Part shown: in pieces, positions 1-64,000 of the stretch
How the letters are laid out: each line of letters starts with the position of its first letter
Position numbering within the stretch: position 1 is the first letter of the stretch
DNA from: Halalkalibacter oceani
Lineage (GTDB): Bacteria; Bacillota; Bacilli; Bacillales; Bacillaceae_D
DNA length: 64,000 bases
Assembly (NCBI RefSeq): GCF_023715605.1
Contig: NZ_JAMBOL010000011.1
Location: 1-64,000, forward strand
Direction of reading: 5' to 3'
Made by a program: the position numbers and the translations under genes
The notes under the pieces: model-generated
Database searches by the model: none
The model's input: the letters and a program-made list of their open reading frames with translations, nothing else
What the model was told of the DNA's origin: nothing

Positions 1-124
1 AGGGCTCAAGAGCGTACTGGAACGTTATGAAACCCTTCGTCAGACTTAACTGAAACCGCCGTATACGGATCCGTACGTACGGTGGTGTGAGAGGTCGGGG
101 GTTAGTCGCCCCCTCCTACTCGAT
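1..124 (+). mobile_element. 3' end of a group II intron (domains V and VI)
   Basis: The window opens inside a group II intron. After the stop codon of the intron-encoded protein, bases about 53-86 fold as a domain V hairpin: arms ACCGCCGTA and TACGGTGGT, with the ACGGATCCGT tip. Bases about 88-124 form domain VI (GGTCGGGGG paired with CCCCC). A probable branch-point A lies near 118, seven bases before the 3' end. The end CTACTCGAT at 116-124 has the AY-type 3' terminus of bacterial group II introns. The 5' part lies outside the window, so class, insertion target and activity cannot be judged. The intron points the same way as the next gene and ends about 112 bases before it. Confidence 0.82.
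2..49 (+). CDS. C-terminal end of a group II intron reverse transcriptase/maturase (partial)
   Basis: Frame 2 reads GLKSVLERYETLRQT and stops at 47-49. A short basic and acidic tail ending a few bases before domain V is what I expect of an intron-encoded protein, whose ORF sits in domain IV. Only 15 residues are visible, so the assignment rests on their position directly upstream of domain V, not on a domain. Confidence 0.6.
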   Translation, partial: GLKSVLERYETLRQT

Positions 125-236
125 TTGAACCGGACAGAGGGGAAGGGATTGGTTCTTTGCCGGCGATCTGTGATAAAATGGAGGCATTCGATATAAAGGC
201 CGTTCTCAGGTAGGGGCAGCAGGGAGGGAGCAACTG

Positions 237-725
237 ATGAAAACATTCAAGCTGTATTCGATTTGCTTGCTAGAAGGTAAAGCAGACAGCGTGGAACAGA
301 AAAAGATTTCAATCGAAGACGGATTAATCATTAACATGGAAAACCCGGAGAAGACGTGGTACATTGAAGCCGTGTTTGCTCGTACTGAGCTCGACTTTTT
401 TGAACGGATCCAAAGAGAAGACCGCCACATGCTGGCCGATGTTGTGATCACTAGTAAAGAAAACCAGCCGGCTACGATGATTACGAAATTAAAGGCGATC
501 ACGAAGTTATCTGAACAAATCAGCGTGTTATTTGAAGCAAAGCTCGCTCAGAAAAAAGGCGAGCTGTTTGAGAGCGTGCTGAAAGATTTAATTGAAAAAG
601 GACTGAGCGGCGAGGAACTGCTGCAGGAATTCCGTCTGCAAACCGCCAGCCGGATCGCCCATTCCCAGCATATGCTGGACGAGCTCTACCGCTCACTGCA
701 AAAAAACAATGAATTGAATTTGTAA
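237..725 (+). CDS. YwpF-like family protein
   Basis: A soluble protein of 162 residues without signal peptide or membrane segment. The start MKTFKLYSI, the motif IEDGLIINMENPEKTW (about residues 26-41) and the later GLSGEELLQEF (about 122-132) match the YwpF-like family of Bacillaceae, whose function is unknown. The B. subtilis member is about 136 residues, so this one is slightly longer, with a Lys/Glu-rich helical C-terminus. The start has a good ribosome site (GGGAGGGAG, seven bases upstream). It stands alone between the group II intron and a long perfect hairpin. No function should be assigned. Confidence 0.75.
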   Translation: MKTFKLYSICLLEGKADSVEQKKISIEDGLIINMENPEKTWYIEAVFARTELDFFERIQREDRHMLADVVITSKENQPATMITKLKAITKLSEQISVLFEAKLAQKKGELFESVLKDLIEKGLSGEELLQEFRLQTASRIAHSQHMLDELYRSLQKNNELNL

Positions 726-766
726 GAGCATGGTTCAAAAGTGGTTTGCTTTTGAACCATGCTCTT
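724..766 (+). terminator. Perfect 17-bp hairpin after the YwpF-like gene
   Basis: The arms AAGAGCATGGTTCAAAA (724-740) and TTTTGAACCATGCTCTT (750-766) pair perfectly around a nine-base loop. The left arm overlaps the stop codon at 723-725. The U-tract is short, so this may be a terminator or an RNA-stabilising hairpin. Its outer sequence resembles the hairpin at 973-1019. Confidence 0.7.
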
Positions 767-972
767 ATGCAAGGAGCGGAGCCGCTGCAAGGTTTTGAAA
801 GTCAGCTGGAAGCGGGGTTCTTCCAGCTGACGGGCAGCGTGCGAAGCGCTTGCACTACCTCTCGCGTGGGTCATTCATGGGAGGCGGTGGCTTCGTTCTG
901 TGCGCGGCTGGAAGGAAAGAAGGCCGCTTTCCTTCAGCTTTTAAAATCAGCTCAGACTCCGCACACTGCTTC
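767..972. repeat. Non-coding spacer with two further hairpins
   Basis: No convincing gene is present. Two hairpins are clear. The first has a 12-bp perfect stem, GTCAGCTGGAAG (801-812) with CTTCCAGCTGAC (820-831). The second is imperfect, GCTGGAAGGAAAG (907-919) with CTTTCCTTCAGCT (927-939). The part 881-942 resembles 62690-62752, and part of it resembles 46505-46557, so it looks like a member of a dispersed intergenic repeat family. Confidence 0.6.
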
Positions 973-1019
973 AAGAGCTTGAGATAAAAGGTAAAGCGAA
1001 CCTTTTATCTCAAGCTCTT
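973..1019 (+). terminator. Perfect 19-bp hairpin terminator
   Basis: The arms AAGAGCTTGAGATAAAAGG (973-991) and CCTTTTATCTCAAGCTCTT (1001-1019) pair perfectly, followed by TTTTG. This belongs to the window-wide family of hairpins built around AAAAGG/CCTTTT. Confidence 0.75.
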
Positions 1020-1087
1020 TTGCATAGAAAGCCGCTTTTTCCCCATACTAACACTACTACAATATAGGTGGAGCGGGGGAGCTTGAG

Positions 1088-2296
1088 ATGCAGGAGAAAA
1101 AGACATGGGATATTCTTTCCATTTCGTCTATTCCGTTAGTAATGACGTTGGGAAATTCAATGCTGATTCCGGTTTTGCCACAGATTGAAAAGGAGCTGTC
1201 GATTTCCTCCTTTCAAGTGAGTATGCTCATTACCGTTTATTCCATTGTCGCGATTCTTTTTATTCCTGTAGCCGGATATATTTCTGATCATATCGGCCGG
1301 AAGAAGGTCATTATTCCGAGCCTGATCATCGCGGGAATCGGCGGGCTGCTTTCCGGATTTGCTTCGTGGCAGCTGGAGTCGCCGTATACGATTCTTCTTG
1401 TGGGGCGCCTGCTGCAGGGCGTGGGCGCAGCTGGAGCCTCTCCGATTGTCATGCCGCTAGTAGGCGATATGTATGTAAAAGAGGATGATGTCAGTAAAGG
1501 GTTAGGAATGATTGAAACGGCCAATACGCTTGGAAAGGTGCTCAGCCCGATACTTGGCGCAGCGCTGGCGACCATTGTCTGGTTTATGCCTTTTTTTGCT
1601 TTTCCAGTCTTTTGTATCATTTCGATTTTGCTGATGATCTTTCTTGTAAAGTCCCCGCCTTTAAAAAAGGAACCGATTCGCTTCCGTAAGTTTTGGCAAA
1701 ATATAAAGGTGATCTTTAAGCGTGAAGGAAGATGGCTGTATGCTGTGTTTATCGTTGGCGGCATTTGCATGTTCGTGCTTTTTGGTGTGCTTTTTTATTT
1801 GTCGACGATGCTTGAGGATGACTACCATATTGACGGGATAAAAAAAGGGATTATTTTGGCGATCCCATTAGGAGCGCTTTGCTTCGCTTCTTATGCAACG
1901 GGGAAAGCGATCGGCCAGAACAAGAAAAAAATGAAATGGATGACGGTTGTCGGGATCGCTTTATTAACCATCGCGATTTTTTCCGTTTCCTTTTCGAAGG
2001 ATGTGTATATTTTACTAACCGCTCTGTTTATTAGCGGTGTCGGAATCGGGATTGCTTTGCCGAGCCTTGACGCGCTTGTGACAGAAGGGATTGCGATGGA
2101 ACAGCGCGGTTCGATCACGTCTTTTTACAGCAGTATGCGTTTTGTTGGTGTCGCGCTTGGTCCTCCTGTTTTTGCTTTATTCATGAAGCTGTCTCATTCG
2201 ACGATGTTCTTGCTGAATACACTTGTCTGTCTGCTTGCCCTGGCGATCATCCTCTTTGCGATCAAGCCGGAGGAAACCGTTAAGGCGACATGGTAA
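1088..2296 (+). CDS. Major facilitator superfamily transporter, multidrug-efflux type
   Basis: An inner-membrane protein of 402 residues with about twelve hydrophobic segments in two groups of six, separated by a basic loop (about residues 195-215, KSPPLKKEPIRFRKFW). The loop motif GYISDHIGRKK near residue 65 is the MFS motif A (GxxxDxxGRKK). GRLLQGVGAAGASPIV near 107 is the motif typical of drug-proton antiporters of the DHA1 group. These show a proton-coupled exporter; the substrate cannot be told. The start follows GGAGCGGGGGAGC. It is monocistronic in appearance, 70 bases upstream of ytkD, and the two could be cotranscribed. Confidence 0.85.
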   Translation: MQEKKTWDILSISSIPLVMTLGNSMLIPVLPQIEKELSISSFQVSMLITVYSIVAILFIPVAGYISDHIGRKKVIIPSLIIAGIGGLLSGFASWQLESPYTILLVGRLLQGVGAAGASPIVMPLVGDMYVKEDDVSKGLGMIETANTLGKVLSPILGAALATIVWFMPFFAFPVFCIISILLMIFLVKSPPLKKEPIRFRKFWQNIKVIFKREGRWLYAVFIVGGICMFVLFGVLFYLSTMLEDDYHIDGIKKGIILAIPLGALCFASYATGKAIGQNKKKMKWMTVVGIALLTIAIFSVSFSKDVYILLTALFISGVGIGIALPSLDALVTEGIAMEQRGSITSFYSSMRFVGVALGPPVFALFMKLSHSTMFLLNTLVCLLALAIILFAIKPEETVKATW

Positions 2297-2366
2297 GGAA
2301 AAGAAATAGTAATTATCGCCTTTCCTCGTTATACTTGACGTAACAAGTGGAAAAGGATGACCGATC

Positions 2367-2849
2367 ATGAAACAGTTTATCGATCAGAGGGGCTGCCAGG
2401 TGCGGATTGTCTTTGGAGAAGAAGCAAGCTTGTCTCCGACGGCGAAGCATGTTTGGATTGTCTGCCGCTATCAGGGAAAATGGCTGTTAACGAACCACAG
2501 GAAACGAGGCTGGGAATTTCCTGGAGGGAAGGTAGAGGAAAGAGAGTCTGCAGTCGAAGCGGCGAAGAGAGAAGTATACGAAGAAACAGGAGCGCGGCTG
2601 GAAGCCGTGCATTATCTTGGGCAATATGAAGTAGCCTGTCAGCAGGAAACGATGTATAAAAACATTTATTTTGCAACGGTGAAGGAGTTGCAGCAGAAAG
2701 ATGATTATTTGGAAACAGCGGGTCCGGTCTTGCTCGAATCCTTTCCTGCGGCTGTAGCAAAGGATGAGCGCTTCAGTTTTATTATGCAGGATCAGGTGCT
2801 TCCGCTTGTGCTTGCTGAAATCGTAAGGAAAGGCTTGCTTGCTGAGTGA
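2367..2849 (+). CDS. ytkD: NUDIX hydrolase, YtkD type (8-oxo-dGTPase)
   Basis: A protein of 160 residues carrying a complete Nudix box: G54, E60, R68-E69, E72-E73 and G75 in GGKVEERESAVEAAKREVY followed by EETG. The preceding GWEFPGG is typical of MutT-like members. B. subtilis YtkD removes oxidised dGTP and is about the same length. Its place beside ytlD-ytlC-ytlA matches B. subtilis synteny. The start at 2367 is supported by AAAAGGATGACCGATC upstream. A longer frame starting at 2357 is out of frame and not coding. A hairpin follows directly. Confidence 0.88.
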   Translation: MKQFIDQRGCQVRIVFGEEASLSPTAKHVWIVCRYQGKWLLTNHRKRGWEFPGGKVEERESAVEAAKREVYEETGARLEAVHYLGQYEVACQQETMYKNIYFATVKELQQKDDYLETAGPVLLESFPAAVAKDERFSFIMQDQVLPLVLAEIVRKGLLAE

Positions 2850-2850
2850 T

Positions 2851-2896
2851 AGGAGGAGAGGGCGCAAACCGTTGCCGGTTGCTCTCCTCTTTTTTG
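2851..2896. terminator. Terminator between converging ytkD and ytlD
   Basis: AGGAGGAGAGG and GCTCTCCTCT pair across a smaller inner stem (CAAACCG/CGGTTG), followed by TTTTTT on the plus strand. It ends ytkD and may also serve the ytl operon arriving from the other side. Confidence 0.75.
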
Positions 2897-2907
2897 AATG
2901 GAACGGC

Positions 2908-3708
2908 TTAAAACCTTTTAAGCAAATAGCTTTCAAACAGCTCGACGCCTTTATACATAACGGTTGCCAAAATCGCGATGACAAACAGGCTCATCAGGAC
3001 GAGAGTAAAGTTAAATACTTGGAAGCCGTAAATGATCAAATAGCCGAGGCCCTGCTTGGAGACGAGAAATTCCCCGACGATGACGCCGACCCAGGCTAAG
3101 CCGACATTGACTTTTAAGGTCGAGATGATCGTCGGCAAGCAGGCCGGAAAAATAACGTGCTGAAATGTCTGCGTCTTCGTCGCCCGGAACGTGTGCATCA
3201 CCTTTAAATAGTTTGGATCGACTTCACGAAAGGCGGTGTAGACGACCATTGTCGTAATAATGACGGAGATCAGCGCCCCCATTGCCACGATTGAGGTGAA
3301 GGTAGGTCCGAGACCGACAATGAGCAGGGGCCCGAGTGCGACCTTCGGCATCGAGTTCAGAATGACGAGATAAGGGTCAAGCACCTTCGAGAGGAAGCGC
3401 GACCACCAGAGCAGAGCGGCAAGGGCTGTACCAATGAATGTTCCGAGCAGGAAGCCGAGGATCGTCTCAAGCAACGTGACCGCTGTATGCCCCAGTAAAG
3501 AGCCGTCTGTCAGGCGTTCGATAAACAGCTGGCCAATCCGGCTCGGCATACTGAAGAGCAACGGATCAATCCAAGTAAGACGTGCCGCCAGTTCCCAGAA
3601 GAGAATAAAAAGGACGAACAAGCTGAGTTGAACGGTGAGAACTAGACGCTTTTCTTTTTTTAGGGTAGTTAAATACTGCTCGTGTAACGCCTCAAGTGTT
3701 CGTCTCAA
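2908..3708 (-). CDS. ytlD: ABC transporter permease, nitrate/sulfonate/taurine type (YtlD-like)
   Basis: A membrane protein of 266 residues with a first hydrophobic segment near residues 25-45 and about five more. The EAA loop typical of binding-protein-dependent permeases is seen as [19 protein letters not shown] (about residues 168-186). It belongs to the BPD_transp_1 permeases of the SsuC/TauC/ThiX type. It is the last gene of ytlA-ytlC-ytlD and its start overlaps the end of ytlC by 17 bases, so the two are translationally coupled. Substrate unknown. The small ytlB of B. subtilis is not present here. Confidence 0.88.
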
Positions 3709-4471
3709 CGTGTTCCATCTCCTTCCATATTAACTGAAACAGCTCATTGAAACTCGGGTGGCTCCTTGCTTCAAATGGTAAGGCGGAGGCGATTTCCTGC
3801 GGCATCGTGAAGGTTCGATGAATTCGTCCCGGTCGTGGAGTGAGGAGAATAATCCGGTCAGACATCGCGATCGCTTCGCCGATATCATGGGTGACGAGAA
3901 TCGCTGTTTTATTAGCTTTTTTCAATGTGCTGAAGACGAGGTCTTCCAGCTTGAGCTTTGTCTGATAATCGAGCGCTGAAAACGGCTCATCTAACAAAAG
4001 CAGGGAAGGGTCTGTCGCGAGCATCCGTACGAGTGCAACGCGCTGCCGCATTCCACCTGATAATTGATTCGGATAATGGTCCTTTTTATCTCCTAAGCCG
4101 ATTTGTTCAAGCCAGTTGAGCGCCCGTTTAAGCGACTGGGGTGAATAGTCTCCGCGAATTTTTTGACCGAGGGTGACATTGTCCTCAATCGTCCGCCATG
4201 GAAATAAGTAATCCTGCTGCAGCATATAGCCGATGTTGGCTCCTTTTTCGGAAGTAGGCTGGAGCTGACCATCGATCTTAATTTGCCCGCTCGTCGGCAC
4301 GAGCAGGCCGGCGATCAGAGAAAGCAGCGTCGTTTTGCCGCAGCCGCTTGGACCGAGAAGGGAGATAAATTCTCCCTCCTCAACAGAAAAAGAAATCGAC
4401 TCAAGCGCCAGCATAGCTTCGCGCTCGGTAATATAACTGCATGTGACGTCGGTAAGCTCAAGAATAGACAT
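3692..4471 (-). CDS. ytlC: ABC transporter ATPase, nitrate/sulfonate/taurine type (YtlC-like)
   Basis: A cytoplasmic ATPase of 259 residues. Walker A is GPSGCGKTT (residues 40-48), the ABC signature LSGGMRQR (137-144) and Walker B LLLLDEP (157-163). The switch histidine lies in VTHDIGEA near 199. The pattern is that of SsuB/TauB-type import ATPases. It sits 12 bases after ytlA and overlaps ytlD, so the three form one operon for a small-molecule importer whose substrate is not evident. Confidence 0.92.
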
Positions 4472-4483
4472 GTCGCATTCCTC

Positions 4484-5485
4484 CTACTCCATGACCTTCT
4501 CTGCTATAGAAGTGTCTACAAGGATGTCATAATCAACATGCTGCGGCAGTTCACCGGCCTCTTCCATAATAAGCTGCAGATTATCCCACGCTTCTTCCTG
4601 GACAATCGGCGAGGTGGCGAAAGAGCCTTGAGCGTGGTAGCGTTCTACCACTTGAGCGATCAGCTCGACAGGCGTATCTTCAAAAAAGTCGACAATGGCT
4701 TCGGCGACCTCTTCTGCCGGCTGCTGCTCGACCCACTGCTGACCTTTATAAAGCGCGCGGGTGAACCGTTCCAGCATTTCAGGGTTTTCGTCCAGCATGC
4801 TTTGCTTCGCGATAAAGCCAGTGTAAGGAACCGAGCCTGATTCCGTGCCGAAGGATGCGATAATGTGACCGATGCCTTCATTTTCAAATAACGTGGCCTG
4901 CGGCTCAAAAAGCTGAACAAAATCACCGGTTCCGGAAGCGAACGCACTTGGAATGTTACCGAAGTCAATGCTCTGAATCAGCGTCAGATCATTGTGCGGA
5001 TCAATCCCATTCTTTTTCAGTACATGCTCACCGACCATCTGCGGCATCCCGCCTTTGCGCTGGCCGAGGAACGTGCTGCCTTTTAAATCCTCCCAGGAAA
5101 AGGAATCGAGCTTTTCCCGCGAGACGAGAAAGGTGCCATCTGTCTGCGTGAGCGCGGCAAAGGTAACAGCCGGATCTGATGCCTCCTGCGCATACACATA
5201 AATGGTTGTCTCCGCGCCGACGAGGCTGACGTCAGCCCCGCCTGACAGCAAAGCGGTCATCGCTTTATCGCCGCCCCAGGCCGTCGTCAATTCAAGCTCA
5301 ATGCCTTCCTCTTCAAAGAAGCCTTGAGCGACCGCCGCATAAAAAGGAGCATAAAAAATCGATCTTGTGACCTCAGCGACGCGCACTGTTTCTGTGTTTG
5401 ACGAGCCGCCAAACGTACAGGCACTTGACGCCGCTACGAGCAGCAGGACCGCAAACAAGGCTGAAGCCTTTTTCCATATCGGCAT
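4484..5485 (-). CDS. ytlA: ABC transporter substrate-binding lipoprotein (YtlA-like, NMT1/THI5 fold)
   Basis: About 333 residues with a lipoprotein signal peptide: MPIWKK, a hydrophobic run, then ASSAC, a slightly unusual lipobox with the lipidated Cys near residue 23. The mature part begins VRVAEVTRSIFYAPFYAA and contains FFEEEGIELEL, typical of the NMT1/THI5/SsuA binding proteins. I start it at the second ATG (5485) because AAAGGAG lies nine bases before it, while the first ATG at 5494 touches that site. It captures the ligand for YtlCD; relatives bind sulfonates, pyrimidine precursors or nitrate, and the sequence does not decide. Confidence 0.86.
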   Translation of the reverse strand: MPIWKKASALFAVLLLVAASSACTFGGSSNTETVRVAEVTRSIFYAPFYAAVAQGFFEEEGIELELTTAWGGDKAMTALLSGGADVSLVGAETTIYVYAQEASDPAVTFAALTQTDGTFLVSREKLDSFSWEDLKGSTFLGQRKGGMPQMVGEHVLKKNGIDPHNDLTLIQSIDFGNIPSAFASGTGDFVQLFEPQATLFENEGIGHIIASFGTESGSVPYTGFIAKQSMLDENPEMLERFTRALYKGQQWVEQQPAEEVAEAIVDFFEDTPVELIAQVVERYHAQGSFATSPIVQEEAWDNLQLIMEEAGELPQHVDYDILVDTSIAEKVME

Positions 5486-5576
5486 AACGGTCATCTCCTT
5501 TAAAAATAGTGTCGATTACGATAGTGTATGAACAAAGGAGAAAATGTGTGTTTACCCACTAGAAAGGAGGTTGCAG

Positions 5577-6386
5577 ATGAAGCGCTTAATTGACAAAGTC
5601 AAGATTCCTTCGCCCCACCCCCGCATTTCCCTTTATTTGATTACATACTGGAGTACGGGCTTACGGGTTAAGGGCTATCTCGCTATCCCTGATGGAGAAA
5701 AAAAGCTGCCGGGACTTCTCTATTTACGGGGCGGAATAAAAAATGTCGGCATGGTCAGGGTGCAGCGCCTCATCCAATGGGCAGCTGAAGGGATGATCGT
5801 GCTCGCTCCGTTTTACCGTGGAAATAAAGGAGGAGAAGGAAATGAGGACTTTTGCGGAGATGACCGTGAAGATGCCTTTGCCGCCTTTGATCTTCTGCAA
5901 AGCGTGCCTGAAGTTGAATGTGAGTCCGTCCACATTCTTGGATTTTCAAGGGGCGGGGTGATGGCATTGCAGACTGCTTTGGCAAGGCCGCAGGCAAGCT
6001 CCGTCACTTGCTGGAACGGGGTATCCGATATGGTTCTGACATACGAAGAGCGCGTTGATCTGCGCAGAATGATGAAACGGGTCATCGGGGGAACGCCGAA
6101 TAAGTATCCAGAGCGCTACCGCTGGCGAACGCCTCTTCATGAGCTGGGCGAGCTCAAGCCGCGGATATTGCTTATCCATGGAGAAAAAGATGAGCACGTC
6201 TCGCTAGCTCATGCCCTGCTTGTGGAACAGGCATGCAGGCAGGCGGGGAAGGAAGTTGCGACCTGGTATTTCCCTCAATACACTCATCATTTTCCGCCAA
6301 AGGAACAGCGCGTGATTTTATCGGAAGCTGCCAGGTGGATGAAGGGGAAGGAGAAAGACAAAACGAAAAAGAGTAGCGGATTGTAG
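5577..6386 (+). CDS. ytmA: Alpha/beta hydrolase, YtmA family
   Basis: A protein of about 269 residues with the alpha/beta hydrolase fold. The nucleophile elbow is GFSRGG, the acid is probably in HGEKDEHV and the histidine in YTHHFPPKE near the end. This is the dienelactone-hydrolase/prolyl-oligopeptidase-like branch, as in B. subtilis YtmA. The start at 5577 is chosen because AGAAAGGAGGTTGCAG precedes it; an in-frame ATG at 5544 has no comparable site. It is divergent from ytlA and convergent with pckA, as in B. subtilis. The substrate is unknown. Confidence 0.85.
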   Translation: MKRLIDKVKIPSPHPRISLYLITYWSTGLRVKGYLAIPDGEKKLPGLLYLRGGIKNVGMVRVQRLIQWAAEGMIVLAPFYRGNKGGEGNEDFCGDDREDAFAAFDLLQSVPEVECESVHILGFSRGGVMALQTALARPQASSVTCWNGVSDMVLTYEERVDLRRMMKRVIGGTPNKYPERYRWRTPLHELGELKPRILLIHGEKDEHVSLAHALLVEQACRQAGKEVATWYFPQYTHHFPPKEQRVILSEAARWMKGKEKDKTKKSSGL

Positions 6387-6410
6387 CAAGCATCTTCACT
6401 CCATGCGTAA

Positions 6411-6451
6411 GGGCTGTGACCAAAGGTTGTTTTTACCTTTTGCCACAGCCC
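6411..6451. terminator. Bidirectional hairpin between ytmA and pckA
   Basis: GGGCTGTG with CACAGCCC, continued by CAAAGG/CCTTTTG around a T-rich loop. It is a member of the dispersed AAAAGG/CCTTTT terminator family and serves converging genes. Confidence 0.75.
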
Positions 6452-6470
6452 CTTCATTGCGTAGCCGTCC

Positions 6471-8051
6471 TTACTTAGGTCCGGCTGCTTTAATAGTGTC
6501 GCTGATATTATCGAATTTCTTGAAGTTTTCTTTGAAATTAGCTGCTAATTCTGCTGCTTTTGCATCGTAGGCAGCTTGATCGGACCAAGTATCACGCGGT
6601 TTTAAGACAGTGTCCGGTACTCCAGGGCAGTGAAGCGGGATGTGAAGACCGAAAATCGGATCAACCGTCGTTTCAACTGTGCGGAGCTCGCCGTGCAACG
6701 CCGCCTGAACCATCGCCCGGGTATGCTGGAGGTTCATTCTGCTGCCGACGCCGTAAGGGCCGCCAGACCAGCCTGTATTGACGAGGAAAACATCGACATC
6801 ATGCTGGTCGATCTTTTCACCGAGCATTTCAGCATAACGGGCAGCAGGTAGTGGCAAAAACGGTGCGCCAAAGCATGTTGAGAAGGTCGCTTCAGGCGAA
6901 GTGATGCCACGCTCTGTTCCCGCTAATTTACTCGTGTAGCCGGAAAGGAAGTGATACATCGCCTGCTCCTTTGTCAGCTTGCTGATTGGCGGCAGCACGC
7001 CGAACGCGTCAGCTGTTAAGAAAATAATCGTATTTGGGTGTCCCGCCAGACTTGGGAAAATCGCATTTGGAATCGCTTCTAATGGATAAGCGGCGCGCGT
7101 ATTTTCCGTTAACGATACATCGTCGTAATCCGGCTCGCCGGTTTTTTCATCAATCACGACATTTTCAAGAACGGTGCCGAAGCGGATCGCGTTCCAAATT
7201 TGCGGCTCTTTTTCAGCTGATAAGTTGATACATTTCGCATAGCAGCCGCCTTCAATGTTAAACACGCCGTTGCTTGACCAGCCATGCTCATCATCGCCGA
7301 TTAACGAGCGGTGAGGGTCGGCGGAAAGAGTTGTTTTTCCGGTACCGGACAGCCCGAAGAACAAGGCGACGTCGCCTTCCCGGCCAACATTGGCCGAGCA
7401 GTGCATCGAAAGGACATCCTGCTCAGGAAGTAAGTAATTCATCACGGAGAAAATCGATTTTTTCATTTCTCCGGCATATTCGGTTCCGCCGATGAGGACA
7501 ATTCGTTCCTCAAAGGAGACGATAATAAAGGTCTCGGACAGCGTGCCATCGACCGCGGGATCAGCTTTGAAGCTTGGCGCTGAAACGATCGTAAACGCAT
7601 TATCGTAAGATTCGGCATCTTCAGCCGTCGGACGGATGAACAATTGACGGGCGAAAAGCTGCTGCCAGGCAAATTCGTTAATGACTTTTAACGGTAAACG
7701 GAATCCTTCATCGGCGCCGGCAAAGCCTCTTGACGCGTAAAGTTTATCCTTTTGCCCTAAATGGCGGACAACTTTTTGGAAAAGACGGGTAAAAACATCT
7801 TTTTCGATCGGTTGGTTTACAGCTCCCCAGTTAATTTTATCCTTAACGCTTTCTTCCTTCACAATAAATTTATCTTTAGGGGAGCGGCCCGTATAGGCGC
7901 CTGTTTCGACGCTTAATGCACCGGTAACAGAAAGCTTTCCTTCGCCGCGCATTAACGCCTCCTCGATTAGAGATGAGATCGGTAAATCATGATGGACCTG
8001 GTCCTGATTAAGTAACTCTGCTAGTTCTGTCTGTAGGCTAATCGTTTTCAT
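6471..8051 (-). CDS. pckA: Phosphoenolpyruvate carboxykinase (ATP)
   Basis: Converts oxaloacetate and ATP to phosphoenolpyruvate, the first step of gluconeogenesis, in the cytoplasm. The 526-residue product has the family length. The kinase P-loop is [11 protein letters not shown] near residue 240, preceded by MHCSANVG; the metal-binding IGDDEHGW follows. The start at 8051 has GAAAGGGTGCGGCA upstream; an in-frame ATG at 8090 is less likely. It diverges from metK. The promoter carries a CcpN-type operator, which would repress the gene on glycolytic carbon sources as in B. subtilis. Confidence 0.96.
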
Positions 8052-8112
8052 TGCCGCACCCTTTCTTTCATCATATAATTTGGTTAACATTAACAGCTTT
8101 AACTTGGTTAAT

Positions 8113-8147
8113 AGTATAACACATTTAGATTAATAGTCTATACTATT
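8113..8147 (-). promoter_or_regulatory. pckA promoter with CcpN-type operator
   Basis: On the minus strand a -10 box TATACT (8113-8118) is 17 bases from a weak -35 ATAGAC (8136-8141). TGTGTTATACT (8113-8123) fits the published CcpN consensus TRTGHYATAYW at all 11 positions and covers the -10 box. A second, inverted copy TAGTCTATACT (8134-8144, plus strand) fits at 9 of 11 and lies inside the dyad AATAGTCTATACTATT (8132-8147) over the -35 box. CcpN itself is not in this window. Confidence 0.75.
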
Positions 8148-8347
8148 AGCGAATTTTTTTTATCGTGCGAATTATAAAGAAAAAAAGGTACCTGTGTAGC
8201 CAAAAAAGGCTGTCATCCAATTAACTGGTTATTTTGTCGACATTTTTTTCCTTCTGCATAAGATGGAAGTATCAGGTAGAATGACCGGACAGATAATGAT
8301 AAGGAAGAATCAACCCGTTTCCTTATGTTAATCTTGTCCACTTGCGG

Positions 8348-8376
8348 TTGACAGTACACGTGATGTGCGATATGAT
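8348..8376 (+). promoter_or_regulatory. SigA promoter of metK
   Basis: TTGACA (8348-8353), a 17-base spacer and TATGAT (8371-8376). The start point would be near 8383, about ten bases before the SAM-I aptamer. Confidence 0.85.
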
Positions 8377-8392
8377 ATGCGTCGAACGGATA

Positions 8393-8557
8393 CTCTTATC
8401 CTGAGTTGGCGGAGGGACAGGCCCGAAGAAGCCCAGCAACCAATACTCAAAGCCATGAGTGTTAAAGGTGCTAACCTGCAAGGCTATTTGCCTTGAACGA
8501 TAAGAGGCGAAAGGTAAACATTCAACCCTTTTCCTCGATGGAAAAGGGTTTTTATCG
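8393..8557 (+). ncRNA. SAM-I (S-box) riboswitch with terminator, metK leader
   Basis: Stem P1 is CTCTTATC (8393-8400) paired with GATAAGAG (8499-8506). The conserved core GGAGGGACAGGCCC followed by AGCCCAGCAACC is present at about 8410-8442, with the downstream GGTGCTAACCTGCA. The expression platform is a strong terminator: AACCCTTTT (8524-8532) with AAAAGGGTT (8542-8550), then T5. SAM binding should favour termination and lower metK expression, as established for S-box leaders. Confidence 0.96.
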
Positions 8558-8668
8558 TTTATACACGTCTTAACCAGGAAGGTATCTCCCATTCTGTGGG
8601 ACATGAGTGCCGTCTCAAAGAAAGACACATGCTAGAGAGAAGGCAGTGTTTAAAGGAGGAAATCAATC

Positions 8669-9874
8669 ATGACAGAGAAAAGAAGCCGTCGTTTGTTTAC
8701 GTCTGAATCTGTAACGGAAGGACATCCTGATAAAATTTGTGATCAGATTTCAGATGCAATTCTTGATGAAATTTTGAAACGGGATCCAAACGCCCGTGTA
8801 GCATGCGAAACGTCTGTGACGACAGGTCTTGTCCTTGTGGCGGGAGAAATTACGACAAGCACATACGTTGATATTCCGAAAACGGTCCGGGAAACGATTA
8901 AAGGAATTGGCTACACTCGTGCCAAATACGGATTTGATGCCGAAACATGCGCTGTTCTTACGTCGATTGACGAGCAATCCGCTGATATTGCGCAAGGTGT
9001 TGACCGCGCGCTTGAATCGCGCGAAGGCCAGATGACCGATGAAGAGATTGAAGCGATTGGTGCGGGGGATCAAGGCTTAATGTTTGGTTATGCTAATAAT
9101 GAAACGAAAGAGCTTATGCCGCTTCCGATTTCGTTAAGCCATAAATTAGCACGACGTTTGACAGAAGTACGGAAGGAAGATGTTCTTCCTTATTTACGAC
9201 CTGATGGAAAAACACAGGTTACCGTTGAATATGACGAACATGATCAGCCGCTGCGGATTGATACGATTGTTATCTCCACTCAGCATCATCCTGAAGTTTC
9301 CCTGGAGCAGATCCAGCGCAATCTGAAGGAGCATGTCATTAAGCCGGTTGTGCCGGAAGAGCTGATTGACGAAGATACGAAGTACTTCATTAACCCGACA
9401 GGCCGTTTCGTCATCGGCGGGCCACAGGGCGATGCCGGATTAACTGGACGGAAAATCATCGTCGATACTTATGGAGGCTATGCGCGTCACGGCGGTGGGG
9501 CGTTTTCCGGTAAGGATGCGACAAAGGTTGACCGTTCCGGTGCTTACGCGGCCCGCTATGTCGCGAAAAACATCGTCGCGGCCGGTCTCGCTGACAAATG
9601 TGAGGTTCAGCTTGCCTATGCGATCGGAGTTGCCCGTCCGGTTTCGATTTCTGTCGATACGTTCGGAACAGGGAAGGTTTCTGAGGAAACGCTTGTTACA
9701 CTTATCCGCGACAATTTCGATCTTCGTCCAGCGGGGATTATTAAAATGCTCGATTTACGTCGACCTATTTATAAGCAAACAGCTGCTTACGGACATTTTG
9801 GCCGCACGGATGTAGAGCTTCCTTGGGAGCAGACAGATAAAGCGGACGATTTGAAAGCGCAGGCTGGTTTGTAA
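8669..9874 (+). CDS. metK: S-adenosylmethionine synthetase
   Basis: Makes SAM from methionine and ATP in the cytoplasm. The 401-residue protein has the family length and signatures: [13 protein letters not shown] near residue 14, [11 protein letters not shown] near 130 and GGGAFSGKD near 275, which contribute the ATP, metal and phosphate sites. TAAAGGAGGAAATCAATC supports the start. It is controlled by the SAM-I riboswitch directly upstream, closing a feedback loop with its own product. It is monocistronic, ended by a hairpin at 9906-9942. Confidence 0.98.
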
Positions 9875-9905
9875 AAAAAAGAGAAACAATGTAACTGGTT
9901 TTTAA

Positions 9906-9942
9906 AGGCTGGGCCAAAGGTGTTTTTTCCTTTTCCCCAGCC
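9906..9942 (+). terminator. metK terminator-like hairpin
   Basis: AGGCTGGG and CCCAGCCT with inner AAAGG/CCTTT and a T-rich loop, without a strong trailing U-tract. Member of the dispersed hairpin family. The 150 bases after it show no gene. Confidence 0.65.
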
Positions 9943-10095
9943 TCCAAGAAATGAGCGGAAAGCGTGCCGGCTGGGTGTTACATCGCTGGCTGAAAGCATC
10001 TTTTGCAGGAAGGCAATCGCTTTGTTCCCTACTCGTCTAAAGAGTATGGGAGCTATTTTTTTTGGTCACACTAATGAATAGGGAGGTGATTGAAC

Positions 10096-10251
10096 ATGGC
10101 GCAAGATGTATTATGCGAAGTGAATAATTGCGTATATTGGGGAGATGGAAACAACTGTAACGCTGACAGAATTTATGTCGTGAGCCACAAAGGAGAGCAG
10201 GCCGCCCGCTCTGAAGAAACGGACTGCAAAACCTTTGAACCGACCCACTAA
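10096..10251 (+). CDS. Small DUF1540 cysteine-containing protein
   Basis: A 51-residue protein beginning MAQDVLCEVNNCVYWGDGNN. It has four cysteines (C7, C12, C21, C44), with CxxxxC followed by N-rich C21 and a C-terminal CKTFEP. This spacing is that of the DUF1540 family, small probable metal-binding proteins common in spore-forming Firmicutes, of unknown role. GGGAGGTGATTGAAC gives a good ribosome site. It lies alone between metK and ytoA; many DUF1540 genes are thought to be sporulation-linked, but no sporulation promoter was identified here. Confidence 0.85.
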   Translation: MAQDVLCEVNNCVYWGDGNNCNADRIYVVSHKGEQAARSEETDCKTFEPTH

Positions 10252-10305
10252 AGAGTGCTTACAAATGTCAGCGGTTGTGCTGGCGCGAACAAATTTGTTG
10301 CTTCG

Positions 10306-10350
10306 GGGCTTGAGACAAAAGGAACCAACCCTTTTGTCTTAAGCTCTTTT
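10306..10350. terminator. Hairpin between the DUF1540 gene and ytoA
   Basis: GGGCTTGAGACAAAAGG pairs with CCCTTTTGTCTTAAGCTC, followed by TTTT. Same family and nearly the same wording as the hairpin at 973-1019. It sits between converging genes. Confidence 0.75.
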
Positions 10351-10394
10351 GCGTTGTACATATAGTATTGATAATAATAATCAATCTTATACAC

Positions 10395-10919
10395 TTATTG
10401 TTTTGTCTCGGCAATGATCTGCTTATAGTGCTGGCCTTTTTCTACATATTCACGCCGGATTCGGGCCATTTCTGCCAGGTCATCTTCATTCAGCTCACGG
10501 ACGACCTTTGCCGGGCGGCCAAAGGCCAGCATGTTCGGTGGTATTTTTTTGCCTTGGGGAACTAGGCTGCCTGCCCCGATAAATGCTCCCTCGCCAATCT
10601 CAGCGCCATCGAGAATAATCGAACCCATACCGACTAATGCTTTTTTGCGAATCGTACAACTATGTAGCATCGCCTGATGTCCGATTGAGACATCGTCCTC
10701 CAGCAGCAAAGGGTATTTCGGACTTTGATGAAGCATGCACTGATCCTGAATGTTTACACGGTTGCCAATCCGTGTAGGGGAGACATCGCCGCGGATGACA
10801 GTATGAAACCAAATGTTCGTTTCGTCGCCAATTGTTACATCACCACTGACAATGACACCGTCTGCTAAAAAAGCGCTTTCTGAAATGACCGGGTATTTTT
10901 GCTTATAAGGGTAAATCAT
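10395..10919 (-). CDS. ytoA: Gamma-class carbonic anhydrase-like hexapeptide protein (YtoA)
   Basis: A left-handed beta-helix protein of 174 residues with hexapeptide repeats, for example ADGVIVSGDVTIGDETNIW. Three histidines, H64, H81 and H86 (CMLHQ and IGHQAMLHS), sit where the zinc ligands of gamma carbonic anhydrases lie. Whether it hydrates CO2 is unproven for this subgroup. I start at 10919 because GGAAGTGAG precedes that ATG; an in-frame ATG at 10946 has no better site. It is divergent from ytpA with only about 110 bases between the starts. Confidence 0.86.
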   Translation of the reverse strand: MIYPYKQKYPVISESAFLADGVIVSGDVTIGDETNIWFHTVIRGDVSPTRIGNRVNIQDQCMLHQSPKYPLLLEDDVSIGHQAMLHSCTIRKKALVGMGSIILDGAEIGEGAFIGAGSLVPQGKKIPPNMLAFGRPAKVVRELNEDDLAEMARIRREYVEKGQHYKQIIAETKQ

Positions 10920-11027
10920 CTGCTCACTTCCTTTGCCTTTAGTCAAAAAATCGCTATACTTATTTTAACAAAATTTATAAGGGGAGGCTCCTTCTTTTCA
11001 CTAAAAAGAAGCAAGGGGGAATACATC

Positions 11028-11810
11028 ATGTGGAAATGGGAAGCAGAAGAGCCGCGCGGAGTCATTGTAAGCGTTCATGGAGCCGGGGAGCATCATGCCA
11101 GATATCAATGGCTGGCTAAAAAATGGAATGAGCACGGTTTTGATGTCGTAATGGGTGATTTGCCGGGCCAGGGCAAAACAAGAGGAAGACGGGGACATAT
11201 TCAATCATTTAACCAATATATTGAAACGGTTGAAGAATGGATGGAGGAGGCGAAAATCAAGCAGCTGCCGATCCTGTTATTTGGTCATAGCATGGGGGGA
11301 CTTGTCGTCATTCGTACGTTAATGGAACGTCCTCAGCTTCTCGTAAACGGGGTAATTTTATCATCGCCGTGTTTAGGCTTAAGTAGGCCTTTGCCGAAAA
11401 CAAAGGAGCTGGCGGCCAAAGTCTTTCATCGTGTGGCGCCGACCTTCAGTGCCAATTCCGGTATCCGTTCCGAGGACGCGACGCGAAATGAAGAGGTTCG
11501 CGCGGCGTATCTTCGTGACGAGTTACGGGTCCAACGGGTCTCGATCCGCTGGTATCAGGAGCTTGTGAAGGCGATGCGGATTGCGCACCGCTATCCGGAG
11601 AACTTTCCGAATGTCCCTTTATTAGTCGTCCAGGCTGGTGAGGACCGGATTGTGAATAAGTATGATGTCAGAGACTGGTTCGACCAGCTTCCGCTGACAG
11701 AGAAATATTATAAAGAATGGGATGGGCTGTATCACGAAGTGTTTAATGAACCTGAGCGCGAGGACGTATTTCGTCAGGCGATCGGCTTTGTAAATTTGCT
11801 TTTTCCGTAA
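11028..11810 (+). CDS. ytpA: Alpha/beta hydrolase, lysophospholipase type (YtpA)
   Basis: A 260-residue serine hydrolase. HGAGEHHARYQW near residue 17 forms the oxyanion region, GHSMGGL near 86 is the nucleophile elbow, and the later GEDRIVNK and YHEVFNEPER supply the acid and histidine. This matches the monoglyceride-lipase/lysophospholipase group, and B. subtilis YtpA, which is linked to bacilysocin (a lysophospholipid antibiotic). The start at 11028 follows CAAGGGGGAATACATC; upstream in-frame codons overlap the ytoA promoter region. ytpB follows after 79 bases. Confidence 0.9.
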   Translation: MWKWEAEEPRGVIVSVHGAGEHHARYQWLAKKWNEHGFDVVMGDLPGQGKTRGRRGHIQSFNQYIETVEEWMEEAKIKQLPILLFGHSMGGLVVIRTLMERPQLLVNGVILSSPCLGLSRPLPKTKELAAKVFHRVAPTFSANSGIRSEDATRNEEVRAAYLRDELRVQRVSIRWYQELVKAMRIAHRYPENFPNVPLLVVQAGEDRIVNKYDVRDWFDQLPLTEKYYKEWDGLYHEVFNEPEREDVFRQAIGFVNLLFP

Positions 11811-11889
11811 TAAAGAAGGTCTTAGTTGTTGCGGATTTTGAATTATGCTAGTGTTACATGTATTGAGTTGAACCAAGGAGGATTATGCA

Positions 11890-12951
11890 GTGGGTGTTCC
11901 AACAAAGCCGATTCCGTTATTAATCAACATTTATAAAGAGGTGCTGCCGACCGTTCATCATTATTATAATCAATGGAAGGAACGTGCCGCCGAAATTCCA
12001 GATGATGAGCTGCGCTCACAGGCACAGGATGCGCTGGAGAGAAAAGCGTTTCACTGTGAGGGCGGGGGCGTTTATGGCTTAATTGCGAAAGAAAATGGCC
12101 GTTTTGAAGAACTGATTCAATTTATGATTGCGTATCAAGTCACCTGTGATTATTTAGATAATCTTTGTGATCAAAGTCCGTCGCTCGACCCAAATGATTT
12201 TCGCTCCTTGCATCAGGCGCTGCTTGACGCCCTGACTCCAGGCGCCGAGCCCGGAAATTATTATCAGTTTCGTCAGGAGCATGAGGATGGAGGTTACCTC
12301 CATGCCCTCGTTCGGACGTGTCAGGAGAAGGTAGCCTCGTTTCCGTCCTTTCAAAAGCTGCAGCCGGCGATGAAGGAGCTGAGCGGCTATTACGGAGATT
12401 TACAAGTACATAAACATGTTATAAAAGAAGAAAGAATTCCGCGGCTTGAAAGCTGGTTTGAGGAGCATCGTCATAAAGTCCCGGAGATGACATGGTTTGA
12501 GTTCTCGGCCTGTACGGCCTCGACTCTTGGTGTGTACGCGCTTGCGGCGTACTCGACCACGCCGGACTTGAGTGAGGAAACAGCCGCGCTCATTAAAAGC
12601 GGCTATTTTCCATGGATGCAGGGACTTCATATTCTGCTCGATTATTTTATTGATCAAGAGGAAGATATTGCTGATGATGAGTTGAACTTTCTATTCTATT
12701 ACCGCGATGAAAAAGAGATGATTGAGCGTTTTCAATTTTTTGCTGAAAAAGCGGAAGAGAGCTTAGCAGCGTTGCCGGATCCGAAATTTCATCGGATGCT
12801 GATGCGCGGGGTGATTGCGATTTATATCGCTGATGAAAAAGTGCAAGGCGACAAAGAAATGAAGCAAAAGGCGAAGCAAATGATTAAAACGGGCGGCTTG
12901 CCGACGATGATCTTTTATTTGAATCGCTGGATGTTCCGCCGTGGAAAATAA
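11890..12951 (+). CDS. ytpB: Tetraprenyl-beta-curcumene synthase family protein (YtpB, DUF2600)
   Basis: A helical protein of 353 residues from the DUF2600 terpene synthases, which turn heptaprenyl diphosphate into C35 tetraprenyl-beta-curcumene, a precursor of sesquarterpenes in Bacillus. The metal-binding motif is visible as DYLDNLCD (residues 87-94), and a second acidic stretch DQEEDIADDELNF lies near residue 255. The start is GTG at 11890, eight bases after AAGGAGG. It follows ytpA as in B. subtilis and is ended by a hairpin at 12984-13016. Confidence 0.9.
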   Translation: MGVPTKPIPLLINIYKEVLPTVHHYYNQWKERAAEIPDDELRSQAQDALERKAFHCEGGGVYGLIAKENGRFEELIQFMIAYQVTCDYLDNLCDQSPSLDPNDFRSLHQALLDALTPGAEPGNYYQFRQEHEDGGYLHALVRTCQEKVASFPSFQKLQPAMKELSGYYGDLQVHKHVIKEERIPRLESWFEEHRHKVPEMTWFEFSACTASTLGVYALAAYSTTPDLSEETAALIKSGYFPWMQGLHILLDYFIDQEEDIADDELNFLFYYRDEKEMIERFQFFAEKAEESLAALPDPKFHRMLMRGVIAIYIADEKVQGDKEMKQKAKQMIKTGGLPTMIFYLNRWMFRRGK

Positions 12952-12983
12952 GAGGACTGATGGGTGAGGCAGCCGTTCCGCCC

Positions 12984-13016
12984 GGGCAAAAGGAAAAAAA
13001 CATCCTGCCCTTCTTG
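12984..13016 (+). terminator. ytpB terminator
   Basis: GGGCAAAAGGA pairs imperfectly with TCCTGCCC around an A-rich loop, followed by TTCTTGT. A moderate intrinsic terminator. Confidence 0.55.
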
Positions 13017-13042
13017 TGTCGTTTATGAGGGGGAGATCCACC

Positions 13043-13137
13043 GCTCCTGAAATAGACTTCGCTTTCCTCGGGAAGCGGGTGATCCTCCTTGGGCTACCGC
13101 CCTGTGGGGTCTCACTGTTGCTTCTATTTGAGGAGTA
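13043..13137. repeat. Palindromic intergenic element of about 95 bases
   Basis: The ends are inverted repeats: CTCCTGAAATAGACTTC (from 13044) against CTCCTCAAATAGAAGC read from 13136 on the other strand. Inside are a GTGATCCTCC/GGGGTCTCAC pairing and a GGGC/GCCC stem-loop, so the RNA or single-stranded DNA could form a branched structure. It resembles palindromic intergenic repeats that I associate with Bacillaceae genomes. It is non-coding. Confidence 0.6.
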
Positions 13138-13165
13138 CCAAACCCTGACTAGTAAAACAACTAAA

Positions 13166-13202
13166 CAAAAAAGCCTGTCGACAATGTCGATAGGCTTTTT
13201 TG
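13166..13202. terminator. Bidirectional terminator between ytpB and ytiB
   Basis: AAAAAAGCCTGTCGAC pairs with GTCGATAGGCTTTTTT. Poly-A on the left and poly-T on the right make it active on both strands. Its arms resemble those of the hairpin at 35446-35501. Confidence 0.85.
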
Positions 13203-13206
13203 TTTT

Positions 13207-13767
13207 TCATTTATAACCATTGACGATAACGTCGAGCTTGCCGGTTGTCGGACAAATCACGAGGCCATGCACCGGAGTGTCGGCCGGAAGCAATGGATGC
13301 TGATTGACCATCTCAACGCTGTGCTTGACGCTTTCTTCGACCGTTTGAAAGCCGGTCAGAAACTTGTTAATGTCAATTCCTGAGTATTCCAGCTTTTTCA
13401 AGATGTCAAGGTCGACTCCGCGCTCTTCCGCTTTTTGCAGAATGCTGTTTGGTTCAAGGCCTGCCATGCCGCAGCCATGATGTCCGACGATCATCACTTC
13501 ATCGGTTTTTAGCTCATAAAGGGCAACGAGAATACTGCGCATAATACTGCCAAATGGATGAGAAATGACAGCTCCGGCATTTTTAATAATCTTCGCGTCG
13601 CCATTTTTCACGTTCATCGCTGATGGAAGAAGCTCAAGCAGACGTGTATCCATACAAGTTAAGATGACGAGCTTCTTATCAGGGAATCGGGTTGTCTGGT
13701 ATTTCTCGTATTCTTTCTTTTCAATAAATTGATGATTGTGTGTAATAATCGAGTCTAGTAGTGTCAT
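13207..13767 (-). CDS. ytiB: Beta-class carbonic anhydrase family protein (YtiB)
   Basis: A 186-residue protein with the zinc ligands of beta carbonic anhydrases: C38 in TCMDTR, with D40 and R42, and H96 and C99 in VGHHGCG. It interconverts CO2 and bicarbonate in the cytoplasm if active; the B. subtilis orthologue YtiB is assigned to this family. The start has GGGGGTGGCTAGCG upstream. It stands alone, ended by the bidirectional terminator. Confidence 0.92.
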   Translation of the reverse strand: MTLLDSIITHNHQFIEKKEYEKYQTTRFPDKKLVILTCMDTRLLELLPSAMNVKNGDAKIIKNAGAVISHPFGSIMRSILVALYELKTDEVMIVGHHGCGMAGLEPNSILQKAEERGVDLDILKKLEYSGIDINKFLTGFQTVEESVKHSVEMVNQHPLLPADTPVHGLVICPTTGKLDVIVNGYK

Positions 13768-13827
13768 CGCTAGCCACCCCCAGTTAATTTTCTACATTAT
13801 TTAAGCAAAGCTGTTTTTTGTCAAGAA

Positions 13828-14400
13828 TTATCTCTTTTCAAGCGCCAGCACAAACGGTGGATGATTCGCTTGATTAATAAATTGATAGGTCAGAACGTGG
13901 GCATAACGCTGATCAATGCTTTCGGCATAGGAGAGCAGCTCCTTTTTCTCATGCTGACCTTCACGGTGTCCATGATAAATGACGAGGACGATAATGCCGC
14001 CTGGCTGCATTAGCTCAAGCAGCGATTGCACGGCGGAAATCGTTGATTCCGGCTTCGTGACAATCGCTTTATCTCCGCCCGGCAAATAGCCGAGGTTGAA
14101 GATTGCCGCTTTCAGGCGCTGAGAGTTGGCGCCAGCCAGCTGGTCGGCGGCATGCTCATGGCTCTGCTGAAAGAGAGTCACTCTGTCTTCAAGCCGCGCT
14201 TCCTGCAATCGTGCCCGCGTGTTCTCAATTGCGGCCGCCTGAATATCAAAGCCGAGCACCTGCCCCTCTTCGCCGACAAGGCCGGCGAGAAACACCGTGT
14301 CATGTCCGTTGCCGACTGTGCAATCAAGCGCTGTATCCCCTTCTTCAAGTACCTTTTCCAATAAAAGCCGCGCAAACGGCAAAATTCCCGGTACGTTCAT
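13828..14400 (-). CDS. ytqB: SAM-dependent tRNA methyltransferase YtqB/MnmM
   Basis: A 190-residue class I methyltransferase. The SAM-binding motif is ALDCTVGNGHDTVFLA (about residues 24-39), and AIFNLGYLPGGDK (about 114-126) provides the NxGYLPG motif of this family. Recent work names the B. subtilis protein MnmM, which methylates 5-aminomethyl-2-thiouridine at the tRNA wobble position. Its ATG overlaps the ytqA stop by one base (TAATG), so the two are translationally coupled. Confidence 0.92.
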   Translation of the reverse strand: MNVPGILPFARLLLEKVLEEGDTALDCTVGNGHDTVFLAGLVGEEGQVLGFDIQAAAIENTRARLQEARLEDRVTLFQQSHEHAADQLAGANSQRLKAAIFNLGYLPGGDKAIVTKPESTISAVQSLLELMQPGGIIVLVIYHGHREGQHEKKELLSYAESIDQRYAHVLTYQFINQANHPPFVLALEKR

Positions 14401-15341
14401 TAAACTGAAACCTGCTCTTTCTGATAAAATTTCCCCTGCCAGCTGTCTCGTGCTTTCAACTCCGCTTCAATTGCGTTCAGCACGCTCCATTTGTTCATGC
14501 TCCACATCGGTCCGATCATCAGATCGCCGGGCCCGTCTCCCGTTAAGCGGTGAATAATCATCGAAGGCGGGAGAATCTCCAGCTGATCGACGACAAGCTT
14601 CACATAGTCATCCAGGCTCATCAGCTCCAGCAACCCTTTTTCATATTGCTTGACCATCGCTGTTTTCTTTAACAGATGGAGCAAATGAATTTTAATGCCC
14701 TGCACGTCGAGCTTAGCGACCTCCTTCGCCGTCTCAAGCATCATCTCATAGCTTTCGAGCGGGAGGCCGTTAATAATATGGCTGCACACGCGAATGCCAT
14801 GGCGCCGCAGCTTGGTGACGCCGTCGACATAGCATTGATAGTCATGGGCGCGGTTGATCAGCTGCGCCGTGCGCTCATGGACGGTTTGCAGCCCTAACTC
14901 CACCCATAAGTATGTCCGTTCATTCAGCTCCGCCAAATAGTCAACGACATCATCAGGCAGACAGTCCGGTCTTGTCGCAATGGCCAGACCGACAACGTCC
15001 TTTTGCGCCAAAATCGTTTCAAAATAGGTTCGAAGCGTTTCAACCGGAGCGTACGTGTTCGTATAGGCCTGAAAATAGCCGATGTATTTGCCCTGCTTCC
15101 ATTTTCGGTGCATCCGCCCTTTAATCGTCTCAAATTGCGTCACAAGATCATCGGCGCGATCCCCGGCAAAATCTCCCGAGCCCCGTTCGCTGCAAAAGGT
15201 ACAGCCGCCAAAAGCGACGCTGCCGTCACGGTTTGGACAGTCAAAGCCGGCATCGAGAGGGATCTTGAATATTTTTTCGCCAAAGTGTCGGCGTAAATGA
15301 TGGTTCCAACTATGATATCTCTTTTCTCCAAACAGTTCCAT
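14400..15341 (-). CDS. ytqA: Radical SAM protein YtqA/MnmL (TIGR01212 family)
   Basis: About 313 residues. The [4Fe-4S] cysteines are C35, C47 and C50 (FDCPNRDG and GGCTFC), the spacing of the TIGR01212/Elp3-like family. Recent reports tie B. subtilis YtqA (MnmL) to the mnm5s2U wobble modification that YtqB completes, which fits the coupling seen here. The start at 15341 is chosen because AAAGGAAGAAGCCG precedes MELFGEKRY; the upstream in-frame extension lacks a ribosome site and runs into the leuS leader region on the other strand. Confidence 0.92.
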   Translation of the reverse strand: MELFGEKRYHSWNHHLRRHFGEKIFKIPLDAGFDCPNRDGSVAFGGCTFCSERGSGDFAGDRADDLVTQFETIKGRMHRKWKQGKYIGYFQAYTNTYAPVETLRTYFETILAQKDVVGLAIATRPDCLPDDVVDYLAELNERTYLWVELGLQTVHERTAQLINRAHDYQCYVDGVTKLRRHGIRVCSHIINGLPLESYEMMLETAKEVAKLDVQGIKIHLLHLLKKTAMVKQYEKGLLELMSLDDYVKLVVDQLEILPPSMIIHRLTGDGPGDLMIGPMWSMNKWSVLNAIEAELKARDSWQGKFYQKEQVSV

Positions 15342-15448
15342 CGGCTTCTTCCTTTCTCGTATCCTCATCCTATATTGTAGCATGTTCACTAGAGGAGGAA
15401 AAAGCAATGGATGGCGGCTGCGGCAAATGGAAAGATTTAGAGCGCAGC

Positions 15449-15477
15449 TTGACAGTGTGCGTGCGAATTCATACAAT
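15449..15477 (+). promoter_or_regulatory. SigA promoter of the leuS T-box leader
   Basis: TTGACA (15449-15454), a 17-base spacer and TACAAT (15472-15477). It diverges from ytqA. Confidence 0.82.
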
Positions 15478-15484
15478 ACAAGTA

Positions 15485-15746
15485 AGTTCATACGCAAACG
15501 TAGACAAGGATTAGCAGTCACACTTGGGAATAGAGAGCTGGCAGATGGTGCAAGTCAGTGGAACAATATGGTGAACTCGCCTTAGAGTTTTAAAAGTGAA
15601 AAACGAGAGTAGCTTTTGACGGGTCACGTCCGTTACACGTGATAAGTGAATGAATGATAAGTTCATTAATATGGGTGGTACCGCGGGAAGTATACAGACT
15701 CTCGTCCCTAACAACAGGCAGTGTTGGGGAGGGGAGTTTTTTTTAG
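15485..15746 (+). ncRNA. T-box leader of leuS, specifier CTC (Leu)
   Basis: Stem I features are visible (AGAGCTGGCAGATGGTGCAA). The specifier loop GTGAACTCGCC carries CTC at 15576-15578, a leucine codon. The T-box sequence GGGTGGTACCGCGG is at 15673-15686. A terminator follows: CTCTCGTCCCTAACA with TGTTGGGGAGGGGAG, then T8 (ends 15744). Uncharged tRNA-Leu should stabilise the antiterminator and switch on leuS. An extra small hairpin lies at 15781-15808. Confidence 0.95.
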
Positions 15747-15780
15747 AGCAAAGAGAATGGCTTCACTCATTACATTAAAT

Positions 15781-15808
15781 TAAGAAAAGCCGCAGCGCGG
15801 TTTTCTTA
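15781..15808 (+). repeat. Small hairpin, copy 1 of 2 flanking leuS
   Basis: A 28-base imperfect palindrome: TAAGAAAAGCCGC, a short loop, GCGGTTTTCTTA. It lies between the T-box terminator and the leuS ribosome site. A copy differing at three positions is at 18450-18477. Confidence 0.7.
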
Positions 15809-15874
15809 TTGGATCTCAATCATTCTATGCAGGTCAACGATCTAGCAATGGCTATCAACAGGAGGATGAAAGCA

Positions 15875-18298
15875 ATGTCATTTTCACATGAGCAAATTGA
15901 GCAAAAGTGGCAGAAATATTGGGAGGAACAAAAGACGTTCCGCACGACAGAAGATGAAGATAAGCCGAAGTTTTATGCTTTGGACATGTTCCCATACCCA
16001 TCTGGAGCAGGGCTCCACGTCGGGCATCCGGAAGGCTACACGGCTACAGATATTTTAGCAAGAATGAAACGGATGCAAGGGTATAATGTTCTTCATCCGA
16101 TGGGATGGGACGCTTTTGGCCTACCGGCTGAACAGTATGCGCTTGATACAGGGAATGATCCGGCTATTTTCACCGAGCAGAACATCAATACGTTCCGCCG
16201 TCAAATTAAAGAGTTGGGCTTTTCCTATGACTGGGATCGCGAAATCAATACGACTGATCCCGAGTATTATAAATGGACGCAATGGATCTTTACGAAGCTA
16301 TACGAAAAAGGCTTAGCCTACATAGATGAAGTGGCTGTCAACTGGTGTCCAGCGCTTGGGACCGTGCTGGCGAACGAGGAAGTCATCGACGGCAAGAGCG
16401 AGCGTGGCGGCCACCCGGTGGAACGCCGCCCGATGAAGCAATGGATGCTGAAAATCACGGCCTACGCCGACCGTCTACTTGAGGATTTGGAGGAGCTTGA
16501 TTGGCCGGAAAGTATCAAGGATATGCAGCGTAACTGGATTGGCCGCTCTGAAGGGGCCGAGGTGACGTTCAAAATGGACGGGCATGACGATGCTGAAGTC
16601 AAAGTTTTTACGACAAGACCGGATACGTTGTTTGGCGCGACGTATATGGTGCTTGCCCCTGAGCATAAGCTAGTCGATGTGATTACGACAGAGGAGCAGC
16701 AGGAGGAAGTGGCAAACTATAAAGCGCAGGTTGCGGCGAAAAGCGACTTGGAGCGTACCGAGCTTTCAAAAGAAAAAACCGGTGTCTTTACCGGAGCGTT
16801 TGCTGTTAATCCGGTAAATGGGGAGCGGATTCCGGTGTGGATCGCTGATTACGTTCTCGTCAGCTATGGGACCGGGGCGATCATGGCTGTGCCAGCTCAT
16901 GATGAGCGTGACTATGAGTTTGCGAAAACGTTTGATTTGCCGATCAGAGAAGTAGTCGCCGGCGGCGACGTGGAGAAAGAAGCCTATACAGGCGACGGCG
17001 AGCATGTGAACTCCGATTTTCTCAACGGACTTGATAAGGAAACGGCGATTCGCAATATGATTGATTGGCTTGAGGCCAATCATTACGGAAAGAAGCAAAT
17101 CACCTATCGGCTACGTGACTGGCTGTTCAGTCGCCAACGCTATTGGGGGGAGCCGATCCCGATCATCCACTGGGAAGATGGAACGATGACGCCGGTTCCG
17201 GAAGAGGAATTGCCGTTGATTTTGCCGAAAATGACGGAAATCAAGCCGTCAGGTACCGGCGAGTCACCGCTTGCCAACGCGAAGGACTGGCTCGAAGTCG
17301 TTGATCCTGAGACAGGCAAAAAGGGTCGCCGTGAAACGAATACAATGCCGCAATGGGCGGGCAGCTGCTGGTACTTCTTACGCTATATCGATCCACATAA
17401 CCCGGATGCGCTTGCTGATCCGGAGAAGCTGAAGAAATGGCTGCCTGTTGATATTTACATCGGTGGAGCGGAGCATGCCGTCCTTCATTTATTATACGCT
17501 CGTTTCTGGCATAAATTCCTGTACGATATTGGCGTCGTCTCAACGAAGGAGCCATTCCAAAAGCTGTACAACCAGGGGATGATCCTCGGTGAAAATAACG
17601 AGAAGATGAGCAAATCGAAAGGAAATGTTGTCAATCCGGATGATGTAGTCAAAAGTCATGGAGCGGATACGCTGCGTCTGTATGAAATGTTCATGGGGCC
17701 GCTTGACGGTTCGATCGCCTGGTCAACGAACGGTCTCGACGGGGCACGCCGCTTCCTTGATCGCGTTTGGCGCCTGTTTGTGAACGAGGAAACGGGAGAG
17801 CTGAATCCGGCCATTCAGGATGCAGAAGGCAGCGCGGAATTCATGCGCGTTTACCATCAATCGGTGAAAAAGATTACCGATGATATGGCAGAATTGCGCT
17901 TCAATGTTGCAATCTCGCAAATGATGGTCTTTATTAATGAAGGCTACAAGCAGGAGATCTTGCCGAAAGCGTTGATGGAAGGCTTCGTAAAGATGCTTTC
18001 ACCAATCGCGCCACATCTTGCTGAGGAACTGTGGGAGAAGCTTGGACATCGCAACACGGTCTCTTACGAAGCATGGCCTGAGTATGATGAAACACAGCTC
18101 GTGGAAAACGAAGTCGAAATCGTCGTGCAAATTAACGGAAAAGTACGGACGAAGCTGACGATTCCGGCTGAGGCAAACCGTGAGCAAATGGAGGAAATCG
18201 CCAAACAGGATGAGAAGGTCCAAGCGGCGATTGCAGGCAAGACGATCCGCAAGCTGATCGCCGTACCAGGCAAGCTGGTGAATATCGTCGTCGGTTAA
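15875..18298 (+). CDS. leuS: Leucyl-tRNA synthetase
   Basis: Charges tRNA-Leu. The class I signatures are present: HVGH in [12 protein letters not shown] near residue 50 and KMSKS in [11 protein letters not shown] near 577. The editing (CP1) domain lies between them, with the [14 protein letters not shown] motif near 246. The 807-residue length matches Bacillus LeuRS (about 804). I start at 15875 ([10 protein letters not shown]), nine bases after AGGAGG; in-frame ATGs from 15809 have no such site. Expression is set by the T-box leader. Confidence 0.97.
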
Positions 18299-18395
18299 AG
18301 GCAAATCCGGCATCATAACATAAAATGATGCTTACTTTTTAATCGTCTGATAAAAGTCAAGCTTGCGCTGGAAATCATGGCAGCGCACCTCTTTT

Positions 18396-18443
18396 AAGCC
18401 CGGAGCACAAGGTTGATTTTCACCTTTTGCTCCGGGCTTTTTT
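18396..18443 (+). terminator. leuS terminator
   Basis: AAGCCCGGAGCACAAGG pairs with CCTTTTGCTCCGGGCTT, then T5. Member of the dispersed hairpin family. Confidence 0.85.
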
Positions 18444-18449
18444 AAAAGA

Positions 18450-18477
18450 TAAGAAAAGTCGCTGTGCGGTTTTCTTA
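18450..18477. repeat. Small hairpin, copy 2 of 2 flanking leuS
   Basis: TAAGAAAAGTCGC, a short loop, GCGGTTTTCTTA, 25 of 28 bases identical to 15781-15808. Its last three bases are the stop codon of the minus-strand gene that follows. Confidence 0.7.
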
Positions 18478-18993
18478 CCAGCCTTTGCGAACTCGCAAAC
18501 TTGTAATATGGGCAATATGATGTTTTCCGTGCCAGGCGTAGTTGCCGATATTCCAGCCGAGTGTCACTTGACCGCTTTCCGGATGGAAGAAAGCCTTCTC
18601 TAAGTCAGTAGGGGTAAGAGAGCGCAGCAAGGAAACCCATCTTTCATGCAACGCATCAATCAATTGTAAGGAAACGTCAATCGGAAGCTGTGAATCAGTA
18701 AGCTCGGCCCATTTCTGCTCATTGTACGGCTTGATCGTAGGACTGTCTTCTGTCAATGCCAGCTTAAAACGCATGTACGCATTGAGATGGCTATCCGCAA
18801 GATGGTGAACGACCTGACGGATGGTCCACCCGCCGGCCCGGTACGGAGTATTAAGCTGCTCCTCATCTAAGCCGGTCACTGCCGTACGCAGCGCTTGCGG
18901 TGTTCGCTCGATCTCATTAATCCAGCCTTTAACCGCAGTGCTTGAAGGTTCTTCGCTACTTTCAAATAGACCAATCGGATAACGCTCGTCCAT
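18475..18993 (-). CDS. DinB-fold metal-dependent protein, YfiT family (bacillithiol transferase-like)
   Basis: A four-helix-bundle protein of 172 residues. The metal ligands known from B. subtilis YfiT are matched: a histidine in VVHHLADSH (H64) and H155 and H159 in WHGKHHIAH. YfiT was called a metal-dependent hydrolase, and the wider DinB/BstA group contains bacillithiol S-transferases used in detoxification. The start at 18993 follows GGAGGGGATAAGA; the frame extends upstream to 19038 without a better site. The B. subtilis yfiT lies elsewhere, so this is a local difference from the yt gene order. Confidence 0.85.
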   Translation of the reverse strand: MDERYPIGLFESSEEPSSTAVKGWINEIERTPQALRTAVTGLDEEQLNTPYRAGGWTIRQVVHHLADSHLNAYMRFKLALTEDSPTIKPYNEQKWAELTDSQLPIDVSLQLIDALHERWVSLLRSLTPTDLEKAFFHPESGQVTLGWNIGNYAWHGKHHIAHITSLRVRKGW

Positions 18994-19075
18994 TCTTATC
19001 CCCTCCGAATGTTTGATCATTACTTGTATTTCATCCATAATAATAACATTTTTTTGAAATTATTGACAAAGCAAA

Positions 19076-19116
19076 GGGGCTGGAAAAAGGGTATGTTTTT
19101 CACCTTTTCCCAGCCC
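19076..19116 (-). terminator. Hairpin after the SDR gene
   Basis: GGGCTGG with CCCAGCCC and inner AAAAGG/CCTTTT. It lies between the end of the SDR gene (minus) and the start of the DinB-fold gene (minus), so it probably ends the merR-SDR operon. Family member. Confidence 0.65.
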
Positions 19117-19159
19117 GCGCTGACGAGTTTTGTCTCAAGCCCGGGATGTCCCGGTCAAC

Positions 19160-20119
19160 TTATTGAAATAATTCCTCTGTTTGCTGCCAAAGTTGTAAAG
19201 CCAGTTGGTGATCGACGGCCCAAGGCTTGACGCCCTTCCGTACTTGGTCGTCAACAGCGATGGGGGAAATATCGCAATTTTCGCAATAGACGCCTCCGTA
19301 CTTGTCCAGCTGCGGGCTTGTTGCACACCAGACGATCGTGGCTGCCCCTTCCGGAATTGTCTTTCTTTCCTCGTCATAGCTGTCATAGCCCCGCTCTCCG
19401 GCAGAAGTGAGCGCACCCATGGCCGCCATTTCCTCCTTCGATAAATTGACGGAAAGGTTCGTCACAATACTTCCAGGGTGGATCGCAAACGAACGAATCA
19501 GCTCGTTCCGATAAAGCTGATCCAACGCGACGCTCATTAAGGAAACGGCAGTCTTTGATTGCCCATAGGCTTTCCATTTATCATACTCGGTATGGAGGAA
19601 GTTAGGAGCCTCAAAATGAAAGGGTGACCGCCAATGCCCACGTGAGGATAAATTGACAATTCTTGCCCCACGCGCTGCCCGAAGCTGTGGCAAAAGCGAT
19701 TTTGTAAGGTGATAGTGTCCTAAATAATTGACAGAGAGTTGCAGCTCATTGCCGAGGGGATCTCTTTGCAAAGGGATCGCCATAATACCGGCGCAGTTAA
19801 TTAAAAGATGTAACGCGGTGTAATGGTTTTGAAACCATTTGACAAATCTTTCAATTGTTTCACGTTTGCTGAGGTCCATTTCGGTCTCGTAAAGCACAAT
19901 ATTGGGAAGCGAAGCAAGCGATCCGGCTGCTTTTTGGGGATTTCGTACCGGAACAATGACGGTGGCACCCGCCTCGGCCAGGGACGTTGTTGTCTCCAAT
20001 CCAAGACCGGCAGCCCCCCCTGTCACAATTGCTGTTTTTCCTGTCAAATCAATTCCTTTTATAACATCCTTCGTTGTCGTTCTGGCTGTATAACCTGTTT
20101 GCAAAGGCTGTTGTTGCAT
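19160..20119 (-). CDS. Short-chain dehydrogenase/reductase, retinol-dehydrogenase-like
   Basis: A Rossmann-fold oxidoreductase of 319 residues. The cofactor motif is TGGAAGLG (33-40), the NAG motif is seen as NCAG (108-111), and the catalytic pair is in YGQSK (Y185, K189) with a serine near 158. The arginine after beta-strand 2 (VPVRNP) suggests NADP(H). Substrate unknown. Its ATG overlaps the stop of the upstream MerR gene by one base (TAATG), so the regulator and enzyme are coupled and the enzyme is probably induced by the ligand the regulator senses. Confidence 0.88.
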   Translation of the reverse strand: MQQQPLQTGYTARTTTKDVIKGIDLTGKTAIVTGGAAGLGLETTTSLAEAGATVIVPVRNPQKAAGSLASLPNIVLYETEMDLSKRETIERFVKWFQNHYTALHLLINCAGIMAIPLQRDPLGNELQLSVNYLGHYHLTKSLLPQLRAARGARIVNLSSRGHWRSPFHFEAPNFLHTEYDKWKAYGQSKTAVSLMSVALDQLYRNELIRSFAIHPGSIVTNLSVNLSKEEMAAMGALTSAGERGYDSYDEERKTIPEGAATIVWCATSPQLDKYGGVYCENCDISPIAVDDQVRKGVKPWAVDHQLALQLWQQTEELFQ

Positions 20120-20478
20120 TATGTTCCGCCACCTTTTAGTTTACTAAAGTGAGAAACCTTGTATTGAATCTTTTCCAGAATCATTTGCCGCTTTGCGAGT
20201 TCAAGCTGCATCTTCTGTTCATGCTCCTGCAAAATCGCGTAGCAGGTTGAATAATCGTCCAAGCGATACGCATGAACATAATGTTTAATCTGCTCCAGCG
20301 GCATGTCTGTATCGCGCAAATGGACAATGAAGCGAAGATATTCAACATCCTGCTTACGATACATTTTGTATCCGCGGGCATCTTTTGCAGGAGTTTCAAT
20401 AAAGCCCAACGTTTCATAATAACGAATGGTGGGAATAGGCAGGTTGACTAATCGGGCGACTTCAGAAATTTGATACAA
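20119..20478 (-). CDS. MerR-family transcriptional regulator
   Basis: A regulator of 119 residues with an N-terminal winged helix-turn-helix (YQISEVARLVNLPIPTIRYY, residues 2-21) and GYKMYRKQDVEYLRFI, followed by a long dimerisation helix to the C-terminus. No cysteine pattern of metal sensors is seen, so it probably senses an organic compound or stress. The start is TTG at 20478, placed just after AAAAGGAGGTGAGAAGC; the longer frame upstream covers the promoter and is not coding. It is cotranscribed with the SDR gene and its promoter has the MerR-type geometry. Confidence 0.88.
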   Translation of the reverse strand: MYQISEVARLVNLPIPTIRYYETLGFIETPAKDARGYKMYRKQDVEYLRFIVHLRDTDMPLEQIKHYVHAYRLDDYSTCYAILQEHEQKMQLELAKRQMILEKIQYKVSHFSKLKGGGT

Positions 20479-20497
20479 GCTTCTCACCTCCTTTTCA

Positions 20498-20528
20498 ACG
20501 TTACACCGTAAAGTTAACTTTATGTCAA
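20498..20528 (-). promoter_or_regulatory. MerR-type promoter with 19-bp spacer and palindromic operator
   Basis: On the minus strand: TTGACA (20523-20528), a 19-base spacer and TAACGT (20498-20503). The spacer contains the perfect 14-bp palindrome TAAAGTTAACTTTA (20509-20522). An over-long spacer holding a dyad is the hallmark of promoters activated by MerR-family proteins, so the operon is probably controlled by its own first gene. Confidence 0.78.
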
Positions 20529-20599
20529 GGCGCTTTTCGGAAAGAAAATAAAGCTGAACAAAGCCAGAACAGAATAGGGAGGACAATTCTGTTCCGTCC

Positions 20600-20741
20600 T
20601 GTGGTTATGTGGATAAAGATGTGGATAAAAATAGAGTCTTTGCCTTCTACGTTAGATAAATAATGAGTAAATGACTGTGTATAAAAAATGTATAGGTTTG
20701 GCCTTCTGTTTGTGGACAATGTGGATACTAGTTGTGGATAG
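20600..20741. promoter_or_regulatory. Cluster of DnaA-box sequences
   Basis: Matches to TGTGNATAA, the complement of the DnaA box TTATNCACA, on the plus strand: perfect at 20608-20616, 20620-20628 and 20676-20684; one mismatch at 20711-20719, 20720-20728 and 20733-20741; two mismatches at 20600-20608. All point the same way. An AT-rich stretch (20651-20695) lies inside. The rest of the 249-base gap before the merR gene holds only its promoter. The last boxes run into the 3' end of ytfP. Confidence 0.7.
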
Positions 20742-21993
20742 CCTGTTCCGCCGCGGATTTCCCAGCCGTGTATCCTGTGGAAAAGGCGCACGTAATATTG
20801 TAGCCACCTGTATAACCGTGGATATCAAGCACTTCTCCACAGAAGTACAGTCCGTTTTTCTTGCGTGATTGCATCGTTTTCGGCTCTATTTCTTTGATTG
20901 AAACGCCACCACCGGTCACAAATGCTTTTTCGATCGAAAGCGTCCCGTTCACCTCGATGGAGAAATGCTTGCAGCTGTGGGCAAGAGCGCGCCAATGGTC
21001 ATGAGAAACAGTCGACGAAGGCAGCTGTGAATCAAGCTGCAACCGTTCATACAGAAAGAGCAAAAAGCGCTCGGGCGCGAACCCTTTCAAATTGTTTTTG
21101 AGCGACTTTTTCGGCTCCTGCTTCGCTTTGGCAAGCAGCTGTTGAAAAAGCGCTTCTTCCGACTGCTGTGGAAAAAGGTCAATTTCCATCCGGATCGAAG
21201 GAGTGTCGAATTTCTTTAACGCCTTGACGACAAATTGACTGCAGCGCAAGGCAGCCGGCCCTGAAATTCCAAAATGGGTAAAAATCATATCACCTTCGTG
21301 CGTGATGATTTTCTTGCCTTTCGGATTAAAAACGGTTAATTCAATATCGCGTAACGACAGTCCTTGTAGCGATTTCGCTTTAATAAACGGCTCGTCCGAC
21401 GTAATCGGCACCTCGGTCGGATAGAGCTCGGTGATCGTATGGCCGGCTTTTTCCGCCCACGGGTAGCCATCGCCGGTGCTGCCGGTGTGCGGCACCGATT
21501 TGCCGCCCGTGGCGATAATCACTGCTTTCGTCGGAAGCTGCCCGCCGTCTTTTAACAGCACCTGTGAGACAGCATCTTCAGTATACTCCACCGATCGGAC
21601 CGCCGTGTTCGTACGAATCTCGACGCCAAGCGCTTTTACTTGTCCGAGCAATGTCTCGACAACGGTGGCGGCTTTATCGTTAACCGGAAACATCCGACCG
21701 CGGTCTTCCTCTTTCAATTCAATTCCAAGCCCTTCAAAAAATTGAATAATGTCCTCATTATTAAAAACGGAAAACGGACTGTGCATAAACCGACCGTTTC
21801 CAGGAATATTGGCGATCAGCACGTCAAGCGGACTGCGGTTCGTCACATTGCAGCGTCCGCCGCCGGAGATCGCCAGCTTGCGCCCGAGCCGGTCACCTTT
21901 ATCAAGCAGGAGCACGCTCGCGCCATGGCTCGCAGCGCCGATCGACGCCATCAGTCCGGCCGGGCCCCCTCCAATTACAATTACATCATGCAT
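20728..21993 (-). CDS. ytfP: HI0933-family flavoprotein YtfP
   Basis: A 421-residue FAD-binding protein of the HI0933/BaiN-like family. It begins [17 protein letters not shown] with the dinucleotide-binding GGGPAG, followed by [16 protein letters not shown] near residue 35 and a C-terminal [13 protein letters not shown] and [14 protein letters not shown] that close the FAD site. Family members are NAD(P)/FAD oxidoreductases without a firmly assigned physiological substrate. The start at 21993 has GAAAGGTGTAGCAAT; a longer in-frame start at 22017 is possible. DnaA-box-like sequences overlap its last codons. Confidence 0.9.
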
Positions 21994-22230
21994 ATTGCTA
22001 CACCTTTCTGCCAGCAAATTTAAGCTTTTTACTTTTTTAACCTCTTTTATCGTTTCTAATCATATCTTCTTCCATTCATTCGGGCAAGAAGACAGTCGAA
22101 AGCTAAAAAGTCGTAATTATCAGAATGTAACTTGTGAAACCAGTTTAATAATGGTAACGTGGAAAAATAAGTAAGGCAGAGATCCTGATAATAGTTGCTT
22201 TAGTAGAATTAAGAGAGGGAGCGGTGATTT

Positions 22231-22407
22231 ATGAATTTAGCAGGTTTAGCTTTTCTGTCTTCTACATTGTTTAAAATAACCGGTATCATTCTAATTGTTT
22301 TATCATTATGGGAGCTGCGGGAAGGGAAAAATAAGAAGAAGTATCTTGTGTTCATGTTAACCGGTCTGTTTCTTTATCTGTGGCTGGCCAACGCTCTTTG
22401 CTGTTAG
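22231..22407 (+). CDS. Small two-segment membrane protein
   Basis: A 58-residue ORF beginning MNLAGLAFLSSTLFK. It has two hydrophobic segments (about residues 12-27 and 39-54) joined by a charged loop (ELREGKNKKKY), and ends in CysCys. AGAGAGGGAGCGG precedes the ATG at suitable distance and a hairpin terminator follows. I do not recognise the family. Charge distribution puts the loop inside the cell and both ends outside. It lies between ytfP (divergent) and the DUF3231 gene. Confidence 0.65.
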   Translation: MNLAGLAFLSSTLFKITGIILIVLSLWELREGKNKKKYLVFMLTGLFLYLWLANALCC

Positions 22408-22436
22408 CACAACCATTTAATGAAACAAGTCAAAAA

Positions 22437-22465
22437 CCCCTGCTTATTCCGCTAATAAGCGGGTT
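22437..22465 (+). terminator. Terminator after the small membrane protein
   Basis: CCCCTGCTTATT pairs with AATAAGCGGG around CCGCT, followed by TTTTGCTTTG. Confidence 0.75.
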
Positions 22466-22555
22466 TTGCTTTGTTCAGCCGTGTATGCATAAAACAACCA
22501 TTACTCGGGGGACAATAACGGCAACAAATGTAAAACATGGAGCGAAGGAGTTGTT

Positions 22556-23581
22556 ATGATGGGGAGGCCGAAACCGATTACGTTTAAGTCACATAAGATG
22601 AAGCCCGAAGAAAAGCTGACCTCAGTCGAGATGGGCAAGCTTTGGGCGACCTTTATGGGAAACAGCATGGCGAAATGCATTTTAACTTATTTTCTTCACC
22701 ATGTTGAGGATAAGGAAATCAAAGCTTTATTGCAAAAAGCGCTGCACTTAAGTGAAGAGTTTCTTGGAACGATTGAAGACATTTTCACAAAAGATGAATT
22801 TCCGATTCCGCAAGGATTTTCTGAAAAGGATATTAATTTAGGTGCTCCCCGCTTATTTCAGGATGAATTTTATGTTCATTATTTAAAATACACGTCGAAG
22901 GCTGGCATGAGCATTTACAATGTCGCTGTACCTTTGGTTTACCGCAAGGATGTGAAGGAATTTTTCACCCATTGTATGAAAGAGACGATGAGTTTAATCG
23001 ATCAAACGAAAGAAATGTTAATGAAGAAAGGGTTGATTATCAAGCCGCCTTTGATCCCGACTCCGGAAAAAGTCGAATTCGTCCATAAGGATTTTTTAAA
23101 TGGCTTTTTTGGTCATGTAAGGCCGATGCACGCGTTGGAGATTGCTCATTTTTACGATAATATTGAAAACAATGTCACGAGTAAAGCGTTGATTTTGGCT
23201 TTTGCCCAAGTAGTGAAAGATGAACAAATTCGCAAGCTGTTTGAACGAGGAAAAACGTTCACGACAACAGACATTGAAAATTATATGCAAAAGCTGCACG
23301 ATGAAAATTTGCCGTCGCCGGCGTTTCTCGATCATCTTGTCACGACGTCAGCTTTTTCCCCATTCTCGGACCGGCTGATGCTATACCATAAAATGGACAT
23401 GTTTATGATGAAAATAAGGTCATTTGGAAATTCTGTCGCGGTGAACGGGCGGCGTGATATCGGCCAGGTTTACACAAAATCATTAATGAAAATTTATTTA
23501 TTCGTTGAGGATGCGACAAAGATTATGATTGAAAAAGGCTGGATGGAACAGCCGCCGCAAGCTGTAAAAAGAGGAAAATAG
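22556..23581 (+). CDS. DUF3231 family protein, two tandem repeats
   Basis: A 341-residue, mostly helical protein that divides into two similar halves: LTSVEMGKLWATFMGNSMAK near residue 21 and FLNGFFGHVRPMHALEI near 182. Each half has a histidine/glutamate-rich helical pattern resembling ferritin-like spore proteins. DUF3231 is a Bacillales family of unknown function, often found in spore-forming species. There is no signal peptide. AAGGAG lies five bases before the first ATG; a second ATG follows directly and either could be used. It is monocistronic. Confidence 0.82.
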   Translation: MMGRPKPITFKSHKMKPEEKLTSVEMGKLWATFMGNSMAKCILTYFLHHVEDKEIKALLQKALHLSEEFLGTIEDIFTKDEFPIPQGFSEKDINLGAPRLFQDEFYVHYLKYTSKAGMSIYNVAVPLVYRKDVKEFFTHCMKETMSLIDQTKEMLMKKGLIIKPPLIPTPEKVEFVHKDFLNGFFGHVRPMHALEIAHFYDNIENNVTSKALILAFAQVVKDEQIRKLFERGKTFTTTDIENYMQKLHDENLPSPAFLDHLVTTSAFSPFSDRLMLYHKMDMFMMKIRSFGNSVAVNGRRDIGQVYTKSLMKIYLFVEDATKIMIEKGWMEQPPQAVKRGK

Positions 23582-23672
23582 CGTGTGGTCATGGAAAGAA
23601 AATTCGGATTACAGATTTCCAAAGCTTATAGTTGAAAAGCCAGGATCAAAAGAACAGAGACAAAACTAGCTT

Positions 23673-23719
23673 AGAGGCTGGGCAAGAGGTAAAAAAACAA
23701 CCTTTTGACTCAGCCTCTT
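23673..23719 (+). terminator. Terminator after the DUF3231 gene
   Basis: AGAGGCTGGGC pairs with ACTCAGCCTCT with inner AGAGGT/CCTTTT, then TTCTTTTTG. Family member. Confidence 0.8.
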
Positions 23720-23861
23720 CTTTTTGTCTATTCAGCGATTTATTTAACGGGTGGAAGCATTCCATGGATGACTATGGTAAAATGCAGAGGGACGTTTACC
23801 TTTTCATGATGGACAGGTCGTTTCAAAACCTTATTTGGATCAATGAAAGAAGGAATCGGGG

Positions 23862-25496
23862 ATGGCAGATTCAAAATTAATCCGCGGCACGATGCTGTTA
23901 AGCGGTGCGGCGCTTGCTTCAAGAATATTAGGTCTTGTCTATATTTTTCCTTTTACGGCAATCGTCGGTCAGACAGGGGTTGCCCTTTATCAGTACGGCT
24001 ACATTCCATATACCGTCTTGCTGAGTTTGGCGACGCTCGGTGTGCCGCTTGCCGTTTCAAAATTTGTATCGAAATATAACGCGTTAGGTGATTATCGGAC
24101 GGGCTACCGTCTTTTTAAATCAGGGCTCGTTTTCATGGCAATCAGCGGCTTGCTCGCTTTTTTCCTTTTGTTTTTCCTCGCGCCGGTCATTGCGCCCATT
24201 GTCGTCAGTGATCCGACGGCCACTGAAGGGAACTCATTTGAAGACATTGTCTTTACGATCCGGATGGTGAGTGTGGCGTTGCTCATCGTCCCGCTGATGT
24301 CGGTTGTTCGCGGTTATTTCCAGGGGTTTCAATCAATGGGGCCGACCGCTGTTTCCCAAGTGGTTGAGCAAATCGTCCGCGTTCTCTTTATTTTAGCGAT
24401 GACGTTTTCAATCGTGCAGCTGATGAATGGCAGCAACGGACTTGCCGTCGGTTTCGCGACCTTTGGCGCTTTTGTCGGTGCTCTTGGCGGGCTGGGCGTT
24501 CTTCTCTATTATTGGGTGAAGCGCAAGGATAATATTCTGGCCGAGGTCGAGAAAAGCAAGGTCGATCACCAGCTTTCTTTACGTGAGATGTATAAGGAAC
24601 TGATTGCCTATGCGCTGCCTTTATCGTTTGTTGGACTGGCGATTCCGCTCTATCAATTAATTGACTCGGCAACCTTTAACCGTACGCTGCAAGCGATCGG
24701 GTACAGTCAGCTTGAGGTCGAAACGTATTTCGCTGTTTTCACTTCCACCGCTCATAAAATTGTCCTGATTCCGATGGCTCTGGCGACAGCGCTGTCGATC
24801 ACACTAGTGCCGACAATCACGAAATCATTTACGAATCAGGATCATTCTTTGCTGCAACGGCAAATCACTCAGACGTATCAGGTAATTCTCTTTTTGACGG
24901 TGCCTGCGGCGGTTGGTTTGGCAGTGCTTGCCTACCCTGTCTTCGGTACGCTTTATTCGATTGAGGACCTTGAGATTGGTGGTTATATGTTGCGCTATTA
25001 TGCCGGTATTACGTTGTTCTTTTCCTTGTTTGCTGTAACGGCGGCGATTTTACAGGGGATGAATAAGCAGAAATACGCGGTGATTGCGCTGGCGGCCGGG
25101 CTTGTGATAAAGCTTGTGACAAATATCTCGTTTTTAAAAGCATTCGGTCCGCTAGGCGGAGTGTGGGCGACCTACGCGGGTCATCTCGTTTCGATTGCGG
25201 TGACCGTTTGGGCGATTGGGAAGTTTGCCCACTTTCGTTACACATTAATCATCAAACGGGCGATCTTGATTGCTCTCTTTGCCGCTGTCATGGCTATCGG
25301 GATCAGCATTATTAATGTCGGCATGCAGAGCTGGTTTCCGCTCACGTCACGGGGAAATGCGTTGGCGATCGTGCTCGTGACGGTTAGTTCCGGAGCGGTT
25401 CTTTATTTATATATCAGCTATCGCTCGCATTTAGCCGGCAAGATTCTCGGAGACCGTTTCCGTTTTTTAAAGAAAACGAACAGTCCTTCCAATTAA
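23862..25496 (+). CDS. ytgP: Lipid II flippase of the MurJ type (YtgP)
   Basis: A polytopic membrane protein of 544 residues with about fourteen hydrophobic segments, in the MOP/MATE-like polysaccharide-exporter superfamily. The N-terminal LIRGTMLLSGAALASRILGL is characteristic of the YtgP/SpoVB branch. B. subtilis YtgP was shown to replace E. coli MurJ, moving lipid-linked peptidoglycan precursor across the membrane. Basic residues in the first helices (K, R) fit the substrate cavity. AAAGAAGGAATCGGGG supports the start. The next two genes encode SEDS polymerases, the enzymes that consume lipid II. Confidence 0.9.
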   Translation: MADSKLIRGTMLLSGAALASRILGLVYIFPFTAIVGQTGVALYQYGYIPYTVLLSLATLGVPLAVSKFVSKYNALGDYRTGYRLFKSGLVFMAISGLLAFFLLFFLAPVIAPIVVSDPTATEGNSFEDIVFTIRMVSVALLIVPLMSVVRGYFQGFQSMGPTAVSQVVEQIVRVLFILAMTFSIVQLMNGSNGLAVGFATFGAFVGALGGLGVLLYYWVKRKDNILAEVEKSKVDHQLSLREMYKELIAYALPLSFVGLAIPLYQLIDSATFNRTLQAIGYSQLEVETYFAVFTSTAHKIVLIPMALATALSITLVPTITKSFTNQDHSLLQRQITQTYQVILFLTVPAAVGLAVLAYPVFGTLYSIEDLEIGGYMLRYYAGITLFFSLFAVTAAILQGMNKQKYAVIALAAGLVIKLVTNISFLKAFGPLGGVWATYAGHLVSIAVTVWAIGKFAHFRYTLIIKRAILIALFAAVMAIGISIINVGMQSWFPLTSRGNALAIVLVTVSSGAVLYLYISYRSHLAGKILGDRFRFLKKTNSPSN

Positions 25497-25643
25497 CTTC
25501 AACGGACAGCTGACAAAATACTGGTCGCATTCGACAATGGTTGGCAACGAAAGCCTCTTTTGCTTCATTCTATCGTTTGCTATAATAGAGCAAGCTACCA
25601 TAGGCCTTTCAACAACTGGGGCAAAAACAGGTTGGAGGACTCG

Positions 25644-26792
25644 ATGAACTATTCATTTCGAAAAGATAACGATTGGTTATTAATCATCACGACGTTCCTC
25701 TTGGCTGGGTTCGGCTTAGTGATGGTATATAGCTCAAGTTACGTGTGGGCGATGGACCATGTTGACAATCCTTATTATTTTATTCAACGACAGCTGTTAT
25801 GGTTTGGTTTGGCTGTTTTTGTGTTTCTGTTTGTCATGCATATACCGTACCGCTTTTATAAAAAGCTTTCACCATTAATTATTGTGTTGTCCTTGCTGTC
25901 TTTGGTGCTTGTGCTCATACCTGGTATTGGGGTGGAAATCAATAATGCCCAGCGCTGGATTGATGTTGGCCCACTGAATGTTCAGCCGTCTGAGTTTGTG
26001 AAAATCGGGATTATTATTTATCTCGCTCAAGTATACTCGCAAAAACAGGCTTATATTGATCAGTTTATTAGAGGGGTTATGCCCCCTCTCGTTGTCGTCG
26101 GTTTTGTTTTTGGATTAATTATGCTTCAACCCGATCTCGGTACGGCTACCTCGATTATGATGGTAACGCTGCTGCTTGTTTATTTTTCAGGAGCGAAGTG
26201 GCGCCACCTGATCGGTTTAGGGCTTGTCGGGGCGAGCTTGTTCACCGCCTTTGCTTTATCAGCTCCATATCGGGTTGAGCGGCTGACGTCCTATCGCGAT
26301 CCGTTTGCTGATCCATGGGATAGCGGGATGCAGCTGATTCAATCGTATATTGCGATTGCCCATGGCGGGTTAACGGGGACGGGACTTGGACAAAGTGTGC
26401 AGAAATTGCTCTATTTGCCGGAGCCGCACACTGATTTTATTTTGGCGATTGTCGCCGAGGAATTAGGTATTTTTGGGATTTTATTCGTGCTCGGCTGTCA
26501 CGCTTTAATTCTGTTTCGCGGGGTCCTGATCGGCACCCGTTGCAAAAGTCCGTTTGGTACTCTACTGGCTTTTGGTGTAGTCTTTCAGATCGCGATTCAG
26601 GTGATTTTTAATGTCGGTGCTGTTTCGGGACTATTGCCGATTACAGGAATTCCGCTTCCTTTGGTTAGTAACGGGGGCTCGTCGCTTCTCATTACGCTGG
26701 TCTCGATTGCGATTCTGGCCAATATCTCCCGCAATACAATTCGGCAGCGGCGCTTGGAAGAAATGAAGGAAGAAAAACGCTCAGTCTCTTAA
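25644..26792 (+). CDS. SEDS peptidoglycan glycosyltransferase (FtsW/RodA/SpoVE family), first of two
   Basis: A membrane protein of 382 residues with about ten segments. SEDS signatures are NVQPSEFVK near residue 112, QPDLGTA near 167 and the catalytic-acid region EPHTDFILA with D264. The last loop LPITGIPLPLVSNGGSS is also typical. These polymerases join lipid II into glycan strands with a partner class B penicillin-binding protein. The start at 25644 follows GTTGGAGGACTCG; an in-frame TTG at 25560 is unlikely. It is followed 54 bases later by a second SEDS gene. Whether it works in division, elongation or sporulation is not clear from sequence. Confidence 0.92.
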   Translation: MNYSFRKDNDWLLIITTFLLAGFGLVMVYSSSYVWAMDHVDNPYYFIQRQLLWFGLAVFVFLFVMHIPYRFYKKLSPLIIVLSLLSLVLVLIPGIGVEINNAQRWIDVGPLNVQPSEFVKIGIIIYLAQVYSQKQAYIDQFIRGVMPPLVVVGFVFGLIMLQPDLGTATSIMMVTLLLVYFSGAKWRHLIGLGLVGASLFTAFALSAPYRVERLTSYRDPFADPWDSGMQLIQSYIAIAHGGLTGTGLGQSVQKLLYLPEPHTDFILAIVAEELGIFGILFVLGCHALILFRGVLIGTRCKSPFGTLLAFGVVFQIAIQVIFNVGAVSGLLPITGIPLPLVSNGGSSLLITLVSIAILANISRNTIRQRRLEEMKEEKRSVS

Positions 26793-26846
26793 TCATAGAG
26801 AACGAAGTAGAAACGATAATAAAGTACACACTAGATGGAGGCGACA

Positions 26847-28028
26847 ATGGAAGAACGAAAATCGGGCTTTCAGCAGTTGGACTATACGTTGCTTTTTCTG
26901 CTGTTTGTGCTCATGTGCTTTAGTTTGTTGGCCATCTATAGCGGATCGGGTCAGTACCATTCTGACCCGATGCATTATGTCAAGCTGCAGCTGATCTGGT
27001 TCGGCGTCGGCATTGTGGCGATGGTTTGTATGATGGTTGTAGATTATGATCTGTTTAAAAATTTTTCGATTCCGCTTTATGGAATCGGAATTGTTGCTCT
27101 GTTACTTGTCGCCTTTTCCCCTTTAGGGGTTTTTCGAAACGGGGCGACACGCTGGTTGAATTTAGGGGTGACGGACATTCAGCCTTCAGAGTTCGTCAAG
27201 ATCTTTGTCATTATGGCTATGGCCCATCTGCTTTATAAAATAACGAGCCAGCGCACTCAAAAAGATTTAAAATCTGATTTAGTGATTGTTGGTAAAGTAT
27301 TTCTCGTTGGTTTGCCGCCGTTTTTCTTAATTTTGACCCAGCCTGACCTTGGGACAGCGCTTGTCATTGCCAGCATTATGGCGACGATGCTGCTCATGTC
27401 CGGTATCTCCTGGAAAATTCTCGTCTTTCTTGGGTTAGCGGCAGTTTCTGGTCTCATTTGCTTAGTCTGGCTCCATAATTATCACTTTGACATCTTTTCA
27501 ATATTTATTGAACCGCATCAGCTTGAGCGGATATACGGTTGGCTTGCACCATACGAACATCAAGGCTCCTACGGCTATCAGCTTGTTATGGCGATTCGCG
27601 GTATTGGCTCAGGTCAGCTGTACGGCAGCGGCTTTATGCAGGGTGTACAAACGCAAAGTGATCGCATTCCGGAAATTCATACCGATTTCATTTTTACCGT
27701 GATCGGTGAGGAATTCGGTTTTATCGGGGCGACCATTCTTATTATTACTTACTTTTTGCTGTTCTATCGGATGATTATTATTGCGCTGACCTGCAACAAT
27801 ATGTACGGAAGCTATCTTGTCGCCGGGGTAATTGGGCTGCTCGTGTTTCAGGTTTTTCAAAATATCGCCATGACGATTGGTTTAATGCCGATCACAGGTC
27901 TTGCGCTGCCGTTTATCAGCTATGGGGGCAGTGCCCTTTTGACCAATATGCTGGCGATGGGGATCGTCTTAAATGTCAACATGCGAACGAAGCACTATAT
28001 GTTTGAGGCTGAAGAGGAAGCCCTTTAA
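26847..28028 (+). CDS. SEDS peptidoglycan glycosyltransferase (RodA-like), second of two
   Basis: A 393-residue membrane protein with about ten segments. It has DIQPSEFVK near residue 110, QPDLGTALV near 165 and EIHTDFIFTV with D280, the position of the essential aspartate reported for B. subtilis RodA; W103 in TRWLNLG matches another residue needed there. The start at 26847 follows GATGGAGGCGACA. The shorter central loop and RodA-like residues suggest the elongation type, but the neighbouring paralogue makes the division of labour uncertain. Confidence 0.92.
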   Translation: MEERKSGFQQLDYTLLFLLFVLMCFSLLAIYSGSGQYHSDPMHYVKLQLIWFGVGIVAMVCMMVVDYDLFKNFSIPLYGIGIVALLLVAFSPLGVFRNGATRWLNLGVTDIQPSEFVKIFVIMAMAHLLYKITSQRTQKDLKSDLVIVGKVFLVGLPPFFLILTQPDLGTALVIASIMATMLLMSGISWKILVFLGLAAVSGLICLVWLHNYHFDIFSIFIEPHQLERIYGWLAPYEHQGSYGYQLVMAIRGIGSGQLYGSGFMQGVQTQSDRIPEIHTDFIFTVIGEEFGFIGATILIITYFLLFYRMIIIALTCNNMYGSYLVAGVIGLLVFQVFQNIAMTIGLMPITGLALPFISYGGSALLTNMLAMGIVLNVNMRTKHYMFEAEEEAL

Positions 28029-28058
28029 GACAAGTTCCTCAAAACAGGAGGGAATGCA

Positions 28059-28772
28059 ATGAGAATCGATAAGCTGCTGGCCAACATGGGCTACGGCTCC
28101 CGGAAAGATGTGAAGAAGCTGTTGAAAACAGGCAGCGTGCGGATTGACGGGGAAATCGTCAAGGATGGCAAGGTGCATGTGAATCCTGACCGGCAGGAAG
28201 TGACCGTTGCCGGCGATGTAGTGGAATATAAGCCTTTCATTTATTTCATGATGAACAAGCCGAAAGGAGTGATTTCAGCTACGGAGGACGGGCAGCATAA
28301 AACCGTGATTGATTTGCTGCAGCCGGACGATGTGTTCTATGACCCTTTCCCGGTTGGCCGGCTTGATAAAGATACGGAAGGATTGCTGCTGCTGACGAAT
28401 GATGGACAGTTTTCTCATGCGCTTATGTCGCCGAAACGGCATGTGGAAAAAACGTACTTGGCCGAGGTGGAAGGCGAAGTGACGGAAGCAGATGTCGGCT
28501 GTTTTCACAAGGGAGTCGAGCTTGAGGACGGCTATGTGACAAAGCCGGCTCACCTGGTCATTCTTGAGCGGGGCAACCTTTCGAAAGTGGCGTTGACGAT
28601 TACGGAAGGAAAGTACCATCAGGTGAAGCGGATGTTCGCCGCTGTCGGAAAAAGAGTAACGGCGCTGGAGCGGATTGCGATCGGCCCGCTCAAGCTTGAT
28701 CAGCAGCTGAAGAGAGGCGCCTATCGTGAACTGACCGAAGCCGAATATGACCAACTGATTGGACGGGAATAA
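28059..28772 (+). CDS. ytzG: 16S rRNA pseudouridine synthase, RsuA family (YtzG)
   Basis: A 237-residue protein with an N-terminal S4 RNA-binding domain (RIDKLLANMGYGSRKDVKKL) and a C-terminal pseudouridine synthase domain. The catalytic aspartate is D103 in GRLDKDTEGLLLLT, the RsuA/RluB signature. It isomerises a uridine in ribosomal RNA, probably 16S. AACAGGAGGGAATGCA supports the start. It lies 30 bases after the second SEDS gene and may be cotranscribed. A hairpin ends it. Confidence 0.93.
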   Translation: MRIDKLLANMGYGSRKDVKKLLKTGSVRIDGEIVKDGKVHVNPDRQEVTVAGDVVEYKPFIYFMMNKPKGVISATEDGQHKTVIDLLQPDDVFYDPFPVGRLDKDTEGLLLLTNDGQFSHALMSPKRHVEKTYLAEVEGEVTEADVGCFHKGVELEDGYVTKPAHLVILERGNLSKVALTITEGKYHQVKRMFAAVGKRVTALERIAIGPLKLDQQLKRGAYRELTEAEYDQLIGRE

Positions 28773-28808
28773 AAAAGCAGCTAGTCTCCTGAGCGGGACT
28801 AGCTGTTT
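28771..28808. terminator. Bidirectional terminator between ytzG and ytzE
   Basis: AGCTAGTC pairs with GACTAGCT, flanked by AAAAAAGC on the left and GTTTGTTGT on the right. Confidence 0.75.
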
Positions 28809-28836
28809 GTTGTATTGCTTTATGATTGACGTTTAC

Positions 28837-29058
28837 CTAAGACACACGAGTTTTTTTCTTTTTAATAACACTCCATTTGCCACGTGTCGGACTCTCGACA
28901 AGGTTATTGTACTCTAACACATTTAAATCGCGTTGAATTGTCCGCTGGGTTATACCGAATTCTTCAACTAACTCATTCGTTGTGACGATCTCCTTTTGTT
29001 TAATGTAGAGATAGATGGACTTAATACGAGTCAGCATACGATCAGTTGAAGTTTTCAA
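28837..29058 (-). CDS. ytzE: DeoR-type helix-turn-helix regulator, YtzE-like
   Basis: A 73-residue protein that is little more than a DeoR-type winged helix: IVTTNELVEEFGITQRTIQR (residues 24-43), then DLNVLEYNNLVESPTRGKW. It has no sensor domain, as in B. subtilis YtzE, so it cannot bind sugar phosphates like full DeoR proteins. TTG start at 29058 with AAGGAG eight bases upstream. It diverges from pepV, which it could control; no operator was identified. Confidence 0.85.
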   Translation of the reverse strand: MKTSTDRMLTRIKSIYLYIKQKEIVTTNELVEEFGITQRTIQRDLNVLEYNNLVESPTRGKWSVIKKKKTRVS

Positions 29059-29343
29059 AAAACCACTCCTTATTCATAATCATGAATTGGCTCTTGCTTA
29101 CAGTCTATGCAGTGGCAGGAAAAAACATACATACCACCAATGCGGAGAGCATTCTACAAGCCCGGCCTGTCCCTTTTCTATTTGCTTTTTTCAAGGAAGA
29201 CGGGTAAGGTTGTAGTGATTAACGATGTGAATCAATACAGTGGCAAATGTTATTATCTCCGACGCTTATATTTTACAATATTTCTACAAATTAAGCAAAA
29301 CGGAATGCTCAACTTCTTAAAAAGAAAGGAAAAGGAAAGCAAA

Positions 29344-30771
29344 ATGACACGAATCGACTGGCGATTGGAAGTGGAAAAAAGAAAGGATGCCCTGCTTGCA
29401 ATGACGCAGGAATTCCTTCAAATAAACAGCGTATATGATGAAACGACGATCACAAAAAAGCAGCCATTTGGGAAAGGGATTGATCAGGCACTTGCGTACT
29501 TGCTGGACAAAGCGGAAAGCTATGCTTTTTCGGTGAAAAATATCGACGGTTACGCCGGTAAGGTTGAACTTGGCGAAGGAGAGGAGAGCGTCGGAATCCT
29601 TTGTCACATCGATGTCGTGCCGGCAGGAGAAGGCTGGACGTCGCCGCCTTTCTCCGCAGAAAGTAGAGATGGCCGCATTTACGCGCGTGGCGCGATTGAT
29701 AACAAAGGACCGACGATCGCCGCCTTCTTTGCATTATGTTTGGTAAAAGAACTGGAGCTGCCATTAGAGAAACGGGTTCAGCTTATTTTAGGAACAGATG
29801 AAGAGCGGGATTGGCGCTGCGTGGAGCATTATTTTAAGCATGAGGAAATGCCGACAGTCGGCTTTGCTCCCGATGCTGATTTCCCGATTATTCATGCCGA
29901 AAAAGGGATCGCCGATGTGCTTTTTGAATGGCAGGCAGAGAAAGGCGCGGCTTCGGTGCTTGAATTGAGTAGCTTTACCGCTGGAGAACGCCTGAATATG
30001 GTGCCTGACCGGGCGAGCGCCGAAATACTAGGAGAGCGGGCCGAGCTTGACCGGCTGGAAAGGCTTTTCCGCAAGCATCTGCTTGAGCAACAGCATAACG
30101 GGGAAGCGGTTTTTGCTGAAAACGGGCGGTTAATCCTTATTTATGAAGGTGTCGCTGCTCATGGCTCGACCCCGGAATCCGGGAGTAACGCCGGAGTGGA
30201 GCTGGCCGCTTTTTTGGCCCCGTTTTCCTTTCAGGAGCAGGCTGTTTCCTACTTGCAGATGATTACGAGTCTGTTTCACAATGATAGGCGTGGAGAAGCG
30301 CTCGGAATCGCGATGGAGGATCAAGTGTCAGGTCCTTTGACCGTAAATAGCAGCCTATTTACATGGAATGAAAAAGAAGCAGGATTCGGCCTCAACATCC
30401 GCTATCCGGTGACAGTTGACGGACAAATCTGTTTGCAGCGGCTTGAGCAGAAAATGAGCGAGTACGGCGCCAAAATGGTGGTGAAGGATCATATGACGCC
30501 AAGCTATGTCGATGCCCAGCATCCGCTTGTGCGGACGTTACAGGCTGTTTATCAGAGGCAAATGGGCGAAGAGCCGACCTTGCTTTCAACAGGAGGAGGT
30601 ACCTACGCGCGCACCTTGGCGACAGGAGTCGCTTTCGGTCCCCTTTTTCCGGGGCGGAAGGACGTTGCCCATCAAAAAGATGAATATATCGAGATCGAGG
30701 ACCTGCTGAAAGCGACCGCCCTTTACGCCGAGGCGATTTATGAACTGGCAGGAGGTTGCCAAAAAGAGTGA
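29344..30771 (+). CDS. pepV: Dipeptidase PepV (M20 family, YtjP)
   Basis: A zinc dipeptidase of 475 residues. The metal site is visible: GILCHIDVVPAGEGW (HxD), ARGAIDNKGP with the bridging Asp, and GTDEERDW with the catalytic Glu pair. Length and GHxD/DNKGP motifs match PepV, which cleaves a wide range of dipeptides in the cytoplasm. The start at 29344 follows AAAAGGAAAGC; an 80-codon in-frame extension upstream has no site and overlaps the divergent ytzE promoter. The stop codon lies in the loop of a perfect hairpin. Confidence 0.92.
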   Translation: MTRIDWRLEVEKRKDALLAMTQEFLQINSVYDETTITKKQPFGKGIDQALAYLLDKAESYAFSVKNIDGYAGKVELGEGEESVGILCHIDVVPAGEGWTSPPFSAESRDGRIYARGAIDNKGPTIAAFFALCLVKELELPLEKRVQLILGTDEERDWRCVEHYFKHEEMPTVGFAPDADFPIIHAEKGIADVLFEWQAEKGAASVLELSSFTAGERLNMVPDRASAEILGERAELDRLERLFRKHLLEQQHNGEAVFAENGRLILIYEGVAAHGSTPESGSNAGVELAAFLAPFSFQEQAVSYLQMITSLFHNDRRGEALGIAMEDQVSGPLTVNSSLFTWNEKEAGFGLNIRYPVTVDGQICLQRLEQKMSEYGAKMVVKDHMTPSYVDAQHPLVRTLQAVYQRQMGEEPTLLSTGGGTYARTLATGVAFGPLFPGRKDVAHQKDEYIEIEDLLKATALYAEAIYELAGGCQKE

Positions 30772-30786
30772 TTTTTGGCAACCTCC
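30751..30786 (+). terminator. Perfect hairpin overlapping the pepV stop codon
   Basis: GGAGGTTGCCAAAAA (30751-30765) and TTTTTGGCAACCTCC (30772-30786) pair perfectly. The six-base loop GAGTGA contains the stop codon TGA. The left arm encodes the last residues GGCQK. No U-tract follows, so it may be an RNA-stabilising or pausing hairpin in front of the true terminator at 30821. Confidence 0.75.
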
Positions 30787-30820
30787 GAAGCAACGCGCGG
30801 AGTCGCTGCATATTTTTAAA

Positions 30821-30864
30821 GAGGCTGGAACAAAAGGCTGTTTTTTACCTTTTTTCCAGCCTCT
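30821..30864 (+). terminator. Terminator after pepV
   Basis: GAGGCTGGAACAAAAGG pairs with CCTTTTTTCCAGCCTC around a T-rich loop. Family member. The 110 bases between it and the end of ytkP show no gene. Confidence 0.75.
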
Positions 30865-30976
30865 CTAAGCTTGTGGCGTGTGAAGCCATTGCCAGTAGGT
30901 CCAAAGCTCGTTTTGTCTCAAGCTCGAGTAGCGAACGGCTTTGCCCACTTTTTTTCTTTACTTAAACTTCGCCCAA

Positions 30977-31909
30977 TTATTCAAATCGAAACAAATCGGT
31001 CGATAAATAGCGCTCTCCGGTATCGCAGGCAATCGCGACGACGACTTCGTCCGGCTGGAGTTTTTTCGCTACTTCCAACGCGGCGAAGCAGGCAGCTCCT
31101 GAAGACGGGCCGACGAGGATGCCTTCTTTACGGGCTAATTCGCGTGTAATGAAGTAGGCGTCTTCATCTTCAATTTTTAGAATCTCGTCATAGACCTGTT
31201 CGTTCAGGATTGGCGGGATAAAGCCCGGACTCGTTCCGACCAGCTTGTGAGGTCCCGGTTTTCCTCCTGATAAGACGGGTGATCCGGCCGGCTCCACGAC
31301 GTGGACGGAGAGGTTTGGATAAAACTTTTTCAGTTCTTCCCCGGTTCCTGTAATCGTTCCACCTGTTCCGGAAGCGGCAACGAAGGCGGCAAGCTGTTTA
31401 TTTATTTGATCAAGGGCTTCTTTAATCTCCCGCGCTGTCGTATGGCGATGAGCATCCGGATTGGCTTCATTTTCAAATTGCATCGGCATAAAGCTGTTCG
31501 GAATCTCTTCTACAAGCTCGTGCGCCTTTTCAATGGCACCAGGCATTTTTTTGTCACCGGGCGTGAGCACAACCTCAGCGCCGTATGCTTTTAACAGGTT
31601 AATCCGTTCGGCAGACATCGTATCCGGCATCACAAGAATCGCTTTGTAGCCTCTGGCGGCGGCATTCATCGCCAGTCCGATTCCTGTGTTTCCGCTTGTC
31701 GGTTCGATAATTGTTGCTCCGGGTGTAAGCAGGCCATCCTTCTCTGCCTGAATGATCATATTGAATGCCGCGCGGTCTTTCACGCTTCCGCTCGGATTTT
31801 GCATTTCGAGTTTTAAGTAGACAGCAGCGCCGTCAGAAGCAGGGAGCCGGTTCAAACGAACGAGCGGCGTGTTTCCAATTAGGTCAGCAATATTATTTAC
31901 CACGGTCAT
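30977..31909 (-). CDS. ytkP: Cysteine synthase-like PLP enzyme (YtkP)
   Basis: A fold-type II PLP enzyme of 310 residues. The PLP lysine is K44 in GSVKDRAA; TSGNTG (71-76) binds the substrate carboxylate, and ASGTGGTITG binds the cofactor phosphate. These match O-acetylserine sulfhydrylase (CysK) family members that form cysteine from O-acetylserine and sulfide. It corresponds in position to B. subtilis ytkP, a paralogue of cysK whose own reaction is less certain. AGAGGAAGTGGATTT supports the start. A palindrome lies upstream in the promoter region. Confidence 0.88.
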   Translation of the reverse strand: MTVVNNIADLIGNTPLVRLNRLPASDGAAVYLKLEMQNPSGSVKDRAAFNMIIQAEKDGLLTPGATIIEPTSGNTGIGLAMNAAARGYKAILVMPDTMSAERINLLKAYGAEVVLTPGDKKMPGAIEKAHELVEEIPNSFMPMQFENEANPDAHRHTTAREIKEALDQINKQLAAFVAASGTGGTITGTGEELKKFYPNLSVHVVEPAGSPVLSGGKPGPHKLVGTSPGFIPPILNEQVYDEILKIEDEDAYFITRELARKEGILVGPSSGAACFAALEVAKKLQPDEVVVAIACDTGERYLSTDLFRFE

Positions 31910-31969
31910 AAATCCACTTCCTCTGTAAATGATAAGACTATCCTTAGTTTATCATACCTTTAGCGATAT

Positions 31970-31990
31970 TTCCTATTTAATTAATAGGAA
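31970..31990. promoter_or_regulatory. Palindrome upstream of ytkP, possible operator
   Basis: TTCCTATT and AATAGGAA pair perfectly around TAATT. It lies 60-80 bases before the ytkP start and about 95 before ytlP on the other side. The TAGGAA core recalls binding sites described for the cysteine regulator CymR, and ytkP is a cysteine-synthase paralogue, but the match is from memory and loose. Confidence 0.4.
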
Positions 31991-32083
31991 AAGAAGGCGA
32001 GATAATTGGGAAAATAAAACAAAAGTAAAGACAGCGTCTCGAACGTCAGCTACAATAGAAGAGACAGAAGGATGGTGAAGGAA

Positions 32084-32647
32084 ATGCAGCCGCATTATTT
32101 TTTGGCAGTGCCGGTGCCGCAGCTCATACAGTCAGCTTTACATCAGGAGGCCAGGCAGAGTGGCCAGCTTCAATTCCAACGGTGGGTTCACCCGAATGAT
32201 ATTCATTTGACGCTTGTTTTTCTTGGAGGGTGCACAGAGAAGCAGCTCCATGAGCTCGTTCAGCATGGCAGAAGCCTCGTTGAAAATTGGGCTCCCTTTT
32301 CGTTAACGCTGTCTCAATCAGGCAGCTTTGGGCAAAAAAAACAGCCGCGAATTTTTTGGGTCGGTGTAAAAGCGAGCCAGCAGCTCGCTGTCTATCAGTC
32401 TCAGCTTGCTGATCTTTGCCGGTCGCTCGGCTTTGCGGTCGATCAGCGTCCGTATGCCCCTCATCTTACACTTGCCCGGAAGTGGGCTGGCGATGAGGAG
32501 TACAATGGCGACGGTCTAGCGCTCAGGAATGGGCAGAGCTGGGAGGTTAATGAAATTATTCTTTATGAAAGTCATGTTCAGCAGGAACCAAAATATAAAA
32601 CGTATCAAGCTTTTTCTTTAAAAGGAGTTCAACATGAAAGTGATTAA
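32084..32647 (+). CDS. ytlP: RNA 2',3'-cyclic phosphodiesterase, ThpR/LigT family (YtlP)
   Basis: A 2H phosphoesterase of 187 residues with both signature motifs: HLT at H41-T43 (NDIHLTLVFLG) and HLT at H127-T129 (YAPHLTLAR). Family members open 2',3'-cyclic phosphate ends of RNA. I choose the ATG at 32084 because AAGGATGGTGAAGG precedes it; an in-frame ATG at 32072 touches its own AAGG. The gene overlaps lrgA by 14 bases, so the three-gene unit ytlP-lrgA-lrgB is probably one operon, an association I do not recall from B. subtilis. Confidence 0.87.
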   Translation: MQPHYFLAVPVPQLIQSALHQEARQSGQLQFQRWVHPNDIHLTLVFLGGCTEKQLHELVQHGRSLVENWAPFSLTLSQSGSFGQKKQPRIFWVGVKASQQLAVYQSQLADLCRSLGFAVDQRPYAPHLTLARKWAGDEEYNGDGLALRNGQSWEVNEIILYESHVQQEPKYKTYQAFSLKGVQHESD

Positions 32648-32996
32648 TGGCATTTGGCATATTGCGTTATTGACAGTTTTTTACATTATTGGCTGCTCGA
32701 TTCAGCAGGCTTTTGATCTTTTTATTCCCGGCAGCATAATCGGTATGCTGCTGTTGTTTACGTTGCTTAGTACGAAAATTGTTCCGGTTCGCTTTATCGA
32801 AGAGGGCTCCGCTTTTATGCTGCGGCATATGCCGTTGCTGTTTCTGCCCGTAACTGTCGGTATTTTGCAGTTTTTGGATGTTTTTGCCGGAAAAGGAGTC
32901 TTTCTTATTGTTATTGCGTTAATCAGCACGGTTATGGTCCTTGTGATCGTAGGGCTGACCAGCCAGGCGTTTCTCATGAAAAAGGGAGAGAAATAG
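32634..32996 (+). CDS. LrgA/CidA holin-like membrane protein
   Basis: A 120-residue protein with four hydrophobic segments and the CidA/LrgA signature FDLFIPGSIIGMLLLF near residue 27, followed by RFIEEGSAFMLRHMPLLFLPVTVG. Family members act with LrgB/CidB in controlling murein hydrolase activity or in organic-acid movement across the membrane. AAAAGGAGTTCAAC precedes the start, which overlaps ytlP. lrgB follows after two bases. No LytSR-type regulator is nearby. Confidence 0.9.
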   Translation: MKVINGIWHIALLTVFYIIGCSIQQAFDLFIPGSIIGMLLLFTLLSTKIVPVRFIEEGSAFMLRHMPLLFLPVTVGILQFLDVFAGKGVFLIVIALISTVMVLVIVGLTSQAFLMKKGEK

Positions 32997-32998
32997 AT

Positions 32999-33685
32999 AT
33001 GCTTTTTCTACAAATCTTACTTTCTATCTCAGCAACAATTGCGGCATACATAGGGGCGAAAGAGCTGTACCGGCGCTTTCCTTATCCATTCATGCTGCCG
33101 GTGTTAGTCGGCACCATTATCCTTATCCTTCTTCTTTTACTCTTTCAAATTTCATTTGAAACGTATTACACGGGCGGCCAATGGCTGGAAAAATTGCTTG
33201 GGCCGGCGGTGGTCGCGCTTGCTTATCCGCTTTATAAGCAAATGCAGATGCTCAGAAACTACTTTTGGCCGATCGTCGTCAGTGTGTTCATCGGGGCGCT
33301 TGTCGGCATGACCAGCGGCCTTCTGCTGACGAAGTGGGGCGGCTTTGACGCGGAGCTTGTCTATTCGATTGTGCCGAAGTCCGTGACGGCTCCCATTGCG
33401 ATGGATATGGCGACAACGCTCGGGGGCATCGCCCCGCTCGCCGCTGTGCTGGTGATGGTCGCCGGAGTAGGCGGAAGCGTCCTCGCGCCTTATTGCTTTA
33501 CATGGTTTCATATTAAGAATGACGTGAGCAAAGGGGTGGCGATAGGGAGCGCTTCCCATGCGATTGGGACGGCTAAAGCTATCGAAAACAGTGAACAGGA
33601 AGGAGCCGCCAGTTCGGTGGCGATGACTTTGAGCGCGATCATTGTTTCCGTCATGGGGCCAATGCTTGTCTTTCTTTTTTACTAG
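32999..33685 (+). CDS. LrgB/CidB family membrane protein
   Basis: A 228-residue protein with about six to seven hydrophobic segments. The LrgB signature is present: SIVPKSVTAPIAMDMATTLG near residue 125 and GSASHAIGTAKAIE near 186. It works as partner of the upstream LrgA/CidA-like protein. GGGAGAGAAATAGAT precedes the ATG, which is two bases after the preceding stop. In other bacilli the pair responds to pyruvate or acetate overflow; no such site was identified here. Confidence 0.92.
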   Translation: MLFLQILLSISATIAAYIGAKELYRRFPYPFMLPVLVGTIILILLLLLFQISFETYYTGGQWLEKLLGPAVVALAYPLYKQMQMLRNYFWPIVVSVFIGALVGMTSGLLLTKWGGFDAELVYSIVPKSVTAPIAMDMATTLGGIAPLAAVLVMVAGVGGSVLAPYCFTWFHIKNDVSKGVAIGSASHAIGTAKAIENSEQEGAASSVAMTLSAIIVSVMGPMLVFLFY

Positions 33686-33766
33686 CGGCTATGGTACGAT
33701 CAAACAAGACAACTCACTACTGAAACGCGCGACAGGTATCACACGATTAGATATGGAGGTACGGGT

Positions 33767-34720
33767 GTGGCTCATTTAATAAAATTAGAAGATTACATCT
33801 CTCGGTACCAATTTGACTTACATCGCTACCCGAGTCAGTTTTCAAGAATGAAAAAAGAACGCTGGTATTATGTGAAGTCTGAATGGGAGCAGGCCCGGCA
33901 TCCTTCGTTGCAAGTGGAGGATGAGCCGGAGGAGGAAGAGGCTGGATCGAAAGGAGAGGGCATCTTCTCACAAGCGCTTCAACGGCTGAAAGGATGGCGC
34001 CGGTCAGCGGTTGAAGAGGATCCATGGGAGGAAGCCCCGCCTTCGGACGACGAACTGCCGCCAAAATCGCTTGAACAGGTGAAACAGGAATTTCTCGATG
34101 AACTGTACAAATCTCAGCTGAGGTGGGCCAGCTCGTCTTTACTCGAGGAATCGACCCTTCATCCCCGTTATAAAGCAGATAAATGGCTGCGCTTTTTTTG
34201 CCAGCATATTCCTGATAACTACTTCCTGTTATATAAGCCCGTTCTATTTATGAAAAAAGCTCCGATTGAGCTTGATATTATGTTGATCAGTCCGACGGAA
34301 ATTATCTGCTTAACGATGCTCGAAGGCAGTGAACTGAGTGTGTTTGAAGCGAGCTCTGACAGGTTCTGGATCGAATATGTCGATAAAACGCGTAAGAAAA
34401 GAGTCAGTCCACTCATCTCATTGGGACGGATGTCGAGGGTGCTGACAACCATTTTGGAAGAAGCAGGATTGTCCTATCCGATCCGGAAGGTTGTATTGTC
34501 CCCTTCGAGCATGATTGATCATAAGCTCCAAGGCGCGAAGCTCGATCTGATTGACCGGAGAGGCTTCGACGCCTGGCATCAGCGTTTGCGGAAGCACCCG
34601 TCTCCTTTAAAGCATCAGCAGATGAAGGTGACAGCGGCGATTCTGTCCTATTGTCATACGGTTTCCAGTGAGACCGTGCAAGAAGATGATGAACAATTCA
34701 TTGATGAGCAATTGAAATAA
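33767..34720 (+). CDS. ytlQ: YtlQ-like protein of unknown function
   Basis: A soluble protein of 317 residues starting with GTG, after TGGAGGTACGG. Residues about 45-105 are acidic and low in complexity (EDEPEEEEAG, then EEDPWEEAPPSDDE), probably disordered. The C-terminal 200 residues are folded; LYKPVLFMKKAPIELDIMLI near residue 155 and the next strand resemble the core of NERD (nuclease-related) domains, but I do not see a complete catalytic set. Position next to ytlP suggests it is B. subtilis ytlQ. No function is assigned. Its last codons contain the -35 box of the next promoter. Confidence 0.65.
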   Translation: MAHLIKLEDYISRYQFDLHRYPSQFSRMKKERWYYVKSEWEQARHPSLQVEDEPEEEEAGSKGEGIFSQALQRLKGWRRSAVEEDPWEEAPPSDDELPPKSLEQVKQEFLDELYKSQLRWASSSLLEESTLHPRYKADKWLRFFCQHIPDNYFLLYKPVLFMKKAPIELDIMLISPTEIICLTMLEGSELSVFEASSDRFWIEYVDKTRKKRVSPLISLGRMSRVLTTILEEAGLSYPIRKVVLSPSSMIDHKLQGAKLDLIDRRGFDAWHQRLRKHPSPLKHQQMKVTAAILSYCHTVSSETVQEDDEQFIDEQLK

Positions 34721-34740
34721 GCGGACAAAATCCGTATAAT
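34712..34740 (+). promoter_or_regulatory. Strong SigA-type promoter at the end of ytlQ
   Basis: TTGAAA (34712-34717), a 17-base spacer and TATAAT (34735-34740). The -35 box is inside the last codons of ytlQ. Transcription would begin near 34747, about 260 bases before the HicB-like gene. Confidence 0.75.
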
Positions 34741-34746
34741 AAGCAA

Positions 34747-35008
34747 GGCATACAAATTACGTGAGTCAGGGTATGTGTCAAATGAGGGAGGATTCCTTAT
34801 TGACCCTTACCCGAAGCAGCGAGTGAAGTTTGCACGATCGGTAAAGCAAGGGAAGCGGTATTCTTTCCTGTTTGCTGTGTGCAAGCAGGAATCCGCTGCC
34901 TTTTCTTTTGGCCTTTTTGAGAAGCGCTTTTTCGTATGGAAGGCACTTGCTCGCAAGGAAGGCAAAAATGTCGGGAGGAAACGCGCAGACTAGCAAAGGA
35001 GAGATACA
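34747..35008 (+). ncRNA. Structured leader or small RNA upstream of the HicB-like gene
   Basis: No convincing protein gene lies here, but structure is dense. GACCCTTACCCG (34801-34812) can pair with CGGTAAAGCAAGGG. AGCGG...TTCCTGTTTGC pairs with GCAAGCAGGAATCCGCT (about 34855-34900), followed by GCCTTTTCTTTT, like an intrinsic terminator. A short reading frame of 8 codons starts with TTG at 34800, eight bases after GGGAGG, and stops at 34824-34826. This fits a leader peptide or attenuator, or a free small RNA of about 170 bases. A 72-codon frame from GTG 34775 lacks a clear ribosome site. Confidence 0.45.
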
Positions 35009-35326
35009 TTGACCAGAGAGAGCAGACTACTTCGGGATGGGTTTCATCCGGAAGATTTCCAATGGAGAGTACGAAAGGTTTTTGATTGGTGTGGGAAAGT
35101 GGAAATCATGATTGAGCTGGAAGAGCTTGACGGGTGTCTGAGCTTTGGCGATACGGTCCGGGAAGCGAAGGATGGACTTAAGGAAGCTCTTTATTTATGG
35201 ATCCGCCGCCACGGCGAGCAGCAGCTCCCGGAGGTTCAGCAAAGCGCTCATCTTATTATTCTTGAACCGCCGATGACCACGAAGGAATTTCATCATGTGA
35301 ATGATGAGGTAAAGAAAATGAATTAA
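35009..35326 (+). CDS. HicB-like fold protein without a HicA partner
   Basis: A 105-residue protein. The central LEELDGCLSFGDTVREAKDG followed by LKEALYLWIRRHGE has the pattern of HicB antitoxins (E-x-x-G-C-x-x-x-G-D-T-x-x-E-A). No DNA-binding C-terminus and no HicA toxin (a small protein with a G-x-x-x-x-H core) is found on either side, so it is a lone HicB-like domain. Such solitary members are common and need not be antitoxins. TTG start at 35009 after AAAGGAGAGATACA. It is preceded by a long structured leader with its own promoter. Confidence 0.72.
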   Translation: MTRESRLLRDGFHPEDFQWRVRKVFDWCGKVEIMIELEELDGCLSFGDTVREAKDGLKEALYLWIRRHGEQQLPEVQQSAHLIILEPPMTTKEFHHVNDEVKKMN

Positions 35327-35445
35327 AATGTGAAATCGTTTATCATATGATAAAAAAGGATTGTTTTTTACCTTTTGCTTAGCTTCTGCGAAATGAGTTC
35401 AATGCGGAAAGCGTGAAGCGCCGGGGGCGCGACAAATCCTTATAC

Positions 35446-35501
35446 AAAAAAAGCCTGTCGACCGTCTCGCTTTTGCGAGACTATGTCGACAGGCTTTTTT
35501 T
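35446..35501. terminator. Long bidirectional terminator between the HicB-like gene and purU
   Basis: AAAAAAAGCCTGTCGA pairs with TCGACAGGCTTTTTTT, and an inner stem TCTCGC/GCGAGA caps it. The arms resemble those of the hairpin at 13166-13202. Confidence 0.88.
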
Positions 35502-35507
35502 TGTTAT

Positions 35508-36377
35508 TTAAAAAACAACCGTTTTGTTTCCATGGACGATAATTTGGTCATTCGCATGCCACATAACCGCTCGGGCAAGGGTGATTCGTTCCACATTCCG
35601 TCCGACGACCCGCAATTGATCAGTCGTATAACGATGGTTGACCCGTAGCACGTCCTGTTCAATGATCGGTCCTTCATCCAGATCATTGGTGACGTAATGG
35701 GCGGTTGCGCCGATGAGCTTCACCCCACGCGCGAAGGCCTTCGCGTATGGATTTGCCCCGATAAAGGCCGGCAGGAAGGAGTGATGAATATTAATAATCC
35801 GTTTCGGAAACGTACCGACAAAGGCGGGCGATAGAATTTGCATATACCTTGCAAGTACGATGAAATCTGCTTCATGCTGGTTGATGAGTTGAATCGCTTC
35901 AGCCTCGGCTTCATGTTTTGTTTCCTTAGTGACCGGAATATGGTAAAAAGGAATGCCGTATCCTTCGACCTCCTGGCGCAGGCTGTCATGGTTGCTGATC
36001 ACAAGCGGGATGTCAACCTTCAGCTCGCCGGCCCGCCATTTCCATAAAAGCTCAAGCAGGCAATGATCTTCTTTGGAAACAAAAATCGCCATTTTCTTTC
36101 TGCGCGAAGCGAGTTCCATTTGCCAATCCATCTTAAAGCTGTCCGCCACTTCGGCAAACGCCTTTTTCACGTTGGCAAATTTCAATCCATTCTCAAATAA
36201 GTCAAACTCGATGCGGATAAAGAACATCCCTCCAGAGGGATCGGTAGAATATTGATCCGATTGGACGATGTTTGCCTGATGTTGATGCAGAAAGCTCGAT
36301 ACAGCAGAAACGATTCCAGGCTGATCGAGACAAGAAATTAATAAACGTGCACGTAATGGGGTTGTTTCATGTATCAT
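35508..36377 (-). CDS. purU: Formyltetrahydrofolate deformylase
   Basis: A 289-residue protein with an N-terminal ACT domain ([20 protein letters not shown]) and a C-terminal formyltransferase-like domain. The catalytic Asn, His and Asp are seen in [17 protein letters not shown] and [15 protein letters not shown]. It hydrolyses 10-formyl-THF to THF and formate, balancing one-carbon pools. ACTGGAGGAAAAAG supports the start. It stands alone, divergent from amyX. Confidence 0.95.
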
Positions 36378-36501
36378 CTTTTTCCTCCAGTAAGTTCAAT
36401 CCTTTTTTCTGCTACTTCCCCTCCGGCTTCTTTTGAACGAATAACCGGGCTACTTCATAATTTACAATAACAGAGTAACAGAAGGAAGGGGGCCTCCATC
36501 A

Positions 36502-38655
36502 TTGAAGCAAAAGAACCCGCCACTTGTCAATTGTCTATTTCATTCTGCTGAGCTAATTACTCCTTTTCAAATAAAACTTAAAGGCGCCGGTCTGACTTCT
36601 TTCCAACCGGTCGGCTGGACGCTTACGACTGCAACGAAGGAGCTGCCGCTGACAGTTGCCAGTCAGCAGGAGGGGGAGATCGAATTGGAGCTTCTCGATG
36701 CCTTTCCGTTCGGTGAAGATGCGTTTGTCGTTCATCTCGATCAGGCTTGCTATGTGCAAATTACAGAGGTTGTGCGCACGGAAAGCTTTGATGAGATGTT
36801 CGCGGAGGAAGCTGTTGAGCTTGGCGCTCGTTATGAAAAAGCAAAAACAAGCTTTGCCGTCTGGGCCCCGACAGCGACAGCGGTTACGGTGCATATCTTT
36901 GACGAATGGTACGACCAGTCGGGAACGGAGTACGTCTGTAAAAGAGGAGAAAAAGGGATATGGCGCGTCACGGTGCAGGGCGATCTGGAAAGGAAATGGT
37001 ACGAATACGAAGTCACCGTGAACCGCAGGCGCCAGCGCGTGGTCGATCCGTATGCCCGCTTTCTATCCGTAAATGGGGAGCGTGGGATGGTTGGAGACCT
37101 TGAAAAAACGAATCCTCCTGATTGGCCGGCCGCTTTTCCGCCCGAGAGAGCGGATGAAACCGAAGTGCTCATTTATGAACTTCATATCCGGGACTTTACG
37201 ATTGACCCTCATAACGGCATCCGTCAGAAAGGCAAATATGCCGGATTGGCGGAAACAGGAACTCATGACCGTGACGGGCTCAGCACAGGACTTTCCTATT
37301 TACAGGAGCTCGGCATTACTCATGTGGAGCTGCTGCCTCTGCAGGAGTTCGGCAGTATCGATGAAAGCAATCGGGAGAAAGCCTATAATTGGGGCTATGA
37401 TACGACTCATTTTTTTACGCCTGAAGGAAGCTACGCGACCGATCCGTATGACGGCTACTGCCGGATACAAGAACTTAAATTGATGATTCAGAGCATTCAG
37501 CGCCACGGTATAAAAGTGATTGTAGATATGGTGTTTAATCATGTCCACATTTGGGAGGAATCGGCGCTGGAGAAGCTTGTGCCGGGCTATTATTTCCGCT
37601 ACCACCCTTCAGGAGCGATCAGCAACGGAACCGGCGTCGGGAATGATATTGCTTCGGAACGAAAGATGGCGAGGAAGCTGATCGTTGATGCGGTCTGCTA
37701 CTGGCTTGAGGAATTTCAAGTAGACGGCTTTCGCTTTGATTTAATGGGAATTCTTGATGTCGAAACGATGAAGCAGATTTCGGCTGAAACATCGAAACGG
37801 GCAGAGAATCTTTTCCTGCTCGGTGAAGGGTGGGACTTACCGACGGCGCTTTCCGCGGAACAAAAAGCGAGTGTGAACCAGGCGGAGAATCTTCCGGCAA
37901 TTGGTTTCTTTGCGGATCGTTTTCGCGATGCGATAAAAGGAGATGCCTTTTCAAGCTCCTCCTCCGGCTATGTTTCATCTGAGCAAAAGCCGGCTGTACT
38001 GAAAGCGATCGAGGACGGCCTCAAAGGAAGTCAAGCTTATTTCACCAAGCCGCGGCAGGCGGTTCACTACGTGGAGGCGCATGACAATCATACACTTTGG
38101 GATAAATTAAAGGTGGCAGCCCCCTATGAAGATGAGCGTCAATTACGCAAGCGGCATCGCCTCGCATGCGCGATTGTACTGTTGGCCCAGGGCGTTCCTT
38201 TTTTGCAGGCGGGTCAGGAATTTTTTCGCACGAAATATGGGGTGGAGAACAGCTACCGTTCTCCGGACTGGGTCAATCAAATTGACTGGAAACAAAGAGC
38301 AGTATTTCAGGAAAATGTTGAGTATATAAAAGGACTGATTGCGCTTCGCCGTCAACATCCGGCTTTGCGGCTGCCTTCCTATCAATTGATCGAGCGGCAT
38401 TTCCACTTTTTATGTCTTGATCATCAGCGGATCGTCTATCATTTGGACCAGGTCGGGCAGTATGATCAGTGGGAGGAGATTGTCGTCTGTCATAACCCGA
38501 CGACAGATAAACAGAAAATCGAGCTGCCAGGCGGGGGAGGCTGGCAAGTTGTCGTTGACGATCAGGGCGCATCTCTGATACCATTATATATAATTGGTTC
38601 GAACTGTGCGTATCTTCAACCATTATCGACGTTAGTGTGCGTAAAAGGAAATTGA
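36502..38655 (+). CDS. amyX: Type I pullulanase (AmyX)
   Basis: A glycoside hydrolase family 13 protein of 717 residues, without signal peptide, that cleaves alpha-1,6 branches of glycogen-like glucans inside the cell. The order is an N-terminal all-beta part, a CBM48-like domain (YEKAKTSFAVWAPTATAVTV, near 112) and the TIM barrel. The type I pullulanase motif YNWGYD is near 295, the catalytic Asp in GFRFDLMG near 410, the acid Glu in GEGWD near 442, and HDNHTLWDKL near 525. The start is TTG at 36502, after GAAGGAAGGGGG. Confidence 0.93.
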   Translation: MKQKNPPLVNCLFHSAELITPFQIKLKGAGLTSFQPVGWTLTTATKELPLTVASQQEGEIELELLDAFPFGEDAFVVHLDQACYVQITEVVRTESFDEMFAEEAVELGARYEKAKTSFAVWAPTATAVTVHIFDEWYDQSGTEYVCKRGEKGIWRVTVQGDLERKWYEYEVTVNRRRQRVVDPYARFLSVNGERGMVGDLEKTNPPDWPAAFPPERADETEVLIYELHIRDFTIDPHNGIRQKGKYAGLAETGTHDRDGLSTGLSYLQELGITHVELLPLQEFGSIDESNREKAYNWGYDTTHFFTPEGSYATDPYDGYCRIQELKLMIQSIQRHGIKVIVDMVFNHVHIWEESALEKLVPGYYFRYHPSGAISNGTGVGNDIASERKMARKLIVDAVCYWLEEFQVDGFRFDLMGILDVETMKQISAETSKRAENLFLLGEGWDLPTALSAEQKASVNQAENLPAIGFFADRFRDAIKGDAFSSSSSGYVSSEQKPAVLKAIEDGLKGSQAYFTKPRQAVHYVEAHDNHTLWDKLKVAAPYEDERQLRKRHRLACAIVLLAQGVPFLQAGQEFFRTKYGVENSYRSPDWVNQIDWKQRAVFQENVEYIKGLIALRRQHPALRLPSYQLIERHFHFLCLDHQRIVYHLDQVGQYDQWEEIVVCHNPTTDKQKIELPGGGGWQVVVDDQGASLIPLYIIGSNCAYLQPLSTLVCVKGN

Positions 38656-38685
38656 GCAGAGCCTTGCGGTTGCAGCTCTGCTTTC
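38655..38685 (+). terminator. amyX terminator
   Basis: AGCAGAGC (38655-38662) pairs with GCTCTGCT (38675-38682), then TTCTCTATTT. The left arm begins at the stop codon. Confidence 0.7.
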
Positions 38686-38758
38686 TCTATTTACGAAGCA
38701 GAGGTAGAAAAATGCGGGCGGTACAAAGGCAAAGCTGAAGAAATTGAGGGTGAATTGG

Positions 38759-39544
38759 GTGGAACATTTTTTAGGAGATGGCTGGAAGGTTCAACCAGCT
38801 GGAGGCGCAACAGGTGAAGCATATATAGCCCAGCAAGGTGAACAGACTGTTTTCCTGAAACGAAACTCGTCACCTTTTTTAGCCGTTCTTTCAGCGGAAG
38901 GAATCGTGCCGAAGCTGCTGTGGACAAAGCGGTTAGAGAACGGGGACGTCGTGACTGCCCAGCGCTGGGTGCAAGGAAGAGAGCTGAAGGCGGTGGAGAT
39001 GAAAGAAAGCCGCGTCGCCGCTTTATTAGCGAAAATCCACGGCTCCAGTGAATTGCTCGATATGTTTAAACGAATCGGAAATGAGCCTCTCACTCCTTAT
39101 GTATTTGTGGAGAACCTAAGGAGACAGCTGCAAAAGAATCTGATTGAAAATGATATTATTGAACTCGGAATGAACTACCTGGTAGAGCAGCTTGAGCGCG
39201 TCTTATATGAACATGTTGTTGTTTGTCACTGCGATATTAATCATAACAATTGGATTTTAGATGAGGAAGAGCAGTTATACTTAATTGATTGGGACGGGGC
39301 GACGGTGTCTGATCCGGCTTTAGACCTTGGTCTGCTCCTTTATTCGTATGTTCCAGAAGAAAGCTGGGACGACTGGCTGAAGCAATATGGACTGGATCTG
39401 GGAGATTCGATTCAGGAACGCATGCACTGGTATGTTGTTGCGCAATCGATTTCCTCGCTTCTTTGGCATTTTGAACGGAGGCAGTATGAACAGGTTGAAC
39501 AACTGAAGGATTATATTAAGAGCCTTTTAGTAAACCGCTTATAG
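38759..39544 (+). CDS. ytmP: Choline/aminoglycoside kinase-like phosphotransferase YtmP
   Basis: A kinase-fold protein of about 261 residues of the APH family. The catalytic loop is HCDINHNNWIL (with D in the HxDxxxxN pattern) and the metal-binding DWDGA follows, equivalent to the DFG of kinases. LKRNSSPFLAVLSAEGIVPK near residue 33 is a family landmark. The substrate is unknown. The start is uncertain: GTG at 38759 is preferred because GAGGGTG lies six bases before it; TTG 38744 and GTG 38750 are in frame. It lies between amyX and ytzH/trmB as in B. subtilis. Confidence 0.88.
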   Translation: MEHFLGDGWKVQPAGGATGEAYIAQQGEQTVFLKRNSSPFLAVLSAEGIVPKLLWTKRLENGDVVTAQRWVQGRELKAVEMKESRVAALLAKIHGSSELLDMFKRIGNEPLTPYVFVENLRRQLQKNLIENDIIELGMNYLVEQLERVLYEHVVVCHCDINHNNWILDEEEQLYLIDWDGATVSDPALDLGLLLYSYVPEESWDDWLKQYGLDLGDSIQERMHWYVVAQSISSLLWHFERRQYEQVEQLKDYIKSLLVNRL

Positions 39545-39565
39545 TTTTTCACGTGTCAAAGTGCT

Positions 39566-39612
39566 GGTTGTCTCTGCAGGGTTACCGCTTACCCGTTGAG
39601 ACAACCTTTTTT
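39566..39612 (+). terminator. ytmP terminator
   Basis: GGTTGTCTC (39566-39574) and GAGACAACC (39598-39606), then T6, with a further small stem in the loop. Confidence 0.85.
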
Positions 39613-39676
39613 GCAGCGCAAAATCCAGCAATTATCTTCTTTTATTTCCTGGGGAATAGGCAATGATCCCGTCGAA

Positions 39677-39928
39677 TTAGTCGACTGACAGGTTCGTTAG
39701 CCATTGCTCGACATCATTCTGCTGGAATGGCTCGGTATTTTTCTCGTGAAGCTGCTGAATTTGTTGCAGCGTTTGCTGGACGGCAGGCTGAAGGGAAGCA
39801 TCCACGGATAAATGAGACAGAAGCTGCTCAATTTGATCAGCTTCATCAATCGTCATATACTGTTCAGTAGCTTGATTTTGCAAAATATCCTTTAAAAGCT
39901 GTATTTTGTCGGCTGATGATAATGGCAT
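39677..39928 (-). CDS. ytzH: YtzH-like protein
   Basis: An 83-residue helical protein starting MPLSSADKIQLLKDILQNQA, matching the Bacillus YtzH family of unknown function. It is rich in Gln and has no membrane segment. AAGGAGTGACAAGT supports the start at 39928; an in-frame ATG at 39955 lacks a site. It diverges from trmB with about 84 bases between the starts, the arrangement known from B. subtilis (ytzH beside ytmQ). Confidence 0.82.
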   Translation of the reverse strand: MPLSSADKIQLLKDILQNQATEQYMTIDEADQIEQLLSHLSVDASLQPAVQQTLQQIQQLHEKNTEPFQQNDVEQWLTNLSVD

Positions 39929-40012
39929 ACTTGTCACTCCTTGTACATTTATCACTAGCTTGTGCAGCTTATAAAAAAGATATGTAAGATACTAGTAAGT
40001 GGAGGGGTACGA

Positions 40013-40654
40013 ATGCGTTTACGTCATAAGCCTTGGGCGAGTGAGGAATTGGAACGCCATCCGGAGATTGTTATTCCGGCACCGGCGGAGGCAAAAGGGA
40101 ACTGGAAAGACATTTTTGGAAATGTGCATCCGATTCATGTCGAAGTTGGAACGGGAAAGGGCAAATTTGTCACCGGGATGGGCGGTCTCCATCCGGATGT
40201 GAATTATATTGGAATTGAAAAGTACGACAGCGTGATAATCACGGCTTTAGAACGAGTCAAGGAAGCCGGTCGGGAAAACGTCAAGCTGTTAAAGCAGGAT
40301 GTCAGTGATCTGCTCGATTTTTTTGCAGAGGGAGAAATCGATAGAATTTATATCAATTTCACCGATCCGTGGCCGAAGAAAAAGCATGCGAAGCGGAGGC
40401 TGACCCATGAAGGTTTTTTACAAATGTATCAAAAAGTGTTGAAGCCTGAAGGCGAGATTCACTTTAAAACAGATAACCAGAAGCTGTTTGAATTTTCTTT
40501 AGAGAGCTTCGCCAATTACGGAATGAAGCTGCAGCAGGTCAGCCTTGATCTTCACGCAAGTAATTTTGAGGGAAACGTCATGACCGAATATGAGCAGAAG
40601 TTCTCAGAAAAAGGAATGCGGATCTATCGCTGTGAAGCGAAATATCGATCGTAA
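40013..40654 (+). CDS. trmB: tRNA (guanine-N7-)-methyltransferase
   Basis: Methylates G46 of many tRNAs. The 213-residue protein starts [13 protein letters not shown]. The SAM site is [11 protein letters not shown] near residue 44, and the catalytic motif is [17 protein letters not shown] near 115. The C-terminal [11 protein letters not shown] near 193 is the conserved T-x-Y-E-x-K-F motif. GTGGAGGGGTACGA precedes the start at 40013. It is monocistronic or cotranscribed with ytnP, 84 bases downstream. Confidence 0.96.
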
Positions 40655-40738
40655 TTGCAACCTCGCCTTTCTAAATTTAGAGAGGAATGAACCAGGCTGA
40701 TGACGAACTAGTACATCAGATGATTAGGGGGGATGGAG

Positions 40739-41584
40739 TTGGAACGATTAGAACGGGACGGACTAACGATTACATGGCTCAATGGCGGAGTAACCCATAT
40801 GGATGGCGGCGCGATGTTTGGTGTCGTTCCAAAGCCGCTCTGGAGCAGAGCCTATCCAGTTAATGAAAACAATCAAATCGAACTGCGGACAGATCCTTTT
40901 TTAATCGAGAAGGACGGCTATCGTCTGCTTGTCGAAGGCGGGATTGGCAATGGACGGTTTACGGAAAAGCAAAAACGCAATTATGGCGTTTTGGAAGAAG
41001 CGAAGCTTGAGCAGGATCTTGCTGAACTTGGACTCGCTCCGACCGACATTGATGCCGTACTTCTGACTCATTTTCATTTTGATCATGCGACTGGATTAAC
41101 GAAGGGCGATGGCGGTCAGGAACGCTCTGTTTTTCCGAATGCGACGATTTACACATCAGCGACTGAGTGGAATGAGATGCAGCATCCTAATATTCGCTCG
41201 AAAAACACGTACTGGGAGCAGAACCGCACTGCGATAGCCGGTCAGGTCAAAACCTTCGAGCAAGAGCTTGAAGTCATTGCCGGTGTAAGGATGGTTCATA
41301 CCGGAGGGCACAGTGACGGGCACTCGATTTTAGTGATCGAGCATCAGGGGGAGACGTTTCTTCATCTGGCTGATCTGATGCCGACCCATGCGCATAAAAA
41401 TGTCCTTTGGGTGCTGGCTTATGATGATTATCCGATGACTTCGATAGCGGCAAAGCAAAAGTGGCAGGCCTATGCCGAAGAGAAGGATGCTTATTATTTG
41501 TTTTATCATGATTACAAATACCGGGCGTTAAAGTGGAATAAGGATGGAGACATTACATACAGTCTACAGCGGGAACGCTCCTAA
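40739..41584 (+). CDS. ytnP: Metallo-beta-lactamase-fold lactonase YtnP
   Basis: A 281-residue MBL-fold hydrolase with the two-zinc motif [10 protein letters not shown] near residue 104 and further ligands in [10 protein letters not shown] and [11 protein letters not shown]. subtilis YtnP is reported to quench N-acyl-homoserine-lactone and Streptomyces signals. I prefer the TTG at 40739 because AGGGGGGATG lies just upstream at normal distance; the ATG at 40733 touches that site. A bidirectional hairpin follows. Confidence 0.9.
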
Positions 41585-41586
41585 AA

Positions 41587-41634
41587 AAGGGCTGGGGAAA
41601 AGGTGAAAAACAACCTTTTCCCCAGCCTCCTTTT
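41587..41634. terminator. Bidirectional terminator between ytnP and ytzB
   Basis: GGCTGGGGAAAAGG (41590-41603) and CCTTTTCCCCAGCC (41614-41627) pair perfectly, then TCCTTTT. Family member. Confidence 0.85.
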
Positions 41635-41950
41635 ATGCTAGCTGCAAATCAAGCAGAGCGCCGGTTTTTGTATCGACAAAAAATTCATACTGAACCGTGC
41701 CTTCTGCTGTCGTAGTCGACAACCCGCCACGGTAAACCTCATAGCTGATATGATTGCGTTCGATCGTTTCAGGCAGCATATGTATCCACGATCCTGAAAT
41801 CGCAAAGGCTTGACTTGCTGTTTTCTTCACTTCCTTCAACGCGCGTTCGGGAGTAAGGCGTTCGCGTTCCAATGAAGGGCGAAGGACATAGCCTAACGCA
41901 AGGCCAATGCCTACTCCGGCAATAAAGCGTTTGATTGCCAATTCAATCAT
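41633..41950 (-). CDS. ytzB: PepSY-domain protein, YtzB-like
   Basis: A 105-residue protein with an N-terminal hydrophobic segment (about residues 8-22, FIAGVGIGLALGYVL) that probably anchors it. A PepSY-like region follows (ALKEVKKTASQAF, and later VQYEFFVDTKTGALLDLQL). PepSY domains are linked to protease inhibition or metal handling outside the cell. Role unknown. It diverges from ytoP, with a 242-base gap between them in which I see no gene. Confidence 0.82.
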   Translation of the reverse strand: MIELAIKRFIAGVGIGLALGYVLRPSLERERLTPERALKEVKKTASQAFAISGSWIHMLPETIERNHISYEVYRGGLSTTTAEGTVQYEFFVDTKTGALLDLQLA

Positions 41951-42192
41951 CCTTTCTTTCCGACTGATGGTGCAAAAAGCTCATCATCTGCTCGAGCAGA
42001 TTTTCACAGCGCCGATTGGCGTTTGGGCTATAAGTAAAGCTGTTAAACAAATAGACACACAAGTAGTATAGCCGAAAAAAACGATCTTTCCAAATGTTTG
42101 TCCGTATTGTTCATGATTACTTAATTGTGGAAAAGTAGAGGTCATTCAGGATAGAATAGAAAACGTATATGTAACGAGGAAGGGGCGGTACG

Positions 42193-43263
42193 ATGAATCA
42201 GGAAACGATGAAAATGTTTAAAACATTAACCGAACTTCAGGGAGCATCCGGGTTTGAGCATGAAGTACGGCGCTTTGTCCGTTCGGAGCTGGAAAAATAT
42301 AGCGAAGATATCGTTCAGGACCGGCTTGGCAGCATCTTCGGCGTAAAGCGGGGGAACGGAGACGGCCCGACGGTGATGGTCGCGGGTCATATGGATGAAG
42401 TCGGTTTTATGGTAAGCTCGATTACGAAAAAGGGGCTTGTTCGCTTTCAGACGTTGGGTGGCTGGTGGAGCCAGGTTCTGCTTGCGCAGCGTGTTCAAAT
42501 TATGACAGATGATGGACCGGTGATCGGGGTGATCGGCTCAACACCGCCTCATCTGCTGGAAGCCTCTCAGCGGACGAAGCCGGTAAAAGTAAAGGATATG
42601 TATATTGATATCGGCGCGGACGATCTTGAAGACGCAAAGAAGATCGGGATAAAGCCGGGGCAGCAAATAGTGCCGATCTGTCCGTTCACACCGATGGCCA
42701 ATGAGAAAAAAATTCTGGCGAAAGCCTGGGATAACCGTTATGGAGTAGGACTGGCGATCGAACTGCTGAAGGAGCTGAAGGACGAAACGCTGCCAAATAC
42801 GCTCTATTCGGGCGCCACGGTTCAGGAGGAAGTCGGCTTACGCGGCGCGACGACGGCTGCCAATCTGATTAAGCCGGATCTGTTTTATGCTCTTGATGCG
42901 AGTCCGGCTAACGATGCAACCGGAGGAAAGGATGCTTTTGGTCAGCTCGGAAAGGGAGCGCTGTTGCGTATTTTTGACCGGACGATGATTACCCATCGCG
43001 GCCTAAAGGATTTTGTTCTCGATACGGCTGAAGCACATGATATCCCTTATCAGTTTTTTATTTCTCGAGGTGGAACTGACGCGGGACGTGTGCATCTGGC
43101 TCACGACGGTGTCCCGTCGGCTGTGGTCGGCATCTGTTCGCGCTATATTCATACGGCCGCTTCAATCATTCATGTCGATGATTACGCAGCGGCAAAGGAA
43201 CTTCTCATTCAGCTCGTCAAAACGAGTGACAAAGCGATGGTTGAGTCGCTTACAGCGTATTAA
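42193..43263 (+). CDS. ytoP: M42 family metallopeptidase (YtoP)
   Basis: A 356-residue aminopeptidase of the FrvX/glutamyl-aminopeptidase type. Metal ligands are in [12 protein letters not shown] (H and D), AWDNRYG (bridging Asp), [10 protein letters not shown] (catalytic and metal Glu), ALDASPAND and, near the C-terminus, SRYIHTAAS (His). These proteins form large oligomers that trim peptides in the cytoplasm. GAGGAAGGGGCGGTACG supports the start. The DUF84 gene follows after 38 bases, so they are probably cotranscribed. Confidence 0.94.
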
Positions 43264-43301
43264 CTTTCAAGCAAGAGAGACAGATAGAAGGAGAGATAAC
43301 G

Positions 43302-43823
43302 ATGAAGGTCGCAGTCGGTACAAAAAATCCAGCAAAGGTCCATGCCGTCAAGGATACGCTTATCCGTGAGACGATACATATTGCAAGTGTCGATGTCCCC
43401 TCCAACGTAGCCAGCCAGCCTTTTTCAGATGAAGAAACGATGACCGGAGCGCTGAACCGGGCAAAAGCGGCGGCAGAGCAGACGGGAGCCGTTCTCGGCT
43501 TTGGTCTTGAAGGCGGCGTAGTCAGAACGGTTGCCGGGCTTATGCTCTGCAACTGGGGCGCCCTTTATCATGAAGACGGTAGACACTGGATCGCCGGAGG
43601 TGCCAGGCTGCCTCTGCCTGATGAAGTGGCGAAACGTCTCGAGCAGGGAGAAGAGCTGGGCATCATTATGTCAAGCATTACTGGAGACGAGGCTGTCCGG
43701 AAGAAAGAAGGGGCGATCGGCATCTATACTTCCGGTTTGGTCAGCCGGAAAGAGATGTTCAGCCAGATTGTCAAATTGCTGTACGGACAATACTTGGCTT
43801 CCACCACGCAGCTAAAGCATTAA
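43302..43823 (+). CDS. DUF84 family inosine/xanthosine triphosphatase-like protein
   Basis: A 173-residue protein of the NTPase/DUF84 (YjjX) family. It begins MKVAVGTKNPAKVHAVKDT, the T-x-N-x-x-K-x-x-A motif of the ITPase fold, with SDEETMTGALNRA near 48 and GFGLEGGV near 70. Family members hydrolyse non-canonical purine NTPs such as ITP and XTP. AGAAGGAGAGATAACG supports the start. It follows ytoP closely and is ended by a hairpin. Confidence 0.88.
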   Translation: MKVAVGTKNPAKVHAVKDTLIRETIHIASVDVPSNVASQPFSDEETMTGALNRAKAAAEQTGAVLGFGLEGGVVRTVAGLMLCNWGALYHEDGRHWIAGGARLPLPDEVAKRLEQGEELGIIMSSITGDEAVRKKEGAIGIYTSGLVSRKEMFSQIVKLLYGQYLASTTQLKH

Positions 43824-43880
43824 ACAAGCTAGACGGTGTGAAATCCGTGCCTGGTTTGAACAGAGCTTGAGATTTGAGTA

Positions 43881-43927
43881 AGGGCTGGACAAAAGGTTGT
43901 TTTTTTACCTTTTGTCCAGCCCTTTCG
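43881..43927. terminator. Terminator between the DUF84 gene and ytoQ
   Basis: GGGCTGGACAAAAGG pairs perfectly with CCTTTTGTCCAGCCC around a T-rich loop, then TTTCG. Family member. Confidence 0.85.
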
Positions 43928-43931
43928 TTGA

Positions 43932-44372
43932 TTATTCAAAAATGTAGGCGAGTGCCTCAATTGCCTGGTCCGCATTTTCCACGACGAGCTGCGCTTTGTT
44001 TGCCAGCTCTTTTAGCGCGTGATGGTTGTCCCGCTCCCGAATAAGAATGACGGGCTTGCCAAGTGTCATCGCGCTTGCGGCATCCATAGCCGTATTCCAC
44101 TGCTTGTACTTCGGTCCGAAATAGGCAATGACGACATCCGCTTTGGAGAGCAGCACTTGGGTTCGTAAATTGTTGATCTGCGAAGCCGCTTCATCTTTCG
44201 CAATCGCATCTGCCTGCGGGCCCAATATTTCCTCGCCGATATGGTCGGAGCGGTCGTGTTGTTCCATTGGACCAGTAAAAAGAAGAGGGAGCTGCTTCGC
44301 TTCGGCTTTCTGACGGATGTCATCGCGCCAATTACTGTGAATTTCCCCTGCTAAATAGACAGTTAATTCCAT
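43932..44372 (-). CDS. ytoQ: YtoQ family protein
   Basis: A 146-residue protein starting MELTVYLAGEIHSNWRDDI. The fold appears Rossmann-like and related to nucleoside 2-deoxyribosyltransferases: YLAGEIHS at the start, ADVVIAYFG near 78 and MTLGKPVILI near 101. The family (YtoQ) has no proven activity. AGGAGGATGAGGATAT lies before the start. Convergent with the DUF84 gene. Confidence 0.87.
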   Translation of the reverse strand: MELTVYLAGEIHSNWRDDIRQKAEAKQLPLLFTGPMEQHDRSDHIGEEILGPQADAIAKDEAASQINNLRTQVLLSKADVVIAYFGPKYKQWNTAMDAASAMTLGKPVILIRERDNHHALKELANKAQLVVENADQAIEALAYIFE

Positions 44373-44518
44373 ATCCTCATCCTCCTCGTCATCGGTTTAC
44401 AGCTTCATTATAGCAAAAATAAGGAAAGCTGGCAGAAGGATGAAAAAGGTGTCTTGTCAGCAGGGGGACGGCAGAGTATGATTAAGAAGAACTGTGTCGG
44501 AAAAAGGAGTGTCGAGGT

Positions 44519-45034
44519 TTGAATAGAAAAAAAGGGGGCTTGCTCCTGGTTTGTGCTTTTGCTGCCTGGCTCGGCGGGTGCTCTGTCACCGAGCAGGAGG
44601 CAATTGAACTGAGCTATGAAGCCTTTCTCACAGAATTCGAGGAGGAACCATCCGTACCAAACACAGAAACGAAAAACATTGCTTTTTATATGCCGAGAGG
44701 TTTTGATATTGTGGAAGAAACGGAGTATAATCTTTTACTCCAGCGGGGGGAGCAGCTTTTTGTCCTGTTTCATCAGCCGGAAGAGCTGCAAACGAGCACG
44801 ATCCATCTGGAAAGAGATCGTGAATTTGAACAAGAGGCTGTCGCATTCCATGTCGTGGAAACGGATGAGCATACCGCTTATTTTTGGGTCAATGAGGAAG
44901 ACGATGAGCAGCTTCATGTGGTGACTGCGCTAGGAGGAGCGAAGCTGTCTACCTTAACGACATATGACGACTTGGTCAAAGATGTTGAACTGATGATGGA
45001 CATTTTATTGTCCTACGAAGTGAGAACTGAATAA
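44519..45034 (+). CDS. Putative lipoprotein of unknown function
   Basis: A 171-residue protein with a lipoprotein signal: basic NRKKGG, a hydrophobic run, then LGGC with the lipid-bearing cysteine at residue 21. The mature part is acidic and mixes helices and strands; NIAFYMPRGFDIVEETEYN near 52 recalls small outer-surface lipoproteins of bacilli. TTG start at 44519, with GGAGTGTCGAGG upstream. It ends 17 bases before the EIIC-like gene, so it probably belongs with it. Family not recognised. Confidence 0.72.
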   Translation: MNRKKGGLLLVCAFAAWLGGCSVTEQEAIELSYEAFLTEFEEEPSVPNTETKNIAFYMPRGFDIVEETEYNLLLQRGEQLFVLFHQPEELQTSTIHLERDREFEQEAVAFHVVETDEHTAYFWVNEEDDEQLHVVTALGGAKLSTLTTYDDLVKDVELMMDILLSYEVRTE

Positions 45035-45051
45035 GAAGGTGAAAAAGCGAG

Positions 45052-46083
45052 ATGAGGAACTTTTTGCAGCGCAAGGGAATCAGCCTGTCATGGCGTACAT
45101 ATTTTATTACAGCGCTTAGTTATATGGCGCTTGGCCTGTTTGCATCGCTGATTATCGGCTTGATCATCCGCACGGCCGGCGAGCAGATTTCGCTGTTTTG
45201 GCTCCCTGCTTTTGGGGGCTGGCTGGAAGAGGTCGGGGCGTTGACGATGAGTATGATGGGCCCGGCAATCGCGGTAGCTGTTGCATACGGTCTCAAAGCG
45301 CCGAGACTGGTGATCTTCGCAGCGATTATTAGCGGCGCGGCCGGAGCTGAGCTGGGCGGGCCTGCCGGTGCTTTTGTGGCGGCCGTTATTTCGACTGAAT
45401 GCGGGAAGCTTGTCTCGCAGGAGACGAAGCTTGATATTATCGTAACTCCCTTTGTTACAATCATGACAGGATTTTTGGCAGCCTCGGTGATTGGTCCGTG
45501 GATTCAGCTCGGCATGCAGCAATTTGGCTATTTAATCATGTGGGGGACGGAGCAGCAGCCGATCATGATGGGGATCATCGTTGCAACGTTGATGGGACTT
45601 GCTTTGACGGCACCTATTTCCAGTGCCGCTCTGGCGATCATGCTTGAGCTGGAAGGAATTGCTGCCGGGGCGGCGACGGTCGGCTGCGCAGCACAGATGG
45701 TCGGCTTTGCGGTAAGCAGCTACCGGGAAAACGGCTGGTCCGGACTGATCTCGCTCGGGATCGGCACGTCAATGCTGCAAGTTCCGAATGTTGTAAAAAA
45801 TCCTTTGATTCTCATTCCGCCGACAGCTGCGGGAGTCGTCCTCGCCCCATTTGCGACCGTCTTTTTTCAAATGACAAACAATGCGGCGGGCGCCGGAATG
45901 GGGACAAGCGGTCTCGTCGGGCCGATCATGACCTTTACAGACATGGGTTTTTCCGCTAATATATTTATCGCCATCATTGTCCTTTATTTCATCGGCCCGG
46001 CGTTGATTAGTCTGCCTATTTCCGAATGGATGAGAAGGAAAGGCTATATTAAGGCCGGAGATATGAAAATCGAACAATCGTAA
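45052..46083 (+). CDS. PTS EIIC-like membrane protein
   Basis: A membrane protein of 343 residues with about nine to ten hydrophobic segments and Gly/Ala-rich loops: AIISGAAGAELGGPAGAFVA near residue 80, and LTAPISSAALAIMLELEGIA near 183. It fits the PTS_EIIC_2 group, sugar-permease-like proteins that lack EIIA and EIIB domains. No PTS partner is nearby, so it may not be a functional phosphotransferase component. AGAAGGTGAAAAAGCGAG supports the start. Between the lipoprotein and ytpP, all on one strand with small gaps. Confidence 0.78.
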   Translation: MRNFLQRKGISLSWRTYFITALSYMALGLFASLIIGLIIRTAGEQISLFWLPAFGGWLEEVGALTMSMMGPAIAVAVAYGLKAPRLVIFAAIISGAAGAELGGPAGAFVAAVISTECGKLVSQETKLDIIVTPFVTIMTGFLAASVIGPWIQLGMQQFGYLIMWGTEQQPIMMGIIVATLMGLALTAPISSAALAIMLELEGIAAGAATVGCAAQMVGFAVSSYRENGWSGLISLGIGTSMLQVPNVVKNPLILIPPTAAGVVLAPFATVFFQMTNNAAGAGMGTSGLVGPIMTFTDMGFSANIFIAIIVLYFIGPALISLPISEWMRRKGYIKAGDMKIEQS

Positions 46084-46104
46084 AATAACGAGGAGGGAAA
46101 CAGA

Positions 46105-46428
46105 GTGGAGCAGATTCAAACAGTGGAACAATTTCGTGAAATTTCAAGGAAAGAAGCGGCCGTTTTTATGTTCTCGGCTGACTGGTGTCCCGATTGCCGG
46201 GTGATCGAGCCGGTCCTTCCAAGAATTGAAGCGGACTTTCCGGGCTTTTCTTTTTATTATGTCGATCGTGACAAGTTCATTGATTTATGTGGGGAGCTTG
46301 ATATTTTTGGGATTCCGAGCTTTCTCGTTTATGCAAACGGAGCAGAAATCGAGCGCTTTGTAAGCAAGGATCGCAAAACTCAGGAAGAAATCGAAGCGTT
46401 TTTAACAAAGGCAGAGGCAAAGCTTTAA
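46105..46428 (+). CDS. ytpP: Thioredoxin-like protein YtpP
   Basis: A 107-residue thioredoxin-fold protein with an active-site CPDC (C28, C31 in SADWCPDC) instead of CGPC, and the cis-proline in FGIPSFLVY. It is probably a disulfide reductase in the cytoplasm with an unknown partner; B. subtilis YtpP is linked to bacillithiol redox. GTG start at 46105 after AGGAGGGAAACAGA. It lies 21 bases after the EIIC-like gene. Confidence 0.92.
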   Translation: MEQIQTVEQFREISRKEAAVFMFSADWCPDCRVIEPVLPRIEADFPGFSFYYVDRDKFIDLCGELDIFGIPSFLVYANGAEIERFVSKDRKTQEEIEAFLTKAEAKL

Positions 46429-46443
46429 CAGATCATGGCGGAT

Positions 46444-46663
46444 CCGCTCATTGCTTAGAAGCTGTGCCAAAAGGTAAAAAAACCAACCTTTGACCGAGGC
46501 AAGGGGCGGCTCCGTTCCAGCCGGAAGGAAAGAAAGGCACTTACCTTCCGGCTAAAAACCAAGCGAAGACTCCCCTTGCAATGGCTCCACACGCCACAAG
46601 CCCGCTCATTGCTTAGAAGCTGTGCCAAAAGGTAAAAAAACCAACCTTTTGGCACAGCTTCTT
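46444..46663. repeat. Direct repeat of a terminator with an intervening hairpin
   Basis: A 48-base stretch, starting CCGCTCATTGCTTAGAAGC, occurs at 46444 and again at 46602, 158 bases apart. The second copy is completed by TTGGCACAGCTTCTT, forming a full terminator (46615-46663). The first copy breaks after AACCTTTG and has lost its right arm. Between them lies a hairpin (AGCCGGAAGG/CCTTCCGGCT, 46520-46553) of the repeat family seen at 881-942 and 62690-62752. Confidence 0.75.
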
Positions 46664-46723
46664 TATTTGGAACGGTTTTTTCTTTCTGGTACACTAAGGG
46701 AGATGATAAAGGAGCGTGTGTAT

Positions 46724-47524
46724 ATGAATATGCAACAATTTCGCAAGGAAATAGAAAAGAGGTTAGCGAGTGACGAGCGGTCGATAACCTATGATCATAA
46801 AGAAGCAACATTGCGTATCGAGGATAAGGAGCTTAAAAAAGGCGTGACCCTGGCTTTGAAGCCGCTGCTCGCCAAATGGGAACGAGAGGACTTCGCCGGA
46901 ATTGACGAGGCACTGCGTTATGTGGAAGTGGGGCTTGCGGCGATGAAGCACACTCCGGCGCTGCAAGGAAATGAAAAGAAGGTCTTTCCGGTTATACGGG
47001 CAACTTCCTTTCCAACTGAAACAAAAGCGGGAGAGGCTTTGCTCTATGACGAGCATACAGCGGAAACCCGCATTTACTACGTGATTGATCTGGGGGACTC
47101 TTATACGTTGATCCATGAAGAGATGGCCGCTGAGTCTCCATATACAAAAGCGGAGATCGCTGAGATGGCCTTATTTAATCTTCGTTCCTTGCCACAGCCG
47201 CTAAAGGAGGATGTCGTAGCGGGAAATAAATTTTATTTCTTGCGGGCGAAAGACGGGTTTGATGCGAGTCGTGTCCTTGATCCATCATTATTAGAAAAAA
47301 TGGACAAACAGGCCAGCGGTCAGCTTGCGCTCGCGATTCCCCATCAGGATGTGCTGATTTTTGCCGATATCGTCAATGAAAGAGGCTATGATGTGCTTGC
47401 CCAGATTGCTCTGCAATTTTTTGGCGAAGGGAGGGTTCCAGTTACGGCTCTGCCATTTATGTATGAGGATGGCGAGCTGGAGCCGACCTTTATCCTTGCC
47501 CAGCGCAAGCCGAGAACGGAGTAA
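46724..47524 (+). CDS. ytpQ: DUF1444 family protein YtpQ
   Basis: A soluble protein of 266 residues of the DUF1444/UPF0354 family, starting MNMQQFRKEIEKRL. It has ALRYVEVGLAAMKHTP near residue 66, VFPVIRATSFPTE near 87 and AIPHQDVLIFADI near 205. Function unknown; always found near ytpP and ytpR in Bacillus. The start at 46724 lies nine bases after AAAGGAGC; the frame runs upstream into the repeat and is not coding there. Confidence 0.9.
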   Translation: MNMQQFRKEIEKRLASDERSITYDHKEATLRIEDKELKKGVTLALKPLLAKWEREDFAGIDEALRYVEVGLAAMKHTPALQGNEKKVFPVIRATSFPTETKAGEALLYDEHTAETRIYYVIDLGDSYTLIHEEMAAESPYTKAEIAEMALFNLRSLPQPLKEDVVAGNKFYFLRAKDGFDASRVLDPSLLEKMDKQASGQLALAIPHQDVLIFADIVNERGYDVLAQIALQFFGEGRVPVTALPFMYEDGELEPTFILAQRKPRTE

Positions 47525-47646
47525 ATACGTATGTCAATCGGCAGACGGGCTATCTTTAATGGAAATCGGTCCTTTTTCACATCGCTGCATATGATACAAT
47601 GAAAAATGAATAATTTTTTAATGAAGATGAAGGAGATTCAGGTGAA

Positions 47647-48258
47647 ATGAACGTATGTTATAATCAATCGGGAATTGGCGACACGCTGATCATTAATGAG
47701 CGTGATATCGACGTATATCAGCGCGGATTTGAAAGAAGCGGAGATGTCGTCCGGATTTTTGATAAAGAGACGAATGAGACAGGCGGCTATAATATTTTTC
47801 ATGCTTCCAGCTACGGCACGATCACAGATCATGGGCCGGTGAAGCTCACTGCGGCTATCAAGCAGTTGATTGCAAATGCTTTTAGGGAAAATGACGTAAC
47901 GCCGGAGCTTGAACTGGAGGACAAGCCTTCCTTTGTTGTTGGCTATGTGGAAGAGAAGCAAAAGCATCCAAATGCTGACAAATTAAATGTTTGTCAAGTG
48001 AATGTCGGCAAAGAAACGTTGCAAATTGTTTGTGGAGCACCAAATGTTGAAGCTGGTCAGAAGGTCGTAGTTGCTCTGATCGGGGCCGTCATGCCGAGCG
48101 GCTTGAAAATTAAACAGGCCGCCCTGCGCGGAGTGGAGTCCTCCGGTATGATCTGTTCGGCCAAAGAACTGGCTCTTCCGAATGCTCCTGAAGAAAAAGG
48201 AATTCTCGTATTGTCTGATGATTACCAGGTAGGGGATGTATACGAACAAAGTGTATAA
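47647..48258 (+). CDS. ytpR: Trbp111-like tRNA-binding protein YtpR
   Basis: A 203-residue protein with an N-terminal DUF4479 domain and a C-terminal tRNA-binding OB fold (about residues 93-200) of the type found at the end of Phe[21 protein letters not shown], then [20 protein letters not shown]. It is a free-standing tRNA-binding protein without synthetase domains. GAAGGAGATTCAGGTGAA precedes the start. It lies between ytpQ and sftA as in B. subtilis. Confidence 0.93.
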
Positions 48259-48337
48259 ATGATGAAGATGGACTGTCTTCCCATTGTTTATTCAGTCCGA
48301 AGGCGGGCAATCGGCTACGTGAACGGAACGTAGCTTC

Positions 48338-48386
48338 GGGGGGCGTGCCAAAAGGGACGAATGACCTTTTGGCACGCCCCCTTTTT
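48338..48386 (+). terminator. ytpR terminator
   Basis: GGGGGCGTGCCAAAAGG pairs with CCTTTTGGCACGCCCCC, then T5. Just before it a smaller stem GCTACGT/ACGTAGC (48314-48334). Family member. Confidence 0.88.
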
Positions 48387-48478
48387 GCTTACAACGTTCG
48401 GTCCATTTTGTTTTGCCGGTGTCAATAGTACAATGAGCAAGTGACTCAATTTTAAAGAGAGAAAGTGAGTGAACGAAC

Positions 48479-51100
48479 ATGGGGCCGTTTTATCGCTTTA
48501 TGAAACGATTGCAGCACTTTTTTGGTGGGGATGAAGAACATCTTCACAAGGAGCGGGAAACTGCCCGGGCGCCGAAGCCTTCCTCTCATACGAGAGCAGT
48601 TGACCCCGCCCTTCAGGAATCAAAAGTGCTCTACCATTATCCAAAGCAAGGGAAGTTTCGGTTTCCGTTATCCGTGGAGCCGGAGCAAAAGCAAAAAAGC
48701 TCGCGGACAAGCACTGTAAGGAAAAGAGCTTTTCAGCCTGAAGAAGAAACAATGAATCGTCATAACGATCATACTGGAGAGGACAAAAAAAGAGAGGAAA
48801 GGCCGCAAAAACCCGAAGCGGCCGTCCCGCCGCCATCGAAAAAAGCTGACTTTAAGCTCACGGCAGTTCCGTCCCCTGTCTATGGCTTCAGAGAAAGGGA
48901 GCAGACGAGAAGCAAAATGGATGACACGCTATCTGTCTCACCCTTTCTTGCACGGCGGCAGGAAGAAATCGTCGAAGAGGTCGCTTTTCTTGGACAACCG
49001 AGGGAAGTGCCGGAAGTAGAAAGCGGATGGACAAGCGATGTTGAAATGGAGCCGGAAAAAAGAGGCACACCAGTAAGTGAATCTGAGGGCGGGTCGGACG
49101 TAGAGCGTCTATCGGCCAATGTACGTGAGGCCGTGCTGGACGAGGAAAGCGAATCGGCATATGAACCAGAAATGAGACTGGAAGAAGAGGAAAGCGAATC
49201 GGCATATGAACCAGAAATGAGACTGGAAGAAGAGGAAAGCGAATCGGCATATGAACCAGAAGTGAGACTGGAAGAAGAGGAAAGCGAATGGATCAGTGAG
49301 CCAGTAATGGAGCTGAAAGAAGAACGAGAGGAAGCTGTGGCGATGACGGAGGAGGAATATTTGAATCCGGTCATAGCTGCTGAAGAGGAAACCGAACTGG
49401 AGGAAGCGTTGATCGAGCCGGAGCCCGCAGAAGTGCTGGAGCAGGATGAAGGGCAGGTAACGGAGGTTGCTCAGACAGCTCAAGAATCGGAGCAGCAGCC
49501 TGAGTCAACGTCTGAGTTGGAGCACGGGACGAGAGAATCGGCTGCTCCTGAACGATCAGAAGTCAAAAAGCCGGCGGTTCCTTTTAACGTGATGATGCTG
49601 CCGCAGGACAGAAGCAAGCAAAGGCAAAAAGCTGAGCAACAAAGGCGTACAGAAACTGCAACAGAACCGCCGTCTCCCGCTTACGAGCGGCCAGGCATTC
49701 AGCTGCTGCATTACCCGCAAGTGCAGCAGGAGGATGAGACAGAGTGGCTGAATGAGCAGGCGCTGATCCTCGAAGAAGCCTTGCAGAGCTTCCATGTCGA
49801 TGCAAAGGTTGTCCATACGACAAAGGGACCGTCCGTGACGCGCTATGAAATTCAGCCGGCGCGCGGGGTGAAGGTGAATAAGGTGACAGGGCTTGTCGAT
49901 GATATTAAGCTTGCGCTAGCGGCGAAGGATATTCGGATTGAAGCGCCGATTCCCGGAAAAAATACGATCGGCATCGAAGTTCCGAATCGTTCGTCTGCGC
50001 CGGTGTTTTTACGGGAAATCTTAAGACGAGACGTATTCATCCGCTCGCAATCACCGTTAACGGTTGCGTTGGGCCTTGATATTTCCGGTCAGCCGATCGT
50101 GACGGATTTAAAGAAAATGCCACACGGCCTCGTCGCTGGAGCGACAGGGTCCGGGAAGAGTGTGTGCATCAATTCGATTTTAGTTAGTCTTCTTTACAAA
50201 GCGTCACCGGATGAGGTGAAAATTCTGCTTATTGATCCGAAAATGGTTGAGCTCGCACCATATAATGGCGTGCCGCATTTAGTGGCGCCGGTGATCACCG
50301 ATGCCAAGCAGGCGACGGCTGCGCTAAAGTGGGTAGTTGAAGAAATGGAAAAAAGATATGAGCTCTTTAGTGAACGTGGAGTGCGCGATGTAGGCCGCTA
50401 TAATGACCTTTATTCGGAGCATCCGGACAAGCCGGCGATGCCGTTCATTCTCGTCGTTATTGATGAGCTTGCTGATTTAATGATGGTCTCGCCGCAGGAT
50501 GTCGAGGATTCGATCTGCCGGATCGCGCAAAAGGCGAGAGCGTGCGGCATTCATCTTCTTCTTGCAACGCAGCGTCCGTCTGTCGACGTCATTACGGGCT
50601 TAATTAAAGCGAATATCCCGACGCGGATCGCCTTCTCTGTCTCATCGCAGACCGATTCACGCACGATCCTTGATATGGGGGGAGCGGAACGCTTACTTGG
50701 ACGCGGCGATATGCTGTTTCACGAAAACGGGACGCCGAAGCCGGTACGCGTACAGGGTACGTTCGTGTCGGATGAAGAAATTGAAGGCGTCATCGCCTAT
50801 GTGAAAAAACAGCGTCAGCCCGACTATTTGCTTGAAATCAACCAGCTGCAGCGGGTCGCCGAGCATAGTGAAGCGGATGATGAATATTTTGAGGAAGCTT
50901 GCTACTATGTGCTTGAGCAGGGCGGGGCTTCTGCCTCCAGCTTACAGCGCCGTTTCCGGATCGGCTATAACCGCGCCGCCCGCCTGATCGATTTAATGGA
51001 GGAGCGGGGGATTATTTCACAGGCAATGGGCAGCAAGCCGCGCCATGTATTAGTGGATGAAATCGAACTGGAGGAGCGTCTGTATCATCATGAAATGTAA
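48479..51100 (+). CDS. sftA: Soluble DNA translocase SftA
   Basis: An 873-residue FtsK/SpoIIIE-family ATPase that clears DNA from the division septum. There are no N-terminal membrane segments, as in B. subtilis SftA (about 950 residues). Residues about 1-410 are acidic and low complexity, including a 15-residue repeat. Next come the FtsK alpha/beta domains, Walker A GATGSGKS near 558, Walker B LVVIDELADLMM near 660, LLATQRPS near 697, and a C-terminal gamma winged helix (GASASSLQRRFRIGYNRA), which reads oriented DNA motifs. The ATG at 48479 has a modest site (AGAAAGTGAGTG). Confidence 0.95.
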   Translation: MGPFYRFMKRLQHFFGGDEEHLHKERETARAPKPSSHTRAVDPALQESKVLYHYPKQGKFRFPLSVEPEQKQKSSRTSTVRKRAFQPEEETMNRHNDHTGEDKKREERPQKPEAAVPPPSKKADFKLTAVPSPVYGFREREQTRSKMDDTLSVSPFLARRQEEIVEEVAFLGQPREVPEVESGWTSDVEMEPEKRGTPVSESEGGSDVERLSANVREAVLDEESESAYEPEMRLEEEESESAYEPEMRLEEEESESAYEPEVRLEEEESEWISEPVMELKEEREEAVAMTEEEYLNPVIAAEEETELEEALIEPEPAEVLEQDEGQVTEVAQTAQESEQQPESTSELEHGTRESAAPERSEVKKPAVPFNVMMLPQDRSKQRQKAEQQRRTETATEPPSPAYERPGIQLLHYPQVQQEDETEWLNEQALILEEALQSFHVDAKVVHTTKGPSVTRYEIQPARGVKVNKVTGLVDDIKLALAAKDIRIEAPIPGKNTIGIEVPNRSSAPVFLREILRRDVFIRSQSPLTVALGLDISGQPIVTDLKKMPHGLVAGATGSGKSVCINSILVSLLYKASPDEVKILLIDPKMVELAPYNGVPHLVAPVITDAKQATAALKWVVEEMEKRYELFSERGVRDVGRYNDLYSEHPDKPAMPFILVVIDELADLMMVSPQDVEDSICRIAQKARACGIHLLLATQRPSVDVITGLIKANIPTRIAFSVSSQTDSRTILDMGGAERLLGRGDMLFHENGTPKPVRVQGTFVSDEEIEGVIAYVKKQRQPDYLLEINQLQRVAEHSEADDEYFEEACYYVLEQGGASASSLQRRFRIGYNRAARLIDLMEERGIISQAMGSKPRHVLVDEIELEERLYHHEM
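49142..49288 (+). repeat. 45-bp tandem repeat within sftA
   Basis: Three copies of a 45-base unit start at 49142, 49187 and 49232, with a partial fourth at 49277. Each encodes EESESAYEPEMRLEE. The first two copies are identical and the third changes ATG to GTG (M to V). High identity points to recent slippage or unequal exchange in an acidic, disordered linker. Confidence 0.9.
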
Positions 51101-51118
51101 GGGATTCAATCTTATATC

Positions 51119-51147
51119 TTGTTTTCGAGGTGAAGGTTTTATATGAT
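51119..51147 (+). promoter_or_regulatory. SigA promoter of the nicotinate phosphoribosyltransferase gene
   Basis: TTGTTT (51119-51124), a 17-base spacer and TATGAT (51142-51147), about 95 bases before the start codon. Confidence 0.6.
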
Positions 51148-51242
51148 AGGGAAGATACAAGCTTTGAAAAACGACAACGTCTTATTGAAAGAATAGGCGC
51201 GAACAAAGACAGAGTGGGTCGGTATAAGGGAGCATAGAAGGA

Positions 51243-52343
51243 ATGAAAGAAATCACGAAAAAATTAAATGGCGAAATCAAACGGCTAACAAATGAGACTT
51301 TTAAATTCGATGAACGGGTAAAAGAAGGCTGGTTTTCAGCAGTTTATTTTTTAAAGACGAGAGAAATTGTTGAAAAGTATCGACCGAATAATATCGTCAC
51401 CATGCAATTTTTTCAAAAAGAACATGCTGTATTATGTGGAACGGATGAAGTGATTGCTCTTATCCGTACGTTTGCAAACGATGCCGATAAATTGGAATTG
51501 CGCTCCTTACAGGACGGAGACAAGATTAAACCGTTTGAGACCGTATTTACTATAACGGGTAAATACGAGGATTTTGGTTACCTGGAAGGAATTATTGATG
51601 GAATTTTCGCACGACGGACCTCTGTCGCCACGAATGTGTACAATGTTGTCAAGGCGGCGCGGCAGTCAGGAGTGCAAAAGCCGATCATTTTCATGGGAGA
51701 TCGCGATGATCACTATACCCAGCAGGCTGGCGATGGCTATGCGGCTTACATCGGCGGATCAAAGGCGCAGGCAACCCACGCGATGAATGAATGGTGGGGC
51801 AAGCAGGGAATGGGGACGATGCCTCATGCTCTTATTCAGCTGTTCGAAGGCGATGTCGTCGAAGCGACACGAGCTTATAAGGAAACGTACCCGCAAGATG
51901 AGCTGATGGCGCTCGTCGATTATAATAATGATGTGATTACAGATTCCTTGAAGGTAGCCCGGGCATTTGGGGAAGACTTAAAAGGAGTCCGGGTCGACAC
52001 GTCCAGAACGATGGTTGATCGCTATTTTTGCCGTAACCCTGAAGTAATGGGCTCCTTTGATCCGCGTGGCGCGAATCCGACTTTGCTATTTGCTTTGCGC
52101 GAAGCTTTGGATCAGGAAGGCTTTGACCATGTGAAAATTATTGCGACAGGAGGCTTCAATGCCCAGCGGATTAAGGAGTATGAAGAAGTCGGAGTCCCCG
52201 TTGATATTTACGGCGTCGGCGGCAGCCTGTTGAAAATTACAATCGGTTTTACGGGGGATAACGTCTTGTTAAACGGCAAACACGAGGCAAAGGCGGGACG
52301 TCGTTTTCGCGATAATCCTCGTTTGGAACTAGTAGAGGATTAA
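51243..52343 (+). CDS. Nicotinate phosphoribosyltransferase family protein
   Basis: A 366-residue type II phosphoribosyltransferase. FFQKEHAVLCGTDEVIALI near residue 58 is the N-terminal part, FARRTSVATNVYNVVKAA near 121 the family motif, and the barrel strands carry GDRDDHYTQQAGDG, LVDYNNDVITDSLKVA and TGGFNAQRI. It would make nicotinate mononucleotide from nicotinate and PRPP for NAD salvage. It is shorter than PncB (about 490 residues), as in the short NAPRTase-like group of Firmicutes, so the exact substrate is inferred. Confidence 0.85.
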   Translation: MKEITKKLNGEIKRLTNETFKFDERVKEGWFSAVYFLKTREIVEKYRPNNIVTMQFFQKEHAVLCGTDEVIALIRTFANDADKLELRSLQDGDKIKPFETVFTITGKYEDFGYLEGIIDGIFARRTSVATNVYNVVKAARQSGVQKPIIFMGDRDDHYTQQAGDGYAAYIGGSKAQATHAMNEWWGKQGMGTMPHALIQLFEGDVVEATRAYKETYPQDELMALVDYNNDVITDSLKVARAFGEDLKGVRVDTSRTMVDRYFCRNPEVMGSFDPRGANPTLLFALREALDQEGFDHVKIIATGGFNAQRIKEYEEVGVPVDIYGVGGSLLKITIGFTGDNVLLNGKHEAKAGRRFRDNPRLELVED

Positions 52344-52423
52344 AAACGGTCTTTTTTACATAAAAACACATATACTAGTGGATAAAGAGAAATTTAAAGC
52401 GTATAGTGATGGCTTGCGTTTTT

Positions 52424-52432
52424 TGATATAAT
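52424..52432 (+). promoter_or_regulatory. Extended -10 promoter of murC
   Basis: TGATATAAT: a TGN extension plus a perfect TATAAT (52427-52432), 66 bases before the murC start. The -35 region (TAGTGA) is weak, which the extended -10 could offset. Confidence 0.6.
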
Positions 52433-52497
52433 GGAGAAATGTGCAAACAGCGAAATATCCTTCATTGTTAAAAGCCACGGGAAGTTTGGAGGTCCAT

Positions 52498-53802
52498 ATG
52501 ACGAAATATCATTTTATTGGAATAAAGGGGTCAGGGATGAGTGCTCTCGCTCAAATTCTTCATGATATGAAGGAGGATGTGCAAGGGTCTGATGTGGAAA
52601 AGCGGTTTTTTACACAGCGTCCTTTGGAGCAAAAAGGAATCCCGCTCTTTCCATTTGATCGTAACAATATTGAAGCTGATCAGGAAATCATTGTCTCTGC
52701 GGCTTATGGAGAAGATCATGAGGAAGTTCTGCGTGCGAAAGAGCTTGGCCTCACGATGAAGAAGTATCCGACCTTTTTAGGTGAATTTATTCAAAATTTC
52801 ACAAGCATTGCCGTGACAGGATCTCACGGAAAAACATCGACGACTGGTTTGTTGGCTCACGTGCTCGGCGCCACCTTCCCGACCTCTTATTTAATTGGGG
52901 ACGGGACTGGAAAGGGAGAAGAAAATTCTTCTTATTTTGTCTTTGAAGCGTGCGAATACCGCCGGCACTTTTTGAATTATGAGCCTGACTATTGTATTAT
53001 GACAAACATTGATTTTGATCATCCTGATTATTTCAAGGATGTACAGGATGTTTTTTCAGCTTTTCAGGAAATGGCCATGCAGGTGAAGAAGGCAATTGTC
53101 GCTTGTGGGGACGATGAATATCTTCAGGAAATCCATGCGAATGTGCCGGTGGTCTATTATGGATTCGGGGAAGATAATGATTTCCAAGCTCGAAATATAG
53201 AGACAACCGCAGAAGGAAGCAGCTTTGATGTATTCGTACGGAATAGCTTCTATGGCTCATTCATGATTCCGGGGTTTGGAAACCATAATGTTCTTAATGC
53301 TCTGGCTGTCATTGCGCTGTGCCATTATGAGAATGTTTCGGCTGAAACGGTCAAAGAGCATTTACTGACTTTCCCTGGAGTGAAGCGCCGCTTCAGTGAG
53401 AAAAAGGTGAACGACCAAATTCTCATTGATGATTATGCGCATCACCCGACCGAAATTGCAGCAACGATTGAGGCGGCAAAAAAGAAATACCCTGAGTACG
53501 AGGTGGTGGCTGTATTTCAGCCTCATACCTTTACCCGAACGAAAGCTTTTTTAACAGAATTCGCCGAAGCTCTACAAGGCGCCGATGCGGTCTACCTTTG
53601 CGATATTTTCGGCTCTGCCCGGGAAAATACCGGCGAACTGTCGATTCATGATTTGCAAAACCTGATCCCTGGAGCAAAGCTGATTAAAGAACATACGACA
53701 GCCGAGCTGCGCGACCATCACAACAGCGTCGTTTTATTTATGGGTGCTGGCGACATCCAGAAGTTCCAGCAGGCATATGAAGAAAGTATCAATCAGAACT
53801 AG
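52498..53802 (+). CDS. murC: UDP-N-acetylmuramate--L-alanine ligase
   Basis: Adds L-Ala to UDP-MurNAc, the first step of the peptidoglycan peptide. The 434-residue length equals Bacillus MurC. It starts [20 protein letters not shown] (UDP-binding G-x-G-x-x-G region). The ATP P-loop is [12 protein letters not shown] near residue 107, and the C-terminal domain has [14 protein letters not shown] near 320 and FQPHTFTRT. The start at 52498 follows TTGGAGGTCCAT; an in-frame GTG at 52441 is not supported. A terminator overlaps the stop codon. Confidence 0.97.
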
Positions 53803-53880
53803 GTCGCTATGATCTAGTTCTTTTTTATACAAAATAAGGGGCTGGACAAAAGGTAACAACCTTTTTCTCCAGCCCCTTTT
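53795..53880 (+). terminator. Two consecutive terminators after murC
   Basis: AGAACTAG (53795-53802, containing the murC stop TAG) pairs with CTAGTTCT (53814-53821), then T5. A second hairpin, GGGGCTGGACAAAAGG with CTTTTTCTCCAGCCCC (53838-53876), then TTTTAATC. The second belongs to the dispersed family and may also serve the converging M29 gene. Confidence 0.85.
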
Positions 53881-53933
53881 AATCGCTCGTTATAGAGACA
53901 ACCGTTTTAGGATTTATCTCCGCCGCTCAAAGT

Positions 53934-55049
53934 TTATTTCAAATTCTCCGGGTTTAACGCGTCAAGCTCGGGAATGACGAAGCGTCCGTCTTTGCGGATC
54001 AGGACGTCATCGAAATAAATCTCGCCGCCGCCGTATTCCGGTCTTTGGATCATGACAATGTCCCAGTGAATGGCGGAATGGTTGCCATTTGCCGCTTCCT
54101 CATAGCATTGGCCGGGTGTGAAGTGGAAGCTGCCGTCAATCTTCTCGTCAAAAAGGATATCCTTCATCGGGTGCTGAATGTACGGATTGACCCCGATGGC
54201 AAACTCGCCGATAAAGCGGGCCCCTTCGTCTGTATCGAGAACCTTGTTAATCCGGTCTGAATCGTTTGCTGACGCCTTAATGATTTTCCCGTTTTCAAAG
54301 GTGAAGCTGATGTTTTCAAAAGTAAAGCCCTGGTAAGGCGAAGGCGTATTGTATGTAATGGTCCCATTCACCGAGTCGCGTACCGGGGCCGTATATACTT
54401 CGCCATCAGGGATATTGCGCAGGCCTGCACACTTGATGGCCGGCACATCTTTCACAGAAAATTGAAGGTCGGTGCCTGGTCCTTTAATGTGGACTTTATC
54501 TGTACGGTCAAATAAGGCAACGAGCGCATCCATTGCTTTATCCATTTTGCTGTAGTCGAGGTTGCATACATCAAAATAAAAATCTTCAAACGCCTCGGTG
54601 CTTGTATTGGCAAGCTGGGCCATTGAGGAGCTAGGATAGCGGAGCACCACCCATTTTGTTTTCGGAACGCGGATTTCGCGATGGACTTTCGTGCCGACCG
54701 ATTTCCCATACAGGGTCATTTTATCACTAGGGACATCCGCCAGTTCAGAAATGTTATCTCCAGCCCGTAAGCCGATATAAGCATCCATATCCTTCATCAC
54801 GTTTGCCTCATAGGAAGCAAGTAAATTCAATTGCTCCTCCGACGCGCCCATCAAAAGCGAGCGGTCTACCTGGTGATCCTTCAATAAAACAAAAGGATAG
54901 CCCCCGGCTTTATATGCTTCATCCACCAGGGCAGTGACGAGCTGGCGCTGCAGGCCGAAGTTCTCAATTAATACCTTTTCTCCTTTTTGCAAATTCACCG
55001 AATATGTAATTAAATTATGAGCGAGCTTAGTTATACGTGGATCTCTCAT
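53934..55049 (-). CDS. M29 family aminopeptidase
   Basis: A 371-residue metalloaminopeptidase of the AmpS/PepS family. The start MRDPRITKLAHNLITYSVNL is that of the shorter M29 branch. Metal ligands are likely in IGEFAIGVNPY (Glu), the DEKIDGSFHFTPG histidine, and the GNHSAIHWDIVM region. It removes N-terminal residues from peptides in the cytoplasm. The start at 55049 has ATAAAGGAGGCGTTCAG; the frame extends 42 codons upstream without a site. It diverges from ytxGH. Confidence 0.92.
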   Translation of the reverse strand: MRDPRITKLAHNLITYSVNLQKGEKVLIENFGLQRQLVTALVDEAYKAGGYPFVLLKDHQVDRSLLMGASEEQLNLLASYEANVMKDMDAYIGLRAGDNISELADVPSDKMTLYGKSVGTKVHREIRVPKTKWVVLRYPSSSMAQLANTSTEAFEDFYFDVCNLDYSKMDKAMDALVALFDRTDKVHIKGPGTDLQFSVKDVPAIKCAGLRNIPDGEVYTAPVRDSVNGTITYNTPSPYQGFTFENISFTFENGKIIKASANDSDRINKVLDTDEGARFIGEFAIGVNPYIQHPMKDILFDEKIDGSFHFTPGQCYEEAANGNHSAIHWDIVMIQRPEYGGGEIYFDDVLIRKDGRFVIPELDALNPENLK

Positions 55050-55159
55050 CTGAACGCCTCCTTTATGTAACTTATTGTAAACATAATCGGAATTTTTAAC
55101 AACTTTGGCGAGAAAGAAGGATTCATTAAAGAGATTAGCGAAGTTATTCAGACACCTAT

Positions 55160-55185
55160 GTTTACAAATGAGCAAAGATGGGTAA
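55160..55185 (+). promoter_or_regulatory. SigB-type promoter of ytxGH
   Basis: GTTTAC (55160-55165), a 14-base spacer and GGGTAA (55180-55185), close to the general stress SigB consensus GTTTAA-N12-15-GGGTAT. In B. subtilis the ytxGHJ operon is SigB-dependent, which supports the call. Confidence 0.82.
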
Positions 55186-55232
55186 ATGTGTATACATATA
55201 AGGCGTTGAGACAGCAGGGAGGTGACGTTAGT

Positions 55233-55676
55233 TTGGAAAGTTTATTGTACATAAGTGCGCTGATTGTAGCCGTAGCGTTCGCTATTTTAGTTTTTTCGCT
55301 TGTCAAAACATTGAAATCAGCAAATAAGACACTTGATCATGTAGCCAGCACAATGGCAGGGTTGGAGAAGCAGATCAACGGAATTACGAAGGAAACAGAA
55401 GAACTTCTCCAGCGCACAAATCAGTTGGCTGATGATATAAAAGGAAAAACCGAATCCTTCAATACTGTTTTCGCTTCATTTAAGGAGCTTGGAGACTCCG
55501 TCGGGCAAGTGAATAAGTCACTGCGGCACGTGTCAGATACCGTATCCGAACAAACGGTAAAGCAATCCGAAAATATTGCCCAGGCGGTACAATGGGGCAA
55601 TGTCGTGATTGATTTATATACGAAATTCAAGCAAAGAAAACAGCACTTAAATCTTAGTAAGGAGGAGACCAAATGA
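55233..55676 (+). CDS. ytxG: General stress protein YtxG (DUF948)
   Basis: A 147-residue protein with one N-terminal membrane segment (LLYISALIVAVAFAILVFSL) and a long coiled-coil region after it. DUF948 proteins resemble the helical part of methyl-accepting proteins. Function unknown; stress-induced in B. subtilis. TTG start at 55233 after GGGAGGTGACGTTAG; longer frames upstream would cover the SigB promoter. Its stop overlaps the start of ytxH by four bases (ATGA). Confidence 0.88.
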   Translation: MESLLYISALIVAVAFAILVFSLVKTLKSANKTLDHVASTMAGLEKQINGITKETEELLQRTNQLADDIKGKTESFNTVFASFKELGDSVGQVNKSLRHVSDTVSEQTVKQSENIAQAVQWGNVVIDLYTKFKQRKQHLNLSKEETK

Positions 55677-56110
55677 GTGAAATGAATACGAAAGACTTTC
55701 TTATTGGATCTTTAATCGGAGGAATTGTAGGGGCCTCAGCCGCGTTGCTGTTAGCACCGAAATCAGGCAAAGAGCTTCGTAATGATTTAAATGAACAAGC
55801 GCAATTGGCAAAAGAGAAGACGACCCAGCTGACATCAACCGCTTATGATAAAGGAAATGAATGGGCCTCTTATGCAAAGGAAAAATCAGCTTCCATCGCT
55901 AAAGTCGTCAGTGATCAGTCTGCCCAGGTAGTTGATAAAGTAAAGGAAGTCACCTCCAATGTGAAAGCCGATGCTGAAGAAACAAAAGAGCTCGCAGATG
56001 AGTTGGCTGGCGAGGTAGGCGAGGCACAGGAGGAAGTGAAGGAAACAGTCAAACGGGAAGTGGATGAGATTCAGGCAAAAATTGAAGAAGAAGCGAGTCA
56101 AACGAAGTAA
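55673..56110 (+). CDS. ytxH: General stress protein YtxH
   Basis: A 145-residue protein with a Gly-rich membrane segment near the N-terminus (FLIGSLIGGIVGASAALLLA) followed by PKSGKELR, the YtxH landmark. A long, highly charged amphipathic helix follows. It recalls LEA-like or apolipoprotein-like stress proteins. It is coupled to ytxG. The third gene of the B. subtilis operon, ytxJ, is missing here; a terminator follows instead. Confidence 0.92.
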   Translation: MSEMNTKDFLIGSLIGGIVGASAALLLAPKSGKELRNDLNEQAQLAKEKTTQLTSTAYDKGNEWASYAKEKSASIAKVVSDQSAQVVDKVKEVTSNVKADAEETKELADELAGEVGEAQEEVKETVKREVDEIQAKIEEEASQTK

Positions 56111-56208
56111 CATCAAGCTATCATTGTGGCTTCGTTCTGCATCAAGGCCTTATCGGAGGAAAACTTCGGTAGGGCCTTTAATAATGAGGCGCAGGCGTTG
56201 AGCATAAC

Positions 56209-56246
56209 AAAAAGCCCGTTGTGAGTCGCTTTCTCACAACGGGCTT
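56209..56246. terminator. Terminator between ytxH and the FtsA-like gene
   Basis: AAAGCCCGTTGTGAG pairs perfectly with CTCACAACGGGCTT around TCGCTTT. The genes on both sides end here. Confidence 0.85.
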
Positions 56247-56270
56247 GGCCTTGCCACCTATGTTCCCTTT

Positions 56271-58442
56271 TTAAGAGGAGCGGAATAAAGAAAGCTTTTC
56301 GCCAACGAGAAGCTCAATCCGGTCCCCGTTTATTAATGGACTGTTGAAGCTTGTTTCTTCGCCATTTTTTCGCAGGACTACTTTCTTTCCTGAAAGATGA
56401 GCCAGGTCGATTTCGACGGCGGTGAAGATATCCTGAAGAATAAACGGCTCTTCCTTTTTAAACGACAACTGAAGCTGATCGTTTGCCCGCAGTTCATCGG
56501 ACGGGGAGAGCACGCTGTCGCCCCGTTTTACTTCCACAACCGTTTTATATATTTCCACAGGGTCATTATTGTAGAAGACGGTGATGCTTTTTTCGGGCTC
56601 CACTTCGTTTTGCCTGAGAAATGTCGCTACGGTTAGCTGATTTTCCGAAGCTACCTCCCAGCTTATCTCGTCTCCGCTTTTCACTTCATGGCCTGGCAGC
56701 ACCGGTCTGCCATTGAGCAGAAGCTTCGTCTGTTTTGGCTGAAACGACCAGCGTTCACCATTCACGATAATCGTCACCGGTTCGAAGTTGTGCGGCGATA
56801 TATTTTCAAGCTGAAGAATCTCTTTTACCGTTCGTTTTGAGAGCAACGTAATTTGGTCCCGTTCTTTGACGAAGGAATCTTTTGAGGCAACGACTCCATT
56901 TTGTAAAATAGTCGCTGTGATTTCCCGTTTCTCGCCATTGATCACGAGCGATAACGTCGGAATGTCCTCAAGCAGGTCGGCGATTGTCGCCTTCGCCTGC
57001 TCGCCATTTTGCCCCCGTTCTACTACAATCTGATCGCCAGCTTCCAGCGGGGAATCGAGTGTTGTCGGCTGCCCGTTTTTCAGCAGAAGGGGCGGCCCTC
57101 CATATTCGCCCGGAATGGAAATAAGCTGCTCCTGAACCGTAACCATAAGCGCAAGGCCCGGTTTGCCATACAATCGGGCGATATCGATTCCGGCGGCGAG
57201 TAAGCCGTCTCCTATCGTTAATTTTTTGACGTCGAACAGGCGCAAAGTCCGCCCGTTTACCGTAACACTACTATATTGGATCGGATTTTCTTTCGCCGCA
57301 ATCGCAATACCGATCGGAGTGACGAGCTCCGGACCGAATGGATCACCGGGCTTTGATTGTAAAGCTTTAATCGCATCGGCTCCGCGAATCGCGACCCTGT
57401 TCTCTGGCAGACCTAAATATTCAGCGACATAATAAGGTAAAAGGGGGGTCAGGCTTCCTCCTCCTACGAGCATAACCGCTTTCGGAGTTCTTCCATTTAA
57501 GCGGATAATTTCTTCACTGATCGAACGGGCGAGATGCTGAATGTTCCCTTCGATCGGAGCGATGAACTCTTTTTTCGCATATGACATTTCTGTGCCGAGA
57601 ATATCGGTGATCTCGACGGTTTCCTGCGTGGAAAGCTGCCGCTTGACCTGCTCGGCATCAGGAAAGTCGAGCAAATAATGATCGCTGATGGCTTCGGTAA
57701 TTTCATCTCCTGCGACCGGCACCATTCCGTAGGCAATCACCGTATTTTCATCCGTTAAGGCTATGTCTGATGTCCCGGCACCAATATCGACGAGTGCGAC
57801 ATTTAAGCGGCGCATCGAAGGCGGAATGAGGACATTTATTGCGGCGATCGGCTCTAATGTTAACGCTTCAAGCTCCAGTTCAGCTCTTGTCAGGGCGGCG
57901 AGCAGTGATTCAACGACGACCTTTGGCAGGAAAGTCGCGATCACTTCCACCGCTGCCAGCTTGCCTGTCTGATCAAGCAGGCTGCCGATCGGTTCGTTGT
58001 CGAGAGAATAAGCGAGAACCGAATAGCCGACACAGTAATAATCAATCGTCGATGCGTCATCGATTTCATTTGCCAGCTGAAATTGGGCCTGCTGGACTGC
58101 GCTTAGCTCTAAATGCAGCACATCATCACGATCAAACATCGGCTTTGCCGAAATATCAATTTCAAAGCGGGCCCGCTTTGTTTTCAGAGAGCGCCCGGCA
58201 GCGGCGACGCATACTTTCCGCAGTGGACCGTGCTGTTCTTCAAGCTTGTGCTTTACTGTCTCGATCACTTTAGCAACAGCAGGCACATCATGAATTTGGC
58301 CATCGAGCATCGCCCTTTCCTCATGCTCCTTTATGACAGAGTCAATTAAGGAAAAGGAGCCGTTTTCAGGACGTAACAAAAGGCCGACAACAGAGCGAGT
58401 ACCGATATCAAGGGCGAATAAAGGGGAAGATTGATCAGTAGT
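56271..58442 (-). CDS. Large FtsA-like actin-fold protein with repeated C-terminal modules
   Basis: A 723-residue protein. The first 390 residues are an FtsA/PilM-type actin fold: phosphate-1 ALDIGTRSVVGLL near residue 12, phosphate-2 ALVDIGAGTSDIAL near 217 and the adenosine motif MLVGGGS near 324. The remaining 330 residues form about five repeats of 60-75 residues with the pattern NG...GD.I followed by T(I/V)xxxL, resembling small beta-grasp-like units. There is no FtsA C-terminal amphipathic helix and no ftsZ nearby. It may be a division or envelope-associated ATPase; function is unproven. The start at 58442 follows GCAGGTGTTTGTC. Confidence 0.78.
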   Translation of the reverse strand, partial: TTDQSSPLFALDIGTRSVVGLLLRPENGSFSLIDSVIKEHEERAMLDGQIHDVPAVAKVIETVKHKLEEQHGPLRKVCVAAAGRSLKTKRARFEIDISAKPMFDRDDVLHLELSAVQQAQFQLANEIDDASTIDYYCVGYSVLAYSLDNEPIGSLLDQTGKLAAVEVIATFLPKVVVESLLAALTRAELELEALTLEPIAAINVLIPPSMRRLNVALVDIGAGTSDIALTDENTVIAYGMVPVAGDEITEAISDHYLLDFPDAEQVKRQLSTQETVEITDILGTEMSYAKKEFIAPIEGNIQHLARSISEEIIRLNGRTPKAVMLVGGGSLTPLLPYYVAEYLGLPENRVAIRGADAIKALQSKPGDPFGPELVTPIGIAIAAKENPIQYSSVTVNGRTLRLFDVKKLTIGDGLLAAGIDIARLYGKPGLALMVTVQEQLISIPGEYGGPPLLLKNGQPTTLDSPLEAGDQIVVERGQNGEQAKATIADLLEDIPTLSLVINGEKREITATILQNGVVASKDSFVKERDQITLLSKRTVKEILQLENISPHNFEPVTIIVNGERWSFQPKQTKLLLNGRPVLPGHEVKSGDEISWEVASENQLTVATFLRQNEVEPEKSITVFYNNDPVEIYKTVVEVKRGDSVLSPSDELRANDQLQLSFKKEEPFILQDIFTAVEIDLAHLSGKKVVLRKNGEETSFNSPLINGDRIELLVGEKLSLFRSS

Positions 58443-58660
58443 CATGACAAACACCTGCGTTCTTTTAAAGTTTTTGACATACTTATGTTTCTTTTATTCT
58501 ACTAAAGTTTGCCGGAGAACGTAAGAGAAAGATATATTATGTCGCTTTAACGCTTAAAAGCGTCTAATTATTAAAGAAAAAGTTCGTGACTTTCTGATAA
58601 GCATCCCTTATAATAAACCTAATCACGAAGAAGCCAAAGGATAAAAAGGAGTGGAGAGTT

Positions 58661-59737
58661 GTGAGTAACGAGAAAGTAGATCAGTTGAGAGCCGAGTTAG
58701 ATGAGGTGAATCTTAAGCTTCTGGAATTGATTAATGAAAGAGCTCACCTCGTACAGGAAATTGGAAAGATCAAAGGAACTCAAGGCGTAAACCGTTTTGA
58801 TCCTGTCAGAGAGAGAAGCATGCTTGATCATATCGCGGCCAATAATAAAGGCCCGTTCGAGACATCGACGTTACAGCATATTTTCAAACAAATCTTCAAA
58901 GCTAGTCTTGAATTGCAAGAAGAAGATAACAGCAAAGCTTTGCTCGTTTCCCGTAAGAAGCATCCTGAGAATACAGTGGTTGATCTTAAAGGGGTGAAGA
59001 TGGGAGACGGCCAGCAGCGGTTAGTGATGGGACCTTGCGCGGTCGAAAGCTACGAGCAAGTACTGACGGTGGCGAAAGCGTTAAAGGATCGCGGCATTCA
59101 TGTCCTGCGCGGCGGAGCATTTAAACCGCGGACATCTCCGTATGATTTTCAGGGATTGGGAGTCGAAGGGCTGAAGATTCTTAAGCAGGTTGCAGATGAG
59201 CTGGATATGGTCGTCATTAGTGAAATCGTCAGTCCATCTGATGTTGAAGTCGGGGCAGAATATTTAGATGTCATTCAAATCGGCGCCCGCAATATGCAAA
59301 ACTTTGAGCTGTTGAAAGCCGCTGGTTCTGTTCAAAAGCCGGTATTATTAAAACGAGGCTTATCAGCCACAATTTCTGAGTTTATCCATGCGGCCGAGTA
59401 CGTCGTATCGAAAGGAAATACAAACCTGATGCTTTGCGAACGCGGTATTCGCACCTTTGAAACAGCAACGCGTAATACGCTGGATATTTCCGCGGTACCG
59501 ATTTTAAAGCAGGAAACACATTTGCCGGTCCTTGTCGATGTGACGCATTCAACCGGACGGCGTGATCTGTTGCTTCCGGCAGCGAAGGCGGCCTTGGCCA
59601 TCGGGGCTGACGCAGTGATGGCCGAAGTGCATCCGGATCCGGCGGTTGCATTGTCTGATTCGGCGCAGCAGATGGATATTCCGCAATTCCATGCCTTTAT
59701 CGACGAATTGCAAGCTTCCGGCTTATACAAAGGGTAA
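58661..59737 (+). CDS. aroA: Bifunctional chorismate mutase / DAHP synthase AroA(G)
   Basis: Two domains: an N-terminal chorismate mutase (residues 1-85, [20 protein letters not shown]) and a C-terminal 3-deoxy-7-phosphoheptulonate synthase (about 100-358). The latter carries [23 protein letters not shown] and, near the end, [10 protein letters not shown] and [12 protein letters not shown]. It commits carbon to aromatic amino acids, with the mutase domain allowing feedback by prephenate/chorismate as in B. subtilis. GTG start at 58661 after AAAAAGGAGTGGAGAGTT. It lies upstream of ccpA. Confidence 0.97.
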
Positions 59738-59811
59738 GCATGCCTGGATGAATTTCCGGCGCTGTCACCTCTCTTGAAAATAACGAAAAACGTGACGCGG
59801 CTCAGGCGTGT

Positions 59812-59855
59812 GGGTGTGTCAAAAGGAAATCGATCCTTTTGACACACCTTCTTTT
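59812..59855 (+). terminator. aroA terminator
   Basis: GGTGTGTCAAAAGG pairs perfectly with CCTTTTGACACACC around AAATCGAT, then TTCTTTTTG. Family member. The rest of the 338-base gap before ccpA (59738-60075) shows only the ccpA promoter. Confidence 0.88.
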
Positions 59856-60010
59856 TGTGAAATCACATGATTCAGCTCAAAGAGGAGAATAATAAGTAGG
59901 AATAGGCGTTTTGGGGAACGAAAAAGGTTCCGTTGTCTACTTTTCTGAAAAGAAATTGAAAATGCTGTGAAAATTTTTCATAAGCGGGTCGATATAAGTA
60001 GTGTAAGACA

Positions 60011-60040
60011 TTGCGGAACCTCCTCATAGTATCGTATGAT
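60011..60040 (+). promoter_or_regulatory. Candidate ccpA promoter
   Basis: TTGCGG (60011-60016), an 18-base spacer and TATGAT (60035-60040), 35 bases before the start codon. The -35 box is weak. Confidence 0.5.
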
Positions 60041-60075
60041 AACAATACATTAAGTTCGCTGAAGGAGGACTACAT

Positions 60076-61077
60076 TTGAATACGACAATATATGACGTAG
60101 CACGAGAAGCGGGTGTGTCGATGGCAACGGTCTCACGCGTTGTCAATGGCAATCCTAATGTTAAGCCGGCAACCCGTAAAAAGGTTCTGGATGCAATTGA
60201 ACGGTTAGGGTACCGTCCAAATGCGGTGGCGCGTGGTCTCGCCAGTAAAAAAACAACGACTGTAGGGGTGATTATTCCCGATATTTCGAGCATTTTCTTT
60301 GCGGAGCTGGCGCGGGGGATTGAAGATATTGCGACGATGTACAAGTACAATATCATTCTTTGTAACTCCGATCAGAACAAGGAAAAGGAAATTCATTTAA
60401 TTAACACGCTGTTAGAAAAGCAGGTTGACGGAATTGTTTTCATGGGCAGTGTCATTACTGAGGAGCATGCCGAGCAATTCAAGCGTTCACCTGTTCCGGT
60501 TGTGTTGGCGGCTACGCTTGATACGAACAAGGAGTTGCCATCTGTAAATATCGATTATAAGCAGGCAGTTCATGACGCGATTAAAAGCCTGATTGAAAAA
60601 GGACATCAACGAATTGGAATGCTTTCCGGCACGCTCGATGATCCAATTAACGGTTACCAGAAGTTTGCCGGTTACCGGGAAGCTCTTGAAAGCAACGAAA
60701 TTGAGTTCGATGAAGAGCTTGTCGTTATTGGAGATTATACATACGACTCGGGTCTTGAAGCGATGCAATCCTTTTTGCAGTTGGATGAAAAGCCGACAGC
60801 AATTTTTGCGGCGACAGACGAAATGGCATTAGGCATTATTCACGCCGCCCAGGATAACGGTATTTCCATTCCTGATGACCTCGAAGTGATCGGCTTCGAT
60901 AATACGCGTTTAGCTGTTATGGTACGCCCGACGCTGACGACAGTCGTACAGCCTATTTATGACATTGGAGCTGTATCGATGCGGTTGCTGACAAAATATA
61001 TGAACAAAGAGGAAGTGCTTGATCACATCGTGGAGCTCCCTCACCGTATTGAGTATCGTCAATCAACGAAAGCGTAA
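60076..61077 (+). CDS. ccpA: Catabolite control protein A
   Basis: A LacI-family regulator of 333 residues. The helix-turn-helix and hinge are at the N-terminus ([20 protein letters not shown], then [13 protein letters not shown]). The periplasmic-binding-protein-like core has [17 protein letters not shown] near 250. With phosphorylated HPr it binds cre sites and controls carbon genes. The start is TTG at 60076 after CTGAAGGAGGACTACAT. As in B. subtilis it is followed by motP-motS, 29 bases on, so part of the motPS expression probably comes from ccpA. Confidence 0.97.
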
Positions 61078-61106
61078 GGGGCAGATTGTGAGGCAGGGAG
61101 AGGACT

Positions 61107-61910
61107 ATGAAAAAATTTGATTTACTGACGCCAATAGGACTCGTATTAGGGATAGTCGTGCTCCTATTGGCTGTCTTTTCAAACTCTGGACCATCTGGAC
61201 TTATTTTCTTTATTCAAATTTCCTCCATTTTAATTGTCGTTGGAGGAGTGTTTGCCGCGATTGTGATCACCTTTTCCTTTGGGGAACTGAAGGCCGTACC
61301 GAAAGTTGTACGTGAGGCATTTCGGACGGAAGATCACGATTTGAAAGAACTGATTGAGACATTTGTCGATTTGTCAGGAAAGGCAAGACGCGAAGGGTTA
61401 TTAGCGCTTGAAGCAGGTCTTGACGACGTGACTGACCCGTTCATTAAAAAAGGAGTACTCCTCGCCGTTGACGGGATTGAACCCGATGTGATCAAGGACA
61501 TTATGATGGCAGAGGTGGTGGCGATGGAAGAACGCCACCGCAAAGGACGGGCCATTATCGAAAAGGCGGGCGAATATGCTCCGGCATGGGGGATGATCGG
61601 AACGTTAATCGGACTTGTTTTGATGCTGCAAAATTTGAATGATCCCGGTTCATTAGGTCCGAGCATGGCGGTCGCCCTTTTAACAACTTTGTATGGGACC
61701 GTGCTGGCCAATCTTGTCTTTTTGCCGATGGCTACGAAACTAGTAAACAAGACTGATGAAGAAGTGTTTGTAAAACAGATTATCATTGAAGGCGTTATTG
61801 GCGTGCAATCTGGTCAAAACCCTAAAATTCTTGAAGAAAAGCTGAGTGCATTCATAAAGGAAACGAAGCAAATAGAAGAAGATTTAGGTGATGAGTATGA
61901 TCAAGCGTAG
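61107..61910 (+). CDS. motP: Flagellar stator protein MotP (MotA-like)
   Basis: A 267-residue membrane protein with four segments. It begins MKKFDLLTPIGLVLGIVVLL. A large cytoplasmic loop carries charged residues that contact the motor (TDPFIKKGVLLAVDGIEPDV), and PAWGMIGTLIGLVLML near 163 is the MotA/TolQ/ExbB channel motif. It forms the stator with MotS. GCAGGGAGAGGACT supports the start. It overlaps motS by 14 bases. Confidence 0.95.
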   Translation: MKKFDLLTPIGLVLGIVVLLLAVFSNSGPSGLIFFIQISSILIVVGGVFAAIVITFSFGELKAVPKVVREAFRTEDHDLKELIETFVDLSGKARREGLLALEAGLDDVTDPFIKKGVLLAVDGIEPDVIKDIMMAEVVAMEERHRKGRAIIEKAGEYAPAWGMIGTLIGLVLMLQNLNDPGSLGPSMAVALLTTLYGTVLANLVFLPMATKLVNKTDEEVFVKQIIIEGVIGVQSGQNPKILEEKLSAFIKETKQIEEDLGDEYDQA

Positions 61911-62658
61911 AAGGCGTCGGCAAGTCGATAAGGGGGCACCGAAATGGATGGTCACCTTTTCCGATATGATGACTCTTATTCTCGTATTCTTCATTCTCCT
62001 ATTTTCGATGTCTGTCGTCGATGCTCAGAAATTTCGCGCGATTGCTGAATCTTTTCAGCAAAGACAAATTTTTGAGTTTCTCCCTTCAGCGATAGAATTT
62101 GACAATACGGCCGAAGAGCGTGAAGGAGACCGGCAAGATCCTTTTGAGGACGGACAGTTTGGTGAAAGCGGCTCTGAAACGGAAGTAAACATGGACGCCC
62201 TTCTTGCTGAAGTGCAAAATTTTCTTGAGGAAAATGAATTAACAGAAGGTATTTCGGCAACGAGGGATGATCGTGGGGTCGTGCTAGTCCTGCAGGAACG
62301 GACGCTTTTTGAAACAGCGGAAGCCGAGATCCTTCCAGAGGCGCTTCCTTTTTTAGAGAAGGTTGGAACATTGCTTGAAGCGATTCCAAATATGGTCAGG
62401 GTGGAAGGTCATACCGACAGCCGGCCAATTTCCACTTTTCGCTACCCGTCAAACTGGGAGCTGTCCGGCGCGAGGGCGAGCAGTGTCATCCGGCATTTGA
62501 TCAACACCTATGACCTTGATCCGAAACGCTTTGTCGCAACAGGATATGGCGATACACGGCCGGTCGTGCCGAATACGTCTGTTGAAAACCTGCAGACAAA
62601 CCGCCGCGTCGTCATTGTGATTTCGGACCCGAACAGTGAAGACAATCAAACGTTCTAA
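61897..62658 (+). CDS. motS: Flagellar stator protein MotS (MotB-like, Na+ type)
   Basis: A 253-residue protein with one membrane segment (about residues 17-41), then an OmpA-like peptidoglycan-binding domain (VRVEGHTDSRPI, NWELSGARAS). The ion-binding Asp is D23 in WMVTFSDMMTL. L34, eleven residues on, is a Leu at the position where Leu favours Na+ and Val H+ coupling in Bacillus stators. I prefer ATG 61897 with AGGTGA five bases upstream; GTG 61888 and ATG 61891 are in frame. Confidence 0.93.
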   Translation: MIKRRRRRQVDKGAPKWMVTFSDMMTLILVFFILLFSMSVVDAQKFRAIAESFQQRQIFEFLPSAIEFDNTAEEREGDRQDPFEDGQFGESGSETEVNMDALLAEVQNFLEENELTEGISATRDDRGVVLVLQERTLFETAEAEILPEALPFLEKVGTLLEAIPNMVRVEGHTDSRPISTFRYPSNWELSGARASSVIRHLINTYDLDPKRFVATGYGDTRPVVPNTSVENLQTNRRVVIVISDPNSEDNQTF

Positions 62659-62689
62659 ATCCAAAGATGTCTGAATAAAGATCTACCAT

Positions 62690-62752
62690 GAGGCGACGGC
62701 TTCGATCTGCACCAGCCAGGAGGAAAGAAATCCACTTTCCTTCTGGCTTTTT
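62690..62752. terminator. Hairpin between motS and acuC (repeat family member)
   Basis: AGCCAGGAGGAAAG (from 62714) pairs with CTTTCCTTCTGGCT, then TTTTTATC. The whole stretch from GAGGCGACGGCTTCG (62690) aligns with 881-942. It probably works as the motS terminator. Confidence 0.7.
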
Positions 62753-62768
62753 ATCTATGCTGCTCTAG

Positions 62769-63941
62769 CTAGGACGATCTCTTTTTTTCATTGAGAATAT
62801 GGAAAATCGCTTTTTCCAATGTTTTACGGTTTTTCTCTGTAATTTCCTGTTTGCGCGGGATAGCGGGAATCAGATCAACCGGATCATCCCAGGACGTTGG
62901 CAGTCCGACGTCAGCCTGCTTTTCCCAGGCTTGCCGCCACTCTTTGGCAAGCGGTTCATCCCGCTTAGCGGTTTGGCCGGTCATCTCGAGCCAAATCGAA
63001 GCCCAAGCACGCGGCACGACACGCCAAATATCATAGCCGCCACCACCGACAGCGATCCATTTTCCTCCGCAATATTCATGAGCCATTTCATGGGCGATTT
63101 TCGGAATCGTATGAAAGGTCCTAATGGAGGAACACAGATGAGTCAACGGATCGAGATGGTGGGCATCCGCTCCATTTTGCGTTAAAATGACATCCGGCTT
63201 GAAAAAATCAGCCACCTCGCGAATGGATGCTTCATATACTTCGAGAAAGGAATCATCCTCTGTAAACGCATCAAGCGGCACGTTGATGGAAAAGCCGTAG
63301 CCTTTTCCCGCTCCTTTTTCATGCACTTGCCCGGTCCCCGGAAATAAATAACGCCCCGTTTCATGAATGCTCAACGTACAAACATCGGGATCATCGTAAA
63401 AAGCCCACTGGACCCCGTCGCCGTGATGCGCATCGGTATCGACATACAGCACTCTGGCCCCGTATTTTTTTCGCATGTATTCAATGGCAATCGAGCTGTC
63501 ATTGTAGATGCAAAAGCCCGATGCTTTCCCTTTAAACCCGTGGTGCAGGCCTCCACCGGGATGAAAGGCGTGCAAGGCGGCGCCGCTCATGACTTGATCA
63601 ACGGCTGTCAACGTTCCGCCGACGAGAAGTGAGGCAGCCTCGTGCATCTGCGGGAAGATCGGCGTGTCTTCTGTCCCAAGCCCGTAGTTGTCGGCGACGG
63701 ACTCGGCAAGCGTACCTTCGCTTGCTGCTTTTACAGCTTGAATAAAGGCATCGTCATGAATGAGAGCGATTTCATCTTCGCTTGCCATTCGTGGGGCAAT
63801 AATCTGTTCATCAGAAAGGGCTCCGCTCTTTTTCAATAAATCATACGTAAGGGCAAGCCGCAAATGATTAAAAGGATGCTTTTCGTTAAAGCGGTAAGCT
63901 TGCTGCTCATCTGAAAAAATAAATACGGATGGATGCTTCAT
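62769..63941 (-). CDS. acuC: Acetoin utilization protein AcuC (histone-deacetylase family)
   Basis: About 390 residues with a class I-like histone deacetylase fold. Zinc ligands are Asp and His in VDTDAHHGDGV and a later Asp in QNGADAHHLDP; the charge-relay His pair is in HPGGGLHHGF. In B. subtilis AcuC deacetylates acetyl-CoA synthetase, reversing AcuA, so acetate and acetoin use can be switched on. Three ATGs stand in a row; the third (63941) has the best spacing from CGAGG. It follows acuB directly. Confidence 0.95.
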   Translation of the reverse strand: MKHPSVFIFSDEQQAYRFNEKHPFNHLRLALTYDLLKKSGALSDEQIIAPRMASEDEIALIHDDAFIQAVKAASEGTLAESVADNYGLGTEDTPIFPQMHEAASLLVGGTLTAVDQVMSGAALHAFHPGGGLHHGFKGKASGFCIYNDSSIAIEYMRKKYGARVLYVDTDAHHGDGVQWAFYDDPDVCTLSIHETGRYLFPGTGQVHEKGAGKGYGFSINVPLDAFTEDDSFLEVYEASIREVADFFKPDVILTQNGADAHHLDPLTHLCSSIRTFHTIPKIAHEMAHEYCGGKWIAVGGGGYDIWRVVPRAWASIWLEMTGQTAKRDEPLAKEWRQAWEKQADVGLPTSWDDPVDLIPAIPRKQEITEKNRKTLEKAIFHILNEKKRSS

Positions 63942-63943
63942 CA

Positions 63944-64000
63944 TCATAACCTCGGTTCCCCAGGCCAGATGACTTCATAGCCCTGATTCTCAAGAATACC
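63944..64000 (-). CDS. acuB: C-terminal end of AcuB (partial)
   Basis: The last 18 residues of a gene entering from outside the window: GILENQGYEVIWPGEPRL, then TGA at 63944-63946. A GY-x-V-x-WP end and the position directly before acuC fit AcuB, a CBS/ACT protein of the acu operon. The stop overlaps the first ATG of acuC (ATGA). Confidence 0.75.
   Translation of the reverse strand, partial: GILENQGYEVIWPGEPRL

Follow-up and report, generated by a model that had tools for sequence, protein, structure and literature searches.

An FtsA/PilM-Superfamily ATPase of Bacillota and Thermotogota with a Five-Unit, Apparently Interleaved Beta-Grasp Arm

Introduction

Three described families of actin-type ATPase lie close to the protein reported here: FtsA (PF14450/TIGR01174), PilM (PF11104/TIGR01175) and EutJ of ethanolamine utilization. 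FtsA has an actin fold with subdomain 1C; its residue R300 in E. coli is linked to binding of the FtsZ tail (a literature search on this residue found no paper). The membrane anchor of FtsA is a C-terminal amphipathic helix (PMC12288466).

The small fold that recurs in the C-terminal arm of our protein is shared with ThiS, MoaD, TGS and SAMP domains and with the multi-ubiquitin (BubA-type) proteins, in which units occur singly or end to end. A beta-grasp unit is ordered hairpin, helix, then two strands. Sulfur carriers of this fold need a C-terminal Gly-Gly tail, and TGS- and S4-type folds are common among ribosome-binding proteins. One further protein enters the account through its gene: MutS2 of B. 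subtilis splits stalled ribosomes (PMC10897456).

We describe a 724-aa protein encoded in the window, a 64,000-nucleotide stretch of a Halalkalibacter oceani contig (NZ_JAMBOL010000011.1). The original prediction, made from the sequence of the window, was of an FtsA-like ATPase fused to about five repeated modules. No description of an FtsA-like protein with a beta-grasp arm, and no role for one, was found in the literature searched (preprints and most subscription journals lie outside it), leaving intact the prediction's premise that this architecture had not already been described and assigned a role.

Gene and Surroundings

The coding sequence occupies 56274..58445 of the minus strand, with its stop codon at 56271-56273. 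Its ATG start region is common to homologs; an alternative GTG start would extend the frame to 56271-58454, and the ATG (58445) was judged better. The upper limit of 58442 in the original prediction falls three bases inside this. Directly 3′ of the stop codon is a strong terminator-like hairpin of 14 pairs followed by a T-rich tail (56212..56246, minus strand), so the transcript is predicted to end at this gene.

The gene lies, as had been noted, between stress genes and aroA: YtxG/YtxH-like genes are found on one side, and on the other the DAHP synthase/chorismate mutase gene (aroA) among aroA/ccpA/motPS-type genes, all these names being assigned by reading protein sequences. The YtxH-like neighbor (55673-56110, plus strand) is convergent and ends near the 3′ end of the 724-aa gene. 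A link between an actin-like protein and YtxH is represented in PDB entry 9a51, an integrative crosslinking model of Mbl with YtxH. The closest named match of the 724-aa protein is from H. oceani, at 96% identity over the whole protein. The canonical FtsA of the same genome is encoded away from this contig, on C47, where a SepF gene lies at a distance of about 6.5 kb.

ATPase Core and Relation to FtsA

Residues 7-387 (57285..58427, minus strand) form an actin/FtsA-type ATPase core that includes subdomain 1C, as delimited by Pfam, VIA alignment and invariant phosphate motifs. In the full-length structure prediction (AlphaFold; 54 homologs, mean pLDDT 88) this core aligns with Vibrio FtsA 7q6f at Z 38.8 over 359 residues, bearing out the claim of a complete actin-type nucleotide fold. 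It also aligns with the FtsAs of E. coli, S. aureus and Thermotoga (Z 34-39 across FtsAs, 13-21% identity), and more weakly with PilM 2ych (Z 30.8) and MreB (Z about 23). EutJ (3h1q) shares the actin core (25% identity over 248 aligned residues, Z 24) but is shorter (272 aa), and the 724-aa protein scores far below the EutJ cut-offs. The sole PHROGs match, a partition protein, is to the core. The phosphate motifs D13-G15-T16, D220-G222-A223-G224-T225-D227 and G328-G329 are invariant in 54 alignment rows and in 21 Thermotogota proteins; the ATP site, as read from these motifs, is predicted to be intact.

Pfam places the protein above cut-off for both FtsA (44.1 bits, cut-off 31.8) and PilM_2 (40.4, cut-off 27). 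The stricter NCBIfam ftsA model (TIGR01174) is not reached, at 73.2 bits against a cut-off of 175.85, and other long members score about 75-118 bits. In a tree with 16 FtsAs (Bacillota and E. coli) the long proteins form one clade apart, with 100/100 support and a long stem, although long branches meet and the root is unsure. The residue equivalent to E. coli R300 is an arginine in all 24 canonical FtsAs compared, and none of the 54 long proteins has it. In a core-only alignment nothing lines up with the FtsA membrane helix; the model ends instead in the beta strands of the last arm unit and a short low-confidence tail. The protein thus shares with FtsA the whole 7-387 core, with its actin fold, subdomain 1C and ATP motifs, and differs in its 330-residue beta-grasp arm. 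Of the original identification as FtsA fused to modules, the FtsA fold stands and the FtsA identity does not: strict FtsA was rejected on the separate clade, the missing R300 equivalent and membrane helix, and the normal FtsA and SepF elsewhere in the genome.

The two genes can coexist. Of 299 Bacillota genomes, 105 carry canonical FtsA together with the long protein, 62 the long protein only, 58 canonical FtsA only and 74 neither; co-occurrence is slightly above expectation (odds ratio 2.2, relatedness ignored). Replacement of FtsA as a rule was accordingly rejected, on the 105 genomes that carry both. Canonical FtsA over the TIGR01174 cut-off is missing from 136 of the 299. One genome with canonical FtsA and the long protein has in addition an arm-less FtsA/PilM-like protein of 368 residues on a very long branch (L146, G190:C1:2138204-2139022); that genome gave no SepF match.

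Beta-Grasp Arm

Modeled alone (339 residues, 49 homologs), the C-terminal arm has a mean pLDDT of 93.4 and a pTM of 0.68. Its elements run H1 a1 H2 B1 a2 H3 B2 a3 H4 B3 a4 H5 B4 a5 B5 (H, beta-hairpin; a, helix; B, a block of strand, NG...GD and strand). In profile-profile comparison the five B blocks have mutual scores of 29-49 (maximum 8.2 for 40 random N-terminal windows) and the five hairpin blocks 14-21 (null maximum 5.3). A strict NG..GD-type motif occurs four times in the protein and at most twice in any of 5000 shuffles. The "about five" repeats first proposed are exactly five of each element in both models, and structure prediction and repeat detection agree on repeated units; no single non-repeated domain was seen.

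The best Foldseek matches of the arm are linear tetra-ubiquitin and bacterial multi-ubiquitin proteins. Single units match TGS, ThiS, SAMP1, MoaD-type proteins and TtuB by VIA-align at middling Z of 6-8, nearly all of one fold. The matches from a viral fold library were all multi-domain and poor, several of them being ubiquitin-like. Pfam searches over 49 members matched ThiS in 38, Ub-Mut7C in 25 and TGS in 22, with ThiS and TGS over cut-off in several relatives; S4 matches the arm weakly in nine, and RqcP/YabO at E 0.02. The strong fold matches taken with the ThiS, TGS and Ub-Mut7C matches identify the repeats as beta-grasp units, as had been suspected.

These units appear in the model to be interleaved: each consists of its own hairpin, helix and B block, with pieces of the preceding and following units lying between. 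All coordinates that follow are on the minus strand. Unit 1 (57018..57275) comprises H1 at residues 391-404, a helix at 411-425 and B1 at 453-476, with H2 of unit 2 inside it. Unit 2 (56841..57149), assigned from the secondary structure of both models and block similarity, has H2 at 433-444, a helix at 486-493 and B2 at 512-535, and is interleaved with B1 and H3. Unit 3 (56655..56957), likewise assigned from secondary structure and block similarity, has H3 at 497-510, a helix at 540-554 and B3 at 574-597, interleaved with B2 and H4. In unit 4 (56460..56777) H4 at 557-568, a helix at 606-612 and B4 at 637-662 are interleaved with B3 and H5. The last, unit 5 (56301..56594), has H5 at 618-635, a helix at 670-684 and B5 at 688-715, and its end is well conserved (NG..A.F...GD.I.L.W).

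The interleaving is read from the predicted model, alignment ranges and one loss pattern. Of the 64 residues of TGS domain 3hvz_A, 62 align (rmsd 2.0) to arm-model residues 5-94 with about 28 residues passed over, H2 among them; TtuB 5gha_H aligns 57 of 64 (rmsd 1.7) to residues 173-280, a span in which B3 and H5 have to be passed over; and 1wgk aligns to residues 231-339, that is, unit 5. These alignments fit interleaved units 1, 4 and 5. The loss pattern comes from short clostridial homologs that lack H4 (17 of the 54 aligned; 37 of 94 in a larger set, two of these 37, L105 and L106, being full forms with misplaced gaps). In most of them B3, H5, the last helix and B5 are still present and a variable linker stands in place of B4 and helix 4, the gaps at B4 and helix 4 being placed partly by eye. 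H4, helix 4 and B4 are not neighbors in sequence, so their joint absence looks like the loss of one structural unit, which supports interleaving. In the short clostridial forms unit 3 closes the interlocked block.

A simpler arrangement can be drawn, since a hairpin, an NG..GD block and a helix do follow one another in sequence and would make a permuted but contiguous module, the arm then being a plain string of beta-grasp-like domains built from adjoining pieces. We think this improbable: units 1 and 4 align as hairpin, helix and block across skipped elements, the short forms retain B3 and H5 without H4, helix 4 and B4, and in their last unit hairpin, helix and block follow in the ordinary order of one domain. 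In some short forms the pieces of this terminal unit adjoin one another, and almost all of the ThiS profile aligns to it in sequence order (weak E-values of 0.002-0.035); in long forms the best ThiS-type stretches mostly cover the C-terminal part of the profile, i.e., the B-block part of units. In five short clostridial proteins (L063, L073, L085, L087, L107) the terminal beta-grasp unit sits on a variable, acidic or Pro/Ala-rich linker, and from their sequences it may behave like a free domain on a tether. The original prediction had missed the apparent interleaving, as opposed to an end-to-end arrangement, of the units.

Phylogenetic Distribution

The architecture is widespread in Bacillota and Thermotogota. 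Of the 299 Bacillota genomes, 167 carry a full relative, and full-length members come from Bacillaceae, Anoxybacillaceae, Clostridia and Epulopiscium-type bacteria. The long protein is present at 38-50% identity in 51 of 61 genomes sampled from the phylum of one Thermotogota locus (L047), and 21 Thermotogota proteins examined have the full element set (B4 is gapped in one). This makes it probable that five units are the ancestral state, from which the short clostridial form derives. One family (f35; genomes G239, G312, G069 and G214, loci L072, L095 and L104) has open frames of 825-877 residues, one with a Lys/Arg-rich N-terminus (MENINETVPTAKQPAKRRGRPKKRI), and its genomes have no canonical FtsA over cut-off.

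Within the genus to which the window belongs, three genomes carry the gene in split or truncated form (loci L022, L023 and L015 in G016, G015 and G021), with several in-frame stops and frame changes in G015, and it was not found in two others (G013, G017). This suggests that gene loss is ongoing in Halalkalibacter; being absent or broken in several genomes, the gene must be dispensable there. A sporulation marker was also considered and rejected: SpoIVA is found in 37 of 40 carriers vs. 30 of 40 non-carriers, a weak link, and the Thermotogota carriers are not known to form spores.

Gene Neighborhoods

In all 21 Thermotogota loci examined, mutS2 lies directly upstream on the same strand, mostly with a spacing of -4 to 50 bases (244 in one), an overlap by 4 occurring in some; the remaining neighbors vary between groups. 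TIGR01069, over cut-off in 22 genomes, confirms the mutS2 identification; 10 of the 22 are without the long protein, and the genes are adjacent in the positive genomes tested. No neighbor is conserved across Bacillota orders in the neighborhoods examined. Contexts there are lineage-specific: heme genes, ctsR-mcsB-clpC-radA-disA or ytxGH/aroA, with a helicase, an M20 peptidase, a pseudouridine synthase and a MurJ-like gene in further cases (names from sequence reading, tested in part). The idea of a membrane- or wall-located partner thus gains nothing: no membrane anchor is evident, and the only conserved linkage found is to mutS2, in Thermotogota.

Discussion

We interpret the 724-aa protein as a soluble, ATP-binding member of the FtsA/PilM superfamily that forms an ancient subfamily of its own, with an arm of five interleaved beta-grasp units, and that would act as an ATP-dependent adaptor; taken whole, we give this explanation an even chance of being right. 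Prediction and sequence support the fold with its ATP site, the count of five units and their probable interleaving, as well as the clade apart from FtsA and the loss of the FtsA arginine and helix. The actin-type core would open and close with its nucleotide and pass this motion on to a stiff, interlocked arm. The most conserved parts of the arm, unit 1, adjacent in sequence to the core, and the terminal unit 5, may dock a protein or ribonucleoprotein partner, the conserved first and last units thereby contacting core and partner. The protein would not itself be an FtsZ-to-membrane tether, nor a PilM of type IV pili.

FtsA is the nearest fold of the 724-aa protein, which might be a second, specialized FtsA, a divisome or cell-shape regulator joining FtsA, SepF or MreB filaments while its arm recruits envelope proteins. 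The 62 Bacillota genomes with the long protein and without canonical FtsA would fit, as would reports on C. difficile in which substitutes for a missing FtsA are still to be identified (PMC10693644, PMC12548448). We nevertheless regard this as rather unlikely, given the loss of the FtsZ-linked arginine and membrane helix, a coexistence with FtsA slightly more frequent than expected instead of a replacement of it, and the lack of a recognized ftsZ or dcw neighbor in the neighborhoods examined. Comparable doubt attaches to a role alongside MutS2 in the removal of ribosomes that have stalled or collided (or in the DNA role of MutS2), the ATPase arm recruiting or resetting MutS2 or the ribosome. 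It would account for mutS2 being the immediate upstream gene in all 21 Thermotogota loci though other neighbors differ, and for the faint S4- and RqcP/YabO-like signals in the arm, and it agrees with the ribosome-splitting activity of B. subtilis MutS2. On the other side, no mutS2 gene lies beside the long-protein gene in the screened Bacillota neighborhoods, a shared operon can be historical, and MutS2 does not need the long protein, since mutS2 occurs without it in the 10 Thermotogota genomes counted above and in B. subtilis. The adjacency, together with what MutS2 does to stalled ribosomes, makes ribosome rescue the most specific functional lead; judged from sequence, rescue linked to MutS2 is perhaps the best lead to the process, with division as its rival.

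Two further identities fare far worse. A PilM-type pilus assembly protein with an extra arm would be consistent with the PilM_2 match and the alignment to 2ych, and PilM shares the core fold and the lack of a membrane helix; the long beta-grasp arm belongs to the 724-aa protein alone. This identity is very improbable: NCBIfam pilM (TIGR01175) gives 63.7 bits against a cut-off of 133, no pilus gene was recognized beside the gene, and PilN (PF05137), matched in 10 of 20 carriers, has no match in the genome of the window or in nine of the 19 others. For the genome of the window, the absence of a PilN match largely refutes it. Hardly credible is the proposal that the units are sulfur carriers or ubiquitin-like tags, conjugated or thiolated, although ThiS, SAMP and multi-ubiquitin proteins are matched by fold and by Pfam. 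An exposed C-terminal Gly-Gly is absent: the protein ends ...GDRIELLVGEKLSLFRSS (...LFRSS), many others stop soon after the last strand without such a tail, and the tails of 72 relatives have no common GG end. Nor was an E1/ThiF-like or deubiquitinase neighbor recognized in the neighborhoods examined. Unlike the carriers and BubA-type proteins, whose units are single or end to end, the five units here appear interleaved, are fused to an ATPase and show no conjugation tail.

The observation behind this work has come out stronger than first stated; of its interpretation, beta-grasp units are upheld, and strict FtsA and a membrane or wall partner are not. In the model the architecture of the arm appears unusual, and interlocked beta-grasp units, if true, would mean that a very common fold had been put together in an unusual way to make a stiff arm. 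The 724-aa protein scores below both the NCBIfam FtsA and PilM cut-offs, and its family is present in more than half of the sampled Bacillota genomes and in most sampled genomes of a second phylum. A possible role in division can be tested in the 62 sampled genomes that have the long protein without canonical FtsA. The mutS2 operon of Thermotogota is a direct, testable lead to function, and at its boldest, a view we consider doubtful, the finding would mean that an ancient Bacillota/Thermotogota ATPase family with an interlocked beta-grasp chain acts with MutS2 as an unrecognized component of ribosome rescue.
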